Part shown: piece after piece, positions 1-37,380 of the stretch | Layout of the letters: the number at the start of each line of letters is the position of its first letter | Numbering within the stretch: position 1 is the first letter of the stretch | DNA from: Thermomicrobiaceae bacterium | GTDB taxonomy: Bacteria; Chloroflexota; Chloroflexia; Thermomicrobiales; Thermomicrobiaceae | NCBI GenBank assembly: GCA_007133615.1 | Contig: SLMJ01000230.1 | Coordinates: forward strand, 1-37,380 | DNA length: 37,380 bases | Direction: 5' to 3' | Program-made: the position numbers and the translations under genes | The notes under the pieces: model-generated | What the model saw: only the letters and a program-made list of their open reading frames with translations | Databases searched by the model: none | Told to the model about the DNA's origin: nothing

Positions 1-102
1 GAACTGATGAACTTGACGCCACGCGGAGAAGGCCAGGGAGCGGGCCAGCAGCAAGGTGGCGGCCAGCAGTCTGATGATGAACTGGACGATCTTCCCTTCT
101 AG
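1..102 (+). CDS. ssb: Single-stranded DNA-binding protein, C-terminal end (partial)
   Basis: The frame is open from the window edge and stops at TAG 100-102, giving the last 33 residues. The segment is Gly/Gln-rich and ends in DDELDDLPF, the acidic tip that bacterial SSB uses to recruit replication and repair partners (family knowledge, e.g. DDDIPF in E. coli). The OB-fold lies outside the window. The next gene is rpsR, 77 bp downstream, which matches the widespread rpsF-ssb-rpsR order and supports the call although only the tail is visible. Confidence 0.85.
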
Positions 103-179
103 CATTTCAGATTCAATCTGAGCGGGAAGAGCGTTTTCGACGAAAACAGTACGTATCGAAACCGAGAGGAACGGAATTC

Positions 180-506
180 GTGGCTGAAGAGCGCGAAAGC
201 ACCAGCACAACAACCCGTGAAGGCGGCGAACGATCCGGCGGAGCCGGTTCGCAGTCACAGCCGCGGCGACGTCGCTTCGGTGGGGGTGGCAATCGCTACT
301 TCCCCCGTCGCAAGGTCTGCCATTTCTGCATGGATGGCATCGAAATTGTCGACTACAAGGACATTGGTCGACTCCGGCGCTACGTTTCAGATCGCGGTAA
401 GATCGAACCGCGACGCCAGACCGGAACGTGCGCCAAGCATCAGCGACAGCTGTCCCGTGCTATCAAGCGGGCCCGGCATGTTGCGCTGATTCCGTTTAGC
501 CAGTAG
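180..506 (+). CDS. rpsR: 30S ribosomal protein S18, zinc-binding form
   Basis: S18 sits on the platform of the small ribosomal subunit beside S6. The protein has 108 residues and starts at GTG 180, with a GAGAGGA ribosome-binding site just upstream. An Arg/Gly-rich, probably disordered tail (residues 1-38) precedes the conserved core [11 protein letters not shown]. Cys47, Cys50, Cys84 and His87 (in TGTCAKH) form a CxxC...CxxH set, so this is the zinc-coordinating (C+) paralogue type; many bacteria carry the zinc-free type. The core ends in the usual [10 protein letters not shown]. It follows ssb as in the classical rpsF-ssb-rpsR operon, and a strong hairpin terminator follows at 574. Confidence 0.97.
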
Positions 507-573
507 GGCTGACCGTGTCAGCTGCACCAGGACCGGGTTCGAGTCGATCGGACCGGACCGAATGATGCAGACG

Positions 574-627
574 ATCGCGCGCGATGCCGGAGCCACCGGT
601 TCATAGCATCGGGCGCGATTTTCGTTT
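574..627 (+). terminator. Rho-independent terminator after rpsR
   Basis: Arms 574-587 and 606-619 form a 14-bp stem with one internal G-G mismatch. The 18-nt loop is followed by TTTTCGTTT. It should end the ssb-rpsR transcript. The next gene starts only about 30 bp later, so that gene depends either on readthrough or on a promoter overlapping this region, which I could not identify. Confidence 0.8.
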
Positions 628-657
628 GTCGGTAGAGAGAACCGAGGACACGTACGT

Positions 658-2193
658 ATGGTGGAACGCATCCGCAACGAGTTTCGGCGCATCACGACCG
701 GCGAGACCGATGGTGAGCGCATGTCGCAGGCGGAACTGGATGCCTATCGGCGCCAGTTGATCATGGCAGCGGTGACCATTGCGGCAGTTGCTTTGATCCT
801 GATCCTCGGCATCGGCGCGTATTATCAGTACATTCACCTCCCCCGGCAGGCTGTCGCATCAGTCAACAGCGAGACGATCAATCGAGGTGACTACTGGGAT
901 TATCGGCGATACGAGCTGCTCAATCAGATCAACCAGTACCAGCAGTTCGCTCAGTTCATGGAAGGCGAGCAGGCACAGCAATACATGCAGCTCGCTCAAG
1001 AGGCCAACCAGGAGTTCGAGAACGTCGAAAACGCCTCGATTGATCCGATGACCGTCGATGAGATGATCAATAACAAGATTCTCATGGATGCGCTGGACGA
1101 TTTCGGGCTGGAGATCACCGAGGAAGAGATTGACGAGCGCCTTGTCGAGTTCTTCACCGGTATGCCGATCAGCGATGAAGATCCAGGTCCAACGGCTGAT
1201 CCCACTGCAGAAGCCTGGGCGACAGCGACTGCTGAAGCGGAGCAGGAAGAGCTCGAAGAGCAGCAGCAAGAGATGGACGATGCCGACATCGACGATGCCG
1301 ATGTTGACGACGCAGTCGATGACGCGGACGCCGACGACGCCGCTGCGAACGGTGACGATGAGGCGACCGAAGAAGATGACGCCGCTGACGATGGCGACCC
1401 GTTTGCCGATGTTGCCGATGACGTCGACGAAATGGCGACGCCGGATCCAGAAGCCACGCCGGCCGAGGAAGACATCCGGTTGACAGCGGAGGCGAACCAG
1501 GCTGACCACGAAGAGTTCTTGCTAGACCGTGCCGGCATCTCTCATGATGAGTTTGTGGAGATGTTCATTCTGCCGGACATTGCCCGAGAGAAGATCCAGG
1601 CGCACCTTGCAGAAGACGTTCCGACCCGTGCGGAGCATGTCGAAGCGGCCCACATCCTCGTCGCAACCGAAGATGCCGCGCAGGTAATTTATGAAGAACT
1701 CACCGAGGATGATGCCGATTTCGCCGAACTTGCCGAGCAGCAGAGCACGGATCAGGCAACTGCTCCGAATGGTGGGGATCTCGGATGGTTCCCGCGGGGA
1801 GTGATGGTTGACGAATTCGAAGAAGTCGTCTTCGATATAGGTGTCGACGAGTTCAGTGAGCCATTCCAGTCAGATTTCGGTTGGCACGTGGTGACTGTGA
1901 CCGATCGGGATGACGACCGGCCGATCGATCTGCAGACGCTCCAGCAGCTTCGCCAGGAAGTTTTCGATGACTGGCTGGAAGATCAGCGCGAGGCCGCTGA
2001 TATCGACACTGACTACGAAGCTCCTGAAGGTCCGGCTCAGCCGGGTCAGCAGTTCCAGCCGCCGGCCGGAGCGCCGCAGGCACCGCAGCCTGGTATGGAC
2101 ATGCAACAGGAGATTCAAATCAACGGCGGCGAAGATCAGGAGGACCCGTTCGACGGCGATAATCCGGTCGACGCCCCTGACGAGGACGACTGA
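658..2193 (+). CDS. Membrane-anchored parvulin-type peptidyl-prolyl isomerase (SurA/PpiC-like)
   Basis: The protein has 511 residues. A short cytosolic N-terminus is followed by one transmembrane segment at about residues 34-56, so the rest should be extracytoplasmic. A SurA-N-like helical region contains 'INRGDYWDYRRYELLNQINQ' and 'EMINNKILMDALDDFGLEIT'. It is interrupted by a very acidic Asp/Ala/Glu stretch at about residues 200-275. The rotamase (PpiC) domain spans about 325-420 and includes AAHILVATE, GGDLGWFPRG and FGWHVVTV, which are hallmark parvulin motifs. A Gln/Pro-rich tail follows. Expected role: folding of secreted or membrane proteins, as in PrsA/SurA. The start is ATG 658 with GAGGA about 10 nt upstream; Met22 is an alternative. 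It could be annotated as a foldase or trigger-factor-like chaperone. Confidence 0.88.
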   Translation: MVERIRNEFRRITTGETDGERMSQAELDAYRRQLIMAAVTIAAVALILILGIGAYYQYIHLPRQAVASVNSETINRGDYWDYRRYELLNQINQYQQFAQFMEGEQAQQYMQLAQEANQEFENVENASIDPMTVDEMINNKILMDALDDFGLEITEEEIDERLVEFFTGMPISDEDPGPTADPTAEAWATATAEAEQEELEEQQQEMDDADIDDADVDDAVDDADADDAAANGDDEATEEDDAADDGDPFADVADDVDEMATPDPEATPAEEDIRLTAEANQADHEEFLLDRAGISHDEFVEMFILPDIAREKIQAHLAEDVPTRAEHVEAAHILVATEDAAQVIYEELTEDDADFAELAEQQSTDQATAPNGGDLGWFPRGVMVDEFEEVVFDIGVDEFSEPFQSDFGWHVVTVTDRDDDRPIDLQTLQQLRQEVFDDWLEDQREAADIDTDYEAPEGPAQPGQQFQPPAGAPQAPQPGMDMQQEIQINGGEDQEDPFDGDNPVDAPDEDD

Positions 2194-2201
2194 TCAGGTA
2201 A

Positions 2202-2229
2202 CCGGGCCGCACCGCGCGTGACGGCCCGG
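2202..2229 (+). terminator. GC-rich hairpin after the parvulin gene
   Basis: CCGGGCCG (2202-2209) and CGGCCCGG (2222-2229) form a perfect 8-bp stem around a 12-nt loop, 8 bp after the stop codon. No T-run follows. It may be a weak or factor-assisted terminator, or a 3'-end stabiliser. Confidence 0.45.
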
Positions 2230-2306
2230 CTTCCGCGAAAACGAATCTGAACTCGAATCGAGCAGTTCCTGCGATAAGCAGGTGGGCCGGAAATGAGGAT
2301 CGGGTC

Positions 2307-4073
2307 ATGCTTCAGAATCATTCCAGCAAGTGGAGTGCAGCAGCATCACCCGGTGGTCTGATCGGGTTGTTTCTCACGATCTTCGCCTTGATGGCTCTGG
2401 GTCTATCGATCCTCAGCCTGGCCGGTCGATTCGAAATCGCGCTGAGCGAGACGATCATCATCGTCATGCTCGGCGTTTCTGTTTTCGCGGCAGTAATCCT
2501 CGTCTATCTTCTTGTTGCGTACGTGACGATTTCCTACCGCCTGGAGCCGGAACAACTTCGGATCCGGTGTGGTCTCTGGTCTGCGACGATCCCATACGAT
2601 GAGATGGAGTCGGTTGAACCGATAACGGATGTTCTCGGTGAGGACGGGCTCGGATGGGTTCCGTACTGGCCGGGTTACTACCTCGGTGTTCGATCGACTG
2701 ACGTTGGGAATGTCCGGGTGGTTGCTACGCTGCCGCCGCGACGACAGATCGCGATTGTTCGGTCCGACGGCGAGATCTTCGCCATATCCCCCGAGCGCCC
2801 TCAACTGTTTATCGAAGACCTGGCTCGGTGGCATGGCGCCTACTTCGCATGGCTGGAACATCAGGACGTTGAAGCGACCGACGAACGTCCTGCGGCAGTT
2901 CAGGCCTCGGGCGGAGATCTGTTTCAAAGGGATCACGAGCCTGCAAACCAGCCAGCCGCGCACTTTGTTCACGATGCCGAGGATACGAACCCTGTGGGCT
3001 ATCCAGTTGCCCCGGCCCCTACGGTTCAGCCAGCATTCGGGTATCAAGGCGCACCGGAACCGGCCGACGAAACGATCGAGGAGCCCGAGCCAAAGGCTTA
3101 TCCAGTCCCGCCGGCATTCGGGACTCAAGAAGCGCCCGAACCATCCGGCGAAACGGTCCCGGAACCCGAACCGCAGGATCAACCAGACCCGCCAGCATTC
3201 GGGCACTCGCAGGTGGCCGACTATCCGGAAGAGGCTCCGGAGCCGCCACGTCAACCGGATCCGGCTTCGCATGATGCAATGGACCAACCCCGAGAAGCGG
3301 AACCGTCTCCGGAGCCCGTGCAGCCTGAACCAGGGCCCGTTTTCGGGACTTCTCAACCGGCCAGCGAAGAGCCGCAGGGTGCCCCGAAGTTCGGATTCAC
3401 ACCGCCTGAGGTAGAGCCTTCGTATCGCCCGGCTGATCATTTTGCGGGCCAGGAGCCGACTGAAGAGTCCGAGACGCCAACTGACCAGCTTCGGGTCTGG
3501 TATCCGGAGCCGCCAACTCGCCATGACCATTCCTCGGCGGAACAGGCCTATCAGCATTTTGCTGACGCGGGATGGACAACCGAGCAGGCGGCGGTCGAGC
3601 AGGAGCCGCAATCAGCTGAAGCGGCTCCCTTTGCGCCGCCGAAGCCGGTGATCGCTCCTCATGGCACTCCCCGGCGCGAAGTCATGCAACCACTTACCCG
3701 CGTACAGCGCGCCGATCCGGTGCCGACCAGCCCGGCCCTTCGACCGATGATCCATCAGGACCCGGTTTCGCTGGGATTCGTCAGTGTCAGCCTGCTGACT
3801 GGACTGGCGATGGTTGGCTATCTGCTCATTCAATGGGATGACATTCCACCGTCACTCACGCTGCACTGGAATGCTGAAGGATTGCCAGGGCGTGTCGGCG
3901 AGGCCCGGGAGATCTGGATCCTCCCGCTGATTGCTGGCATTGTGTTTCTGGCGAACATCGGACTGGCGTGGAGCATTGCGCAATTTGATCGATTTGCGGC
4001 TCGATTGACGCTGAGTTCCACCGTCATTGCCCACATTGTCATCTGGATCGCACTCCTCATGATTCTCGGTTGA
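2307..4073 (+). CDS. Membrane protein with bacterial PH-like domain, long Pro/Glu-rich linker and C-terminal DUF1648
   Basis: The protein has 588 residues and three parts. (1) Two N-terminal transmembrane helices (about 12-34 and 47-75) lead into a bacterial PH-like fold (about 76-175: 'ISYRLEPEQLRIRCGLWSAT', then 'IPYDEMESVEPI'). (2) A low-complexity linker (about 200-470) is rich in Pro, Glu, Gln and Ala. It carries five P-x-F-G motifs (codons near 3030, 3112, 3192, 3337 and 3384) in repeats ending in APEP...PEPEP. (3) A C-terminal DUF1648-type segment (LTLHWNAEGLPGRVGEAREI) is flanked by membrane helices. DUF1648 is typical of SdpI-like membrane proteins; its molecular role is not established. 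The start is ATG 2307 with GAGGA upstream. No function can be assigned beyond membrane association. Confidence 0.75.
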   Translation: MLQNHSSKWSAAASPGGLIGLFLTIFALMALGLSILSLAGRFEIALSETIIIVMLGVSVFAAVILVYLLVAYVTISYRLEPEQLRIRCGLWSATIPYDEMESVEPITDVLGEDGLGWVPYWPGYYLGVRSTDVGNVRVVATLPPRRQIAIVRSDGEIFAISPERPQLFIEDLARWHGAYFAWLEHQDVEATDERPAAVQASGGDLFQRDHEPANQPAAHFVHDAEDTNPVGYPVAPAPTVQPAFGYQGAPEPADETIEEPEPKAYPVPPAFGTQEAPEPSGETVPEPEPQDQPDPPAFGHSQVADYPEEAPEPPRQPDPASHDAMDQPREAEPSPEPVQPEPGPVFGTSQPASEEPQGAPKFGFTPPEVEPSYRPADHFAGQEPTEESETPTDQLRVWYPEPPTRHDHSSAEQAYQHFADAGWTTEQAAVEQEPQSAEAAPFAPPKPVIAPHGTPRREVMQPLTRVQRADPVPTSPALRPMIHQDPVSLGFVSVSLLTGLAMVGYLLIQWDDIPPSLTLHWNAEGLPGRVGEAREIWILPLIAGIVFLANIGLAWSIAQFDRFAARLTLSSTVIAHIVIWIALLMILG

Positions 4074-4208
4074 CGGAATTGTGATGTGAATTCCCCGGAA
4101 TCGCCTGTCAGATCCTCTGCTGACGGGTTAAGATTACGAGGTCCGGAGCTATCCGGAATTGGTGCGGGTGAGTTTCCAGTCATCCAGCAATTCGCGTCTT
4201 GACCGTGC

Positions 4209-4227
4209 CATCACGATTCCCGTGATG
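4209..4227 (+). promoter_or_regulatory. 19-bp palindrome upstream of the DUF3048 lipoprotein gene
   Basis: CATCACG-ATTCC-CGTGATG is a perfect 7-bp inverted repeat with a 5-nt spacer, ending 4 bp before the GGAAGGA ribosome-binding site. A TTGACC hexamer (4199-4204) lies just upstream, but the downstream -10 is poor. It could be a repressor operator or an mRNA hairpin near the ribosome-binding site. The sequence alone does not separate these. Confidence 0.4.
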
Positions 4228-4244
4228 AGCTGGAAGGAATCGCT

Positions 4245-5372
4245 GTGCGAGTTCCGGTAATTCTTTCGCTGGTGTTTCTGCTACTGGTAACCGCCTGTTC
4301 GGGCGATGCCGGCGATGATGATGCCGACGTCGATGTCGAACCAACTCCGACTGCGGAGCCGACGCCAACCCCGGATCCAACTCCAACCCCGGAGCCGACG
4401 GCCACGCCGGAGCCGACTCCGACGGCAACCCCGGAACCAACGGCGACGCCGGAACCAACCCCGACTCCCGAGCCGGAGCGATCCACGCTGACTGGTGAAC
4501 CTGTTGAGGAGCCACCGCAACGCCCGGTCGCCGTGCGGATTGACAACTCGCCCCAGGCGCGCCCGCACTCGGGGATTGCTGATGCGGACCTTGTCTATGA
4601 AGCGCCAACCGAAGCCGGCGTAACCCGATTTCTGGCGCTCTATCAGACTCGTTCCCCGGAAGCCGTCGGCCCGACCCGAAGTGCTCGACTGATGGACCTC
4701 GATGTCGTTCCGTTGCACGATGCGATGCTTGCCTACTCGGGCGCTTCCATTGGTGTTCAGGATCGGCTCTGGCAGCGTGGTTTCCCGCTGCTGCAACTCG
4801 AGGGGAACGCCGGGGCGGCATCATGGCGAGAGTCCTCGAGAGCAGCTCCCCATAACCTGTACACGTCGATTCCGGCTCTCCGGGATGTGGCCGAGCAGAA
4901 TGGCTGGAACCGGGAAGCGGAAAACAGGCCGTTCTCGTTCGGTGAACTGCCGGAAAACGGTGCCGCAGGGAGTGGCGTTTTCGTTCCTTATGCGTCCGGC
5001 AGGGTCGAATTCCGTTACAACGACGACTCGGATTCGTACGACCGTTACGTTGATGGAATCGAAGCAGTGGACCGGGAAACCGGAGACACGGTATCGCCGC
5101 GAAATGTCATCGTGATCTGGGCAAACTTCTTCCCCGGAGATGTTGCGCCAAACACCCGTGGCGAGGTCTCCAATGATGTTGATCTGTACGGATCTGGAAG
5201 CGCATGGATTCTGCGGAACGGACAGCGTTTCGAGGTTGAGTGGCGGCGGGACGAGCAGGCAGAACCGTTCCGTTTCTACCGCGTGGATACCGGCGATGAA
5301 ATCCCGCTTGCAGAGGGACGAAGCTGGATCACGCTGGTTCCCAGAGGCATGGACGTACAGCCAGTCGATTAG
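4245..5372 (+). CDS. DUF3048 (YerB-family) lipoprotein
   Basis: The protein has 375 residues. The signal peptide ends in a lipobox LVTAC with Cys18 as the lipidation site, followed by SGDAGDDDAD, so the protein should be anchored outside the membrane. Residues about 30-85 are a TPEP/TPTPEP repeat spacer. The rest matches the YerB/DUF3048 family: 'PVAVRIDNSPQARPHSGIAD', ADLVYEAPTEAGVTRFLALY, GPTRSARLMDLDVV and a C-terminal half with WRRDEQAEPFRFYR. The biochemical function of DUF3048 is unknown; B. subtilis YerB is a lipoprotein of the same family. The start is GTG 4245, chosen because GGAAGGA lies at the right spacing and the lipobox follows immediately. Confidence 0.88.
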   Translation: MRVPVILSLVFLLLVTACSGDAGDDDADVDVEPTPTAEPTPTPDPTPTPEPTATPEPTPTATPEPTATPEPTPTPEPERSTLTGEPVEEPPQRPVAVRIDNSPQARPHSGIADADLVYEAPTEAGVTRFLALYQTRSPEAVGPTRSARLMDLDVVPLHDAMLAYSGASIGVQDRLWQRGFPLLQLEGNAGAASWRESSRAAPHNLYTSIPALRDVAEQNGWNREAENRPFSFGELPENGAAGSGVFVPYASGRVEFRYNDDSDSYDRYVDGIEAVDRETGDTVSPRNVIVIWANFFPGDVAPNTRGEVSNDVDLYGSGSAWILRNGQRFEVEWRRDEQAEPFRFYRVDTGDEIPLAEGRSWITLVPRGMDVQPVD

Positions 5373-5380
5373 ATGGCCTC

Positions 5381-5433
5381 TGCTATAATCGACCCGCCCC
5401 GAGTCACCAGTTTTGCGTGCATTTCCGGGGCGG
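5381..5433 (+). promoter_or_regulatory. Extended -10 promoter and 5'-leader hairpin for the lipid cassette
   Basis: TGCTATAAT (5381-5389) is a perfect extended -10 element; no clear -35 is seen. The predicted start is near 5396. CCGCCCCG (5394-5401) pairs perfectly with CGGGGCGG (5426-5433) across a 24-nt loop, so the mRNA would begin with a strong stem-loop about 55 nt before the GGGAGG ribosome-binding site of the CDP-alcohol phosphotransferase gene. Confidence 0.65.
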
Positions 5434-5488
5434 TGAGAGCTAGCCGGAAGCTGGCCGAGTCGTTTCGCGAGTCCTGAGCGGGAGGCGT

Positions 5489-6127
5489 ATGGCCAATCTG
5501 ATTACGATCGGTCGCCTCGGTCTCCTCTTCATTGCAATCGCGCTGATCTACACCCGATCGTTTCCAATCGTTGCGATCATGGCCTTTGTGATCATGATCG
5601 TCTTTCTGAGCGACGCGCTGGATGGATTCATCGCCCGGAGGCAGGGCTCGACCAGTGAATTCGGCGCGGTGCTCGACATCGCCGGAGACCGGGTCGTCGA
5701 AAACGCGTTGTGGATCGTTTTTGCTCACCTGGGCATGATCGGCGTCTGGGCCCCGCTGATGGTCATGACACGCGGCTTCTTTGTCGACACGATGCGGAGC
5801 GTCGAGTACACGCGAGGTAAGTCTGCATTTGGTGAGAACGCGATGGCCCGGAGCCGGATTACCCATTTTCTGACGGCATCCCGTTTCATGCGGGCGTTTT
5901 ACGGCGCGGCGAAAGGGATCGCCTTCGTGTTCCTTACCGCGCTGTTCGCTGCGCGATTGCCGGAAGGCGAGGAAACGCTGTTCGCAACTGTGATTGATTC
6001 CTGGCCGATGCTGATCTTCGGATGGTTTATGGTCTATGCCTCTCTTGCGCTGACGGTCATCCGCGGCATCCCGGTGCTACTTGATGCAATGCAGGATCTC
6101 ACCGAAGATTCGGTGCGGTCGCAATGA
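5489..6127 (+). CDS. CDP-alcohol phosphatidyltransferase family protein (PgsA / PIP-synthase-like)
   Basis: This is an integral membrane enzyme of 212 residues that should transfer a phosphatidyl group from CDP-diacylglycerol to an alcohol phosphate. The complete family signature D-x2-D-G-x2-A-R-x8-G-x3-D-x3-D is present (DALDGFIARRQGSTSEFG followed by AVLDIAGD), and hydrophobic helices surround it. The residues after the last Asp (DRVVE) resemble inositol-phosphate-type members somewhat more than the 'DP.ADK' of typical PGP synthases, so either PGP synthase or phosphatidylinositol-phosphate synthase is possible. The start is ATG 5489 with GGGAGG just upstream. The stop overlaps the ATG of the HAD phosphatase (ATGA), indicating translational coupling. 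Confidence 0.9.
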   Translation: MANLITIGRLGLLFIAIALIYTRSFPIVAIMAFVIMIVFLSDALDGFIARRQGSTSEFGAVLDIAGDRVVENALWIVFAHLGMIGVWAPLMVMTRGFFVDTMRSVEYTRGKSAFGENAMARSRITHFLTASRFMRAFYGAAKGIAFVFLTALFAARLPEGEETLFATVIDSWPMLIFGWFMVYASLALTVIRGIPVLLDAMQDLTEDSVRSQ

Positions 6128-6771
6128 CGACGGCTGTGTTCGATCTGGACCGGACGCTGCTGCCAGGAACGACCGCCGAACGGATCTTTCTCCGACGACT
6201 CGTGCGCGAAGGGGTTATCGGGGTCGGCGCCTTGATTAAGACGACTCGTTTTCTTATCCAGGAGCGCGGCCAGAACGCCTTCAAGCGCGTGAAAGCCGAT
6301 CGTCCGTATCTCACAGGCCAGCACGATGCAACATTGCGATTTCACGGGGCCCGGTGTGTTCGAGATGAACTTATTCCGGCACTCTCCGAGCGGGGGATCG
6401 ACTTTCTTCTCTGGCACCAGGAAAACGGACACCAGGTCGTCCTGCTCTCTGGGTCACTTCCCTACGTTGTCGAACCGCTTGCGAAGGCGTTGAATATCGG
6501 ACACGTCGTATGCAGTCAGATTGAGACATGCCGGCAGCGGTTGACGGGCAGGTTGATCGGTCTCCACCCGTACGGTGAAGCGAAGGCGCAACTCATGCTG
6601 GAGTTCGGACAGAATCACGATGTGGATTTCGGACTGTCCTACTGCTACGCGGATCATCACTCAGATGAGCCGTTGTTGCGTTTGTTCGGACAACCAGTCT
6701 GCGTGAATCCGTCTGATCGCCTTCGGCAGATCGCCCGGACGAATGAGTGGCGGGTCGAAACATTTGGCTAG
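6124..6771 (+). CDS. HAD-IB family phosphatase (candidate phospholipid-phosphate phosphatase)
   Basis: The protein has 215 residues. HAD motif I is FDLDRTLLPGTT (Asp7 nucleophile, Asp9). Motif II is VVLLSGS, the motif III Lys is in GEAKAQLM, and motif IV is YADHHSDEPLL followed by VNPSDRLRQIA. This is the SerB/PgpC-like HAD-IB arrangement with a helical cap. It overlaps the upstream CDP-alcohol phosphotransferase by 4 bp and is followed by an acyltransferase. I infer that it removes the phosphate from the product of the upstream enzyme (phosphatidylglycerol phosphate or phosphatidylinositol phosphate). A soluble phosphoserine-phosphatase-like role is the alternative; no membrane helix is seen. 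Confidence 0.85.
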   Translation: MTTAVFDLDRTLLPGTTAERIFLRRLVREGVIGVGALIKTTRFLIQERGQNAFKRVKADRPYLTGQHDATLRFHGARCVRDELIPALSERGIDFLLWHQENGHQVVLLSGSLPYVVEPLAKALNIGHVVCSQIETCRQRLTGRLIGLHPYGEAKAQLMLEFGQNHDVDFGLSYCYADHHSDEPLLRLFGQPVCVNPSDRLRQIARTNEWRVETFG

Positions 6772-6782
6772 GCGAGTCGTTC

Positions 6783-7913
6783 ATGGAGCGCCGAATGGCA
6801 GGTCATAACCAGATCCCACAGAACGCATTCAAGGTCCGCCTGGCTATCCTGCTAGCGCGGATGCTGAGCCGATTCCTCTGGATGTTCAGTCTTCGTGCCC
6901 TGTATCGTCTGGCCGACGTCGGCGGCCTGATGTTCTACCTGCTGTTTCCGACCTATCGCGAGAATGTGATGTCCAATCTGTCCCACGTGGTTGGTTCAGA
7001 TGTGTCTGAGCGGGAACTACGCCGGCTTACCCGGAGCGCGTTTCGGACAAGTGCCCGGAATTTTGCGGACCTGACGCGGGTTCCGCACATATCCGAGGAA
7101 GAGTTCGTCGCATCGGTTCGTAGTAATCCAGGAGGCCTCGAAACGCTGGATAAGCTCGCGGAGAGTGGTCGGGGTGTGGTGCTGGTCACTGCTCACTTTG
7201 GCGCGTTCGACTACGTCGGACAGATTCTCTGGTTGAAAGGTTACAAGCTGACATCACTGACGGCGAGAACTGTTCCGGAGTTCATCGATGCGGCCGTTTC
7301 CTACCTGCGCGGGGCCCGAGGCGCAAAGATGGAGCCGGCAACCCCGGGGGGCGTACGGCGAGTCCTGATGTCATTAAAGCGTGGCGAGTTGATCGGCATT
7401 GTCGCTGACCGGGACTTCTTTCAGAACGGCAAGCCGGTCACATTTTTTGGCAAGCGCACCACGTTGCCTCCCGGACCGATTCGTATTGCCAGGGATGCCG
7501 GCGCTCCGGTCGTGGCCTGTTTCGCGCGACGGGACCGCGAGGGTTACTACTTCGAGGTCGAGGAGCCGTTCATGGTCCCAAAAACGGAGGATGCCGAGGG
7601 GGACATTCGTAAAGGGCTGGAGCGCCTGGTAGCGGTGTTTGAGCGGCACTTGCGAGAGGCTCCGGATCAGTGGGTGATGTTCCAGCGCGTCTGGACGGAG
7701 ACCCCCCAGCAACCAGTGCGCGTATTTCCGATCGGTTCTCCCTTGCACGGCCGGATTCTGGGACCATCGGACGAGGAACGGGGCCCGCTGACGGCACCGG
7801 CTCCGGAACGGCAAGAGGCGCAACTCCCGGAAAAAGCTGCGCCTCGCTCCGTACTCGCCTGGATTCGTCGGTCGCTCAACCGGGTCCGGCAGGACCCTAG
7901 CGGAAGTTCGTGA
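6783..7913 (+). CDS. LpxL/HtrB/PatA-type lysophospholipid acyltransferase
   Basis: The protein belongs to the lipid A/PIM acyltransferase superfamily (LABLAT). A hydrophobic N-terminal segment (LWMFSLRALYRLADVGG, then LMFYLLFPTYRENVMSNL) is followed by the catalytic H-x4-D motif HFGAFD (about 7193-7210). Further family motifs are GIVADRDFF, VTFFGKRTTLPPGPIRIA and PDQWVMFQRVW. A Pro/Arg-rich tail extends beyond the fold. Acyl donor and acceptor cannot be read from sequence; the neighbours suggest a phospholipid-derived acceptor. In mycobacteria, PgsA1 is encoded next to a related acyltransferase (PatA). The frame also opens at GTG 6747, inside the HAD gene; ATG 6783 and ATG 6795 (GGAG 6 nt upstream) are better starts. 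The 3' end overlaps yajQ tail to tail by 17 bp. Confidence 0.87.
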   Translation: MERRMAGHNQIPQNAFKVRLAILLARMLSRFLWMFSLRALYRLADVGGLMFYLLFPTYRENVMSNLSHVVGSDVSERELRRLTRSAFRTSARNFADLTRVPHISEEEFVASVRSNPGGLETLDKLAESGRGVVLVTAHFGAFDYVGQILWLKGYKLTSLTARTVPEFIDAAVSYLRGARGAKMEPATPGGVRRVLMSLKRGELIGIVADRDFFQNGKPVTFFGKRTTLPPGPIRIARDAGAPVVACFARRDREGYYFEVEEPFMVPKTEDAEGDIRKGLERLVAVFERHLREAPDQWVMFQRVWTETPQQPVRVFPIGSPLHGRILGPSDEERGPLTAPAPERQEAQLPEKAAPRSVLAWIRRSLNRVRQDPSGSS

Positions 7914-8388
7914 ACTGCAGGGGAATGGAGTAATCAGACTCCTTCATTGCCTGGATGACTTCCTGCAGGTCGTCCTTATTCTTGGATGAGACGCGGACGA
8001 CGTCTCCCTGGATCTGCGCGGTGACCTTCTTGAAGTCAGATCGGATCTGCTTGCTGATCTGCTTGGCCGTATCCTCGGGAATTCCGCGCTTCAGCTTGAT
8101 GACCTGTCGGACCTTGCCACCAGCCGCGGACTCTTCCTTCTGATAATCGAGGATCTTCAGGGATAGCCCTCGCTGAATGACCTTCCCCTGAAACACACTG
8201 TCGACCTGACCGAGCGTGAAATCGGTGTCAGTTGTAATGATGACTTCGTCTTTATTGTGCTCGATCTCCGTCGGTGTGCTCTTGAGGTCGTACCGTGTTC
8301 GGACTTCACGGAGGGTCTGATCAACAGCGTTGGTCAGTTCCTGCTGATCAAAATCGGACACGATATCAAATGAACTGGTCGATGCCAC
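7897..8388 (-). CDS. yajQ: YajQ family (DUF520) nucleotide-binding protein
   Basis: The protein has 163 residues, the normal family length, and resembles YajQ throughout: FDIVSDFDQQELTNAVDQ at the N-terminus, IQRGLSLKILDYQKEESAAG in the middle, and KVTAQIQGDVVRVSSKNKDD then LQEVIQAMK at the C-terminus. YajQ proteins have two ferredoxin-like domains; Xanthomonas and Pseudomonas members bind cyclic di-GMP, and whether this one does is not visible. The start is GTG (8388-8386) with AAAGGAA/GGGTAGG upstream. It converges with the acyltransferase gene and overlaps its end, and lies about 60 bp downstream of the nfeD-like gene on the same strand, so the two may be co-transcribed. Confidence 0.94.
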   Translation of the reverse strand: MASTSSFDIVSDFDQQELTNAVDQTLREVRTRYDLKSTPTEIEHNKDEVIITTDTDFTLGQVDSVFQGKVIQRGLSLKILDYQKEESAAGGKVRQVIKLKRGIPEDTAKQISKQIRSDFKKVTAQIQGDVVRVSSKNKDDLQEVIQAMKESDYSIPLQFTNFR

Positions 8389-8450
8389 AGGCCTACCCGT
8401 TCCTTTCCGTATCGAGAAAACGCATTGAAACCGTTTAGAACAATCAGGTA

Positions 8451-9878
8451 TCAGTACCCGGGTTCCGGAGGGCGTTCGAGTGATGCACTCGGAGACTGCT
8501 CTTCCCCGGCGACGTCGTCAATCGGCTCGACATAGAGGATCCCGCGATCCATCTGTTCGACGTGCACCTCGGTTCCGGTGTCTATTTGCCCAGAGGACGA
8601 AACAGCGGACCACTCCTGTTCCAGAATCCGGACGACGCCTCGCGGGTTGAGTGCTTCGATCACGACGCCGGTTTGTCCAGTGAGATCGAGCGGCTGGAAT
8701 TGCACCTGACTCTGCCTGGCCCGGAATACCGCACGCAAAGTGATCAACAGCACGATAACCCAGCCAACCATGGTACCAACCATCACCCATGTGTTCACAC
8801 TGACATCCGGTGCGAAGGCGGACATCGCTCCCCATGGCCGATAGAGTGACAGCGATCCGGCAACGTAGGCGACAAGGCCGAATGCGCCGGCGACTCCGAT
8901 CCAGGGTGTGCGTAACTCGGCGATGAACAGGACGGTTGCCAGCAACATCAGCGCCAGCCCGAACCAGGATACTGGCAGGTTTCCGAGTGCGACAAACGCC
9001 AGTGCAAGGCAGACGACCGCCGGGATTCCGGCAATAAGCCGCCCCGGCGTGAACAATTCAACAATCAACAGGAGCAGCCCAGCGCTAAGCAGGGCGTAAG
9101 CGGCCGATGGATGCGTAATTGCCCGAAGTGTGATTTCCCACCACGTCAGGGAGATTTCAATCAGGCGGGCGCCTTCGGTGTTGATCTCGATCGAGCCCGC
9201 CGTCGTCTGCACCAACTCACCGTGCAATGACATCAACGCGTCGTACTCGGTTTCCGCGATCGCATCCACGACTTCCTGCTGCAGCGCCTCCTCGGCCGTG
9301 AAGATCGCCTGCTGTTCGACGATCGCTTCGACGCGTTCCGGGTCCCGGCCACGGATCAATGCGGTCCGATTGGCGATGCTGGATGCGAAGGAGATGCGCT
9401 GCTCACGTTCTTCCGGGCTGATCAGGTCGGTCATCGCCGGGGGTGGAGATGAGCCAATCGTGGCTTCAGGATGTATGACGGTTTTGTTTGCGGCGAGGGT
9501 GATGAGAAACGCGCCGGCCAGTGCCTGTGATTCCGGCTCCGGTCCGACATAGGCAATCACCGGGATTTCGCTTCCGAGAATCGCCTGGTTCAGTCTCCGG
9601 ACAGCCCGGTCCAGACCGCCCGGCGAGTTGACCTTGAGCAGGAGCGCGTCTGCGTTCTGGTTCTCGGCACGTTCCAGGACCCGAATGGTGTGATCGGCGG
9701 TCAGTTCGCTGAAAATGCCGTTGAGCTCGGCGACATAGATGCGGGACTGCTGTGCCGAGGACTGCTGCGTCGGCAACGCTGCGAAGATCAATGCGGCAAT
9801 TGTGAAGGCAAGGATTAGATGAATGCCGACGGTGAAGCCCGACCAGCGGCCAGTTGTTGTTTCTCCATTTGCCGCCAT
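8451..9878 (-). CDS. Long-form NfeD membrane protein with ClpP-class serine-protease-like domain (active site apparently degenerate)
   Basis: The order is a signal/anchor helix (HLILAFTIAALIFAAL), a ClpP/crotonase-fold domain (RIYVAELNGIF, ADALLLKVNSPGGL, NKTVIHPEATIGSSPPP, FTAEEALQQEVVDAI), four to five membrane helices, and a C-terminal NfeD OB-fold (LTGQTGVVIEALNPRGVVRI). NfeD proteins work in membrane quality control, often beside stomatin-like proteins; no stomatin gene is seen here. In active homologues the nucleophile lies in '..SAG.' and a Lys precedes '..LT.EEAL'. Here these positions read ALAG and VEQQAIFTAEEAL, so both catalytic residues seem absent. The frame extends to TTG 9986, but ATG 9878 has GGAAGG upstream and places the signal helix normally. 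The protein is 475 residues from this start. Confidence 0.85.
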   Translation of the reverse strand: MAANGETTTGRWSGFTVGIHLILAFTIAALIFAALPTQQSSAQQSRIYVAELNGIFSELTADHTIRVLERAENQNADALLLKVNSPGGLDRAVRRLNQAILGSEIPVIAYVGPEPESQALAGAFLITLAANKTVIHPEATIGSSPPPAMTDLISPEEREQRISFASSIANRTALIRGRDPERVEAIVEQQAIFTAEEALQQEVVDAIAETEYDALMSLHGELVQTTAGSIEINTEGARLIEISLTWWEITLRAITHPSAAYALLSAGLLLLIVELFTPGRLIAGIPAVVCLALAFVALGNLPVSWFGLALMLLATVLFIAELRTPWIGVAGAFGLVAYVAGSLSLYRPWGAMSAFAPDVSVNTWVMVGTMVGWVIVLLITLRAVFRARQSQVQFQPLDLTGQTGVVIEALNPRGVVRILEQEWSAVSSSGQIDTGTEVHVEQMDRGILYVEPIDDVAGEEQSPSASLERPPEPGY

Positions 9879-9986
9879 GGTGAACCGGCCTTCCAGCGCT
9901 CGCCAGAGAGCGACGATGGGATCGACGTGTCTGCAATGGTAACTGATCAGTGAGGGCGGGTCACCTGCTGACGCTGCTATTTTCAA

Positions 9987-10053
9987 TTGACTCGATTCGG
10001 GAACTATGCTAGCATTTCTGAGCTCGACGGTGCGCCCGTCGGAGCGCTACAAT
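9987..10053 (+). promoter_or_regulatory. Two candidate promoters for the T-box/tRNA-Ala/leuS transcript
   Basis: Promoter A is TTGACT (9987-9992), 17 bp, TAGCAT (10010-10015), predicting a start near 10022. Promoter B is TCGACG (10024-10029), 18 bp, TACAAT (10048-10053), predicting a start near 10060, immediately before the first conserved T-box nucleotides. B fits the usual short distance between start site and Stem I. The 352-bp gap between the nfeD-like start (9878) and the tRNA (10231) therefore holds the promoters and the 5' half of the riboswitch; nothing protein-coding is supported there. Confidence 0.5.
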
Positions 10054-10230
10054 TATGAACTGGCGATGATCGGGAGTAGTACATCGCCGCGGCGAACAGC
10101 GAGTTGCCGGTTGGTGTGAGGCAACGATACGCACGCGGAGTGGAACTCGCCCGGGAGCTGTTCCGGTAAGTCTGATTCAGCCGGAACCGGTTGACCACCG
10201 TTAGATGGTTGCCGAGTGGGTAGATAGCTC

Positions 10231-10303
10231 GGGGCTGTAGCTCAGTTGGGAGAGCACAACACTGGCAGTGTTGGGGTCAGGGGTTCGAGTCCCCTCAGCT
10301 CCA
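10231..10303 (+). tRNA. tRNA-Ala (anticodon GGC)
   Basis: The 73-nt cloverleaf is complete: acceptor 10231-10237 with 10296-10302, D stem GCTC/GAGC, anticodon stem CAACA/TGTTG, loop CTGGCAG (anticodon GGC at 10264-10266, U33 and A37 in place), and T arm AGGGG-TTCGAGT-CCCCT. The acceptor stem contains the G3:U70 wobble pair, the major alanine identity determinant, and the discriminator is A73. CCA is not encoded (CTT follows). There are no mismatches, so it should be functional. Its location is unusual: it lies inside the leuS T-box leader, 22 bp before the T-box motif. No well-spaced private promoter is seen; TTGACC (10191) and TAGATA (10221) are 24 bp apart. Confidence 0.97.
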
Positions 10304-10345
10304 CTTCATGAACCATCTACCAACCAGGGTGGTACCGCGGAACTG

Positions 10346-10381
10346 GCCTTTCGTCCCTGTACAGGGATGAGGGGCTTTTTT
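10346..10381 (+). terminator. T-box intrinsic terminator / antiterminator switch
   Basis: GCCTTTCGTCCCTG (10346-10359) pairs across a 2-nt TA (in practice a larger loop) with CAGGGATGAGGGGC (10362-10375) as a continuous stem including G-U pairs, followed by six T. The segment GTCCCT (10353-10358) can instead pair with AGGG of the T-box motif (10326-10329) to form the antiterminator. The two structures are therefore mutually exclusive. For the embedded tRNA-Ala this is also the natural 3' terminator. Confidence 0.93.
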
Positions 10382-10437
10382 CGTTTTCCGGGACATTGTT
10401 TGGACGCATCTGTTTCAGTATCGACAGGAGGATCCCG

Positions 10438-12918
10438 GTGTCATCAACAGCTGAAGCTCGATCCAGAGCAAAACAGTACGACGCCAGCGCCATCGAACAG
10501 AAATGGCAACAGGCCTGGGAAGAGGCCCAGCTGTACCGGACGCCGGACGAGTCCGAGCGACCGAAGTGGTACGCGGTCACGATGTACCCCTACCCCTCCG
10601 GAGACCTGCACATCGGGCACTGGTACGCGATGGTGCCATCGGACGCAGCGGCCCGGTTCAAGCGGATGAACGGCTACAACGTGCTGTTTCCGATGGGGTT
10701 CGATGCGTTCGGCCTGCCTGCCGAGAACGCTGCCATCCAGCGCAACATCCATCCGCATTCCTGGACAATGGCGAATATCGAGAACATGCGCCGGCAGATG
10801 CGGTCGATGGGTACGATGTTCGACTGGGATCGGGAAGTCATCACCTGCCTGCCGGACTACTATAAGTGGAACCAGTGGCTGTTCCTGCAGTTCATGAAAC
10901 ACGATCTGGCGTATCAGGCAAAAGCGCCGGTCTGGTGGTGTCCGCAGTGTCAGACGGTTCTGGCAAACGAGCAGGTTATTGAGGGCGAATGTGAACGCTG
11001 CCACAGTGAAGTGAGCCGACGCGATCTGACGCAGTGGTTCTTTCGAATTACCAACTACGCCGAGGAGTTGCTGGATTTCACCACGATTGACTGGCCGGAT
11101 CGCGTGGTCACCATGCAGCGGAACTGGATTGGCCGTTCCGAAGGCGCCCGGGTGACCTTCCGCAGCGAGCAGGATGATCCGATCGAGGTCTTCACGACCC
11201 GACCCGATACGCTGTGGGGCGCGACCTTCATGGTGCTGGCGCCCGAGCATCCGTTGGTGGAGAAACTCACGACGGACTCTCAGCGTGAAGATGTCGAGAA
11301 TTACGTGGCCTGGGCTCGCCGGCAAACGGAGATCCAGCGAACGAGCACGGAGAACGACAAGACCGGCGTGTTCATCGGCGCCTATGCGGTCAACCCGGTG
11401 AACGACGAGCGGATCCCGATCTGGATCGCTGATTACGTTCTGATGGGCTACGGAACCGGCGCCATCATGGCCGTTCCTGCGCATGACCAGCGCGACTTCG
11501 AGTTCGCCAAACAGTTCGACCTGTCAATCCGGGTCGTCATCAAGCCTGAAGACGAAGATCTGGACGCAGAAATGATGACCGAGGCCTATCCAGACGAAGG
11601 CGTTATGGTCAACTCTGCGCATTTCGACGGTACGCCAACCGCAGACGGCGAGGCGGTCTCAAAGGTAATCGAATGGCTGGATGAGCAGGAACGTGGGCGT
11701 GGCGAGATCAACTACCGATTCCACGACTGGCTGGTCTCCCGGCAGCGATACTGGGGTACGCCGATTCCGATTGTCTACTGCGACGCCTGCGGAACAGTCC
11801 CCGTGCCAGAGGAAGACTTGCCGGTGCTGCTGCCCGAGGATGCGGAGTTCAAGCCAACTGGCGAATCTCCATTGAAGACGCACGAGAGCTTCTTCAATAC
11901 AACTTGCCCGAGCTGTGGCGCGGCTGCTACCCGCGAGACCGACACACTGGATACGTTCGTCGACTCCTCGTGGTATCAGTACCGCTACCTGAATCCGCAC
12001 TATGAGGACGGTCCCGTTGATCCCGAGAAGGCCGCCGAATGGCTGCCGGTCGATCAGTACACTGGCGGCATCGAGCACGCGACGATGCACCTGCTGTACA
12101 CACGGTTCTTCACCAAGGCGATGCGGGACATCGGGCTGTTGAACATCGACGAACCGTTCACCCGGCTCTACAACCAGGGCATCATTCTGGGTGAAGACAG
12201 CGAGAAGATGTCCAAGAGCCGCGGCAACGTCGTGGATCCGGACGAACTGGTGGATGAGCTGGGCGCCGATCTGGTGCGGCTCTACCTGATGTTCATTGCT
12301 CCGTGGGACCAGGGTGGTCCGTGGAATCCGCGTGGCATCGCTGGAATTGACCGATTCGTCCGCCGGGTCTGGTCCATTACAGACGAGACAGCTGATGCTG
12401 CCGGCGACGGTGACGTTGATGCTGACGTTGAACAGGACCTGAAGAAGAGCCTGCACAAGACCATCAAGGTGGTCGGTGATGACCTGGGCAGCTTCGAGTT
12501 CAACACCATGGTTGCCCGGCTGATGGAGTTTATCAACGATCTCTACCAGTTGCGTGAGCGTGGGGCGGTCGCTTCCCCGGTCTGGCGCGAGGCGCTTGAA
12601 TCACTGGCGCTGATGCTGGCGCCGAGCGCTCCGCATCTGGCGGAAGAGCTCTGGCACCGACTGGGGCGTGAATTCAGCATCCACCAGCAGGCCTGGCCAT
12701 CCTACGATGAAGCGCTGACGGTCGAGGATACGGTTGAACTGGCCGTGCAGATCAACGGCAAGGTTCGCGATCGGATCGAAACGGCTATCGACGCCGGCGA
12801 AGAGGCTGTTGTGCAGCAGGCGATGGCCAGTGAGCGTGTGCAGGAGTCGGTTGGAGACAAACAGATACGTAAGGTGATCTACGTCCCCGGCCGGATTCTG
12901 AACATCGTAGTAGGTTAG
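10438..12918 (+). CDS. leuS: Leucyl-tRNA synthetase
   Basis: LeuRS is a class I synthetase that charges tRNA-Leu. The protein has 826 residues from GTG 10438. That start is chosen because AGGAGG (10426-10431) is correctly spaced; the frame also opens at TTG 10396, which would fall just after the terminator. Motifs in order: YPYPSGDLHIGHWYAM (HIGH), a zinc-like CPQC...CERC element, the CP1 editing domain with TTRPDTLWGATFMVLAPEHP and YGTGAIMAVPAHDQRD, RQRYWGTPIPIVYC, FVDSSWYQYRYLNP, EKMSKSRGNVVDP (KMSKS), then the anticodon-binding and C-terminal domains ending QIRKVIYVPGRILNIVVG. It is controlled by the upstream T-box and is followed closely by uridine kinase and an aminotransferase. Confidence 0.98.
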   Translation: MSSTAEARSRAKQYDASAIEQKWQQAWEEAQLYRTPDESERPKWYAVTMYPYPSGDLHIGHWYAMVPSDAAARFKRMNGYNVLFPMGFDAFGLPAENAAIQRNIHPHSWTMANIENMRRQMRSMGTMFDWDREVITCLPDYYKWNQWLFLQFMKHDLAYQAKAPVWWCPQCQTVLANEQVIEGECERCHSEVSRRDLTQWFFRITNYAEELLDFTTIDWPDRVVTMQRNWIGRSEGARVTFRSEQDDPIEVFTTRPDTLWGATFMVLAPEHPLVEKLTTDSQREDVENYVAWARRQTEIQRTSTENDKTGVFIGAYAVNPVNDERIPIWIADYVLMGYGTGAIMAVPAHDQRDFEFAKQFDLSIRVVIKPEDEDLDAEMMTEAYPDEGVMVNSAHFDGTPTADGEAVSKVIEWLDEQERGRGEINYRFHDWLVSRQRYWGTPIPIVYCDACGTVPVPEEDLPVLLPEDAEFKPTGESPLKTHESFFNTTCPSCGAAATRETDTLDTFVDSSWYQYRYLNPHYEDGPVDPEKAAEWLPVDQYTGGIEHATMHLLYTRFFTKAMRDIGLLNIDEPFTRLYNQGIILGEDSEKMSKSRGNVVDPDELVDELGADLVRLYLMFIAPWDQGGPWNPRGIAGIDRFVRRVWSITDETADAAGDGDVDADVEQDLKKSLHKTIKVVGDDLGSFEFNTMVARLMEFINDLYQLRERGAVASPVWREALESLALMLAPSAPHLAEELWHRLGREFSIHQQAWPSYDEALTVEDTVELAVQINGKVRDRIETAIDAGEEAVVQQAMASERVQESVGDKQIRKVIYVPGRILNIVVG

Positions 12919-12945
12919 TCGGCGTCAACCGGAATCGGAATCGAT

Positions 12946-13596
12946 ATGAGTCTGCCGGACAACAACCCTCCTGACTCCGGAGCCATCCCGATTATCGGCA
13001 TTGCCGGCGGGACAGGCTCCGGAAAGACCACGATCACGACTGCGATTCAGGAAGCGATCGGTCCGGACCGGGTCACGCTGATTTCCCACGACTCGTACTA
13101 CCGTGATCGATCGGACCTGACTGCCGACGAGCGTGCCAACCTGAACTTCGATCATCCAGAGAGTCTTGAGACCGAGTTGCTGGTCGAGCACCTCGATCTG
13201 CTCGTCAGAGGTAACTCCGTTCGAATTCCTGTGTACGATTTCGTCGAACACCGGCGGAATACCGAGACCGAGCTTGCCGAACCGAGGGACGTCATTCTGG
13301 TGGAAGGTGTTCTGGCACTGGTAGACCCCGAACTGAGATCCCGGATGTCCCTCTGCATCTTCGTGGATACCGACGATGACATCCGGTTCATTCGGCGACT
13401 GCAACGCGACGTGACTGAACGCAGCCGCTCGGTTCAGTCGGTGGTGTCTCAATACCTCGCGACCGTCCGCCCAATGCATATCCAGTTCGTTGCCCCGAGC
13501 AGGCAGCATGCCGATGTCATTGTGCCGGAAGGCGGCTACAATGCTCGGGCAACTGACATGATCTGCAGTCAGATCCGATCCATGGCTGCCCGATAA
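12946..13596 (+). CDS. udk: Uridine kinase family protein
   Basis: The enzyme phosphorylates uridine/cytidine to UMP/CMP in pyrimidine salvage. The protein has 216 residues. The P-loop IAGGTGSGKTT is near the N-terminus. Other family features are SHDSYYRD, NFDHPESLETELLVEHLDLL, IPVYDFVEHRR and VILVEGVLAL (Walker B-like), followed by the lid RRLQRDVTERSRSVQSVVSQ and VRPMHIQFVAPSR. The start is ATG 12946, 28 bp after leuS, so it is probably co-transcribed; its ribosome-binding site is weak (CGGAAT). Members of this family sometimes act on other substrates, but the segments above are typical of Udk. Confidence 0.92.
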   Translation: MSLPDNNPPDSGAIPIIGIAGGTGSGKTTITTAIQEAIGPDRVTLISHDSYYRDRSDLTADERANLNFDHPESLETELLVEHLDLLVRGNSVRIPVYDFVEHRRNTETELAEPRDVILVEGVLALVDPELRSRMSLCIFVDTDDDIRFIRRLQRDVTERSRSVQSVVSQYLATVRPMHIQFVAPSRQHADVIVPEGGYNARATDMICSQIRSMAAR

Positions 13597-13616
13597 TAGC
13601 GAGAGGGACGAACTGA

Positions 13617-14759
13617 ATGCGAATCGAACCGTTTTCGCTCGAACGGTGGATGACGACGTGGGAAACTGAGGTCCAGTACGACCTGGCTGAATCCGGTATC
13701 CAGCCGATAAGTGTCAACGAACTTGGTCGGCTCACCGGGGAGCAGGACAGAATCGCATCACTACTGGACGAACCCCTGCTCTATAGTGAAGCGACCGGAA
13801 CCATCGAGTTGCGGAATCTGATTGCCGGGCTTTATAGCAACACCGGTCCTGAAAACGTGCTGGTGACGACGGGCGCGATCGAAGCGAATTTTCTGCTGTT
13901 CAACAACCTGCTGGTGCAGGGCGACGAAGTGGTCGTGGTGGACCCGTGCTATCAGCAGCTGGCGAGCGTTCCAAAAGCGCTCGGATGCGAAGTCAAGCAC
14001 TGGACACTTCGTGCTGACAACGAATTTCGCTATGACCTCGATGAACTGCAGCAACTCGTATCACCGCGTACCCGGATGATTGTCGTCAACTCGCCCCACA
14101 ATCCCACGGGTAGCATTCTGTCGCAGGACGAAATGAATCGTGTTTACGAGATTGCCGAGTCGGTCGGCGCCTGGGTAATGAGTGACGAGGCGTACCGCTG
14201 GCTGACCCTTCCAGGGCAGCCTGAATCGGCAAAGCCTGCCCGGGAACTCGGTGAATCCGGACTGTCCGTCAGCACGCTGTCGAAACCGTTCGGGCTGCCT
14301 GGCCTGCGACTCGGCTGGCTGGTCGGCCCAGAGGATGTTGTGCGGCAATGCTGGTGGTTCCGGGACTACGTTTCGCTGAGTCCGGGCTATCTGAATGATC
14401 GACTGGCACAGATCGTTTTGCGAAATCGGGAATCACTGATGGACCGCACGCGTCAGATCGCCAGCGGGAATCTTGAACTCGTCGAGCAATGGATCCGCGA
14501 GCGTGAAGGCCTGATCGACTGGGTCCGCCCGCGTGGTGGCCTGCTCGGACTGCTTAGCTACCGAATGGATGTTCCTTCGTCAGAGCTTGCGGACAGTCTG
14601 GCCCGCGATGCGAGCGTCATGCTGGCTCCGGGATCGGCGTTTGGCAACGAGCATCACCTGCGGATCGGCTTCGGGGCGAACCCGGAGAAATTCCGCGAAG
14701 GGCTTGAGGTTGCCGGTCAGTATATTGAGCGTGTTGCCAGCGAGCGGGGTGTGCGGTAG
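13617..14759 (+). CDS. PLP-dependent class I/II aminotransferase
   Basis: The protein has 380 residues with fold-type I aminotransferase features: 'TGAIEANFLLFNNLLVQGDE' (cofactor phosphate-binding region), VVNSPHNPTGSILSQDEM, MSDEAYRWL, and the Schiff-base lysine Lys223 in STLSKPFGLPGLRLGW. A C-terminal Arg in EHHLRIGFG probably binds the substrate carboxylate. The amino donor and acceptor cannot be assigned; related sequences are often labelled aspartate-type or capreomycidine-synthase-like. The start is ATG 13617, with GAGAGGGACG upstream and 20 bp after udk. It is likely the last gene of the leuS transcript and is followed by the palindromic element at 14787. Confidence 0.88.
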   Translation: MRIEPFSLERWMTTWETEVQYDLAESGIQPISVNELGRLTGEQDRIASLLDEPLLYSEATGTIELRNLIAGLYSNTGPENVLVTTGAIEANFLLFNNLLVQGDEVVVVDPCYQQLASVPKALGCEVKHWTLRADNEFRYDLDELQQLVSPRTRMIVVNSPHNPTGSILSQDEMNRVYEIAESVGAWVMSDEAYRWLTLPGQPESAKPARELGESGLSVSTLSKPFGLPGLRLGWLVGPEDVVRQCWWFRDYVSLSPGYLNDRLAQIVLRNRESLMDRTRQIASGNLELVEQWIREREGLIDWVRPRGGLLGLLSYRMDVPSSELADSLARDASVMLAPGSAFGNEHHLRIGFGANPEKFREGLEVAGQYIERVASERGVR

Positions 14760-14786
14760 CGACTCTCACTGGCGTCGTCAACGTCG

Positions 14787-14870
14787 CTGGTAGGCCGGGC
14801 AGCTCCGTCTGCCCCTGGCTCATCAGAGGGTTCGCTGGGCGGGGCTACACGGAGGTAGCCGGTCTACCAG
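14787..14870. repeat. REP-like palindromic element between convergent genes
   Basis: The outer arms CTGGTAGGCCGG (14787-14798) and CCGGTCTACCAG (14859-14870) are inverted with one mismatch. Each half also folds alone: GGGCAG-CTCCGT-CTGCCC (14797-14814) and GGCTAC-ACGGAG-GTAGCC (14843-14860). The two hexameric loops are exact complements, and the inner stems differ by compensating changes (GCAG/CTGC versus CTAC/GTAG). This looks like two diverged inverted copies of one small palindrome with a GTAG-type head, as in REP/BIME elements. It may also act as a bidirectional terminator. Confidence 0.6.
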
Positions 14871-14891
14871 TCAACGCGGTTGAGAACCGGC

Positions 14892-15722
14892 CTAGTAACG
14901 CACCGCTTCGCCGGCGACGGCGGTGTCGATGGTTGCCTGTTCGGATGGCTGCCAGCCAGATTCGGCGATTGCGTTTGTCAGGCCCTCGAGCATGAACTTC
15001 ATCTCACTGGCCATGGCGCAATACTGGAAGCCTTCGGCGAGCCGCTGCTTCATTCCCTCTGGTCCCGACGTGTGGATGCCGGGCGCCTTGCCGTGTTTCT
15101 TGCAGACTTCGCGGATGGTCTTGATGGCGTCGACGAGTTCCGGGATATCGCTTTCCAGGGACACACCGAGCCCGAGCCCCATTGATGCGGCGAGATCGTT
15201 CGGGCCGATGAAACATGCGTCGAAGCCCGGGACGCTCATGATCTCTTCAATGTTATTGACGCCATCGATGTGTTCAATCTGGAGCACGAGCAGAATGTTG
15301 TCGTTGGCGTTCTCGTAGTAGGTCTTACCGCCGGTATCGAAGCTGAGCGCGTGACGCCCGCCGCCAACGCTCCGATTGCCCATCGGGTAGTATCGAGTGG
15401 CTTCTACCGCTCGTTCAGCCTCTTCGCGACTGTTCACCATTGGCACGACAATTCCCCACGCGCCAGCGTCGAGCACGCGTTTGAACGTCTCCGGTGTGTT
15501 CCATGGGATTCTCACCATTGGCGCTGTGCCTCCGTACCCGATCGAGGCGAACATCCGGGCAAGTGTCTGGATGTCGACAGGGTTGTGTTCGGCATCGACC
15601 GTCAGCCAGTCGAACGGCAGTCGACCGAGGAATTCGGCCGCTTCCGGACTGGGAATTGAAAGCCAGGTTCCGATGGATGGTTCGCCCGCGGCCAGCCGTC
15701 GCTTGGCATGGTTCGCCTTCAT
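14892..15722 (-). CDS. HpcH/HpaI family class II aldolase
   Basis: The protein has 276 residues, within the range of 2-keto-3-deoxy-acid / 4-hydroxy-2-oxo-heptanedioate aldolases, which reversibly split 2-oxo-hydroxy acids to pyruvate plus an aldehyde in aromatic or sugar-acid breakdown. Family motifs are GTWLSIPSPEAAE, FDWLTVDAEHNPVD (catalytic His region), APMVRIPWN (substrate-binding Arg), GAWGIVVPMVNSREEAE, YPMGNRSVGGGRH, and the metal ligands in LQIEHIDGV (Glu) and CFIGPNDLAASMG (Asp). Its exact substrate is unknown and no pathway partners are adjacent. The start is ATG 15722 with GGAGAGGA upstream. It converges with the aminotransferase gene across the palindromic element. Confidence 0.92.
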   Translation of the reverse strand: MKANHAKRRLAAGEPSIGTWLSIPSPEAAEFLGRLPFDWLTVDAEHNPVDIQTLARMFASIGYGGTAPMVRIPWNTPETFKRVLDAGAWGIVVPMVNSREEAERAVEATRYYPMGNRSVGGGRHALSFDTGGKTYYENANDNILLVLQIEHIDGVNNIEEIMSVPGFDACFIGPNDLAASMGLGLGVSLESDIPELVDAIKTIREVCKKHGKAPGIHTSGPEGMKQRLAEGFQYCAMASEMKFMLEGLTNAIAESGWQPSEQATIDTAVAGEAVRY

Positions 15723-15766
15723 GACTATGTCCTCTCCGTTGAGTACTGTTCGGGTCGCGTGCGGGC

Positions 15767-15772
15767 ATTATA
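15767..15772 (-). promoter_or_regulatory. -10 element for the aldolase gene
   Basis: On the minus strand this reads TATAAT exactly, 45-50 bp upstream of the aldolase start codon. No good -35 hexamer is seen at 16-18 bp spacing, so the promoter is probable but weakly supported. Confidence 0.45.
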
Positions 15773-15805
15773 TGACGGAACCCGGAATCGTGGTGAATAG
15801 CGGGA

Positions 15806-16384
15806 TCAGGAATCGAAGAAGAGGTAGTTGAGGTAGGCGAAGACCTCGCGCACGACATAATGCTGCTCGGCCGGGCTTCCGGGGCGGATCGGACTGGTCG
15901 TGGTGGGTGATCCCATTGGATCCAGACCTTCATTGGACGCGATCTGCTTGACCCGGAACATATGGAACGGATCGCTGACGAGGATCACTCGCTCCCGACC
16001 GCGCTCGAGTAACTGTGTAGACGCAGCTTCGAGGCTCTCCCGGGAATTCAGCCCGATTGGTACAGACAACAGGTGCTCTTGCGGCACGCCAAGATTGTTC
16101 AGGTAGTTCAGGCCGACCTCGGCTTCCGAGTAGATGTCTCCTTCGGCGATTCCGCCAGTGAGCACGATCAGATCCGAATACCCGTTCTGGTAGAGGGAGT
16201 GTGCGTGGTCCAACCGCGCGCGGAAGGTCGTCGAGGGACGTCCATCCCACTGCGCGGTGCCGAGCACAATGATTGCATCAGCCGGGCCGGCTTCGTCCTG
16301 CCTCGCCTGGTTGACCACCGCGAAGCCCAGCGCGCCAAGCGCGAGGATCCCCACAAGAAACAGAGCGGTTACGGTCAGAATCAT
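15806..16384 (-). CDS. YdcF-family (DUF218) membrane-anchored protein
   Basis: The protein has 192 residues. One N-terminal transmembrane helix (LTVTALFLVGILALGALGFA) precedes a DUF218 domain: ADAIIVLGTAQWDGRPS, LDHAHSLYQNGYSDLIVLTG, YSEAEVGLNYLNNLGVP, LNSRESLEAA and VILVSDPFHMFRVKQIA. DUF218 proteins such as SanA and ElyC affect envelope integrity; a defined reaction is not established. No Shine-Dalgarno sequence precedes ATG 16384. The frame stays open for 36 more codons upstream without an ATG, GTG or TTG, so the true start may be unusual. The gene is divergent from recX. Confidence 0.85.
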   Translation of the reverse strand: MILTVTALFLVGILALGALGFAVVNQARQDEAGPADAIIVLGTAQWDGRPSTTFRARLDHAHSLYQNGYSDLIVLTGGIAEGDIYSEAEVGLNYLNNLGVPQEHLLSVPIGLNSRESLEAASTQLLERGRERVILVSDPFHMFRVKQIASNEGLDPMGSPTTTSPIRPGSPAEQHYVVREVFAYLNYLFFDS

Positions 16385-16509
16385 CGTTCGAACGACTCGT
16401 CCGATCTGCGAGGAGTCCTGCCGTCTGGCTCGCCTGGTGTTGTGGGAGCGTTTCGGGTAGTCCTGACGTCGGTGTCTTTGCGGTGAAATCGTTCAAGGCC
16501 TGTCTGGTA

Positions 16510-16538
16510 ATGACGTGCTCCGACGATGCTGGCATACT
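16510..16538 (+). promoter_or_regulatory. Promoter for a probably leaderless recX mRNA
   Basis: ATGACG (16510-16515), a 17-bp spacer and CATACT (16533-16538) form a recognisable sigma-70-type promoter. The recX ATG lies at 16545, 7 nt after the -10, which is where transcription should start. No ribosome-binding site precedes that ATG, consistent with a leaderless transcript. Confidence 0.45.
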
Positions 16539-16544
16539 CGCCGC

Positions 16545-17198
16545 ATGAGCGACAGTTCCTGCCATACCGGAAGGATAACCGAGATCCGGGATCAAGTGCG
16601 AGATCCCGAACGCGTCAGCCTTTTCATCGACGGCGAGTTCCGGATCGGACTTCCGAGGATTGCAGTGGCAGAGCGCAACCTTCGCGTCGGCCAGATCCTG
16701 ACTGAGGAAGACCTCGCCGAACTTGAGACGGTGGACGAGATCTCCCGGGCGACGAATCAGGCGGTCCGTCTTCTCGCGCATCGTCCACGGGCTCGCCGGG
16801 AACTGCAGACGCGTCTGCGCCGGAACGGGTTCAGTGATCAGGCAATTTCTGCGGCATTGAATCGAATGGAAGAGCTTGGCTACATCAACGACCAGCAGTT
16901 CGCGACGTACTGGGTGGAAAACCGGGCCGAACACCGCCCGCGTGGGCGGCGACTTATCGCGCAGGAATTGCGAGCCAAAGGCGTAGCGCCCGACGTCATC
17001 GAACAGGCTGTAGACGAAGCGGAGATCGATGAATACGGGCAGGCGCTGGAACTCGCCAGACAGCGATCCGGGCGCATGCAAGGGCTGGAGTCTCAGGTCT
17101 GGCGACGCCGGATGGCCGGGTTTTTGCAACGTCGGGGTTACTCGATGGAGATCGTGCGACGCGTGCTCGAAGAGCTCGAACAGGCCGAATCCGAATGA
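16545..17198 (+). CDS. recX: RecX family regulatory protein
   Basis: RecX proteins bind RecA filaments and usually restrain recombinase activity. From ATG 16545 the protein has 217 residues. An N-terminal extension (ITEIRDQVRDPERVSLFIDG) is followed by three-helix RecX repeats: RLLAHRPRARRELQTRLRRN, then ALNRMEELGYINDQQFATYW and 'RPRGRRLIAQELRAKGVAPD', ending in a third repeat with WRRRMAGFLQRRGYSMEIVR. The frame also opens at GTG 16515, but that codon overlaps the predicted promoter. recA is not adjacent in this window. A separate extended -10 promoter follows the gene. Confidence 0.92.
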   Translation: MSDSSCHTGRITEIRDQVRDPERVSLFIDGEFRIGLPRIAVAERNLRVGQILTEEDLAELETVDEISRATNQAVRLLAHRPRARRELQTRLRRNGFSDQAISAALNRMEELGYINDQQFATYWVENRAEHRPRGRRLIAQELRAKGVAPDVIEQAVDEAEIDEYGQALELARQRSGRMQGLESQVWRRRMAGFLQRRGYSMEIVRRVLEELEQAESE

Positions 17199-17215
17199 TT
17201 GACCGCTTACAGGTG

Positions 17216-17244
17216 TTGGAGTCAATCCGGGGTGTTGCTATACT
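17216..17244 (+). promoter_or_regulatory. Extended -10 promoter upstream of the MBL-fold gene
   Basis: TTGGAG (17216-17221), a 17-bp spacer and TATACT (17239-17244), preceded by TGC (extended -10), predict transcription from about 17251. That gives a 5' leader of about 60-70 nt for the MBL-fold gene. Confidence 0.55.
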
Positions 17245-17312
17245 CTCATAGGCCGCTGGAATACCTTTCCTACTGTTGGTGCCCACGAACAATTCGTTTG
17301 TAAGAACCTTGG

Positions 17313-17960
17313 ATGGCTCTAATGGCGGAAATCATCTGGTACGGCCATGCCTGTTTCGCAATCCGTGGTCAGGACGTCACCGTACTGATGGACCCGGTTC
17401 CGAAATCTTCTGGATACGACATCGGAAATCCGTCGGCAGACATTGTGACGATCAGCCATGACGACCATGGTCATTCGGCGCTGGATCAGGTTGCAGAAGG
17501 CTATCGGCTGATCAATGGACCCGGGGAGTACGAAATCCGGGAAGTGTTCATTGACGGCATTCAGACCTATCATGACAGCGAGCGTGGAGCGAAGCTTGGC
17601 CGGAACACGGTCTACGTTGTAGAGATCGACGATCTCATCGTCTGTCATCTCGGCGATATCGGCCACGTGCTGACTGAACAGCAAACCGAACTGGTCAGCC
17701 CGGTGGACGTTCTGCTGGTGCCGGCGGGAGGTGGACCGACGATTTCCCCATCCCAGGCAGCGGAGATTATTGCTCAGGTGGAACCGGGAATTGTCATTCC
17801 TATGCAGTTCAGAACTGACAAGGGCGACGCCGAACGGGAACCGGTTGACGGCTTCCTGCGAGAGATGGCGTCCGCAGAGCACGAAACGGAGCAGCGGCTG
17901 CGAGTCCGGAAATCAGATATTGGAGATTCGGCACGCGTGGTTGTACTGGAGCCGGCCTGA
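17313..17960 (+). CDS. MBL-fold metallo-hydrolase
   Basis: The protein has 215 residues in the metallo-beta-lactamase superfamily, of the short 'Zn-dependent hydrolase' type often called UPF0173-like. Motifs: IIWYGHACFAI at the N-terminus, VTVLMDPVPK, the metal-binding TISHDDHGHSAL (H-x-D-D-H), GPGEYEI, VCHLGDIGH and VIPMQFRT. The physiological substrate is unknown. No clear ribosome-binding site precedes either ATG 17313 or in-frame ATG 17322; the second gives the more usual N-terminus. It is an independent unit with its own promoter and a terminator overlapping its stop codon. Confidence 0.85.
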   Translation: MALMAEIIWYGHACFAIRGQDVTVLMDPVPKSSGYDIGNPSADIVTISHDDHGHSALDQVAEGYRLINGPGEYEIREVFIDGIQTYHDSERGAKLGRNTVYVVEIDDLIVCHLGDIGHVLTEQQTELVSPVDVLLVPAGGGPTISPSQAAEIIAQVEPGIVIPMQFRTDKGDAEREPVDGFLREMASAEHETEQRLRVRKSDIGDSARVVVLEPA

Positions 17961-17984
17961 GTAACTCGGGCCGGCTTCTCTCTG
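17950..17984 (+). terminator. Terminator overlapping the stop codon of the MBL-fold gene
   Basis: AGCCGGCC (17950-17957) pairs perfectly with GGCCGGCT (17969-17976) around an 11-nt loop that contains the TGA stop codon. A pyrimidine run TCTCTCTGT follows. This is a probable Rho-independent terminator separating the gene from pyrG. Confidence 0.65.
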
Positions 17985-18000
17985 TATGGGCCGAAGTTGA

Positions 18001-19731
<1,731 letters not shown>

Positions 19732-19777
19732 GAACGTTGTGGCCGGTGCGGGGACATTGTGATAGGATTCGCAATCG

Positions 19778-20008
19778 TTGCGGGATCAGAGAGGGAACCC
19801 GCTCGGAGACAGGAAGCAGCTCAAGGCCGTCGGCCTTGCAGCGGGATTGGGTTGCTCGGTCGTCGCTGGCCTCATCATATGCGTCCTTGGGGGTGTTCTC
19901 CTCGATCGCTGGCTGGATACCACCCCGTGGTTTACGTTGGTCGGTGTGTTACTGGGGATACTCGCAGCTGGCAGCCAACTCTATCGGCTTGCGATGTCAG
20001 GGCGCTGA
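19778..20008 (+). CDS. atpZ: AtpZ/AtpI-like ATP synthase accessory membrane protein
   Basis: The protein has 76 residues with two transmembrane hairpin helices: LAAGLGCSVVAGLIICVLGG, then WFTLVGVLLGILAAGSQLYR. The LDRWLDTTPWFTL junction is typical of the AtpZ/ATPase_gene1 family found at the head of atp operons. Related proteins help assemble the c-ring or supply Mg/Ca. The start is TTG 19778 with AGGA 10 nt upstream. It is followed after 75 bp by atpB. A possible promoter lies just upstream (TTGTGG 19737-19742 and TGTGATAGG around 19758-19766), but it would leave almost no leader, so it is uncertain. Confidence 0.8.
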   Translation: MRDQRGNPLGDRKQLKAVGLAAGLGCSVVAGLIICVLGGVLLDRWLDTTPWFTLVGVLLGILAAGSQLYRLAMSGR

Positions 20009-20083
20009 TTCCGTGCGGTTGCAACACCGCACGAAACATGGTGAAATCAGGCGGTTGTCGACCGTGAAGGGCAAGGAAATCCG

Positions 20084-20953
20084 ATGGATGTAAATGTTTA
20101 CGTTGCCCCAGGTGAGTTAGGCAGTTTCTCGATTCCGGGAACCGGGATCGAAGTCGCTATCACCAACTCACTGATCACGACCGTACTGGTGATGGGCGCA
20201 CTGCTTCTGGTCGGTGTTCTTATTGCCCGGCGAGCAACACTGGTACCGAGTCACATCCAGGCGGTATTCGAACTGCTCACGGAGTTCATGCTCAACCTCG
20301 TAGAAAGCGCCGCAGGCAGGACATTTGCCCGGCGCATTTTTCCGCTCGTTGGCGGGGCATTTATCTTCATTCTCTTTGCTAACTACTCCGGTCTGTTGCC
20401 CGGAATGAAGACAATCTTCTGGTACGGCGACAACCCGGAAACGTATTCACTTCTCTTTCGCGCACCAACAGCAGATCTCAATATGACGCTTGCCCTGGCG
20501 GTGGTGACGTTCACGGCGGTACAGATTGCCGGTGTGGCGAGTCACGGCGTTGGCGGGCGGCTGAAGCACATGCTGGCGGGTCCATGGTGGATCGCCTGGC
20601 TTCTGTTTCTTATTGAGATCGTTAGTGAGCTCTCCCGTATTATCTCGTTGTCGTTCCGTCTTTTCGGCAACATCTTCGCGGGTGAGGTGCTGCTTGGTGT
20701 CATGTACACGCTTGCAAACGCGATCAAGATCAGCGTCGTTGGCTTGCTGATCCCGGTGGTCTTCCTTTATCTGGAAGTTCTCTTCGGAGCGGTGCAGGCA
20801 CTGGTGTTCGCGCTTCTGACGCTCGTATATATCGTCCTTGCGGCAGCGCATGATGACAATCACGAGCACGAAGAGCACGGACATCACGAGAGCCATCAGA
20901 CGGATGAGACGTCAGGCCAGGCACAGCCAGGCGCGTCGGCATCCGGAGACTAA
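20084..20953 (+). CDS. atpB: F1Fo ATP synthase subunit a
   Basis: Subunit a forms the proton half-channels next to the c-ring. The protein has 289 residues with five to six membrane helices. The essential arginine lies in ISLSFRLFGNIFAGEVLL, and NYSGLLPG is the conserved loop. The C-terminal 34 residues, after the last helix (LVYIVLAAAH), form a hydrophilic tail with seven His between residues 256 and 273, which standard subunit a lacks. The start is ATG 20084 with AAGGAAA upstream. It belongs to the operon atpZ-B-E-F-H-A-G-D-C. Confidence 0.97.
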   Translation: MDVNVYVAPGELGSFSIPGTGIEVAITNSLITTVLVMGALLLVGVLIARRATLVPSHIQAVFELLTEFMLNLVESAAGRTFARRIFPLVGGAFIFILFANYSGLLPGMKTIFWYGDNPETYSLLFRAPTADLNMTLALAVVTFTAVQIAGVASHGVGGRLKHMLAGPWWIAWLLFLIEIVSELSRIISLSFRLFGNIFAGEVLLGVMYTLANAIKISVVGLLIPVVFLYLEVLFGAVQALVFALLTLVYIVLAAAHDDNHEHEEHGHHESHQTDETSGQAQPGASASGD

Positions 20954-20970
20954 TCAACACAGGGAACGGT

Positions 20971-21030
20971 CGCCCGAGCGGGCGTTGGGTTCGGTAGGTA
21001 GAGATTCGTCGGCTAGCGTGGGCCAGCCGA
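20971..21030 (+). other. Two RNA hairpins in the atpB-atpE intergenic region
   Basis: CGCCC-GAGC-GGGCG (20971-20984) and TCGGCT...AGCCGA (21009-21030) fold independently between atpB and atpE. The second ends 5 nt before the strong GGGAGGAAG ribosome-binding site. Such structures could protect the atpE message or favour its translation, because the c subunit is needed in many copies per complex. No T-run is present, so neither looks like a terminator. Confidence 0.5.
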
Positions 21031-21049
21031 TGAGGGGAGGAAGTCCAGA

Positions 21050-21295
21050 GTGTTTAACGAAGTTAGCGATCCGAATGTCGTTATTCCGATGGCTGCGGCG
21101 CTCGCAATTGGTATCGGTTCGATTGGACCGGGCCTCGCCATTGGTATGGCCGTGAAGGCCGCGATGGAATCTCTGGGTCGCAATCCGGAGGCTGAAGGTG
21201 CTATCCGACTGACCATGATCATCGGTGCCGCGCTGGCTGAGGCTATCGCGATTTACGCCTTCGTGGTCGCCATCATTATTGCGTTCGCGATCTAG
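21050..21295 (+). CDS. atpE: F1Fo ATP synthase subunit c
   Basis: The protein has 81 residues forming a two-helix hairpin. The first helix carries [14 protein letters not shown], the polar loop is GRNPEAEG (RNP/RQP motif), and the second helix has the ion-binding Glu64 in [11 protein letters not shown]. Glu64 is followed by Ala, and no Gln is present in helix 1, so the Na+-binding pattern (Q...ES/T) is absent and proton coupling is likely. The start is GTG 21050, with a strong ribosome-binding site GGGAGGAAG 7 nt upstream. Hairpins flank the gene on both sides. Confidence 0.96.
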
Positions 21296-21310
21296 AACTT
21301 ACCGAGACTG

Positions 21311-21334
21311 ACGCCCGCAGCTTCCTGCGGGCGT
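21311..21334 (+). other. Perfect intercistronic hairpin after atpE
   Basis: ACGCCCGCAG-CTTC-CTGCGGGCGT is a perfect 10-bp stem with a CTTC tetraloop starting 15 bp after the atpE stop. It is followed by TCGGG rather than a T-run. It probably stabilises the 3' end of processed atpE mRNA or causes partial termination, which would raise subunit c relative to downstream subunits. It is less likely to be a complete terminator, because atpF-C follow 110 bp later without an obvious promoter. Confidence 0.7.
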
Positions 21335-21443
21335 TCGGGTATCGGAGTATCGCCGGAGCGTTATCGTGTAACCGCGGGTTTGCCCTGAGAGGCGAGCCGG
21401 GCCGTGATAGCGCTGGTCAGACGCATACGATGAGGAAGTGCAG

Positions 21444-21956
21444 ATGGACGCACTCGGAATAGATCTCGTAACGTTTCTCATCCAGATCTTTGCGTTCCTT
21501 GTCTTCATCTGGATCTTCTGGCAGTTCGCACTCGGGCCGATTACCCGGATGCTGGACGAACGCCAGGAGCGAATTCGGGAGAGCATGGAAGCCGCGGAGC
21601 GGATGGAGCAGGAACTCGCCGCAACGCAGGCCCGTAACGAAGAGATCCTGGCAGAAGCGCGGCGCGATGCTCAGGAGATTCTGAGCACTGCGCGTGAGAA
21701 CAGCGAACAGATTCTTAATCGCGCCAGAGAACAGTCTCAGCAGCAGGCCGATCAGATGATCGAGAAGGCGCAGGCAACAATCGAAGCCGAGCGCACGCAG
21801 GCCTGGAACGAGCTTCGTGAAGAGGTTGCTGAACTGGCGATCACCGCGGCGACCAAGATCGTCCGGCAAGAGCTCGACCGCGAGAAGCACGCGGAGCTGA
21901 TTCGCGAGACTCTGGCGGAAGCCGAACAGGGATCAGCGCGGGAGACTCAGGACTAG
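21444..21956 (+). CDS. atpF: F1Fo ATP synthase subunit b
   Basis: Subunit b is the peripheral stalk. The protein has 170 residues. One N-terminal membrane helix (LVTFLIQIFAFLVFIWIFWQ) is followed by the conserved 'GPITRMLDERQERIRESMEA' and a long charged coiled coil to the end. The start is ATG 21444, chosen over GTG 21438 because GAGGAAG at 21432-21438 is the ribosome-binding site and overlaps that GTG. It follows atpE after a 148-bp gap holding a strong hairpin. Confidence 0.95.
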   Translation: MDALGIDLVTFLIQIFAFLVFIWIFWQFALGPITRMLDERQERIRESMEAAERMEQELAATQARNEEILAEARRDAQEILSTARENSEQILNRAREQSQQQADQMIEKAQATIEAERTQAWNELREEVAELAITAATKIVRQELDREKHAELIRETLAEAEQGSARETQD

Positions 21957-22021
21957 ATTCTGGTCCTCAGTACGGAACTTGCGGCTGAGCTACTGTAACG
22001 CAGCAAGAAGGGGTGCACGAA

Positions 22022-22555
22022 ATGGCAGTCGCTGGTGCGGCAAAGCGCTATGGACAGGCTGCGTTTGACGTTGCCAAAGAGCATGGCTTGATCGATCAGT
22101 GGGAATCCGATTTCGGAATGATTTCGGAGATCCTGGGCGATGAAGGGATGATGGAGTATTTCCAGAGTCCGGCAGTCCCACGCAGTTCGAAAGTAGCTGC
22201 ACTGACCGACATACTGCCGAACGAGAACCAGGTGCTGCTGCGTAATCTCCTTCTGTTGTTGCTAGAGCGGCGTCGCTTCCATGAAGTGCATGACGTAGCC
22301 GCGGTGTTCCAGGAGCTTGTTCTGCAGGAGCGAGGAATTCTCGTTGCACGAGTCTCCACGGCTATAGAGCTCACCGAAGACGAGATGGGGCTGGTGAGAG
22401 ACCGGCTGAGCACGATTCTTGGTAAACAGATTGAGATTCTTCCACAGGTCAACCCCGAGATCATCGGCGGAATTGTGGCGCAGATCGGTGACGATCTGTT
22501 TGATGGAAGTGTTCGCACGCAACTGGCATTGCTGAAGAGACGTCTGGCAACGTAG
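22022..22555 (+). CDS. atpH: F1Fo ATP synthase subunit delta
   Basis: Subunit delta (OSCP-like) joins the stalk to the top of F1. The protein has 177 residues from ATG 22022, with AAGGGG about 10 nt upstream; GTG 22013 is too close to it. The N-terminal helical domain has AAKRYGQAAFDVAKEHGLID and 'FQSPAVPRSSKVAALTDILP'. The C-terminal region has VARVSTAIELTEDEM, LGKQIEILPQVNPEIIGGIV and DLFDGSVRTQLALLKRRL, which are typical of AtpH. It lies between atpF and atpA as expected. Confidence 0.95.
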   Translation: MAVAGAAKRYGQAAFDVAKEHGLIDQWESDFGMISEILGDEGMMEYFQSPAVPRSSKVAALTDILPNENQVLLRNLLLLLLERRRFHEVHDVAAVFQELVLQERGILVARVSTAIELTEDEMGLVRDRLSTILGKQIEILPQVNPEIIGGIVAQIGDDLFDGSVRTQLALLKRRLAT

Positions 22556-22636
22556 GCTGGACGGAAACCAGTACGACAACGTAAGGCGCATGATCCCGAA
22601 CGGGCGAGTGGCCAATTTCGAGATTCTGGAGGAGTC

Positions 22637-24145
22637 ATGGTCGCACGATCGACTGAGATACGCGACATCCTGAAGAAGCAGATTGAGTCGTTCGGCACCG
22701 AGTTGACGGTGACGAACGTCGGCTATGTCGTGGAGGTCGGTGACGGTATCGCCCAGGTCCACGGACTGCGGGATGTCATGGCCAACGAGCTGGTCGAGTT
22801 TTCTACTGGCGTCATGGGGATGGCATTTAACCTCGAGGAAGACTCGGTCGGTGTCATCATCATGGGCGAATACACCGACATTGAAGAGGGCGACGAGGTC
22901 AAGGCAACCGGCCGGATTATTCAGGTGCCGGTTGGGCAGGCGCTCGTTGGACGAGTGGTCAACGCCCTTGGTCAGCCACTGGACGGCAAAGGCCCGATCG
23001 AAACCGAAAAGTTTCGACCTGTGGAGCGCATCGCGCCCGGTGTCATTAGCCGGCAGGACGTCGACACCGCACTGCAGACCGGTATCAAGGCGATTGACTC
23101 GATCATTCCGATCGGGCGAGGTCAGCGCGAGCTGATCATTGGCGACCGCCAGACCGGTAAGAGTGCGATCGCGATCGATACGATCATCAACCAGAAGGAC
23201 TCCGACGTAATCTCGATCTACGTGGCCGTTGGTCAGAAGCGCGCACAGATCGCGCAGACGGTCGCGACACTCGAGCGTCACGGTGCGATGGATAGCACGA
23301 TCGTGGTCGTTGCATCCGCGGCGGACCCGGCGCCGTTGCAGTTCATTGCCCCCTACGCTGGTTGTTCGATGGGTGAAGAGTTTATGGAGAACGGGGGCCA
23401 CGCTCTCGTTATCTTTGATGACCTCTCCAAGCATGCCTGGGCGTATCGTCAGGTCTCGCTTCTCATGCGGCGCCCACCAGGACGTGAAGCCTATCCGGGC
23501 GACGTCTTCTACCTGCACTCTCGCCTGCTGGAGCGGGCTGCGCGTATGCGTGACGATCTGGGCGGCGGGAGCTTGACCGCATTGCCGATCATCGAGACCC
23601 AGGGCAATGACGTCTCGGCGTACATTCCGACTAACGTTATTTCGATTACGGACGGCCAGATCTTCCTCGAAACTGACCTGTTCTACGCCGGTGTTCGACC
23701 GGCGGTGAACGCTGGTCTCTCGGTGTCGCGTGTCGGTGGTGACGCACAGATTCGCGCCATGCGGCAGGTGGCCGGGAAGATGAAGCTGGAACTTGCGCAG
23801 TTCCGCGAGCTGGCTGCGTTCGCGCAGTTCGCGTCTGATCTTGACCCGGCAACTCGTCGGCAGATCGACCGCGGCCAGCGCCTGACCGAGATTCTGAAGC
23901 AGCCCCAGTACCAGCCGTTGCCAGTGGAAGAGCAAGTTGTCTCGATCTGGTTGGCGACGAACGGCTTCATGGATGACGTTCCAGTGGAGCGCATCAGTGA
24001 GTGCGAACGTGCCTGGCTGGAGCATGTGCGAACATCACACGCTGACCTGATGAAATCGGTTGTTGAACAAGGTCGGCTGGAAGATGACATGATCGAGTCG
24101 TTGACGAAGGCGGCCGAAGAGTTCAAGAACAACGTCTGGTCCTAG
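22637..24145 (+). CDS. atpA: F1Fo ATP synthase subunit alpha
   Basis: Subunit alpha is the non-catalytic nucleotide-binding subunit of F1. The protein has 502 residues. It shows the beta-barrel region ([20 protein letters not shown]), Walker [23 protein letters not shown], '[20 protein letters not shown]', [20 protein letters not shown], '[20 protein letters not shown]' and GLSVSRVGG with the arginine finger. The start is ATG 22637 with GGAGGAG upstream. All key segments are intact. Confidence 0.98.
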
Positions 24146-24195
24146 CAGGACAATGACGACGGGAAGCAAGCTGACGTTCAGGGAGGGCGAGCGCA

Positions 24196-25068
24196 TTGCC
24201 AACACCACGTGAGATCCGACGCAGGATCCAGAGTATCAAAAATACCTCCCAGATCACGCGCGCGATGGAGATGGTCGCGGCGTCCAAGATGCGCCGCGCT
24301 CAGCAGGCAGTTACTGCCTCCCGCCCGTACTCGGAACGGCTTCGCCTGATGATCGGCGACCTCGCGGCGATGGCAGCTATGGAAGAGGAACAGGACGAGT
24401 TCCCGCTGTTGCAGCGCCGGGAGATCAAGCGTTCCCAGATCATGCTTGTTACGGCAGACCGCGGTCTTGCCGGTGCGTTCAACTCCAACATCATCCGGCG
24501 CGGGCTCCAGTTCATGCGCGAGCGTGAAGAGGGTTTCGACAACATCGACGTCGTCGCTATCGGGCGAAAAGGACGCGATTTCCTGAATCGATACGGTCAG
24601 CCGCTGGTGGCCGATTTTACGAATCTGCCGGACCGGCTGACGATCGACGATGTGCGTCCGATGATCCAGATCGCGTCTGAGGATTTCGTCGCCGGCAAAG
24701 TCGATGCTGTGCATGTGGTCTATACGCAGTTCATCAATACGCTGAGGCAGGAACCGCGAGTTATGCAGGTGCTGCCGATCGAGCCAGCGGAAGACACCGG
24801 TGAGGTTCGGGATTACATCTTTGAACCAGATCCGGCGACGGTGCTGAATGAACTGCTGCCACGCTACATCGAGGTGCAGATCTACCAGACACTGCTGGAA
24901 TCGATCGCATCCGAGCATAGCGCGCGTATGGTTGCCATGCGCAACGCGACGGATAACGCGAAAGAAATTCAAGACGAACTGACGATGAGCTACAACAAAG
25001 CGCGGCAGGCACAGATTACCGCCGAGGTGTCTGAGATCGCCGCGGGAGCCGTTGCCCAGCAACGGTAG
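24196..25068 (+). CDS. atpG: F1Fo ATP synthase subunit gamma
   Basis: Subunit gamma is the central rotor shaft. The protein has 290 residues. The N-terminus PTPREIRRRIQSIKNTSQIT then RAMEMVAASKMRRAQ is the family signature, and the C-terminus has SEHSARMVAMRNATDNA followed by a helix ending in EVSEIAAGAVAQQR. The start is TTG 24196, fixed by homology at the N-terminus and by GGGAGG 9-10 nt upstream. It is separated by about 50 bp from atpA and 61 bp from atpD. Confidence 0.97.
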   Translation: MPTPREIRRRIQSIKNTSQITRAMEMVAASKMRRAQQAVTASRPYSERLRLMIGDLAAMAAMEEEQDEFPLLQRREIKRSQIMLVTADRGLAGAFNSNIIRRGLQFMREREEGFDNIDVVAIGRKGRDFLNRYGQPLVADFTNLPDRLTIDDVRPMIQIASEDFVAGKVDAVHVVYTQFINTLRQEPRVMQVLPIEPAEDTGEVRDYIFEPDPATVLNELLPRYIEVQIYQTLLESIASEHSARMVAMRNATDNAKEIQDELTMSYNKARQAQITAEVSEIAAGAVAQQR

Positions 25069-25111
25069 TGACAGGCAGGGGAGCTCTGTACGAGTTCCCG
25101 CGTTCGAATAG

Positions 25112-26539
<1,428 letters not shown>

Positions 26540-26604
26540 CGCACTTGCGCGGCCTGGAGCCGAATCCCGGTTGATCGGTGATCATCCGGAAGATGGAGAA
26601 CTGA

Positions 26605-27057
26605 ATGGCAAAGCTCAGTGTCGAAATCATTACCGGAGAGCGTGTCGTCTACGAGGAATCGGACGTCGACATGGTGATCGCGCCTGGAGCAGACGGTTCA
26701 CTTGGTCTGCTCCCGAGCCATGCGCCTCTTTTCACGTTGTTGTCGCTCGGTGAAATGCGGGTGATCAAAGGCGGTGAAGAGCAGTCACTGGCCGTCTTCG
26801 GTGGGTTTCTGGAGATCTCGGAAGATCATGTCCGCATTCTCGCGGATGCTGCCGAGCGCGCCGAAGAGATTGATGTTGACCGCGCCGAGGTTGCACGGCA
26901 GCGTGCTGAGTCCCGCAAGGTTGAGGGCACGAGCGCGACGGAAGATATGATTCGGGCCGAAGCTGCAATGCGGCGCTCGATGGTCCGGCTCAAGATCAGC
27001 CGGCGCCGGCAAGGCGGTCGCCAGGGTGGCGGCGGATCAACACAGAATCCGAACTAG
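26605..27057 (+). CDS. atpC: F1Fo ATP synthase subunit epsilon
   Basis: Subunit epsilon belongs to the rotor and can inhibit ATP hydrolysis. The protein has 150 residues. The N-terminal beta-sandwich shows VEIITGERVVYEESDVDMVI, GADGSLGLLPSHAPLFTLL and VFGGFLEISEDHVRILADAA. It is followed by the two C-terminal helices (EIDVDRAEVARQRAESRK and MIRAEAAMRRSMVRLKISRR) and a Gly/Arg-rich tail of about 20 residues that is longer than usual. It is the last gene of the operon, with a terminator beginning 31 bp after its stop. Confidence 0.95.
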   Translation: MAKLSVEIITGERVVYEESDVDMVIAPGADGSLGLLPSHAPLFTLLSLGEMRVIKGGEEQSLAVFGGFLEISEDHVRILADAAERAEEIDVDRAEVARQRAESRKVEGTSATEDMIRAEAAMRRSMVRLKISRRRQGGRQGGGGSTQNPN

Positions 27058-27087
27058 CGCCCGACGTCGCAAGAAATCGCTTTCTGA

Positions 27088-27126
27088 AGCACCGGCTGGA
27101 CTACGCGTTCCGGCCGGTGCTCTTTG
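27088..27126 (+). terminator. Terminator of the ATP synthase operon
   Basis: AGCACCGGC (27088-27096) pairs perfectly with GCCGGTGCT (27113-27121) around a 16-nt loop, followed by CTTTG. The long GC stem right after atpC marks the likely operon end, though the T-run is short. Confidence 0.7.
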
Positions 27127-27227
27127 TGAGACAGCATTTCAACGCTCAATGGTCTAGACTATAGGGAATGTCGCCCGGCTGTCATTTGCGCAGTGTCAGT
27201 CCCGATTATCCGCCAGAAGGAGCAACC

Positions 27228-28511
27228 ATGCAGACCAGCGTCGATACCCAGACCATTCGAATTCAGGGCGGACAACGCCTCAGCGGGCGCGTTTCAATTT
27301 CCGGCGCCAAAAACGCGGCACTTCCCGTTATGGCGGCAGCACTGCTGACTGAAGAGGAGTGCCTTCTGGAGAACGTACCGGCGCTGGAGGACATCTTCGT
27401 CATGGCTGATTTGCTTCGATGGCTCGGAGCAGACGTTGATTTCGACCAGGAGCGAGGACGTGTCCGAATCTGCGCGGAGAAGATCCATCGGCGGGAAGCA
27501 CCGCAGGAACTCGTTGAGCGGATGCGCGCATCATTTCTGGTAACCGGGCCGTTGCTGGCGCGATTCGGTGACGTTCACTCCACAACACCGGGTGGGTGCA
27601 AACTGGGTAGTCGACCCGTTGACGTCGACGTCCGTGGTCTCCACCGCATGGGGGCGAATGTGGAGCAGGATGGAAATGGATACCATCTGACTGCCTCCCG
27701 TCTCTACGGCAACGACATCTACATGGATTACCCGAGCCACACTGGCACGGAGAACCTGCTAATGGCGGCGACGCTCGCCCGTGGACAGACCCGGATCATC
27801 AATGCGGCTTCTGAACCGGAGATCGTCTCTCTGGGCTCGATTCTGATGGATATGGGTGCCCGCATCAAGGGAGTCGGAACCCCACACATCAGTGTCCAGG
27901 GTGTGGATCGGCTTCGCGGCTATCGAGCTGCGATTCTGCCGGATCGTCTGGAAGCCGGTGCCTTTGCGATAGCAGCGATCATTACCGGCGGTGAAGTGGT
28001 GCTTGAACGGGTATCAGAACCGGACATGCTCCCTCTGACCCACAAGATTCGCGAAGCCGGCGGTGAAGTCTGGTGGAGCGAGCACGAGATGATGGTGCGG
28101 GGAAGCGGTCCGTTGCGACCGACCGACATCCAGGCGCTGCCCTTTCCCGGATTTCCGACGGACCTGCAGGCACCGTTCGCGGTATTGATGACCCAGGCAC
28201 ACGGGCAGAGCCGGATCTACGAGCGCGTGTTCAACGACCGCCTGCGCTACGTTGCGGAACTCCAGGCAATGGGCGCGAATATCGAGTTGATCGACAAGCA
28301 GCAGGCGGTGATCTACGGCCCGAGTCGATTGCATGGTGCTGATGTCCGTGCGCTGGATATTCGAAGCGGGGCGTGCCTGGTGCTGGCCGGCCTGGTCGCA
28401 GAAGGTGAAACCCGGGTCCGGGAGATTCAGCACCTGCGCCGCGGGCATGAAGATATTGTCGGAAAACTCGCCTCACTCGGCGCTGAAATCGATTATCTGC
28501 CCGGAGATTAG
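27228..28511 (+). CDS. murA: UDP-N-acetylglucosamine 1-carboxyvinyltransferase
   Basis: MurA transfers enolpyruvate from PEP to UDP-GlcNAc, the first committed step of peptidoglycan synthesis. The protein has 427 residues from ATG 27228, which has AAGGAG 7 nt upstream; an in-frame ATG at 27168 lacks one. Motifs: GRVSISGAKNAALPVMAAAL, the active-site loop TTPGGCKLGSRPVDV with the catalytic Cys (the fosfomycin-sensitive type), and PGFPTDLQAPFAVLMTQAHG. The GAKNA lysine and the PGFPTD aspartate are present. A TATAGG hexamer (27160-27165) is a possible promoter element. Confidence 0.97.
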   Translation: MQTSVDTQTIRIQGGQRLSGRVSISGAKNAALPVMAAALLTEEECLLENVPALEDIFVMADLLRWLGADVDFDQERGRVRICAEKIHRREAPQELVERMRASFLVTGPLLARFGDVHSTTPGGCKLGSRPVDVDVRGLHRMGANVEQDGNGYHLTASRLYGNDIYMDYPSHTGTENLLMAATLARGQTRIINAASEPEIVSLGSILMDMGARIKGVGTPHISVQGVDRLRGYRAAILPDRLEAGAFAIAAIITGGEVVLERVSEPDMLPLTHKIREAGGEVWWSEHEMMVRGSGPLRPTDIQALPFPGFPTDLQAPFAVLMTQAHGQSRIYERVFNDRLRYVAELQAMGANIELIDKQQAVIYGPSRLHGADVRALDIRSGACLVLAGLVAEGETRVREIQHLRRGHEDIVGKLASLGAEIDYLPGD

Positions 28512-28626
28512 CAGGTGTTGTCTGGGCGGTGTCAGAATCTTCCTGACCACAGGGAGTGGCAGATAAGCGCCGTTTTCGTTCATAATTTCTCAAGCCAATC
28601 GATGCTGGCATCCTGAAGGGGTATCA

Positions 28627-29301
28627 ATGTCGTCCGATCAGCATCACGGTCACCCCGCGCAACTCGAAAGTGAACACCAGATTCAGGAACACGACTCCGA
28701 CTCTGAGGAGGAAGAGCGCACCGTGTCGCTCCGGGATCGAATTATCCCCTTCTCTGCGCTCGGAGTCCTTGTGATTCTGATCGGTGTTCTTGCGTACACA
28801 CTGCACACACCGTCCAGCTCCAGCATGGGCGCTGGCGGTCGGGTCAACGCGACGGGCAGCATCGTCCACGTTGATGATCGCGCCGCTCCGGATTTCACCC
28901 TGGAAACGTTTGACGGTGATGAGGTTTCGCTGGCGGATCTCGAGGGCAAGTCAGTTGTGATCAACTTCTGGTCTTCCTGGTGCCCGCCATGTCGTGATGA
29001 AGCGCCAATGCTCAATCAGTTCCATGCCGAGACCCAGGATAGCGACGATGTTGTACTCATCGGCGTTGCGGTCTGGGATGATCCGAGCGATTCAATCGAC
29101 TTCATGCGGCGACACAACCTGAGCTTCACCAATCTGTACGATCAGAACGGGTCAGTGCTGATCGACTACGGGGTGTACGGCGTTCCAGAGACGTACTTCA
29201 TCGGTCCGGATGGCACGCTTCACGGCAAGTATCGTGGGCCGTTGGAGTCAGCTGATCACATCCACGAACTCAAAGAAGAATTCGTGGCGGGTTCGACATA
29301 A
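28627..29301 (+). CDS. ccmG: CcmG/ResA-type thiol:disulfide oxidoreductase
   Basis: The protein has 224 residues. A charged cytosolic N-terminus is followed by one transmembrane helix ([20 protein letters not shown]) and an extracytoplasmic thioredoxin fold. The active site is [15 protein letters not shown] (CPPC), and the cis-Pro region [16 protein letters not shown] is characteristic of CcmG/DsbE. Role: keeps apocytochrome CXXCH cysteines reduced for haem attachment. The start is ATG 28627 with AAGGGG upstream. CATAAT (28581-28586) is a possible -10. It heads the ccm operon. Confidence 0.92.
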
Positions 29302-29362
29302 GAGACCTGCATGGCACGCTTCTGGGTGACGTTACGAGCCGTGCTGGACAACCGGAGGCACC

Positions 29363-29824
29363 TTGGACATCGCCGAAGCAGGTCAGGTCATTCTGCGGTT
29401 GGCTCACGGCCTTGCTGCGGCGATCTGGGTAGGTGGAGGAGCCTACTATCTGCTGGCGGTTCGTCCCAGCGTTCGCAACGCAGGTGACGAGCAGTCCAGG
29501 GCACTCGCTGGTGCGGTGCAACGCGAATTCGGCGAGTGGGCGTCTGTTGCTACGATCGTCATGGTTGCAACCGGCGTCATTCTGATGTTTGAACGGCTCT
29601 CTGGGGGGCAGGGGACGGCGGTGTACGTCACCCTGCTGGTAATCAAGATTGTGGCTGCCGTAGCGGCGTTCTGGATGACCGGCGTGCTACGACCCTCCCG
29701 GGGAATCCGCGGGCCACGACGAACCGGTAAGCTGGACACGGCCTGGCTGGTTTTGAGCTTGAGTATCGTCGCATTTTTGCTTGGGGCGTTACTGACGACA
29801 ATCTACCCGGCGGGACTCGGGTAG
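29363..29824 (+). CDS. CopD-like four-helix membrane protein within the ccm operon
   Basis: The protein has 153 residues with four predicted transmembrane helices. The first contains a His (ILRLAHGLAAAIWVGGGAYY), matching the 'H.la.a.WvGG' pattern of CopD/YnaI-like copper-resistance membrane domains. An Arg/Gly/Lys-rich loop (LRPSRGIRGPRRTGK) precedes the last helix. The start is TTG 29363 with GGAGG at correct spacing. It lies between ccmG and ccmE on the same strand, so it is probably co-transcribed and linked to metal or haem handling. Its function is inferred from context only. Confidence 0.65.
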   Translation: MDIAEAGQVILRLAHGLAAAIWVGGGAYYLLAVRPSVRNAGDEQSRALAGAVQREFGEWASVATIVMVATGVILMFERLSGGQGTAVYVTLLVIKIVAAVAAFWMTGVLRPSRGIRGPRRTGKLDTAWLVLSLSIVAFLLGALLTTIYPAGLG

Positions 29825-29919
29825 ACAGGAAAACCACTACACGCGACGCTGGCAATGACTGATACCATTGCAATAACTTCATCGGGCCTCCAGGGGCTAC
29901 CGGCAACGGAGGAGGAAGG

Positions 29920-30414
29920 GTGACCAAGAATCGAGCCTGGTTCAATCCAAAGATCGCAATCGCTGCGGCCGTTCTGGTCGTCGCTGTTGGCTACCTGATG
30001 TACACCAGCGCCCAGAGTACCTCAGCTTCGTTCTTTGACACTGTCAGTGAGCTGAATGCGCGGGGAGACTCGATCAACGGCGAGCTCGTCCGTGTTGGTG
30101 GGGATGTCGTCGAAGAGTCGATCGAGATCGATGGCGTCGCTGGCCCGGTTTATTTCGAGATCACTGACGGCCAGGAGACGATGGCGATTGTCTATGATGG
30201 GCAGGTGCCAGACATCTTCGATGAGCACATCGAGGCCGTAGTCGAGGGAACCTATTACTCGGATGGTGTGTTCGAGGCCGACACGGTGCTGACCAAGTGC
30301 CCGTCCCGCTTCCATGATGAGTACGACGACGCTGAAGAGTACGAAGACTACGAGTACGATGACAAGGAGTGGGATGATTCCCACCCGGATTCCGGCACTG
30401 CATCGAACGACTAA
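29920..30414 (+). CDS. ccmE: CcmE haem chaperone, cysteine-type with acidic tail
   Basis: CcmE carries haem covalently to the CcmF synthetase. The protein has 164 residues: an N-terminal membrane anchor (IAIAAAVLVVAVGYLMYTSA) and an OB-fold (VRVGGDVVEESIEIDG, PVYFEITDGQETMAIVYDG, AVVEGTYYSDGVFEADTVL). The haem-binding site reads TKCPSRFHDEY: Cys127 replaces the classical His of HxxxY, and Phe131 stands where the CxxxY variant has Tyr. The last 30 residues are Asp/Glu/Tyr-rich. The start is GTG 29920 with GGAGGAGG upstream. Confidence 0.92.
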   Translation: MTKNRAWFNPKIAIAAAVLVVAVGYLMYTSAQSTSASFFDTVSELNARGDSINGELVRVGGDVVEESIEIDGVAGPVYFEITDGQETMAIVYDGQVPDIFDEHIEAVVEGTYYSDGVFEADTVLTKCPSRFHDEYDDAEEYEDYEYDDKEWDDSHPDSGTASND

Positions 30415-30433
30415 CTAGGAGAGGCCTTTCGGA

Positions 30434-32422
30434 GTGGCGGAGCTCGGTTCTGGCGTCCTTATCGTAGCACTCCTGCTAGCACTCTACGGGTTCGCGGTTG
30501 CGCTGATCGGCGCTCGTCGTAACATTCCCGAACTGGTAGAAAGCTCGATTCGCGCGACCTGGGGTGTTGCGGCACTCGTCGTGGTCGCATCCGGCGCGCT
30601 TTTATACGCCTTTGTAACTCACGATTTCAGCCTGGACTACGTTGCCGGGCGTTCCAGTACTGACATGCCGTTCGAGCTGGTGCTCTCGGCGTTCTGGGGC
30701 GGCCAGGAAGGTAGTCTGCTCTACTGGGCGACCATTTCCACAGTGCTCGCGGCGATCGCCATCACGATTCATCGGCGTCGTGATCGGGCGCTGATTCCAT
30801 ATGTCGTCGCCACCTCGTTTGCAATCAACATCTTCTTCCTGGTCATGCTGACGATGATCACCAGCCCCTTCACCGTGCGGGCAAATCCGCCCGACGAAGG
30901 CATGGGACTCAACCCGCTGCTGCGTGATCCGGGGATGATCATTCACCCGCCGTTGTTGCTCGGAGGCTTTGCGGCGTTTGCGGTTCCGTTCGCCTTCGCG
31001 ATTGCGGCGCTGGTGACTGGCCGGCTCGGAGAAGACTGGATCCGGGCAATCCGGCACTGGGCGCTGATTGCCTGGGGTGTGCTGGGGCTCGGTCTGCTCA
31101 TCGGGGCGTGGTGGGCTTATCACGTCCTTGGCTGGGGTGGATATTGGGGTTGGGACCCGGTTGAAAACGTTGCACTCCTTCCATGGTTGACTGCCACTGC
31201 ATTCATTCATTCGGTAATCGTGCAGGAACGCCGCGGCATGCTGAAGATCTGGAACATGTCGCTCATCGTGGCGTCGTTCCTGCTCGCGATCTTTGCTACC
31301 TTCGTCGTTCGAAGTGGCGTGTTATCGTCCGTGCACTCGTTTGCCACATCGGAGATCGGTCCCTGGTTCCTTGGCTTCCTCGCCATTATGACCGTTGGCT
31401 CGGTGGGGCTGCTCATCTACCGGATTCCCGGCCTGCAGAGCGATCGACAGCTGGAATCGGTTGTTTCCCGCGAAGGCGGCTTCCTCTTCAACAATCTGCT
31501 GTTCACCGCCATGGCGTTCGCAACCTTTTGGGGAACGGTCTTCCCGATCGTCAGCGAACTCTTCCGGGATACCAAGCTCATGGTCGGTCCACCGTTCTAT
31601 GATCAGGTAAACGGACCGATTTTGCTAGCACTGATCATTCTGATGGGTATCGGGCCACTTCTGGCCTGGCGGCGTTCATCGACCAGACTGCTCTATCGCA
31701 ACCTGATCTATCCGGCCGTGGCCGGAGTTGTCTCGACGATCGTCGCGATCATCATGCTGGACCACATTCTGGCGTCGATCGCGATCGGAGCGACAATCTT
31801 CGCTGTCGGGACGATCGTTCTGGAGTACGCGCGTGGCGCATATGCCCGGCGGAAGAGCACGGGCGAGATGTACCCGGTGGCGGTGTCCATGCTGGTTCGG
31901 AAGAACTCCCGCCGGTATGGCGGCTACATCGTGCATCTGGCGATCGCGATCATGGCGCTCGGCGTGATCGGTTCGCATTTCTTCCAGACCGAGCGACAGT
32001 TCGTTATGGAACCTGGTGAGACGGCTGAAATCGGTAACTACGAAGTAACCTTTCAGGGACTGGACAATCGACAGACCGCTGATGCGAGCGTGATTGCCGC
32101 CGTGGTCGATGTCGCGCGAAACGGTGACCACCGCGGTACAGTCGAGGCGTACCGGTTCTTCTATCGGAACTTCGAAGACCAGCCTACCGCCGAGATGGGT
32201 GTGATGACGATCGGTATCGACGACGTGTATGTCGTACTCGACCGATGGGAAGAAAGCGGCACAGTCGGTTTGCGAGTGTTCATCAACCCGATGGTAAGCT
32301 GGATCTGGATCGGCGGCGGTGTGTTCGTCGTCGGTATGTTGACGCTATTCTGGCCGGACCCGAAACCTAGCCGTTCACGCCAGAAAGGACCGGCCCGAGA
32401 GGCGGTGCTACGTGAAGCGTAA
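30434..32422 (+). CDS. ccmF: CcmF cytochrome c haem lyase subunit
   Basis: CcmF is the large membrane subunit that attaches haem to apocytochrome c. The protein has 662 residues with about 14-15 membrane helices. The WWD haem-binding motif lies in WAYHVLGWGGYWGWDPVENV, followed by ALLPWLTATAFIHSV. Other conserved parts are GSLLYWATISTVLAAI, 'NPLLRDPGMIIHPPLLLGGF' and FATFVVRSGVLSSVHSFA. A late periplasmic domain (ETAEIGNYEVTFQGLDNR) and a final helix follow. The start is GTG 30434 with AGGAGAGG upstream. Its end overlaps ccmH by 11 bp. Confidence 0.97.
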   Translation: MAELGSGVLIVALLLALYGFAVALIGARRNIPELVESSIRATWGVAALVVVASGALLYAFVTHDFSLDYVAGRSSTDMPFELVLSAFWGGQEGSLLYWATISTVLAAIAITIHRRRDRALIPYVVATSFAINIFFLVMLTMITSPFTVRANPPDEGMGLNPLLRDPGMIIHPPLLLGGFAAFAVPFAFAIAALVTGRLGEDWIRAIRHWALIAWGVLGLGLLIGAWWAYHVLGWGGYWGWDPVENVALLPWLTATAFIHSVIVQERRGMLKIWNMSLIVASFLLAIFATFVVRSGVLSSVHSFATSEIGPWFLGFLAIMTVGSVGLLIYRIPGLQSDRQLESVVSREGGFLFNNLLFTAMAFATFWGTVFPIVSELFRDTKLMVGPPFYDQVNGPILLALIILMGIGPLLAWRRSSTRLLYRNLIYPAVAGVVSTIVAIIMLDHILASIAIGATIFAVGTIVLEYARGAYARRKSTGEMYPVAVSMLVRKNSRRYGGYIVHLAIAIMALGVIGSHFFQTERQFVMEPGETAEIGNYEVTFQGLDNRQTADASVIAAVVDVARNGDHRGTVEAYRFFYRNFEDQPTAEMGVMTIGIDDVYVVLDRWEESGTVGLRVFINPMVSWIWIGGGVFVVGMLTLFWPDPKPSRSRQKGPAREAVLREA

Positions 32423-32930
32423 ACTCCTTGCAGGCGCTATTCTCGCGATCCTCGTTTCCGTCATCCCGATGAGCGTTTCCGCGGATGAACAGTTCGAGAT
32501 GAGTCCGAAGGCGCTGGAGATTGCGAATAATCTGAATTGTCCGGTGTGCGAAGGGCAGCCGGTGCGAGATTCCAACGCGCAACTCGCCCGGGATATGCGT
32601 CGTACGATTCAGGAAAAACTGGACGCCGGCTATACCGAAGAGGAAGTCTACGACTACTTTGTGGACCGCTACGGAGTTGGCATTCTGCGCGAACCGCCGC
32701 GGAGTGGTTTCTTTCTGACACTGTGGTGGGCGCCGATTCTGGGGATCGCAATCGGGGCGCTCGTCCTGGGTACATTCATCACCCAGCGCCGAAAGCCAAA
32801 CAAGAAGAAGGCATCCACTCCGGACACTGGCGACCAACAGCCTGATATCGGAGATGACGACCTGTCAGAGTACGAGCAACGGATCCTTCAGGATCTGGAA
32901 GATGATAACTCGTCACAGGACAGGCGGTAG
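32412..32930 (+). CDS. ccmH: CcmH/CycL apocytochrome thiol reductase
   Basis: The protein has 172 residues with a signal peptide (KLLAGAILAILVSVIPMSVSA). The conserved redox site is NNLNCPVCEGQPVRDSNAQL (CPVC), followed by three-helix bundle segments (MRRTIQEKLDAGYTEEEVYD), a transmembrane helix (WWAPILGIAIGALVLGTF) and a charged cytosolic tail. It reduces apocytochrome cysteines together with CcmG. The start is GTG 32412 inside the ccmF 3' end, indicating translational coupling. Confidence 0.95.
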   Translation: MKRKLLAGAILAILVSVIPMSVSADEQFEMSPKALEIANNLNCPVCEGQPVRDSNAQLARDMRRTIQEKLDAGYTEEEVYDYFVDRYGVGILREPPRSGFFLTLWWAPILGIAIGALVLGTFITQRRKPNKKKASTPDTGDQQPDIGDDDLSEYEQRILQDLEDDNSSQDRR

Positions 32931-32933
32931 TTG

Positions 32934-33302
32934 ATGCTTGTCTACCTGTTTCTGGTCGCACTTGCGGTGGTTATCTTCGCCATGGTGCTGCAGCCGTTGC
33001 TGGAAGCGAAACGGCGATACACGCCGCCACCGCAGAATACGCTGAACGATCTTCGCGCCCGGCGGACGTATCTGCTGGAAGCGTTGCGTGATGTCGAGCT
33101 GGACTACGCCACCGGCAAGGCTGAGCCCGGGCACTATGAGGAGACGCGCAAGGCGTATCTGAGAGAAGCCGCCGAGGTTCAGCGTCAGCTCGATCAGATG
33201 CAGGATCGGCTCGACACAGATATCGAGCGCGAGATCGCCGAACTCCGTGAAGCTGCCCGGCAGCACGCCGTTGAGCAGGAACGTACGTCTGAGGCCACGT
33301 GA
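32934..33302 (+). CDS. Short CcmI-like membrane/coiled-coil protein
   Basis: The protein has 122 residues from ATG 32934, right after the ccmH stop. One N-terminal transmembrane helix (LVYLFLVALAVVIFAMVLQP) is followed by a charged coiled coil (RRTYLLEALRDVELDYATGK, then YLREAAEVQRQLDQMQDRLD). The 'LRDVELDYATGK' segment resembles the N-terminal part of CcmI/CycH (there 'l..dLe.d...G.l'), which escorts apocytochromes; the TPR domain of full-length CcmI is absent. Its position between ccmH and ccmA supports a role in cytochrome c maturation. Confidence 0.7.
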   Translation: MLVYLFLVALAVVIFAMVLQPLLEAKRRYTPPPQNTLNDLRARRTYLLEALRDVELDYATGKAEPGHYEETRKAYLREAAEVQRQLDQMQDRLDTDIEREIAELREAARQHAVEQERTSEAT

Positions 33303-34051
33303 CAGTGACGAAACCGCAGTCGCCTCCGGAGACGGAGGAGCAGTCGCCCGTTGCCCGGATTCGGGCCACGGGACTGACCAAGCGCTACGTGATGCGCACT
33401 GTGTTGCGAGGCGTAGACCTCGAAGTAGATGCCGGGGAAGCAGTCGTCCTGTTTGGAGCAAACGGAGCCGGGAAGACGACACTTCTGCGCGTTCTTTCAA
33501 CACTGACGCGCCCGCAAAAGGGCTCGCTGGAGATCAACGGGCTCGACTCCGAGGCTGAAGCGATTACCGTCCGGGGACAGCTTGGCGTCCTCGCTCACCA
33601 GCCGTACGTCTACGATTCCCTGACAGCGCGGGAGAATCTTCAATTCTTCAGCCGGATGTTCGAGGTTCCCGACGCGGACGATCGGATCCAGCGGGTGCTC
33701 GGTGATGTTGAGCTGCTCGAACGGGCGGACGACCAGGTCGGAACGTTTTCTCGTGGGATGCTGCAGCGGATCGCGCTTGCGCGTTCGATTCTTCATCGGC
33801 CTTCGATCCTGCTGTTCGACGAGCCGGACACCGGGCTGGATGTTGCCAGCGTCAAGGTGCTGGAGCGGATTCTGAACGAGCATTGCGCCGATGGCGGAGC
33901 GCTTCTAATGACCACCCACGATCTCGAGTTCGGGATCCGTGTCGCAAGTCGGGTGCTGGTCATGGATGGCGGGCGAATCGCCCTGGATCGGGACGCGAAC
34001 GAGATAGTGCCAGCCGAGGTGGAATCGATCATGGGAGCGCCGGGTGCGTAA
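33299..34051 (+). CDS. ccmA: CcmA haem-export ABC transporter ATPase
   Basis: The protein has 250 residues. Walker A is GANGAGKTTLLR, the Q-loop region is LGVLAHQPYVYDSLTA, the signature is FSRGMLQRIALARS, Walker B is ILLFDEPDTGLD and the switch His is in MTTHDLEFG. It drives release of haem-loaded CcmE together with CcmB/C/D. The start is GTG 33299, overlapping the stop of the previous gene by 4 bp, and its end overlaps ccmB by 8 bp. Confidence 0.93.
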   Translation: MTVTKPQSPPETEEQSPVARIRATGLTKRYVMRTVLRGVDLEVDAGEAVVLFGANGAGKTTLLRVLSTLTRPQKGSLEINGLDSEAEAITVRGQLGVLAHQPYVYDSLTARENLQFFSRMFEVPDADDRIQRVLGDVELLERADDQVGTFSRGMLQRIALARSILHRPSILLFDEPDTGLDVASVKVLERILNEHCADGGALLMTTHDLEFGIRVASRVLVMDGGRIALDRDANEIVPAEVESIMGAPGA

Positions 34052-34712
34052 TCTCGATAAGATTCTCGCCATCGTCTGGAAGGATCTGCTGACCGAGGTG
34101 AGGTCCCGGGAACTGGTCGTCGGGATGCTGGTCTTCGCGATGTTGACGATCGTGACGTTCAACTTCGCGTTCGATCTTACTGGCATCGAGCGGGCCCCCA
34201 GCGGAGCAGGGGCGCTCTGGGTCGCGTTCATCTTCGCAAGTCTGCTCGGACTCGGTCGGGCAGTCGCGATGGAGCGAGACAAGGGTTCGTTCGACGGACT
34301 TCTGCTGGTGCCAGTCGATCGGGGCATGATCTACCTCGGCAAGTTGCTCGGCAACGTGATTTTCATCAGTGCGGTGCAGCTTGTGACGATCCCGGTCTTC
34401 GGGGCACTGTTTGATTTGCCGGTCTATCAGCCGATGCTGTTCCTGATCCTGTTTCTGGGGACACTTGGAATTGCCGGGCTGGGGACACTGTTTTCGATTA
34501 TGGCGGCGAGTACTCGCGCCCGGGAAGTCATGCTTCCGGTGCTGCTGTTTCCGCTGGCGCTTCCGGTTGTTATCAGTACCGTGCGGGCTACCACACTGGT
34601 GTTGACCGATCGGACCGAGGCGCTGATGCAGTGGATCAATCTGCTGGCCGCATTTGATGTTATTTTTCTAACCATCTCGTTTCTGGTGTTCGACAGGGTT
34701 GTGGAGGACTAG
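34044..34712 (+). CDS. ccmB: CcmB haem-export ABC transporter permease
   Basis: The protein has 222 residues with six membrane helices. Typical CcmB segments are VWKDLLTEVRSRELVVGMLV, ALWVAFIFASLLGLGRAVAM, ERDKGSFDGLLLVPVDRGMI and 'VMLPVLLFPLALPVVISTVR'. It is the membrane partner of CcmA. The start is GTG 34044 within the ccmA end; ccmC begins 2 bp after its stop. Confidence 0.93.
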   Translation: MRNLDKILAIVWKDLLTEVRSRELVVGMLVFAMLTIVTFNFAFDLTGIERAPSGAGALWVAFIFASLLGLGRAVAMERDKGSFDGLLLVPVDRGMIYLGKLLGNVIFISAVQLVTIPVFGALFDLPVYQPMLFLILFLGTLGIAGLGTLFSIMAASTRAREVMLPVLLFPLALPVVISTVRATTLVLTDRTEALMQWINLLAAFDVIFLTISFLVFDRVVED

Positions 34713-34714
34713 CA

Positions 34715-35464
34715 ATGTCACCAGACGGACGATTCGGGGGAAGTGCAACGGGGAAGATTCTGGCGATCGGTACCGGTGTGACGATGCTGATCGCCATCTA
34801 CATGATGTTCCTGTACGCACCGCAAGACACGATGCAGGGCCCGGTCCAGCGAGTCTTCTACCTGCACCTGCCGCTGGCCTGGATCGCCTACCTGGCGTTC
34901 TTCATCGTGTTTGTGGCGAGCATCGCGTATCTGATCAAGCGAAATCGTCGCTGGGATCAACTGGCGCGCTCATCAGCTGAAGTTGGACTGGTTTTCACCA
35001 CGCTGGTGATTATCACCGGTTCGATCTGGGGCCGCCCGATCTGGGGCACGTTCTGGGAGTGGGACGCACGGCTGACCACAACGTTGATCCTCTGGTTCAT
35101 TTATCTTGGGTACTTCATGGTCCGGGCATATGTATCTGACCAGGAACGCGCGATGCGTTATGCAGCCGTCGTCGGGATCATCGGTTTCATCGATGTGCCG
35201 ATTATCCATATGTCGGTCCGCTGGTGGCGGACACTTCACCCGGAACCGATCGTCACGCAATCTGGCGGGCCGGCAATGCCGGACTCGATGCTGTACACAC
35301 TCGGCGTTTCGCTGGTGGCTTTCACACTCTTCTTTGGCTATCTCGTCTATCAGAAACTGTTGATCGAGCAGGCGAAAGATCAGGTTGCCGACCACAACCT
35401 GGCTGTTGCCGACCGTGAAGCCGACGAGGCTCGCGAACACTCTGCGAAAGGAGCGACCGCGTAA
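34715..35464 (+). CDS. ccmC: CcmC haem-loading protein
   Basis: CcmC attaches haem to CcmE. The protein has 249 residues and six membrane helices. The WWD domain is RPIWGTFWEWDARLTTTLIL, followed by WFIYLGYFMVRAY. Flanking features are QRVFYLHLPLAWIAY (first haem-ligand His region) and HMSVRWWRTLHPEP (second His region). The C-terminal tail is charged and helical. The start is ATG 34715; its stop codon TAA shares one base with the ATG of ccmD. Confidence 0.96.
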   Translation: MSPDGRFGGSATGKILAIGTGVTMLIAIYMMFLYAPQDTMQGPVQRVFYLHLPLAWIAYLAFFIVFVASIAYLIKRNRRWDQLARSSAEVGLVFTTLVIITGSIWGRPIWGTFWEWDARLTTTLILWFIYLGYFMVRAYVSDQERAMRYAAVVGIIGFIDVPIIHMSVRWWRTLHPEPIVTQSGGPAMPDSMLYTLGVSLVAFTLFFGYLVYQKLLIEQAKDQVADHNLAVADREADEAREHSAKGATA

Positions 35465-35610
35465 TGGACAACGAAACCTATCTCTTTATGGCGTTCGGAA
35501 TCAGCTGGGTCGTTTTCGCGGTCTACCTCTGGTCGATCAACAACCAGGCGCAGGGCCTGAGTGAAGAAGTACGGTCACTTCGGGACCAGCAGGATGACGA
35601 GCATCAATAG
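35464..35610 (+). CDS. ccmD: CcmD small membrane protein
   Basis: The protein has 48 residues: a short N-terminus (MDNETYLFMAFGISW), one transmembrane helix continuing with VVFAVYLWSI, then a basic/acidic helical tail ending DDEHQ. Size, topology and position directly after ccmC (1-bp overlap) match CcmD, which is needed to release haem-loaded CcmE from CcmC. The ATG 35464 start is fixed by the coupling to ccmC. It is short enough to be missed by gene callers. Confidence 0.88.
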   Translation: MDNETYLFMAFGISWVVFAVYLWSINNQAQGLSEEVRSLRDQQDDEHQ

Positions 35611-35744
35611 ACGGCATATTCATCAGGGACCTGGCAGACCCGGCAAACCGCGAATCCGGACCTGCGGGACCATTGGCTCGTACCTGAGGACACTACCGGG
35701 AAGCTCTTCAGCCCCTGAGATAACGCGAAACCCAATTCGGGCCA

Positions 35745-36899
35745 TTGCCCGTGCTTAGCCATTCCAGGCAACTGGCACCTGCCGGGCTTCTGGCCATTGC
35801 GGTGGCATTTGGCCTGGCGCGGTATGGCTATGGGCTCTTCCTGCCTGAATTCCGGGAGGCGTTTGCTCTTTCGACAGAGGCACTGGGATTCATCGCGGCG
35901 GGAGCCTATGCAAGCTACCTCGCTGCGCTCCTGGTCACCGGCGCGATTGTCGCTCGCGTCGGCCCCAGGCTTCCGGTCGTGATCGGTGGGCTGTCGGCAG
36001 CGGTGGGAATGGCGATGATCGGATTTGCTGCGAACACAGCAATGCTGGTAGTCGGTGTGCTTCTCGCAGCTACAAGCCCTGGATGGTCGTGGGCGCCGTT
36101 CTCTGACGCCGTGGCGCGGATGATACGCCTCGATTCCCAGAGTCGGACGCTGTCGATTATCACCACTGGCACCACCTTCGGGATCCTGATTGCCGGTCCA
36201 GCGGCGCTGGTAGCTGGCGCAACCTGGCGGGGCGCCTGGATCGCCTTCGCGATTGTGGCACTCGCGGTGACGATATGGAACGCACTCCTGTTGCCCGATG
36301 GTCCACACAATCGAGCGGACGAAGACGGAAGCGCAGCGCTTCCAGAACTCCGCTGGCAATGGTTCGTCGGACAACGGTCGATTCGTCTCTTTGCGGTGGC
36401 GATCTCATTCGGGTTCACCGGGACGGTCTATTGGACCTACGCGGTGGATCTTGTTGCTCAAGCCGGTGGATTTGCGCCCTCTGCAGGACCGCTGTTGTGG
36501 ACTGCGGTCGGTGTCGCAGGGATTGTGGGAGTTGCCACCGGGGACGTAATCTCCCGGCTGGGTTTGCGCCTCTCGTTGATCACGGCACTCACTGCGCTTG
36601 CGGTTGCGATAGCAGCGATCGGAGCGGCACCAATGTCCTGGGCCGCGCTTGGGATCTCCGCCGTGCTGTTCGGGTCGAGTTTCATGATGCTGAGCGCGCT
36701 TCTGGTTACCTGGACGTCGAAGGTCTTTCCTGATCAACCCGGGACCGGGTTCAGCGCGACGCAGGTATTTCTGGCGGTTGGCACCATCACTGGACCGGCG
36801 CTCATGGGCGTTGTAGCCGGCCAGATTGGAATGGAGACCGCCTTTATCGTGACCGCACTACTTGCCCTGCTGACTATCGTTGTCAGGCCGAGGGAATAG
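35745..36899 (+). CDS. YbfB/YjiJ-type MFS transporter
   Basis: The protein has 384 residues with about 12 membrane helices. The N-terminal signature 'GLARYGYGLFLPEFREAF' is typical of the YbfB/YjiJ branch of the major facilitator superfamily. The helix 2-3 loop (ARVGPRLPVVIGG) and ATSPGWSWAPFSDAVARM are also seen. The substrate is unknown. The start is uncertain: TTG 35745 or GTG 35751, neither with a ribosome-binding site. The 134 bp between ccmD and this gene shows no recognised riboswitch, clear promoter or terminator. It converges with the molybdenum-enzyme gene. Confidence 0.82.
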   Translation: MPVLSHSRQLAPAGLLAIAVAFGLARYGYGLFLPEFREAFALSTEALGFIAAGAYASYLAALLVTGAIVARVGPRLPVVIGGLSAAVGMAMIGFAANTAMLVVGVLLAATSPGWSWAPFSDAVARMIRLDSQSRTLSIITTGTTFGILIAGPAALVAGATWRGAWIAFAIVALAVTIWNALLLPDGPHNRADEDGSAALPELRWQWFVGQRSIRLFAVAISFGFTGTVYWTYAVDLVAQAGGFAPSAGPLLWTAVGVAGIVGVATGDVISRLGLRLSLITALTALAVAIAAIGAAPMSWAALGISAVLFGSSFMMLSALLVTWTSKVFPDQPGTGFSATQVFLAVGTITGPALMGVVAGQIGMETAFIVTALLALLTIVVRPRE

Positions 36900-36942
36900 G
36901 CAGCCTGCCGAACGTGGTCGAGAAGAGCGTAGCGGCTAGCCG

Positions 36943-37380
36943 TTACTTCCCATGAATCGCCCGCCAGAGCCGTTCAGACGTCAGCGGCATGTCCAGATGT
37001 GTCACCCCGAACGGCTGGAGCGCATCAATCGCCGCATTGACGAGCGCCGGCGGCGCGCCGGTGGTCCCGGCTTCTCCAACACCTTTGACTCCCAGCGGAT
37101 TGAACGGGCTCGGCGTTACGGTATGCGCGGTCTCGAAGTTGGGAAGCTGAGATGCTCGCGGTGGCCCATAATCCATCAGTGATCCCGTCAACAGCTGTCC
37201 ATTCTCGTCGTAGACGATCTGCTCCTGCAGCGCCTGGCCGAAGCCCTGGGCGAGCCCGCCAACGACCTGGTCCTCGACCAGTCGTGGGTTGATCAGCGGG
37301 CCGCAATCGTCCACAGCGATGTATCGCTTGACATCGAGGTCGCCACTCTCCGGATCGATCTCGACAATCGCGACATGGAC
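36943..37380 (-). CDS. Xanthine dehydrogenase/CoxL-family molybdopterin-binding subunit, C-terminus (partial)
   Basis: The frame is open to the window edge, giving the last 145 residues. They include 'VEIDPESGDLDVKRYIAVDD', CGPLINPRLVEDQVVGGLAQ, GFGQALQEQI, LMDYGPPRASQLP and the GVKGVGEAGTTGAPPALVNA loop, whose Glu is the catalytic base next to the Mo centre in this family. It resembles aerobic CO dehydrogenase or aldehyde-oxidase large subunits; the substrate cannot be told without the N-terminal part and the partner subunits outside the window. Confidence 0.92.
   Translation of the reverse strand, partial: VHVAIVEIDPESGDLDVKRYIAVDDCGPLINPRLVEDQVVGGLAQGFGQALQEQIVYDENGQLLTGSLMDYGPPRASQLPNFETAHTVTPSPFNPLGVKGVGEAGTTGAPPALVNAAIDALQPFGVTHLDMPLTSERLWRAIHGK

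Follow-up and report, generated by a model that had tools for sequence, protein, structure and literature searches.

A complete alanine tRNA gene is nested inside the T-box riboswitch that precedes leuS, the gene for leucyl-tRNA synthetase, in a Thermomicrobiaceae bacterium, where it occupies the loop of an intact Stem III. T-boxes have been studied as readers of tRNAs made elsewhere; the widespread class described here encodes a tRNA within its own sensing fold, and the encoded tRNA appears to be the organism's only one with the GGC anticodon. The window analysed is a 37,380-nucleotide stretch of contig SLMJ01000230.1, and all of the features given below lie on its + strand.

Anatomy of the leuS leader

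The Rfam T-box model (RF00230) matches the whole leader, nested tRNA included, at 10057–10361 with a score of 104.9 bits against a gathering threshold of 93 (E 2.4e-22), and the match extends along the full model (1–219). Inside it, cmscan places a tRNA (RF00005) at 10231–10303 with 66.4 bits, and ARAGORN reports a tRNA-Ala(GGC) at 10231–10304, the only tRNA in the window. A first-pass annotation, made from the letters of the sequence, had proposed a complete tRNA-Ala(GGC) within a leuS T-box, a proposal that the nested Rfam matches and the ARAGORN call bear out. The coordinates it gave all hold on the sequence, and the T-box match covers the sequence 5' of the tRNA, as it had anticipated.

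Upstream of the leader, a consensus scan identified a predicted sigma-70-type promoter at 9987–10015 (TTGACT-N17-TAGCAT with an extended -10 TG, 9/12 matches), the sole promoter-like site that fits the start of the leader. In the RF00230 alignment, Stem I and its specifier loop span 10063–10158, with the leucine specifier codon CUC (CTC in the DNA) at 10146–10148; tRNA-Leu(GAG), which matches this codon, is encoded on another contig of the same genome (C404). Stem II (GTTCCGG...CCGGAAC, 10160–10187) and the Stem IIA/B region (10188–10203, with CCGTTA at its end) follow. On the 3' side of the tRNA, the T-box sequence AGGGTGGTACCGCGG at 10326–10340 contains the UGGU that complements an ACCA 3' end, and an intrinsic terminator stem, followed by a T tail, was found at 10345–10376, the region 10341–10386 folding at -23.0 kcal/mol. 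The segment CGTCCCT is common to this terminator and to the antiterminator pairing of RF00230. The leuS reading frame, recognized by its translation and by tblastn homology, starts with GTG and runs from 10438 to 12918. Model score, a specifier that matches leuS, the RRRxG-StemIII-AA frame, the UGGN bulge and a competing terminator are all present in a single leader.

The T-box discriminator is defined as 5'-RRRxG-StemIII-AA-3' (PMC7583486). In the window this order is retained, with a purine string GAGTG (10214–10218), the 5' strand of Stem III (GGTAGAT, 10219–10225), a 5-nt linker, the tRNA (10231–10303, CCA not encoded), an 11-nt linker, the 3' strand of Stem III (ATCTACC, 10315–10321) and the AA (10322–10323); purine string and AA are both conserved. 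The minimum-energy fold of 10214–10323 forms Stem III, a helix of 7 bp, around the tRNA cloverleaf. This fold and the intact discriminator frame indicate that Stem III persists and that the tRNA makes up its loop, so the earlier placement of the tRNA in the position of Stem III has to be given up.

Covariation across 93 distinct loci supports the enclosing helix. The two strands pair in 78.8% of cells compared with 58.9% in shuffled alignments (0/500), double changes number 192 against 71 in the shuffles, and sliding the strands by one column reduces pairing to 40% or less. Throughout this alignment, the nested tRNA sits at the tip of Stem III. Folding the entire leader at once gives other structures, as expected for a long RNA folded without regard to its order of synthesis. 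A separate helix, 10203–10211/10311–10319 (AGATGGTTG/AACCATCTA), competes with Stem III (-10.4 versus -7.8 kcal/mol as duplexes); we treat it as incidental because it is not seen in the closest relatives.

Alanine identity, distribution and natural variants

The embedded element possesses the features of a functional tRNA-Ala, namely a cloverleaf, the anticodon GGC at 10264–10266, the G3:U70 pair (10233:10300) and A73 (10303). G3:U70 and A73 are kept in all of 124 distinct embedded tRNAs (124/124), whose acceptor stems fall into 14 sequence types, every one fully paired, and CCA is encoded in 93 of them. The specifier reads CTC in about 95% of the embedded loci tested, the text match being loose for a few. 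No other tRNA-Ala(GGC) occurs among the 41 tRNAs found in the genome to which the window belongs, a draft of 412 contigs from which a second copy could be missing. Twenty carriers were searched for alanine tRNAs and 19 were counted, the search having missed the embedded copy of the remaining one; no second GGC copy was found among the other alanine hits read in these 19, which are CGC or TGC. We rejected, as a main idea, that the embedded tRNA is the T-box's own ligand, the specifier being CUC and not an alanine codon. The UGGU bulge could still pair with the ACCA end of the embedded tRNA.

Scanning one genome per species for a tRNA T-arm joined to a T-box sequence returned at least 120 loci. 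Among the matches listed, a tRNA-Ala(GGC) ends 7–29 nt 5' of the T-box in 117 of 120; the remaining three hold no complete tRNA, one of them being a locus cut at that point. Because 117 of 120 loci among the matches listed share both isoacceptor and place, chance is excluded. In nearly all loci among these matches, leuS is the next gene or one gene further. Record labels assign the loci to Bacillota, Chloroflexota or Thermomicrobiota, Armatimonadota, Actinomycetota, Coprothermobacterota and Caldisericota, although draft bins may in some cases be mislabelled. Cultured carriers with nested Rfam matches over threshold include Syntrophomonas wolfei subsp. methylbutyratica, S. palmitatica, three Desulfofundulus species, Desulfovirgula thermocuniculi, Carboxydothermus islandicus and Orenia metallireducens; Thermosyntropha lipolytica fits the pattern at a locus cut inside the tRNA. 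The Desulfofundulus/Pelotomaculum group carries an acyl-CoA synthetase-like gene between the nested T-box and leuS, an order that would place this gene under leucine T-box control at L058, L071, L105, L113, L128, L137 and L157.

A relaxed pattern applied to new samples again recovered true T-boxes with tRNA-Ala(GGC) only, and identified carriers in 22 of 60 genomes of the Desulfofundulus class and 13 of 151 Chloroflexota. By the strict pattern, 36 of 61 genomes of the Syntrophomonas class are carriers, and 9 of the 12 strict-negative genomes inspected in that class still carry the arrangement with a variant T-box. Other T-boxes sampled in carrier genomes contain no tRNA, and their Stem III loops measure 3–20 nt where the helix is readable. 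On a LeuS tree, nested loci occupy nearly all branches, in the Chloroflexota part as well as in that of the Bacillota; sampling was directed at carriers, and the tree therefore does not separate one ancient origin from transfer. In related genomes the tRNA is retained together with Stem I and its CUC specifier, which disposes of the concern raised at first pass that Stem I might be a chance similarity.

Natural variants reveal neighbouring arrangements. Within the same family there are genera in which the tRNA stands just 5' of the T-box, itself complete. A tRNA-less T-box in one relative (G034) has a Stem III of 8 bp with a 14-nt loop, and its tRNA-Ala(GGC) is encoded about 8 kb away; in a further genome (G022) the tRNA precedes leuS and there is no T-box. 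These variants indicate that co-transcription with leuS is common and that the nested position is frequent, not obligatory. At three loci (L100, L114 and L162), tRNA-Ala(CGC) lies just 5' of Stem I and tRNA-Ala(GGC) inside Stem III, placing two alanine tRNAs on one leuS leader. Two nested leaders (L184 and L198) have drifted T-box sequences (GGGGTGGTACCACGG and AGGGTGGCGCCCCGG) and retain both tRNA and leuS, which suggests decaying leucine control. Elsewhere (L251, genome G197), a tRNA-Ala(CGC), not GGC, lies about 160–235 nt 5' of leuS, and a T-box was not found. The window's own genome (G000) also encodes a tRNA-Val(GAC) directly 5' of a thrS T-box, in tandem (contig C223, 5319–5711; L048). 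We rejected this pair as a second nested case, because the tRNA ends at a terminator of its own and is not enclosed by the T-box.

A proposed two-output leader and its rivals

The most economical reading of this organization is a dual-output leader, and we consider it probable that a single promoter drives both constitutive synthesis of tRNA-Ala and leucine-gated expression of leuS. From the sequence we infer promoter use, excision and processing of the tRNA, the relative timing of cleavage and antitermination, and leucine dependence. Transcription from a promoter upstream of 10057 would produce the T-box transcript, whose CUC specifier would sense tRNA-Leu(GAG), and every initiation would yield a tRNA-Ala. 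When leucine is plentiful, polymerase would halt at the terminator (10345–10376), leaving a short RNA that would be a tRNA-Ala precursor, so that the T-box terminator would double as the 3' terminator of the tRNA and the attenuated RNA would make sense as a product, not as waste. When leucine is scarce, uncharged tRNA-Leu would bridge Stem I and the antiterminator, permitting readthrough into leuS while tRNA-Ala production continues. The usual tRNA-maturing nucleases would free the tRNA-Ala. In such a leader, tRNA supply and synthetase control would be linked in one transcript.

Stem III probably tolerates a tRNA because its loop is freely variable and only the helix and the flanking purines are needed. 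The tRNA-less relative, in which a short loop closes this helix, also speaks for the dual-output reading. Other considerations weigh against it. The fragmented draft may lack a second tRNA-Ala(GGC), a cut by RNase P before the T-box decision would part Stem I from the antiterminator, and relatives with the tRNA outside the T-box suggest that nesting as such may bring little advantage. We regard as speculative, with perhaps a modest chance of being right, a self-splinted two-piece riboswitch, in which the tRNA would be excised from the tip of Stem III while the leader works, and the covarying Stem III together with bound tRNA-Leu would join the sensor and expression halves. If true, cutting a functional RNA out of a riboswitch that is still at work would constitute a new way to build RNA regulators. 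The idea that splinting is signalled by longer Stem III helices was rejected, since none were found in comparison with other T-boxes of carrier genomes. Nested helices have a median of 6 pairs and ordinary ones 5 (p 0.17; a rough comparison, as the automatic anchor missed some helices), and no special adaptation to excision is seen in this respect.

The same helix lengths speak against a regulatory coupling, in which maturation of the embedded tRNA would feed back on leuS. On the nascent leader, RNase P or 3'-end nucleases would compete with antitermination or determine how stable the leuS mRNA is, and leuS expression would then also report tRNA-processing capacity or the rate of transcription. 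The tRNA is complete at 10303, just before the T-box is transcribed from 10326, so processing and decision would overlap in time, and the nested position recurs across phyla. In relatives, however, the tRNA has moved out of the T-box or been lost with nothing else visibly altered, and we judge such coupling unlikely. Lower still is the probability that the tRNA is driven by its own promoter inside the leader, with two independent units merely overlapping. By eye, promoter-like sequence lies directly 5' of certain related tRNA-Ala(GGC) genes that are not part of a leader (L190, L192 and L197), but the consensus scan revealed no promoter-like site on the + strand between 10054 and 10231, a span that includes the stretch from Stem I to the tRNA, and conserved T-box parts fill the 150 nt 5' of it. 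This result also bears on the independent start between 10160 and 10231 that the first-pass annotation had named as fatal to its reading, for which no candidate site was found; the predicted promoter at 9987–10015 lies upstream.

If the tRNA-like domain served only to cap Stem III structurally and were never freed to work as a tRNA, its invariable place at the tip of the helix would be accounted for. We nevertheless find this very improbable, given that G3:U70 and A73 are kept in every one of the 124 embedded tRNAs, that acceptor stems vary only with compensation, that CCA is so often encoded and that no other GGC alanine tRNA was found in the window's genome. An assembly artefact or a chance similarity might be suspected in a draft of so many contigs. 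We reject both with near certainty, since the arrangement is conserved in isolates, including Syntrophomonas wolfei, Desulfofundulus and Carboxydothermus, and is detected by the strict pattern in more than half of the Syntrophomonas-class genomes. Under the preferred dual-output reading, the tRNA-processing nucleases and the T-box decision would act on the same RNA, which poses the question of how they meet there, and the existence of cultured carriers makes it experimentally testable.

Comparison with known T-boxes and tRNA-mRNA transcripts

A review of T-boxes notes puzzling insertions, with neither structure nor function known, in all domains of these RNAs, Stem III included (PMC7583486), and no statement that a tRNA gene forms such an insertion was found in that paper. 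The first-pass annotation knew of no described T-box with a tRNA gene inside it, and as far as the searchable open literature shows, the nested arrangement is new. Stem III insertions in T-box collections are accordingly worth rescanning for tRNAs.

In its remaining anatomy, the leader shares the features of a transcription-attenuating leuS T-box (RF00230): a Stem I with a CUC specifier, Stem II, Stem IIA/B, RRRxG-StemIII-AA, the T-box bulge, a competing terminator and leuS downstream. It differs from other T-boxes in that the Stem III loop holds a complete tRNA gene. The thrU-tyrU-glyT-thrT-tufB operon of E. coli places tRNAs and a protein gene on one primary transcript from which the tRNAs must be excised; in that operon they lie ahead of the gene, not inside a riboswitch. 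The leuS leader has in common with that operon a shared tRNA-mRNA transcript, but its tRNA is part of the regulatory fold itself.

Follow-up and report, generated by a model that had tools for sequence, protein, structure and literature searches.

Transfer RNA genes are co-transcribed with protein genes in the thrU-tyrU-glyT-thrT-tufB and metY-nusA operons of Escherichia coli. In these operons the tRNA is processed from a transcript that continues into an mRNA, and it precedes the gene, outside any regulatory RNA element. The leuS T-box (RF00230) is built from Stem I with CUC, Stem II, IIA/B, RRRNG-Stem III-AA, a UGGU T-box and a terminator, with an aminoacyl-tRNA synthetase gene downstream. 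The available part of PMC7778990 gives the same order of RRRNG, Stem III and AA.

The locus described here shares all of these T-box features but differs from the known leuS T-box in one: the apical loop of its Stem III is a complete, non-cognate tRNA gene. Like the E. coli operons, it would yield a tRNA from a transcript running on into an mRNA; unlike them, it has the tRNA within the regulatory element. T-boxes read tRNAs, and this one would also make one. No report of a tRNA inside a T-box was found in the literature covered; the main T-box surveys of 2008-2009 lay outside that coverage, and an earlier mention is possible. The available parts of PMC2494555, PMC2965389, PMC7778990 and PMC4919913 make no mention of such an arrangement.

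A probable leucine T-box leader with a tRNA-Ala(GGC) gene in Stem III

The window, i.e. the whole 37,380-nt stretch of DNA analysed, is contig SLMJ01000230.1 of a Thermomicrobiaceae bacterium (assembly GCA_007133615.1). The features of the locus, including both arms of a nine-base-pair helix proposed in a preliminary description, are as follows.

9987..10015, + strand, sigma-70-like promoter, TTGACT-17 nt-TAGCAT, 5' of the leader (consensus scan)
10057..10361, + strand, T-box leader with a large Stem III insert (cmscan, RF00230)
10146..10148, + strand, specifier codon CUC (Leu) in GGAA-CUC-GCC (Rfam alignment position)
10188..10200, + strand, Stem IIA (CGG/CCG), its loop holding the IIB 5' strand GACCA at 10193-10197 (sequence; covariation)
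10202..10210, + strand, 5' arm of the nine-base-pair helix, TAGATGGTT, whose final TGGTT (10206-10210) also forms the 3' strand of the IIA/B pseudoknot
10214..10218, + strand, RRRNG motif GAGTG preceding Stem III (sequence)
10219..10225, + strand, Stem III 5' arm GGTAGAT (Rfam alignment; covariation)
10231..10304, + strand, tRNA-Ala(GGC) with G3:U70 and no encoded CCA (ARAGORN; Rfam, 66.4 bits)
10311..10319, + strand, 3' arm of the nine-base-pair helix, AACCATCTA, overlapping the Stem III 3' arm (sequence)
10315..10321, + strand, Stem III 3' arm ATCTACC, followed by AA at 10322-10323 (Rfam alignment; covariation)
10326..10340, + strand, T-box motif AGGGTGGTACCGCGG with the UGGU bulge at 10330-10333 (sequence; Rfam)
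10345..10376, + strand, intrinsic terminator of 14 pairs with a T tail (scan)
10438..12918, + strand, leuS with a GTG start and AGGAGG at 10426-10431 (ORF; homologous frames of relatives by tblastn)

The RF00230 model matched over its full length (positions 1-219 of 219) and spanned the tRNA, with a cmscan score of 104.9 bits against a cut-off of 93. The promoter at 9987-10015 probably drives the leader. Another promoter-like site, TCGACG-18 nt-TACAAT, is present at 10024-10053, immediately 5' of the T-box start. The CUC specifier would read leucine, as suggested by its position in the alignment, by a tRNA-Leu(GAG) gene present in the window's genome and by the gene downstream. The reading frame 10438-12918 is probably leuS, judging by its sequence; homologous frames follow the T-box of relatives (tblastn).

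We consider it highly probable that this element is the leucine T-box of leuS and that its canonical Stem III, not the nine-base-pair helix, carries an intact tRNA-Ala(GGC) at its tip. The T-box match, the identity of the tRNA, covariation of Stem III and IIA/B, conservation of the arrangement together with leuS and the single tRNA gene are all observed.

Stem III and the IIA/B pseudoknot covary in leaders with the tRNA

We assembled 103 loci in which a T-box encloses tRNA-Ala(GGC): 17 came from a scan of the window's order, 78 from a scan of a genome collection (at least 78 loci, from 120 stretches among the matches listed), and eight others have longer stems or deviate in the motif. For the loci of both scans (17 + 78) the tRNA was called by ARAGORN; in the eight added loci it was recognized by pattern, together with Rfam tRNA matches. 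That all 103 tRNAs are Ala(GGC) follows from the selection of the set, but the underlying search pattern was open to any tRNA. L086 and L131 have the acceptor signature but no ARAGORN call and were not counted; the L086 stretch starts within the tRNA. With a simple regular expression, GAACTC was found 5' of the tRNA in most of the 103 loci. Among 18 sampled relatives, eight reached the RF00230 gathering score with a full-length match, whereas ten missed the cut-off though the T-box motif was present. The leaders of 92 loci were aligned using MAFFT without structure, leaving out eight exact duplicates and L137, L157 and L186, which have too little upstream DNA.

In the Rfam T-box model, the paired arms of Stem III are GGUAGAU (10219-10225) and AUCUACC (10315-10321), the loop that they close holds the tRNA, and the RRRNG and AA flanks are both present (GAGTG-GGTAGAT...ATCTACC-AA). 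In 85 distinct arm pairs, positions 1-5 of Stem III were paired at frequencies of 0.87/0.92/0.89/0.89/0.86, compared with means of 0.80/0.66/0.63/0.50/0.60 after the 3' arms had been redealt and with highest values of 0.86/0.75/0.72/0.66/0.71 in 1000 shuffles; up to six pair types occurred per position. In free register, Stem III pairing was 5.90 versus 3.79 for shuffled arms (sd 0.09). A compensatory change was found even within the genus, the last pair of Stem III being T-A in the window and C-G in L047 and L048. The loop of IIA covaried with the strand after CCGTTA: the IIA/B strands (GACCA/TGGTT) gave a free-register value of 4.51 versus 3.74 shuffled (sd 0.09; 92 rows).

The preliminary description, which overlooked the Stem III overlapping its nine-base-pair helix, had proposed a Stem III-like helix that carries the tRNA at its tip within a retained T-box architecture. 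The architecture is indeed retained, as seen from the full-length RF00230 match and the covarying Stem III and IIA/B; the tRNA does lie at the tip of such a helix, but the clamp is the canonical Stem III and not the nine-base-pair helix.

In 20 of the 92 aligned rows, Stem III fails to form 4 bp upward from its base when the register is strict; several of these rows look like one-base register shifts. Besides, L069, L100 and L161 deviate in the register of Stem III and in the AA spacer (GAAC ahead of AGGG), and possibly represent a second lineage of the embedded element.

A second helix, adjoining the tRNA, was examined in those rows where the Stem III core has 4 bp or more and leaves 10 nt or more beyond it on each side (22 of 92 rows; the window is not one of them). 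Its pairing exceeded that of shuffles (5.32 versus 3.99, sd 0.19; highest of 500, 4.59). The sequence of this tRNA-proximal helix varies by genome, for example GCGACAG/CTGTCGC in L044 and CGGGTCGTCC/GGACGACCCG in L203.

The embedded tRNA has the features of a working tRNA

The cloverleaf, the GGC anticodon and G3:U70 are all present in the window's tRNA. G3:U70, the alanine identity pair, was found in 103 of 103 embedded tRNAs. The discriminator base is A in every row listed, and CCA is encoded in 70 loci and missing in 33, including the window. Position -1 holds U in 60 loci and C in 34 (94/103), and the unpaired spacers beside the tRNA have a median length of 6 nt on the 5' side and 10.5 nt on the 3' side. 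The preliminary description had suggested that its helix could guide access by RNase P and RNase Z. Such spacers, and U or C at -1, are compatible with normal tRNA processing. The available part of PMC9433436 describes a hindrance of RNase P when the 5' leader pairs with the 3' RCCA; being unpaired, the spacers here would avoid this hindrance.

In each of ten distant genomes, a pattern for tRNAs with the GGC anticodon hit a single place, with letters identical to those of the embedded gene; since the pattern fits just 79 of the 103 embedded genes, a divergent second Ala(GGC) gene could be missed. In the window's genome 42 tRNA-like places were found, and all were typed apart from a fragment at the end of a contig. 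The alanine tRNAs among them were of two kinds: Ala(GGC), represented solely by the embedded gene, and Ala(CGC). As the sole Ala(GGC) gene found in these 11 genomes (the ten distant ones and the window's), the embedded tRNA would be expected to be expressed.

Proposed mechanism

Judged from sequence features, the leader would be co-transcribed with its gene, function as a T-box and give a constitutive yield of processed tRNA. One promoter would produce a transcript with leader, tRNA and leuS. Uncharged tRNA-Leu would bind Stem I and the UGGU bulge and so decide on read-through into leuS. Because the embedded tRNA lies 5' of the terminator, tRNA-Ala should be made with leuS on or off, and it would be freed from terminated and read-through transcripts alike by ordinary tRNA processing. 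tRNA and riboswitch annotations may overlap in such a leader, with both being correct.

The predicted sites of tRNA excision separate the half of the switch that senses from the half that decides. Tentatively, and with considerable doubt, we propose that the riboswitch may operate in a split form: excision of tRNA-Ala from the nascent leader would separate the half that reads tRNA-Leu (Stem I, Stem II and IIA/B) from the half with the antiterminator, and the two would be held together only by the covarying Stem III, by the tRNA-proximal helix where present and by the bound tRNA-Leu. If so, excision would time or limit the decision on leuS, tying leuS induction to tRNA maturation. With the embedded tRNA, one can test directly if a T-box needs to be a single covalent strand and what purpose Stem III serves.

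Alternative structures and roles

The preliminary description had reported perfect 9-bp complements, TAGATGGTT (10202-10210) and AACCATCTA (10311-10319), flanking the tRNA-Ala(GGC) at 10231-10304, with the 3' arm ending 6 nt before AGGGTGGTACCGCGG (10326-10340). The complementarity and the spacing were confirmed. The 3' arm of this helix has ATCTA in common with the 3' arm of Stem III, so that only one of the two helices can form; likewise, TGGTT in its 5' arm can pair with GACCA (10193-10197) as IIA/B, so that the helix excludes the pseudoknot. The duplex energies are comparable: -10.3 kcal/mol for the 9 bp versus -7.8 kcal/mol for the 7-bp Stem III. Nearest-neighbour folding, which cannot represent the IIA/B pseudoknot and misfolds the tRNA in unconstrained runs, gave the nine-base-pair helix a probability of about 0.95 in the full T-box, with the tRNA forced or not, whereas in a fold of 10057-10326 with the tRNA forced and the 3' part of the T-box omitted, Stem III reached 0.98 and the nine-base-pair helix 0.01. 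Energy folding thus gives no decision between the two helices. The nine-base-pair helix is physically possible in these models and could be a competing fold in the window's species.

Such a competing conformer, specific to one species, could break Stem III and IIA/B and favour termination, as the mutually exclusive arms and comparable energies would allow. We regard this as unlikely. The complement is known from one species, and its site was chosen post hoc; when the same two flanks were dinucleotide-shuffled 3000 times, 0.7-0.8% of the shuffles contained a perfect complement of 9 bp or longer. In the window as a whole, inverted pairs of 9 bp with such a spacing showed no enrichment (20, versus 12-39 in 20 shuffled windows). 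Most likely, the nine-base-pair helix is a coincidental complement in the window's species.

It is very unlikely that the embedded tRNA stays unexcised and serves as a structural module of the riboswitch, a tRNA-shaped strut. Its position in Stem III is conserved across a large evolutionary distance, which favours a strut, but the invariant G3:U70, the CCA encoded in 70 of 103 loci and the pyrimidine at -1 in 94 of 103 speak for a functional tRNA. Moreover, no other tRNA-Ala(GGC) gene was found in the genomes checked, and in nine genomes the tRNA lies outside the T-box.

We give equally little credence to cross-sensing, in which tRNA-Ala abundance or processing would feed back on leuS, e.g. 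through an ACCA end meeting UGGU in cis. The discriminator A in all rows and the CCA in 70 of 103 would suit the UGGU bulge, and the same tRNA is found with the same synthetase throughout. On the other side, the encoded CCA is missing in 33 of 103 loci, the window included. An ACCA end is common to many tRNAs, and its fit to UGGU therefore carries little information.

Still less credible is the nine-base-pair helix as a real clamp, standing in for Stem III and offering the tRNA to antiterminator and processing enzymes. Its nine perfect pairs, its duplex, stronger than that of Stem III, and its probability of about 0.95 in the full T-box fold are in its favour, but it would destroy the conserved Stem III and the IIA/B pseudoknot, and Stem III prevailed once the tRNA was forced and the fold stopped short of the 3' part of the T-box. 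In 86 distinct rows of the 92 aligned leaders, scored in the same strict way as Stem III, the helix showed no covariation (0.443 paired versus 0.445 shuffled, with 581 of 1000 shuffles at least as high). Three congeners with both tRNA and T-box (L047, L048 and L050) keep two of its nine pairs, yet have seven or eight pairs of Stem III. The preliminary description had named a lack of compensatory changes in homologues retaining tRNA and T-box as its refutation; by this criterion, the absent covariation and the absence of the helix from these congeners refute it as a conserved element. In free register, pairing of this type was 3.84 versus 3.54 in a row-swap control (highest of 100 swaps, 3.78); the excess was smaller against shuffles of own composition (3.84 versus 3.74, sd 0.09), and with a 12-nt window the values were 3.70 versus 3.55 (sd 0.08; highest shuffle, 3.77).

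Distribution and linkage to leuS

An assembly chimera or a recent chance insertion of the tRNA, to which the fragmentation of the window's assembly (412 contigs) might point, is refuted and can practically be discarded, the arrangement being present in at least 78 of 120 stretches among the matches listed and, within the window's order, in no fewer than 30 of 61 genomes.

In that order, 22 of 61 genomes match the search pattern and the tRNA signature (17 by ARAGORN, five from the matched letters), and eight further genomes with longer stems or a variant motif have the embedded tRNA. In a phylum-wide draw, the pattern matched in 45 of 400 genomes, a few by chance; those of its matches that end in GGTACCACG (family f27, e.g. 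L212) combine the embedded tRNA signature with a variant T-box motif, GGTGGTACCACG. In the order that includes Syntrophomonas wolfei, a cultured carrier, 42 of 63 genomes match, 41 of them with the GCTCCACCA signature. The embedded loci span Chloroflexota, Bacillota, Armatimonadota and others. Carriers are labelled Desulfofundulus, Pelotomaculum, Symbiobacterium and Thermaerobacter, and also Armatimonadetes, Coprothermobacterota, Caldisericota and, for two bins, Actinomycetota; labels of bins can be wrong.

leuS was found downstream in 98 of the 103 loci, with up to about 2 kb intervening in some, and the remaining five have just 63 to 1139 nt of downstream sequence. Random landing of tRNAs was tried as an explanation and rejected: among the matches listed, a generic T-loop pattern gave only Ala(GGC) at leuS T-boxes, and no tRNA other than Ala(GGC) was seen at a T-box with leuS next to it. 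A tRNA-Gly (L054) and a tRNA-Asp (L175) precede a TGGTACCGCG, with no leuS, that was judged to be a chance match.

A LeuS tree was built from carriers only, with 76 rows from the 87 of 98 stretches with at least 330 residues, duplicates and near-copies being omitted. Most Bacillota formed a group with 98% SH-aLRT support, which included the two Actinomycetota bins; most Chloroflexota grouped with Armatimonadota (98%), and three Bacillota rows (L069, L100 and L161) stood apart on a long branch. This tree of carriers fits old vertical descent of the embedded element with some transfer. The arrangement is old or widely spread, with a constant pairing of tRNA and synthetase.

In nine genomes of the window's order (L191-L199; genera g4, g5 and g6 of the window's family), tRNA-Ala(GGC) lies 5' of the leuS T-box. 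In these sister genera, tRNA, T-box, gene and strand are the same as in the embedded loci, but the tRNA is upstream of the T-box and not within Stem III. The T-box is of normal length, and a gap of about 43 to 122 nt separates the tRNA from it; in L193, for example, the tRNA is at 532-603 and the T-box at 659-873. Embedding is therefore not obligatory. That the linkage to leuS is kept without it argues that sharing a transcript matters more than the exact position, and these genomes provide a natural comparison for the embedded arrangement.

Other tRNA genes were seen near T-boxes. In L108, L162, L163, L174, L180 and L211, the embedded tRNA-Ala(GGC) is preceded by a tRNA-Ala(CGC), located about 160 to 240 nt upstream on the same strand. 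In L008 (G000:C223, 1501-1893, minus strand), a tRNA-Val(GAC) with a terminator-like sequence lies about 65 nt 5' of another T-box and outside it; the frame downstream of this T-box reads like ThrRS.
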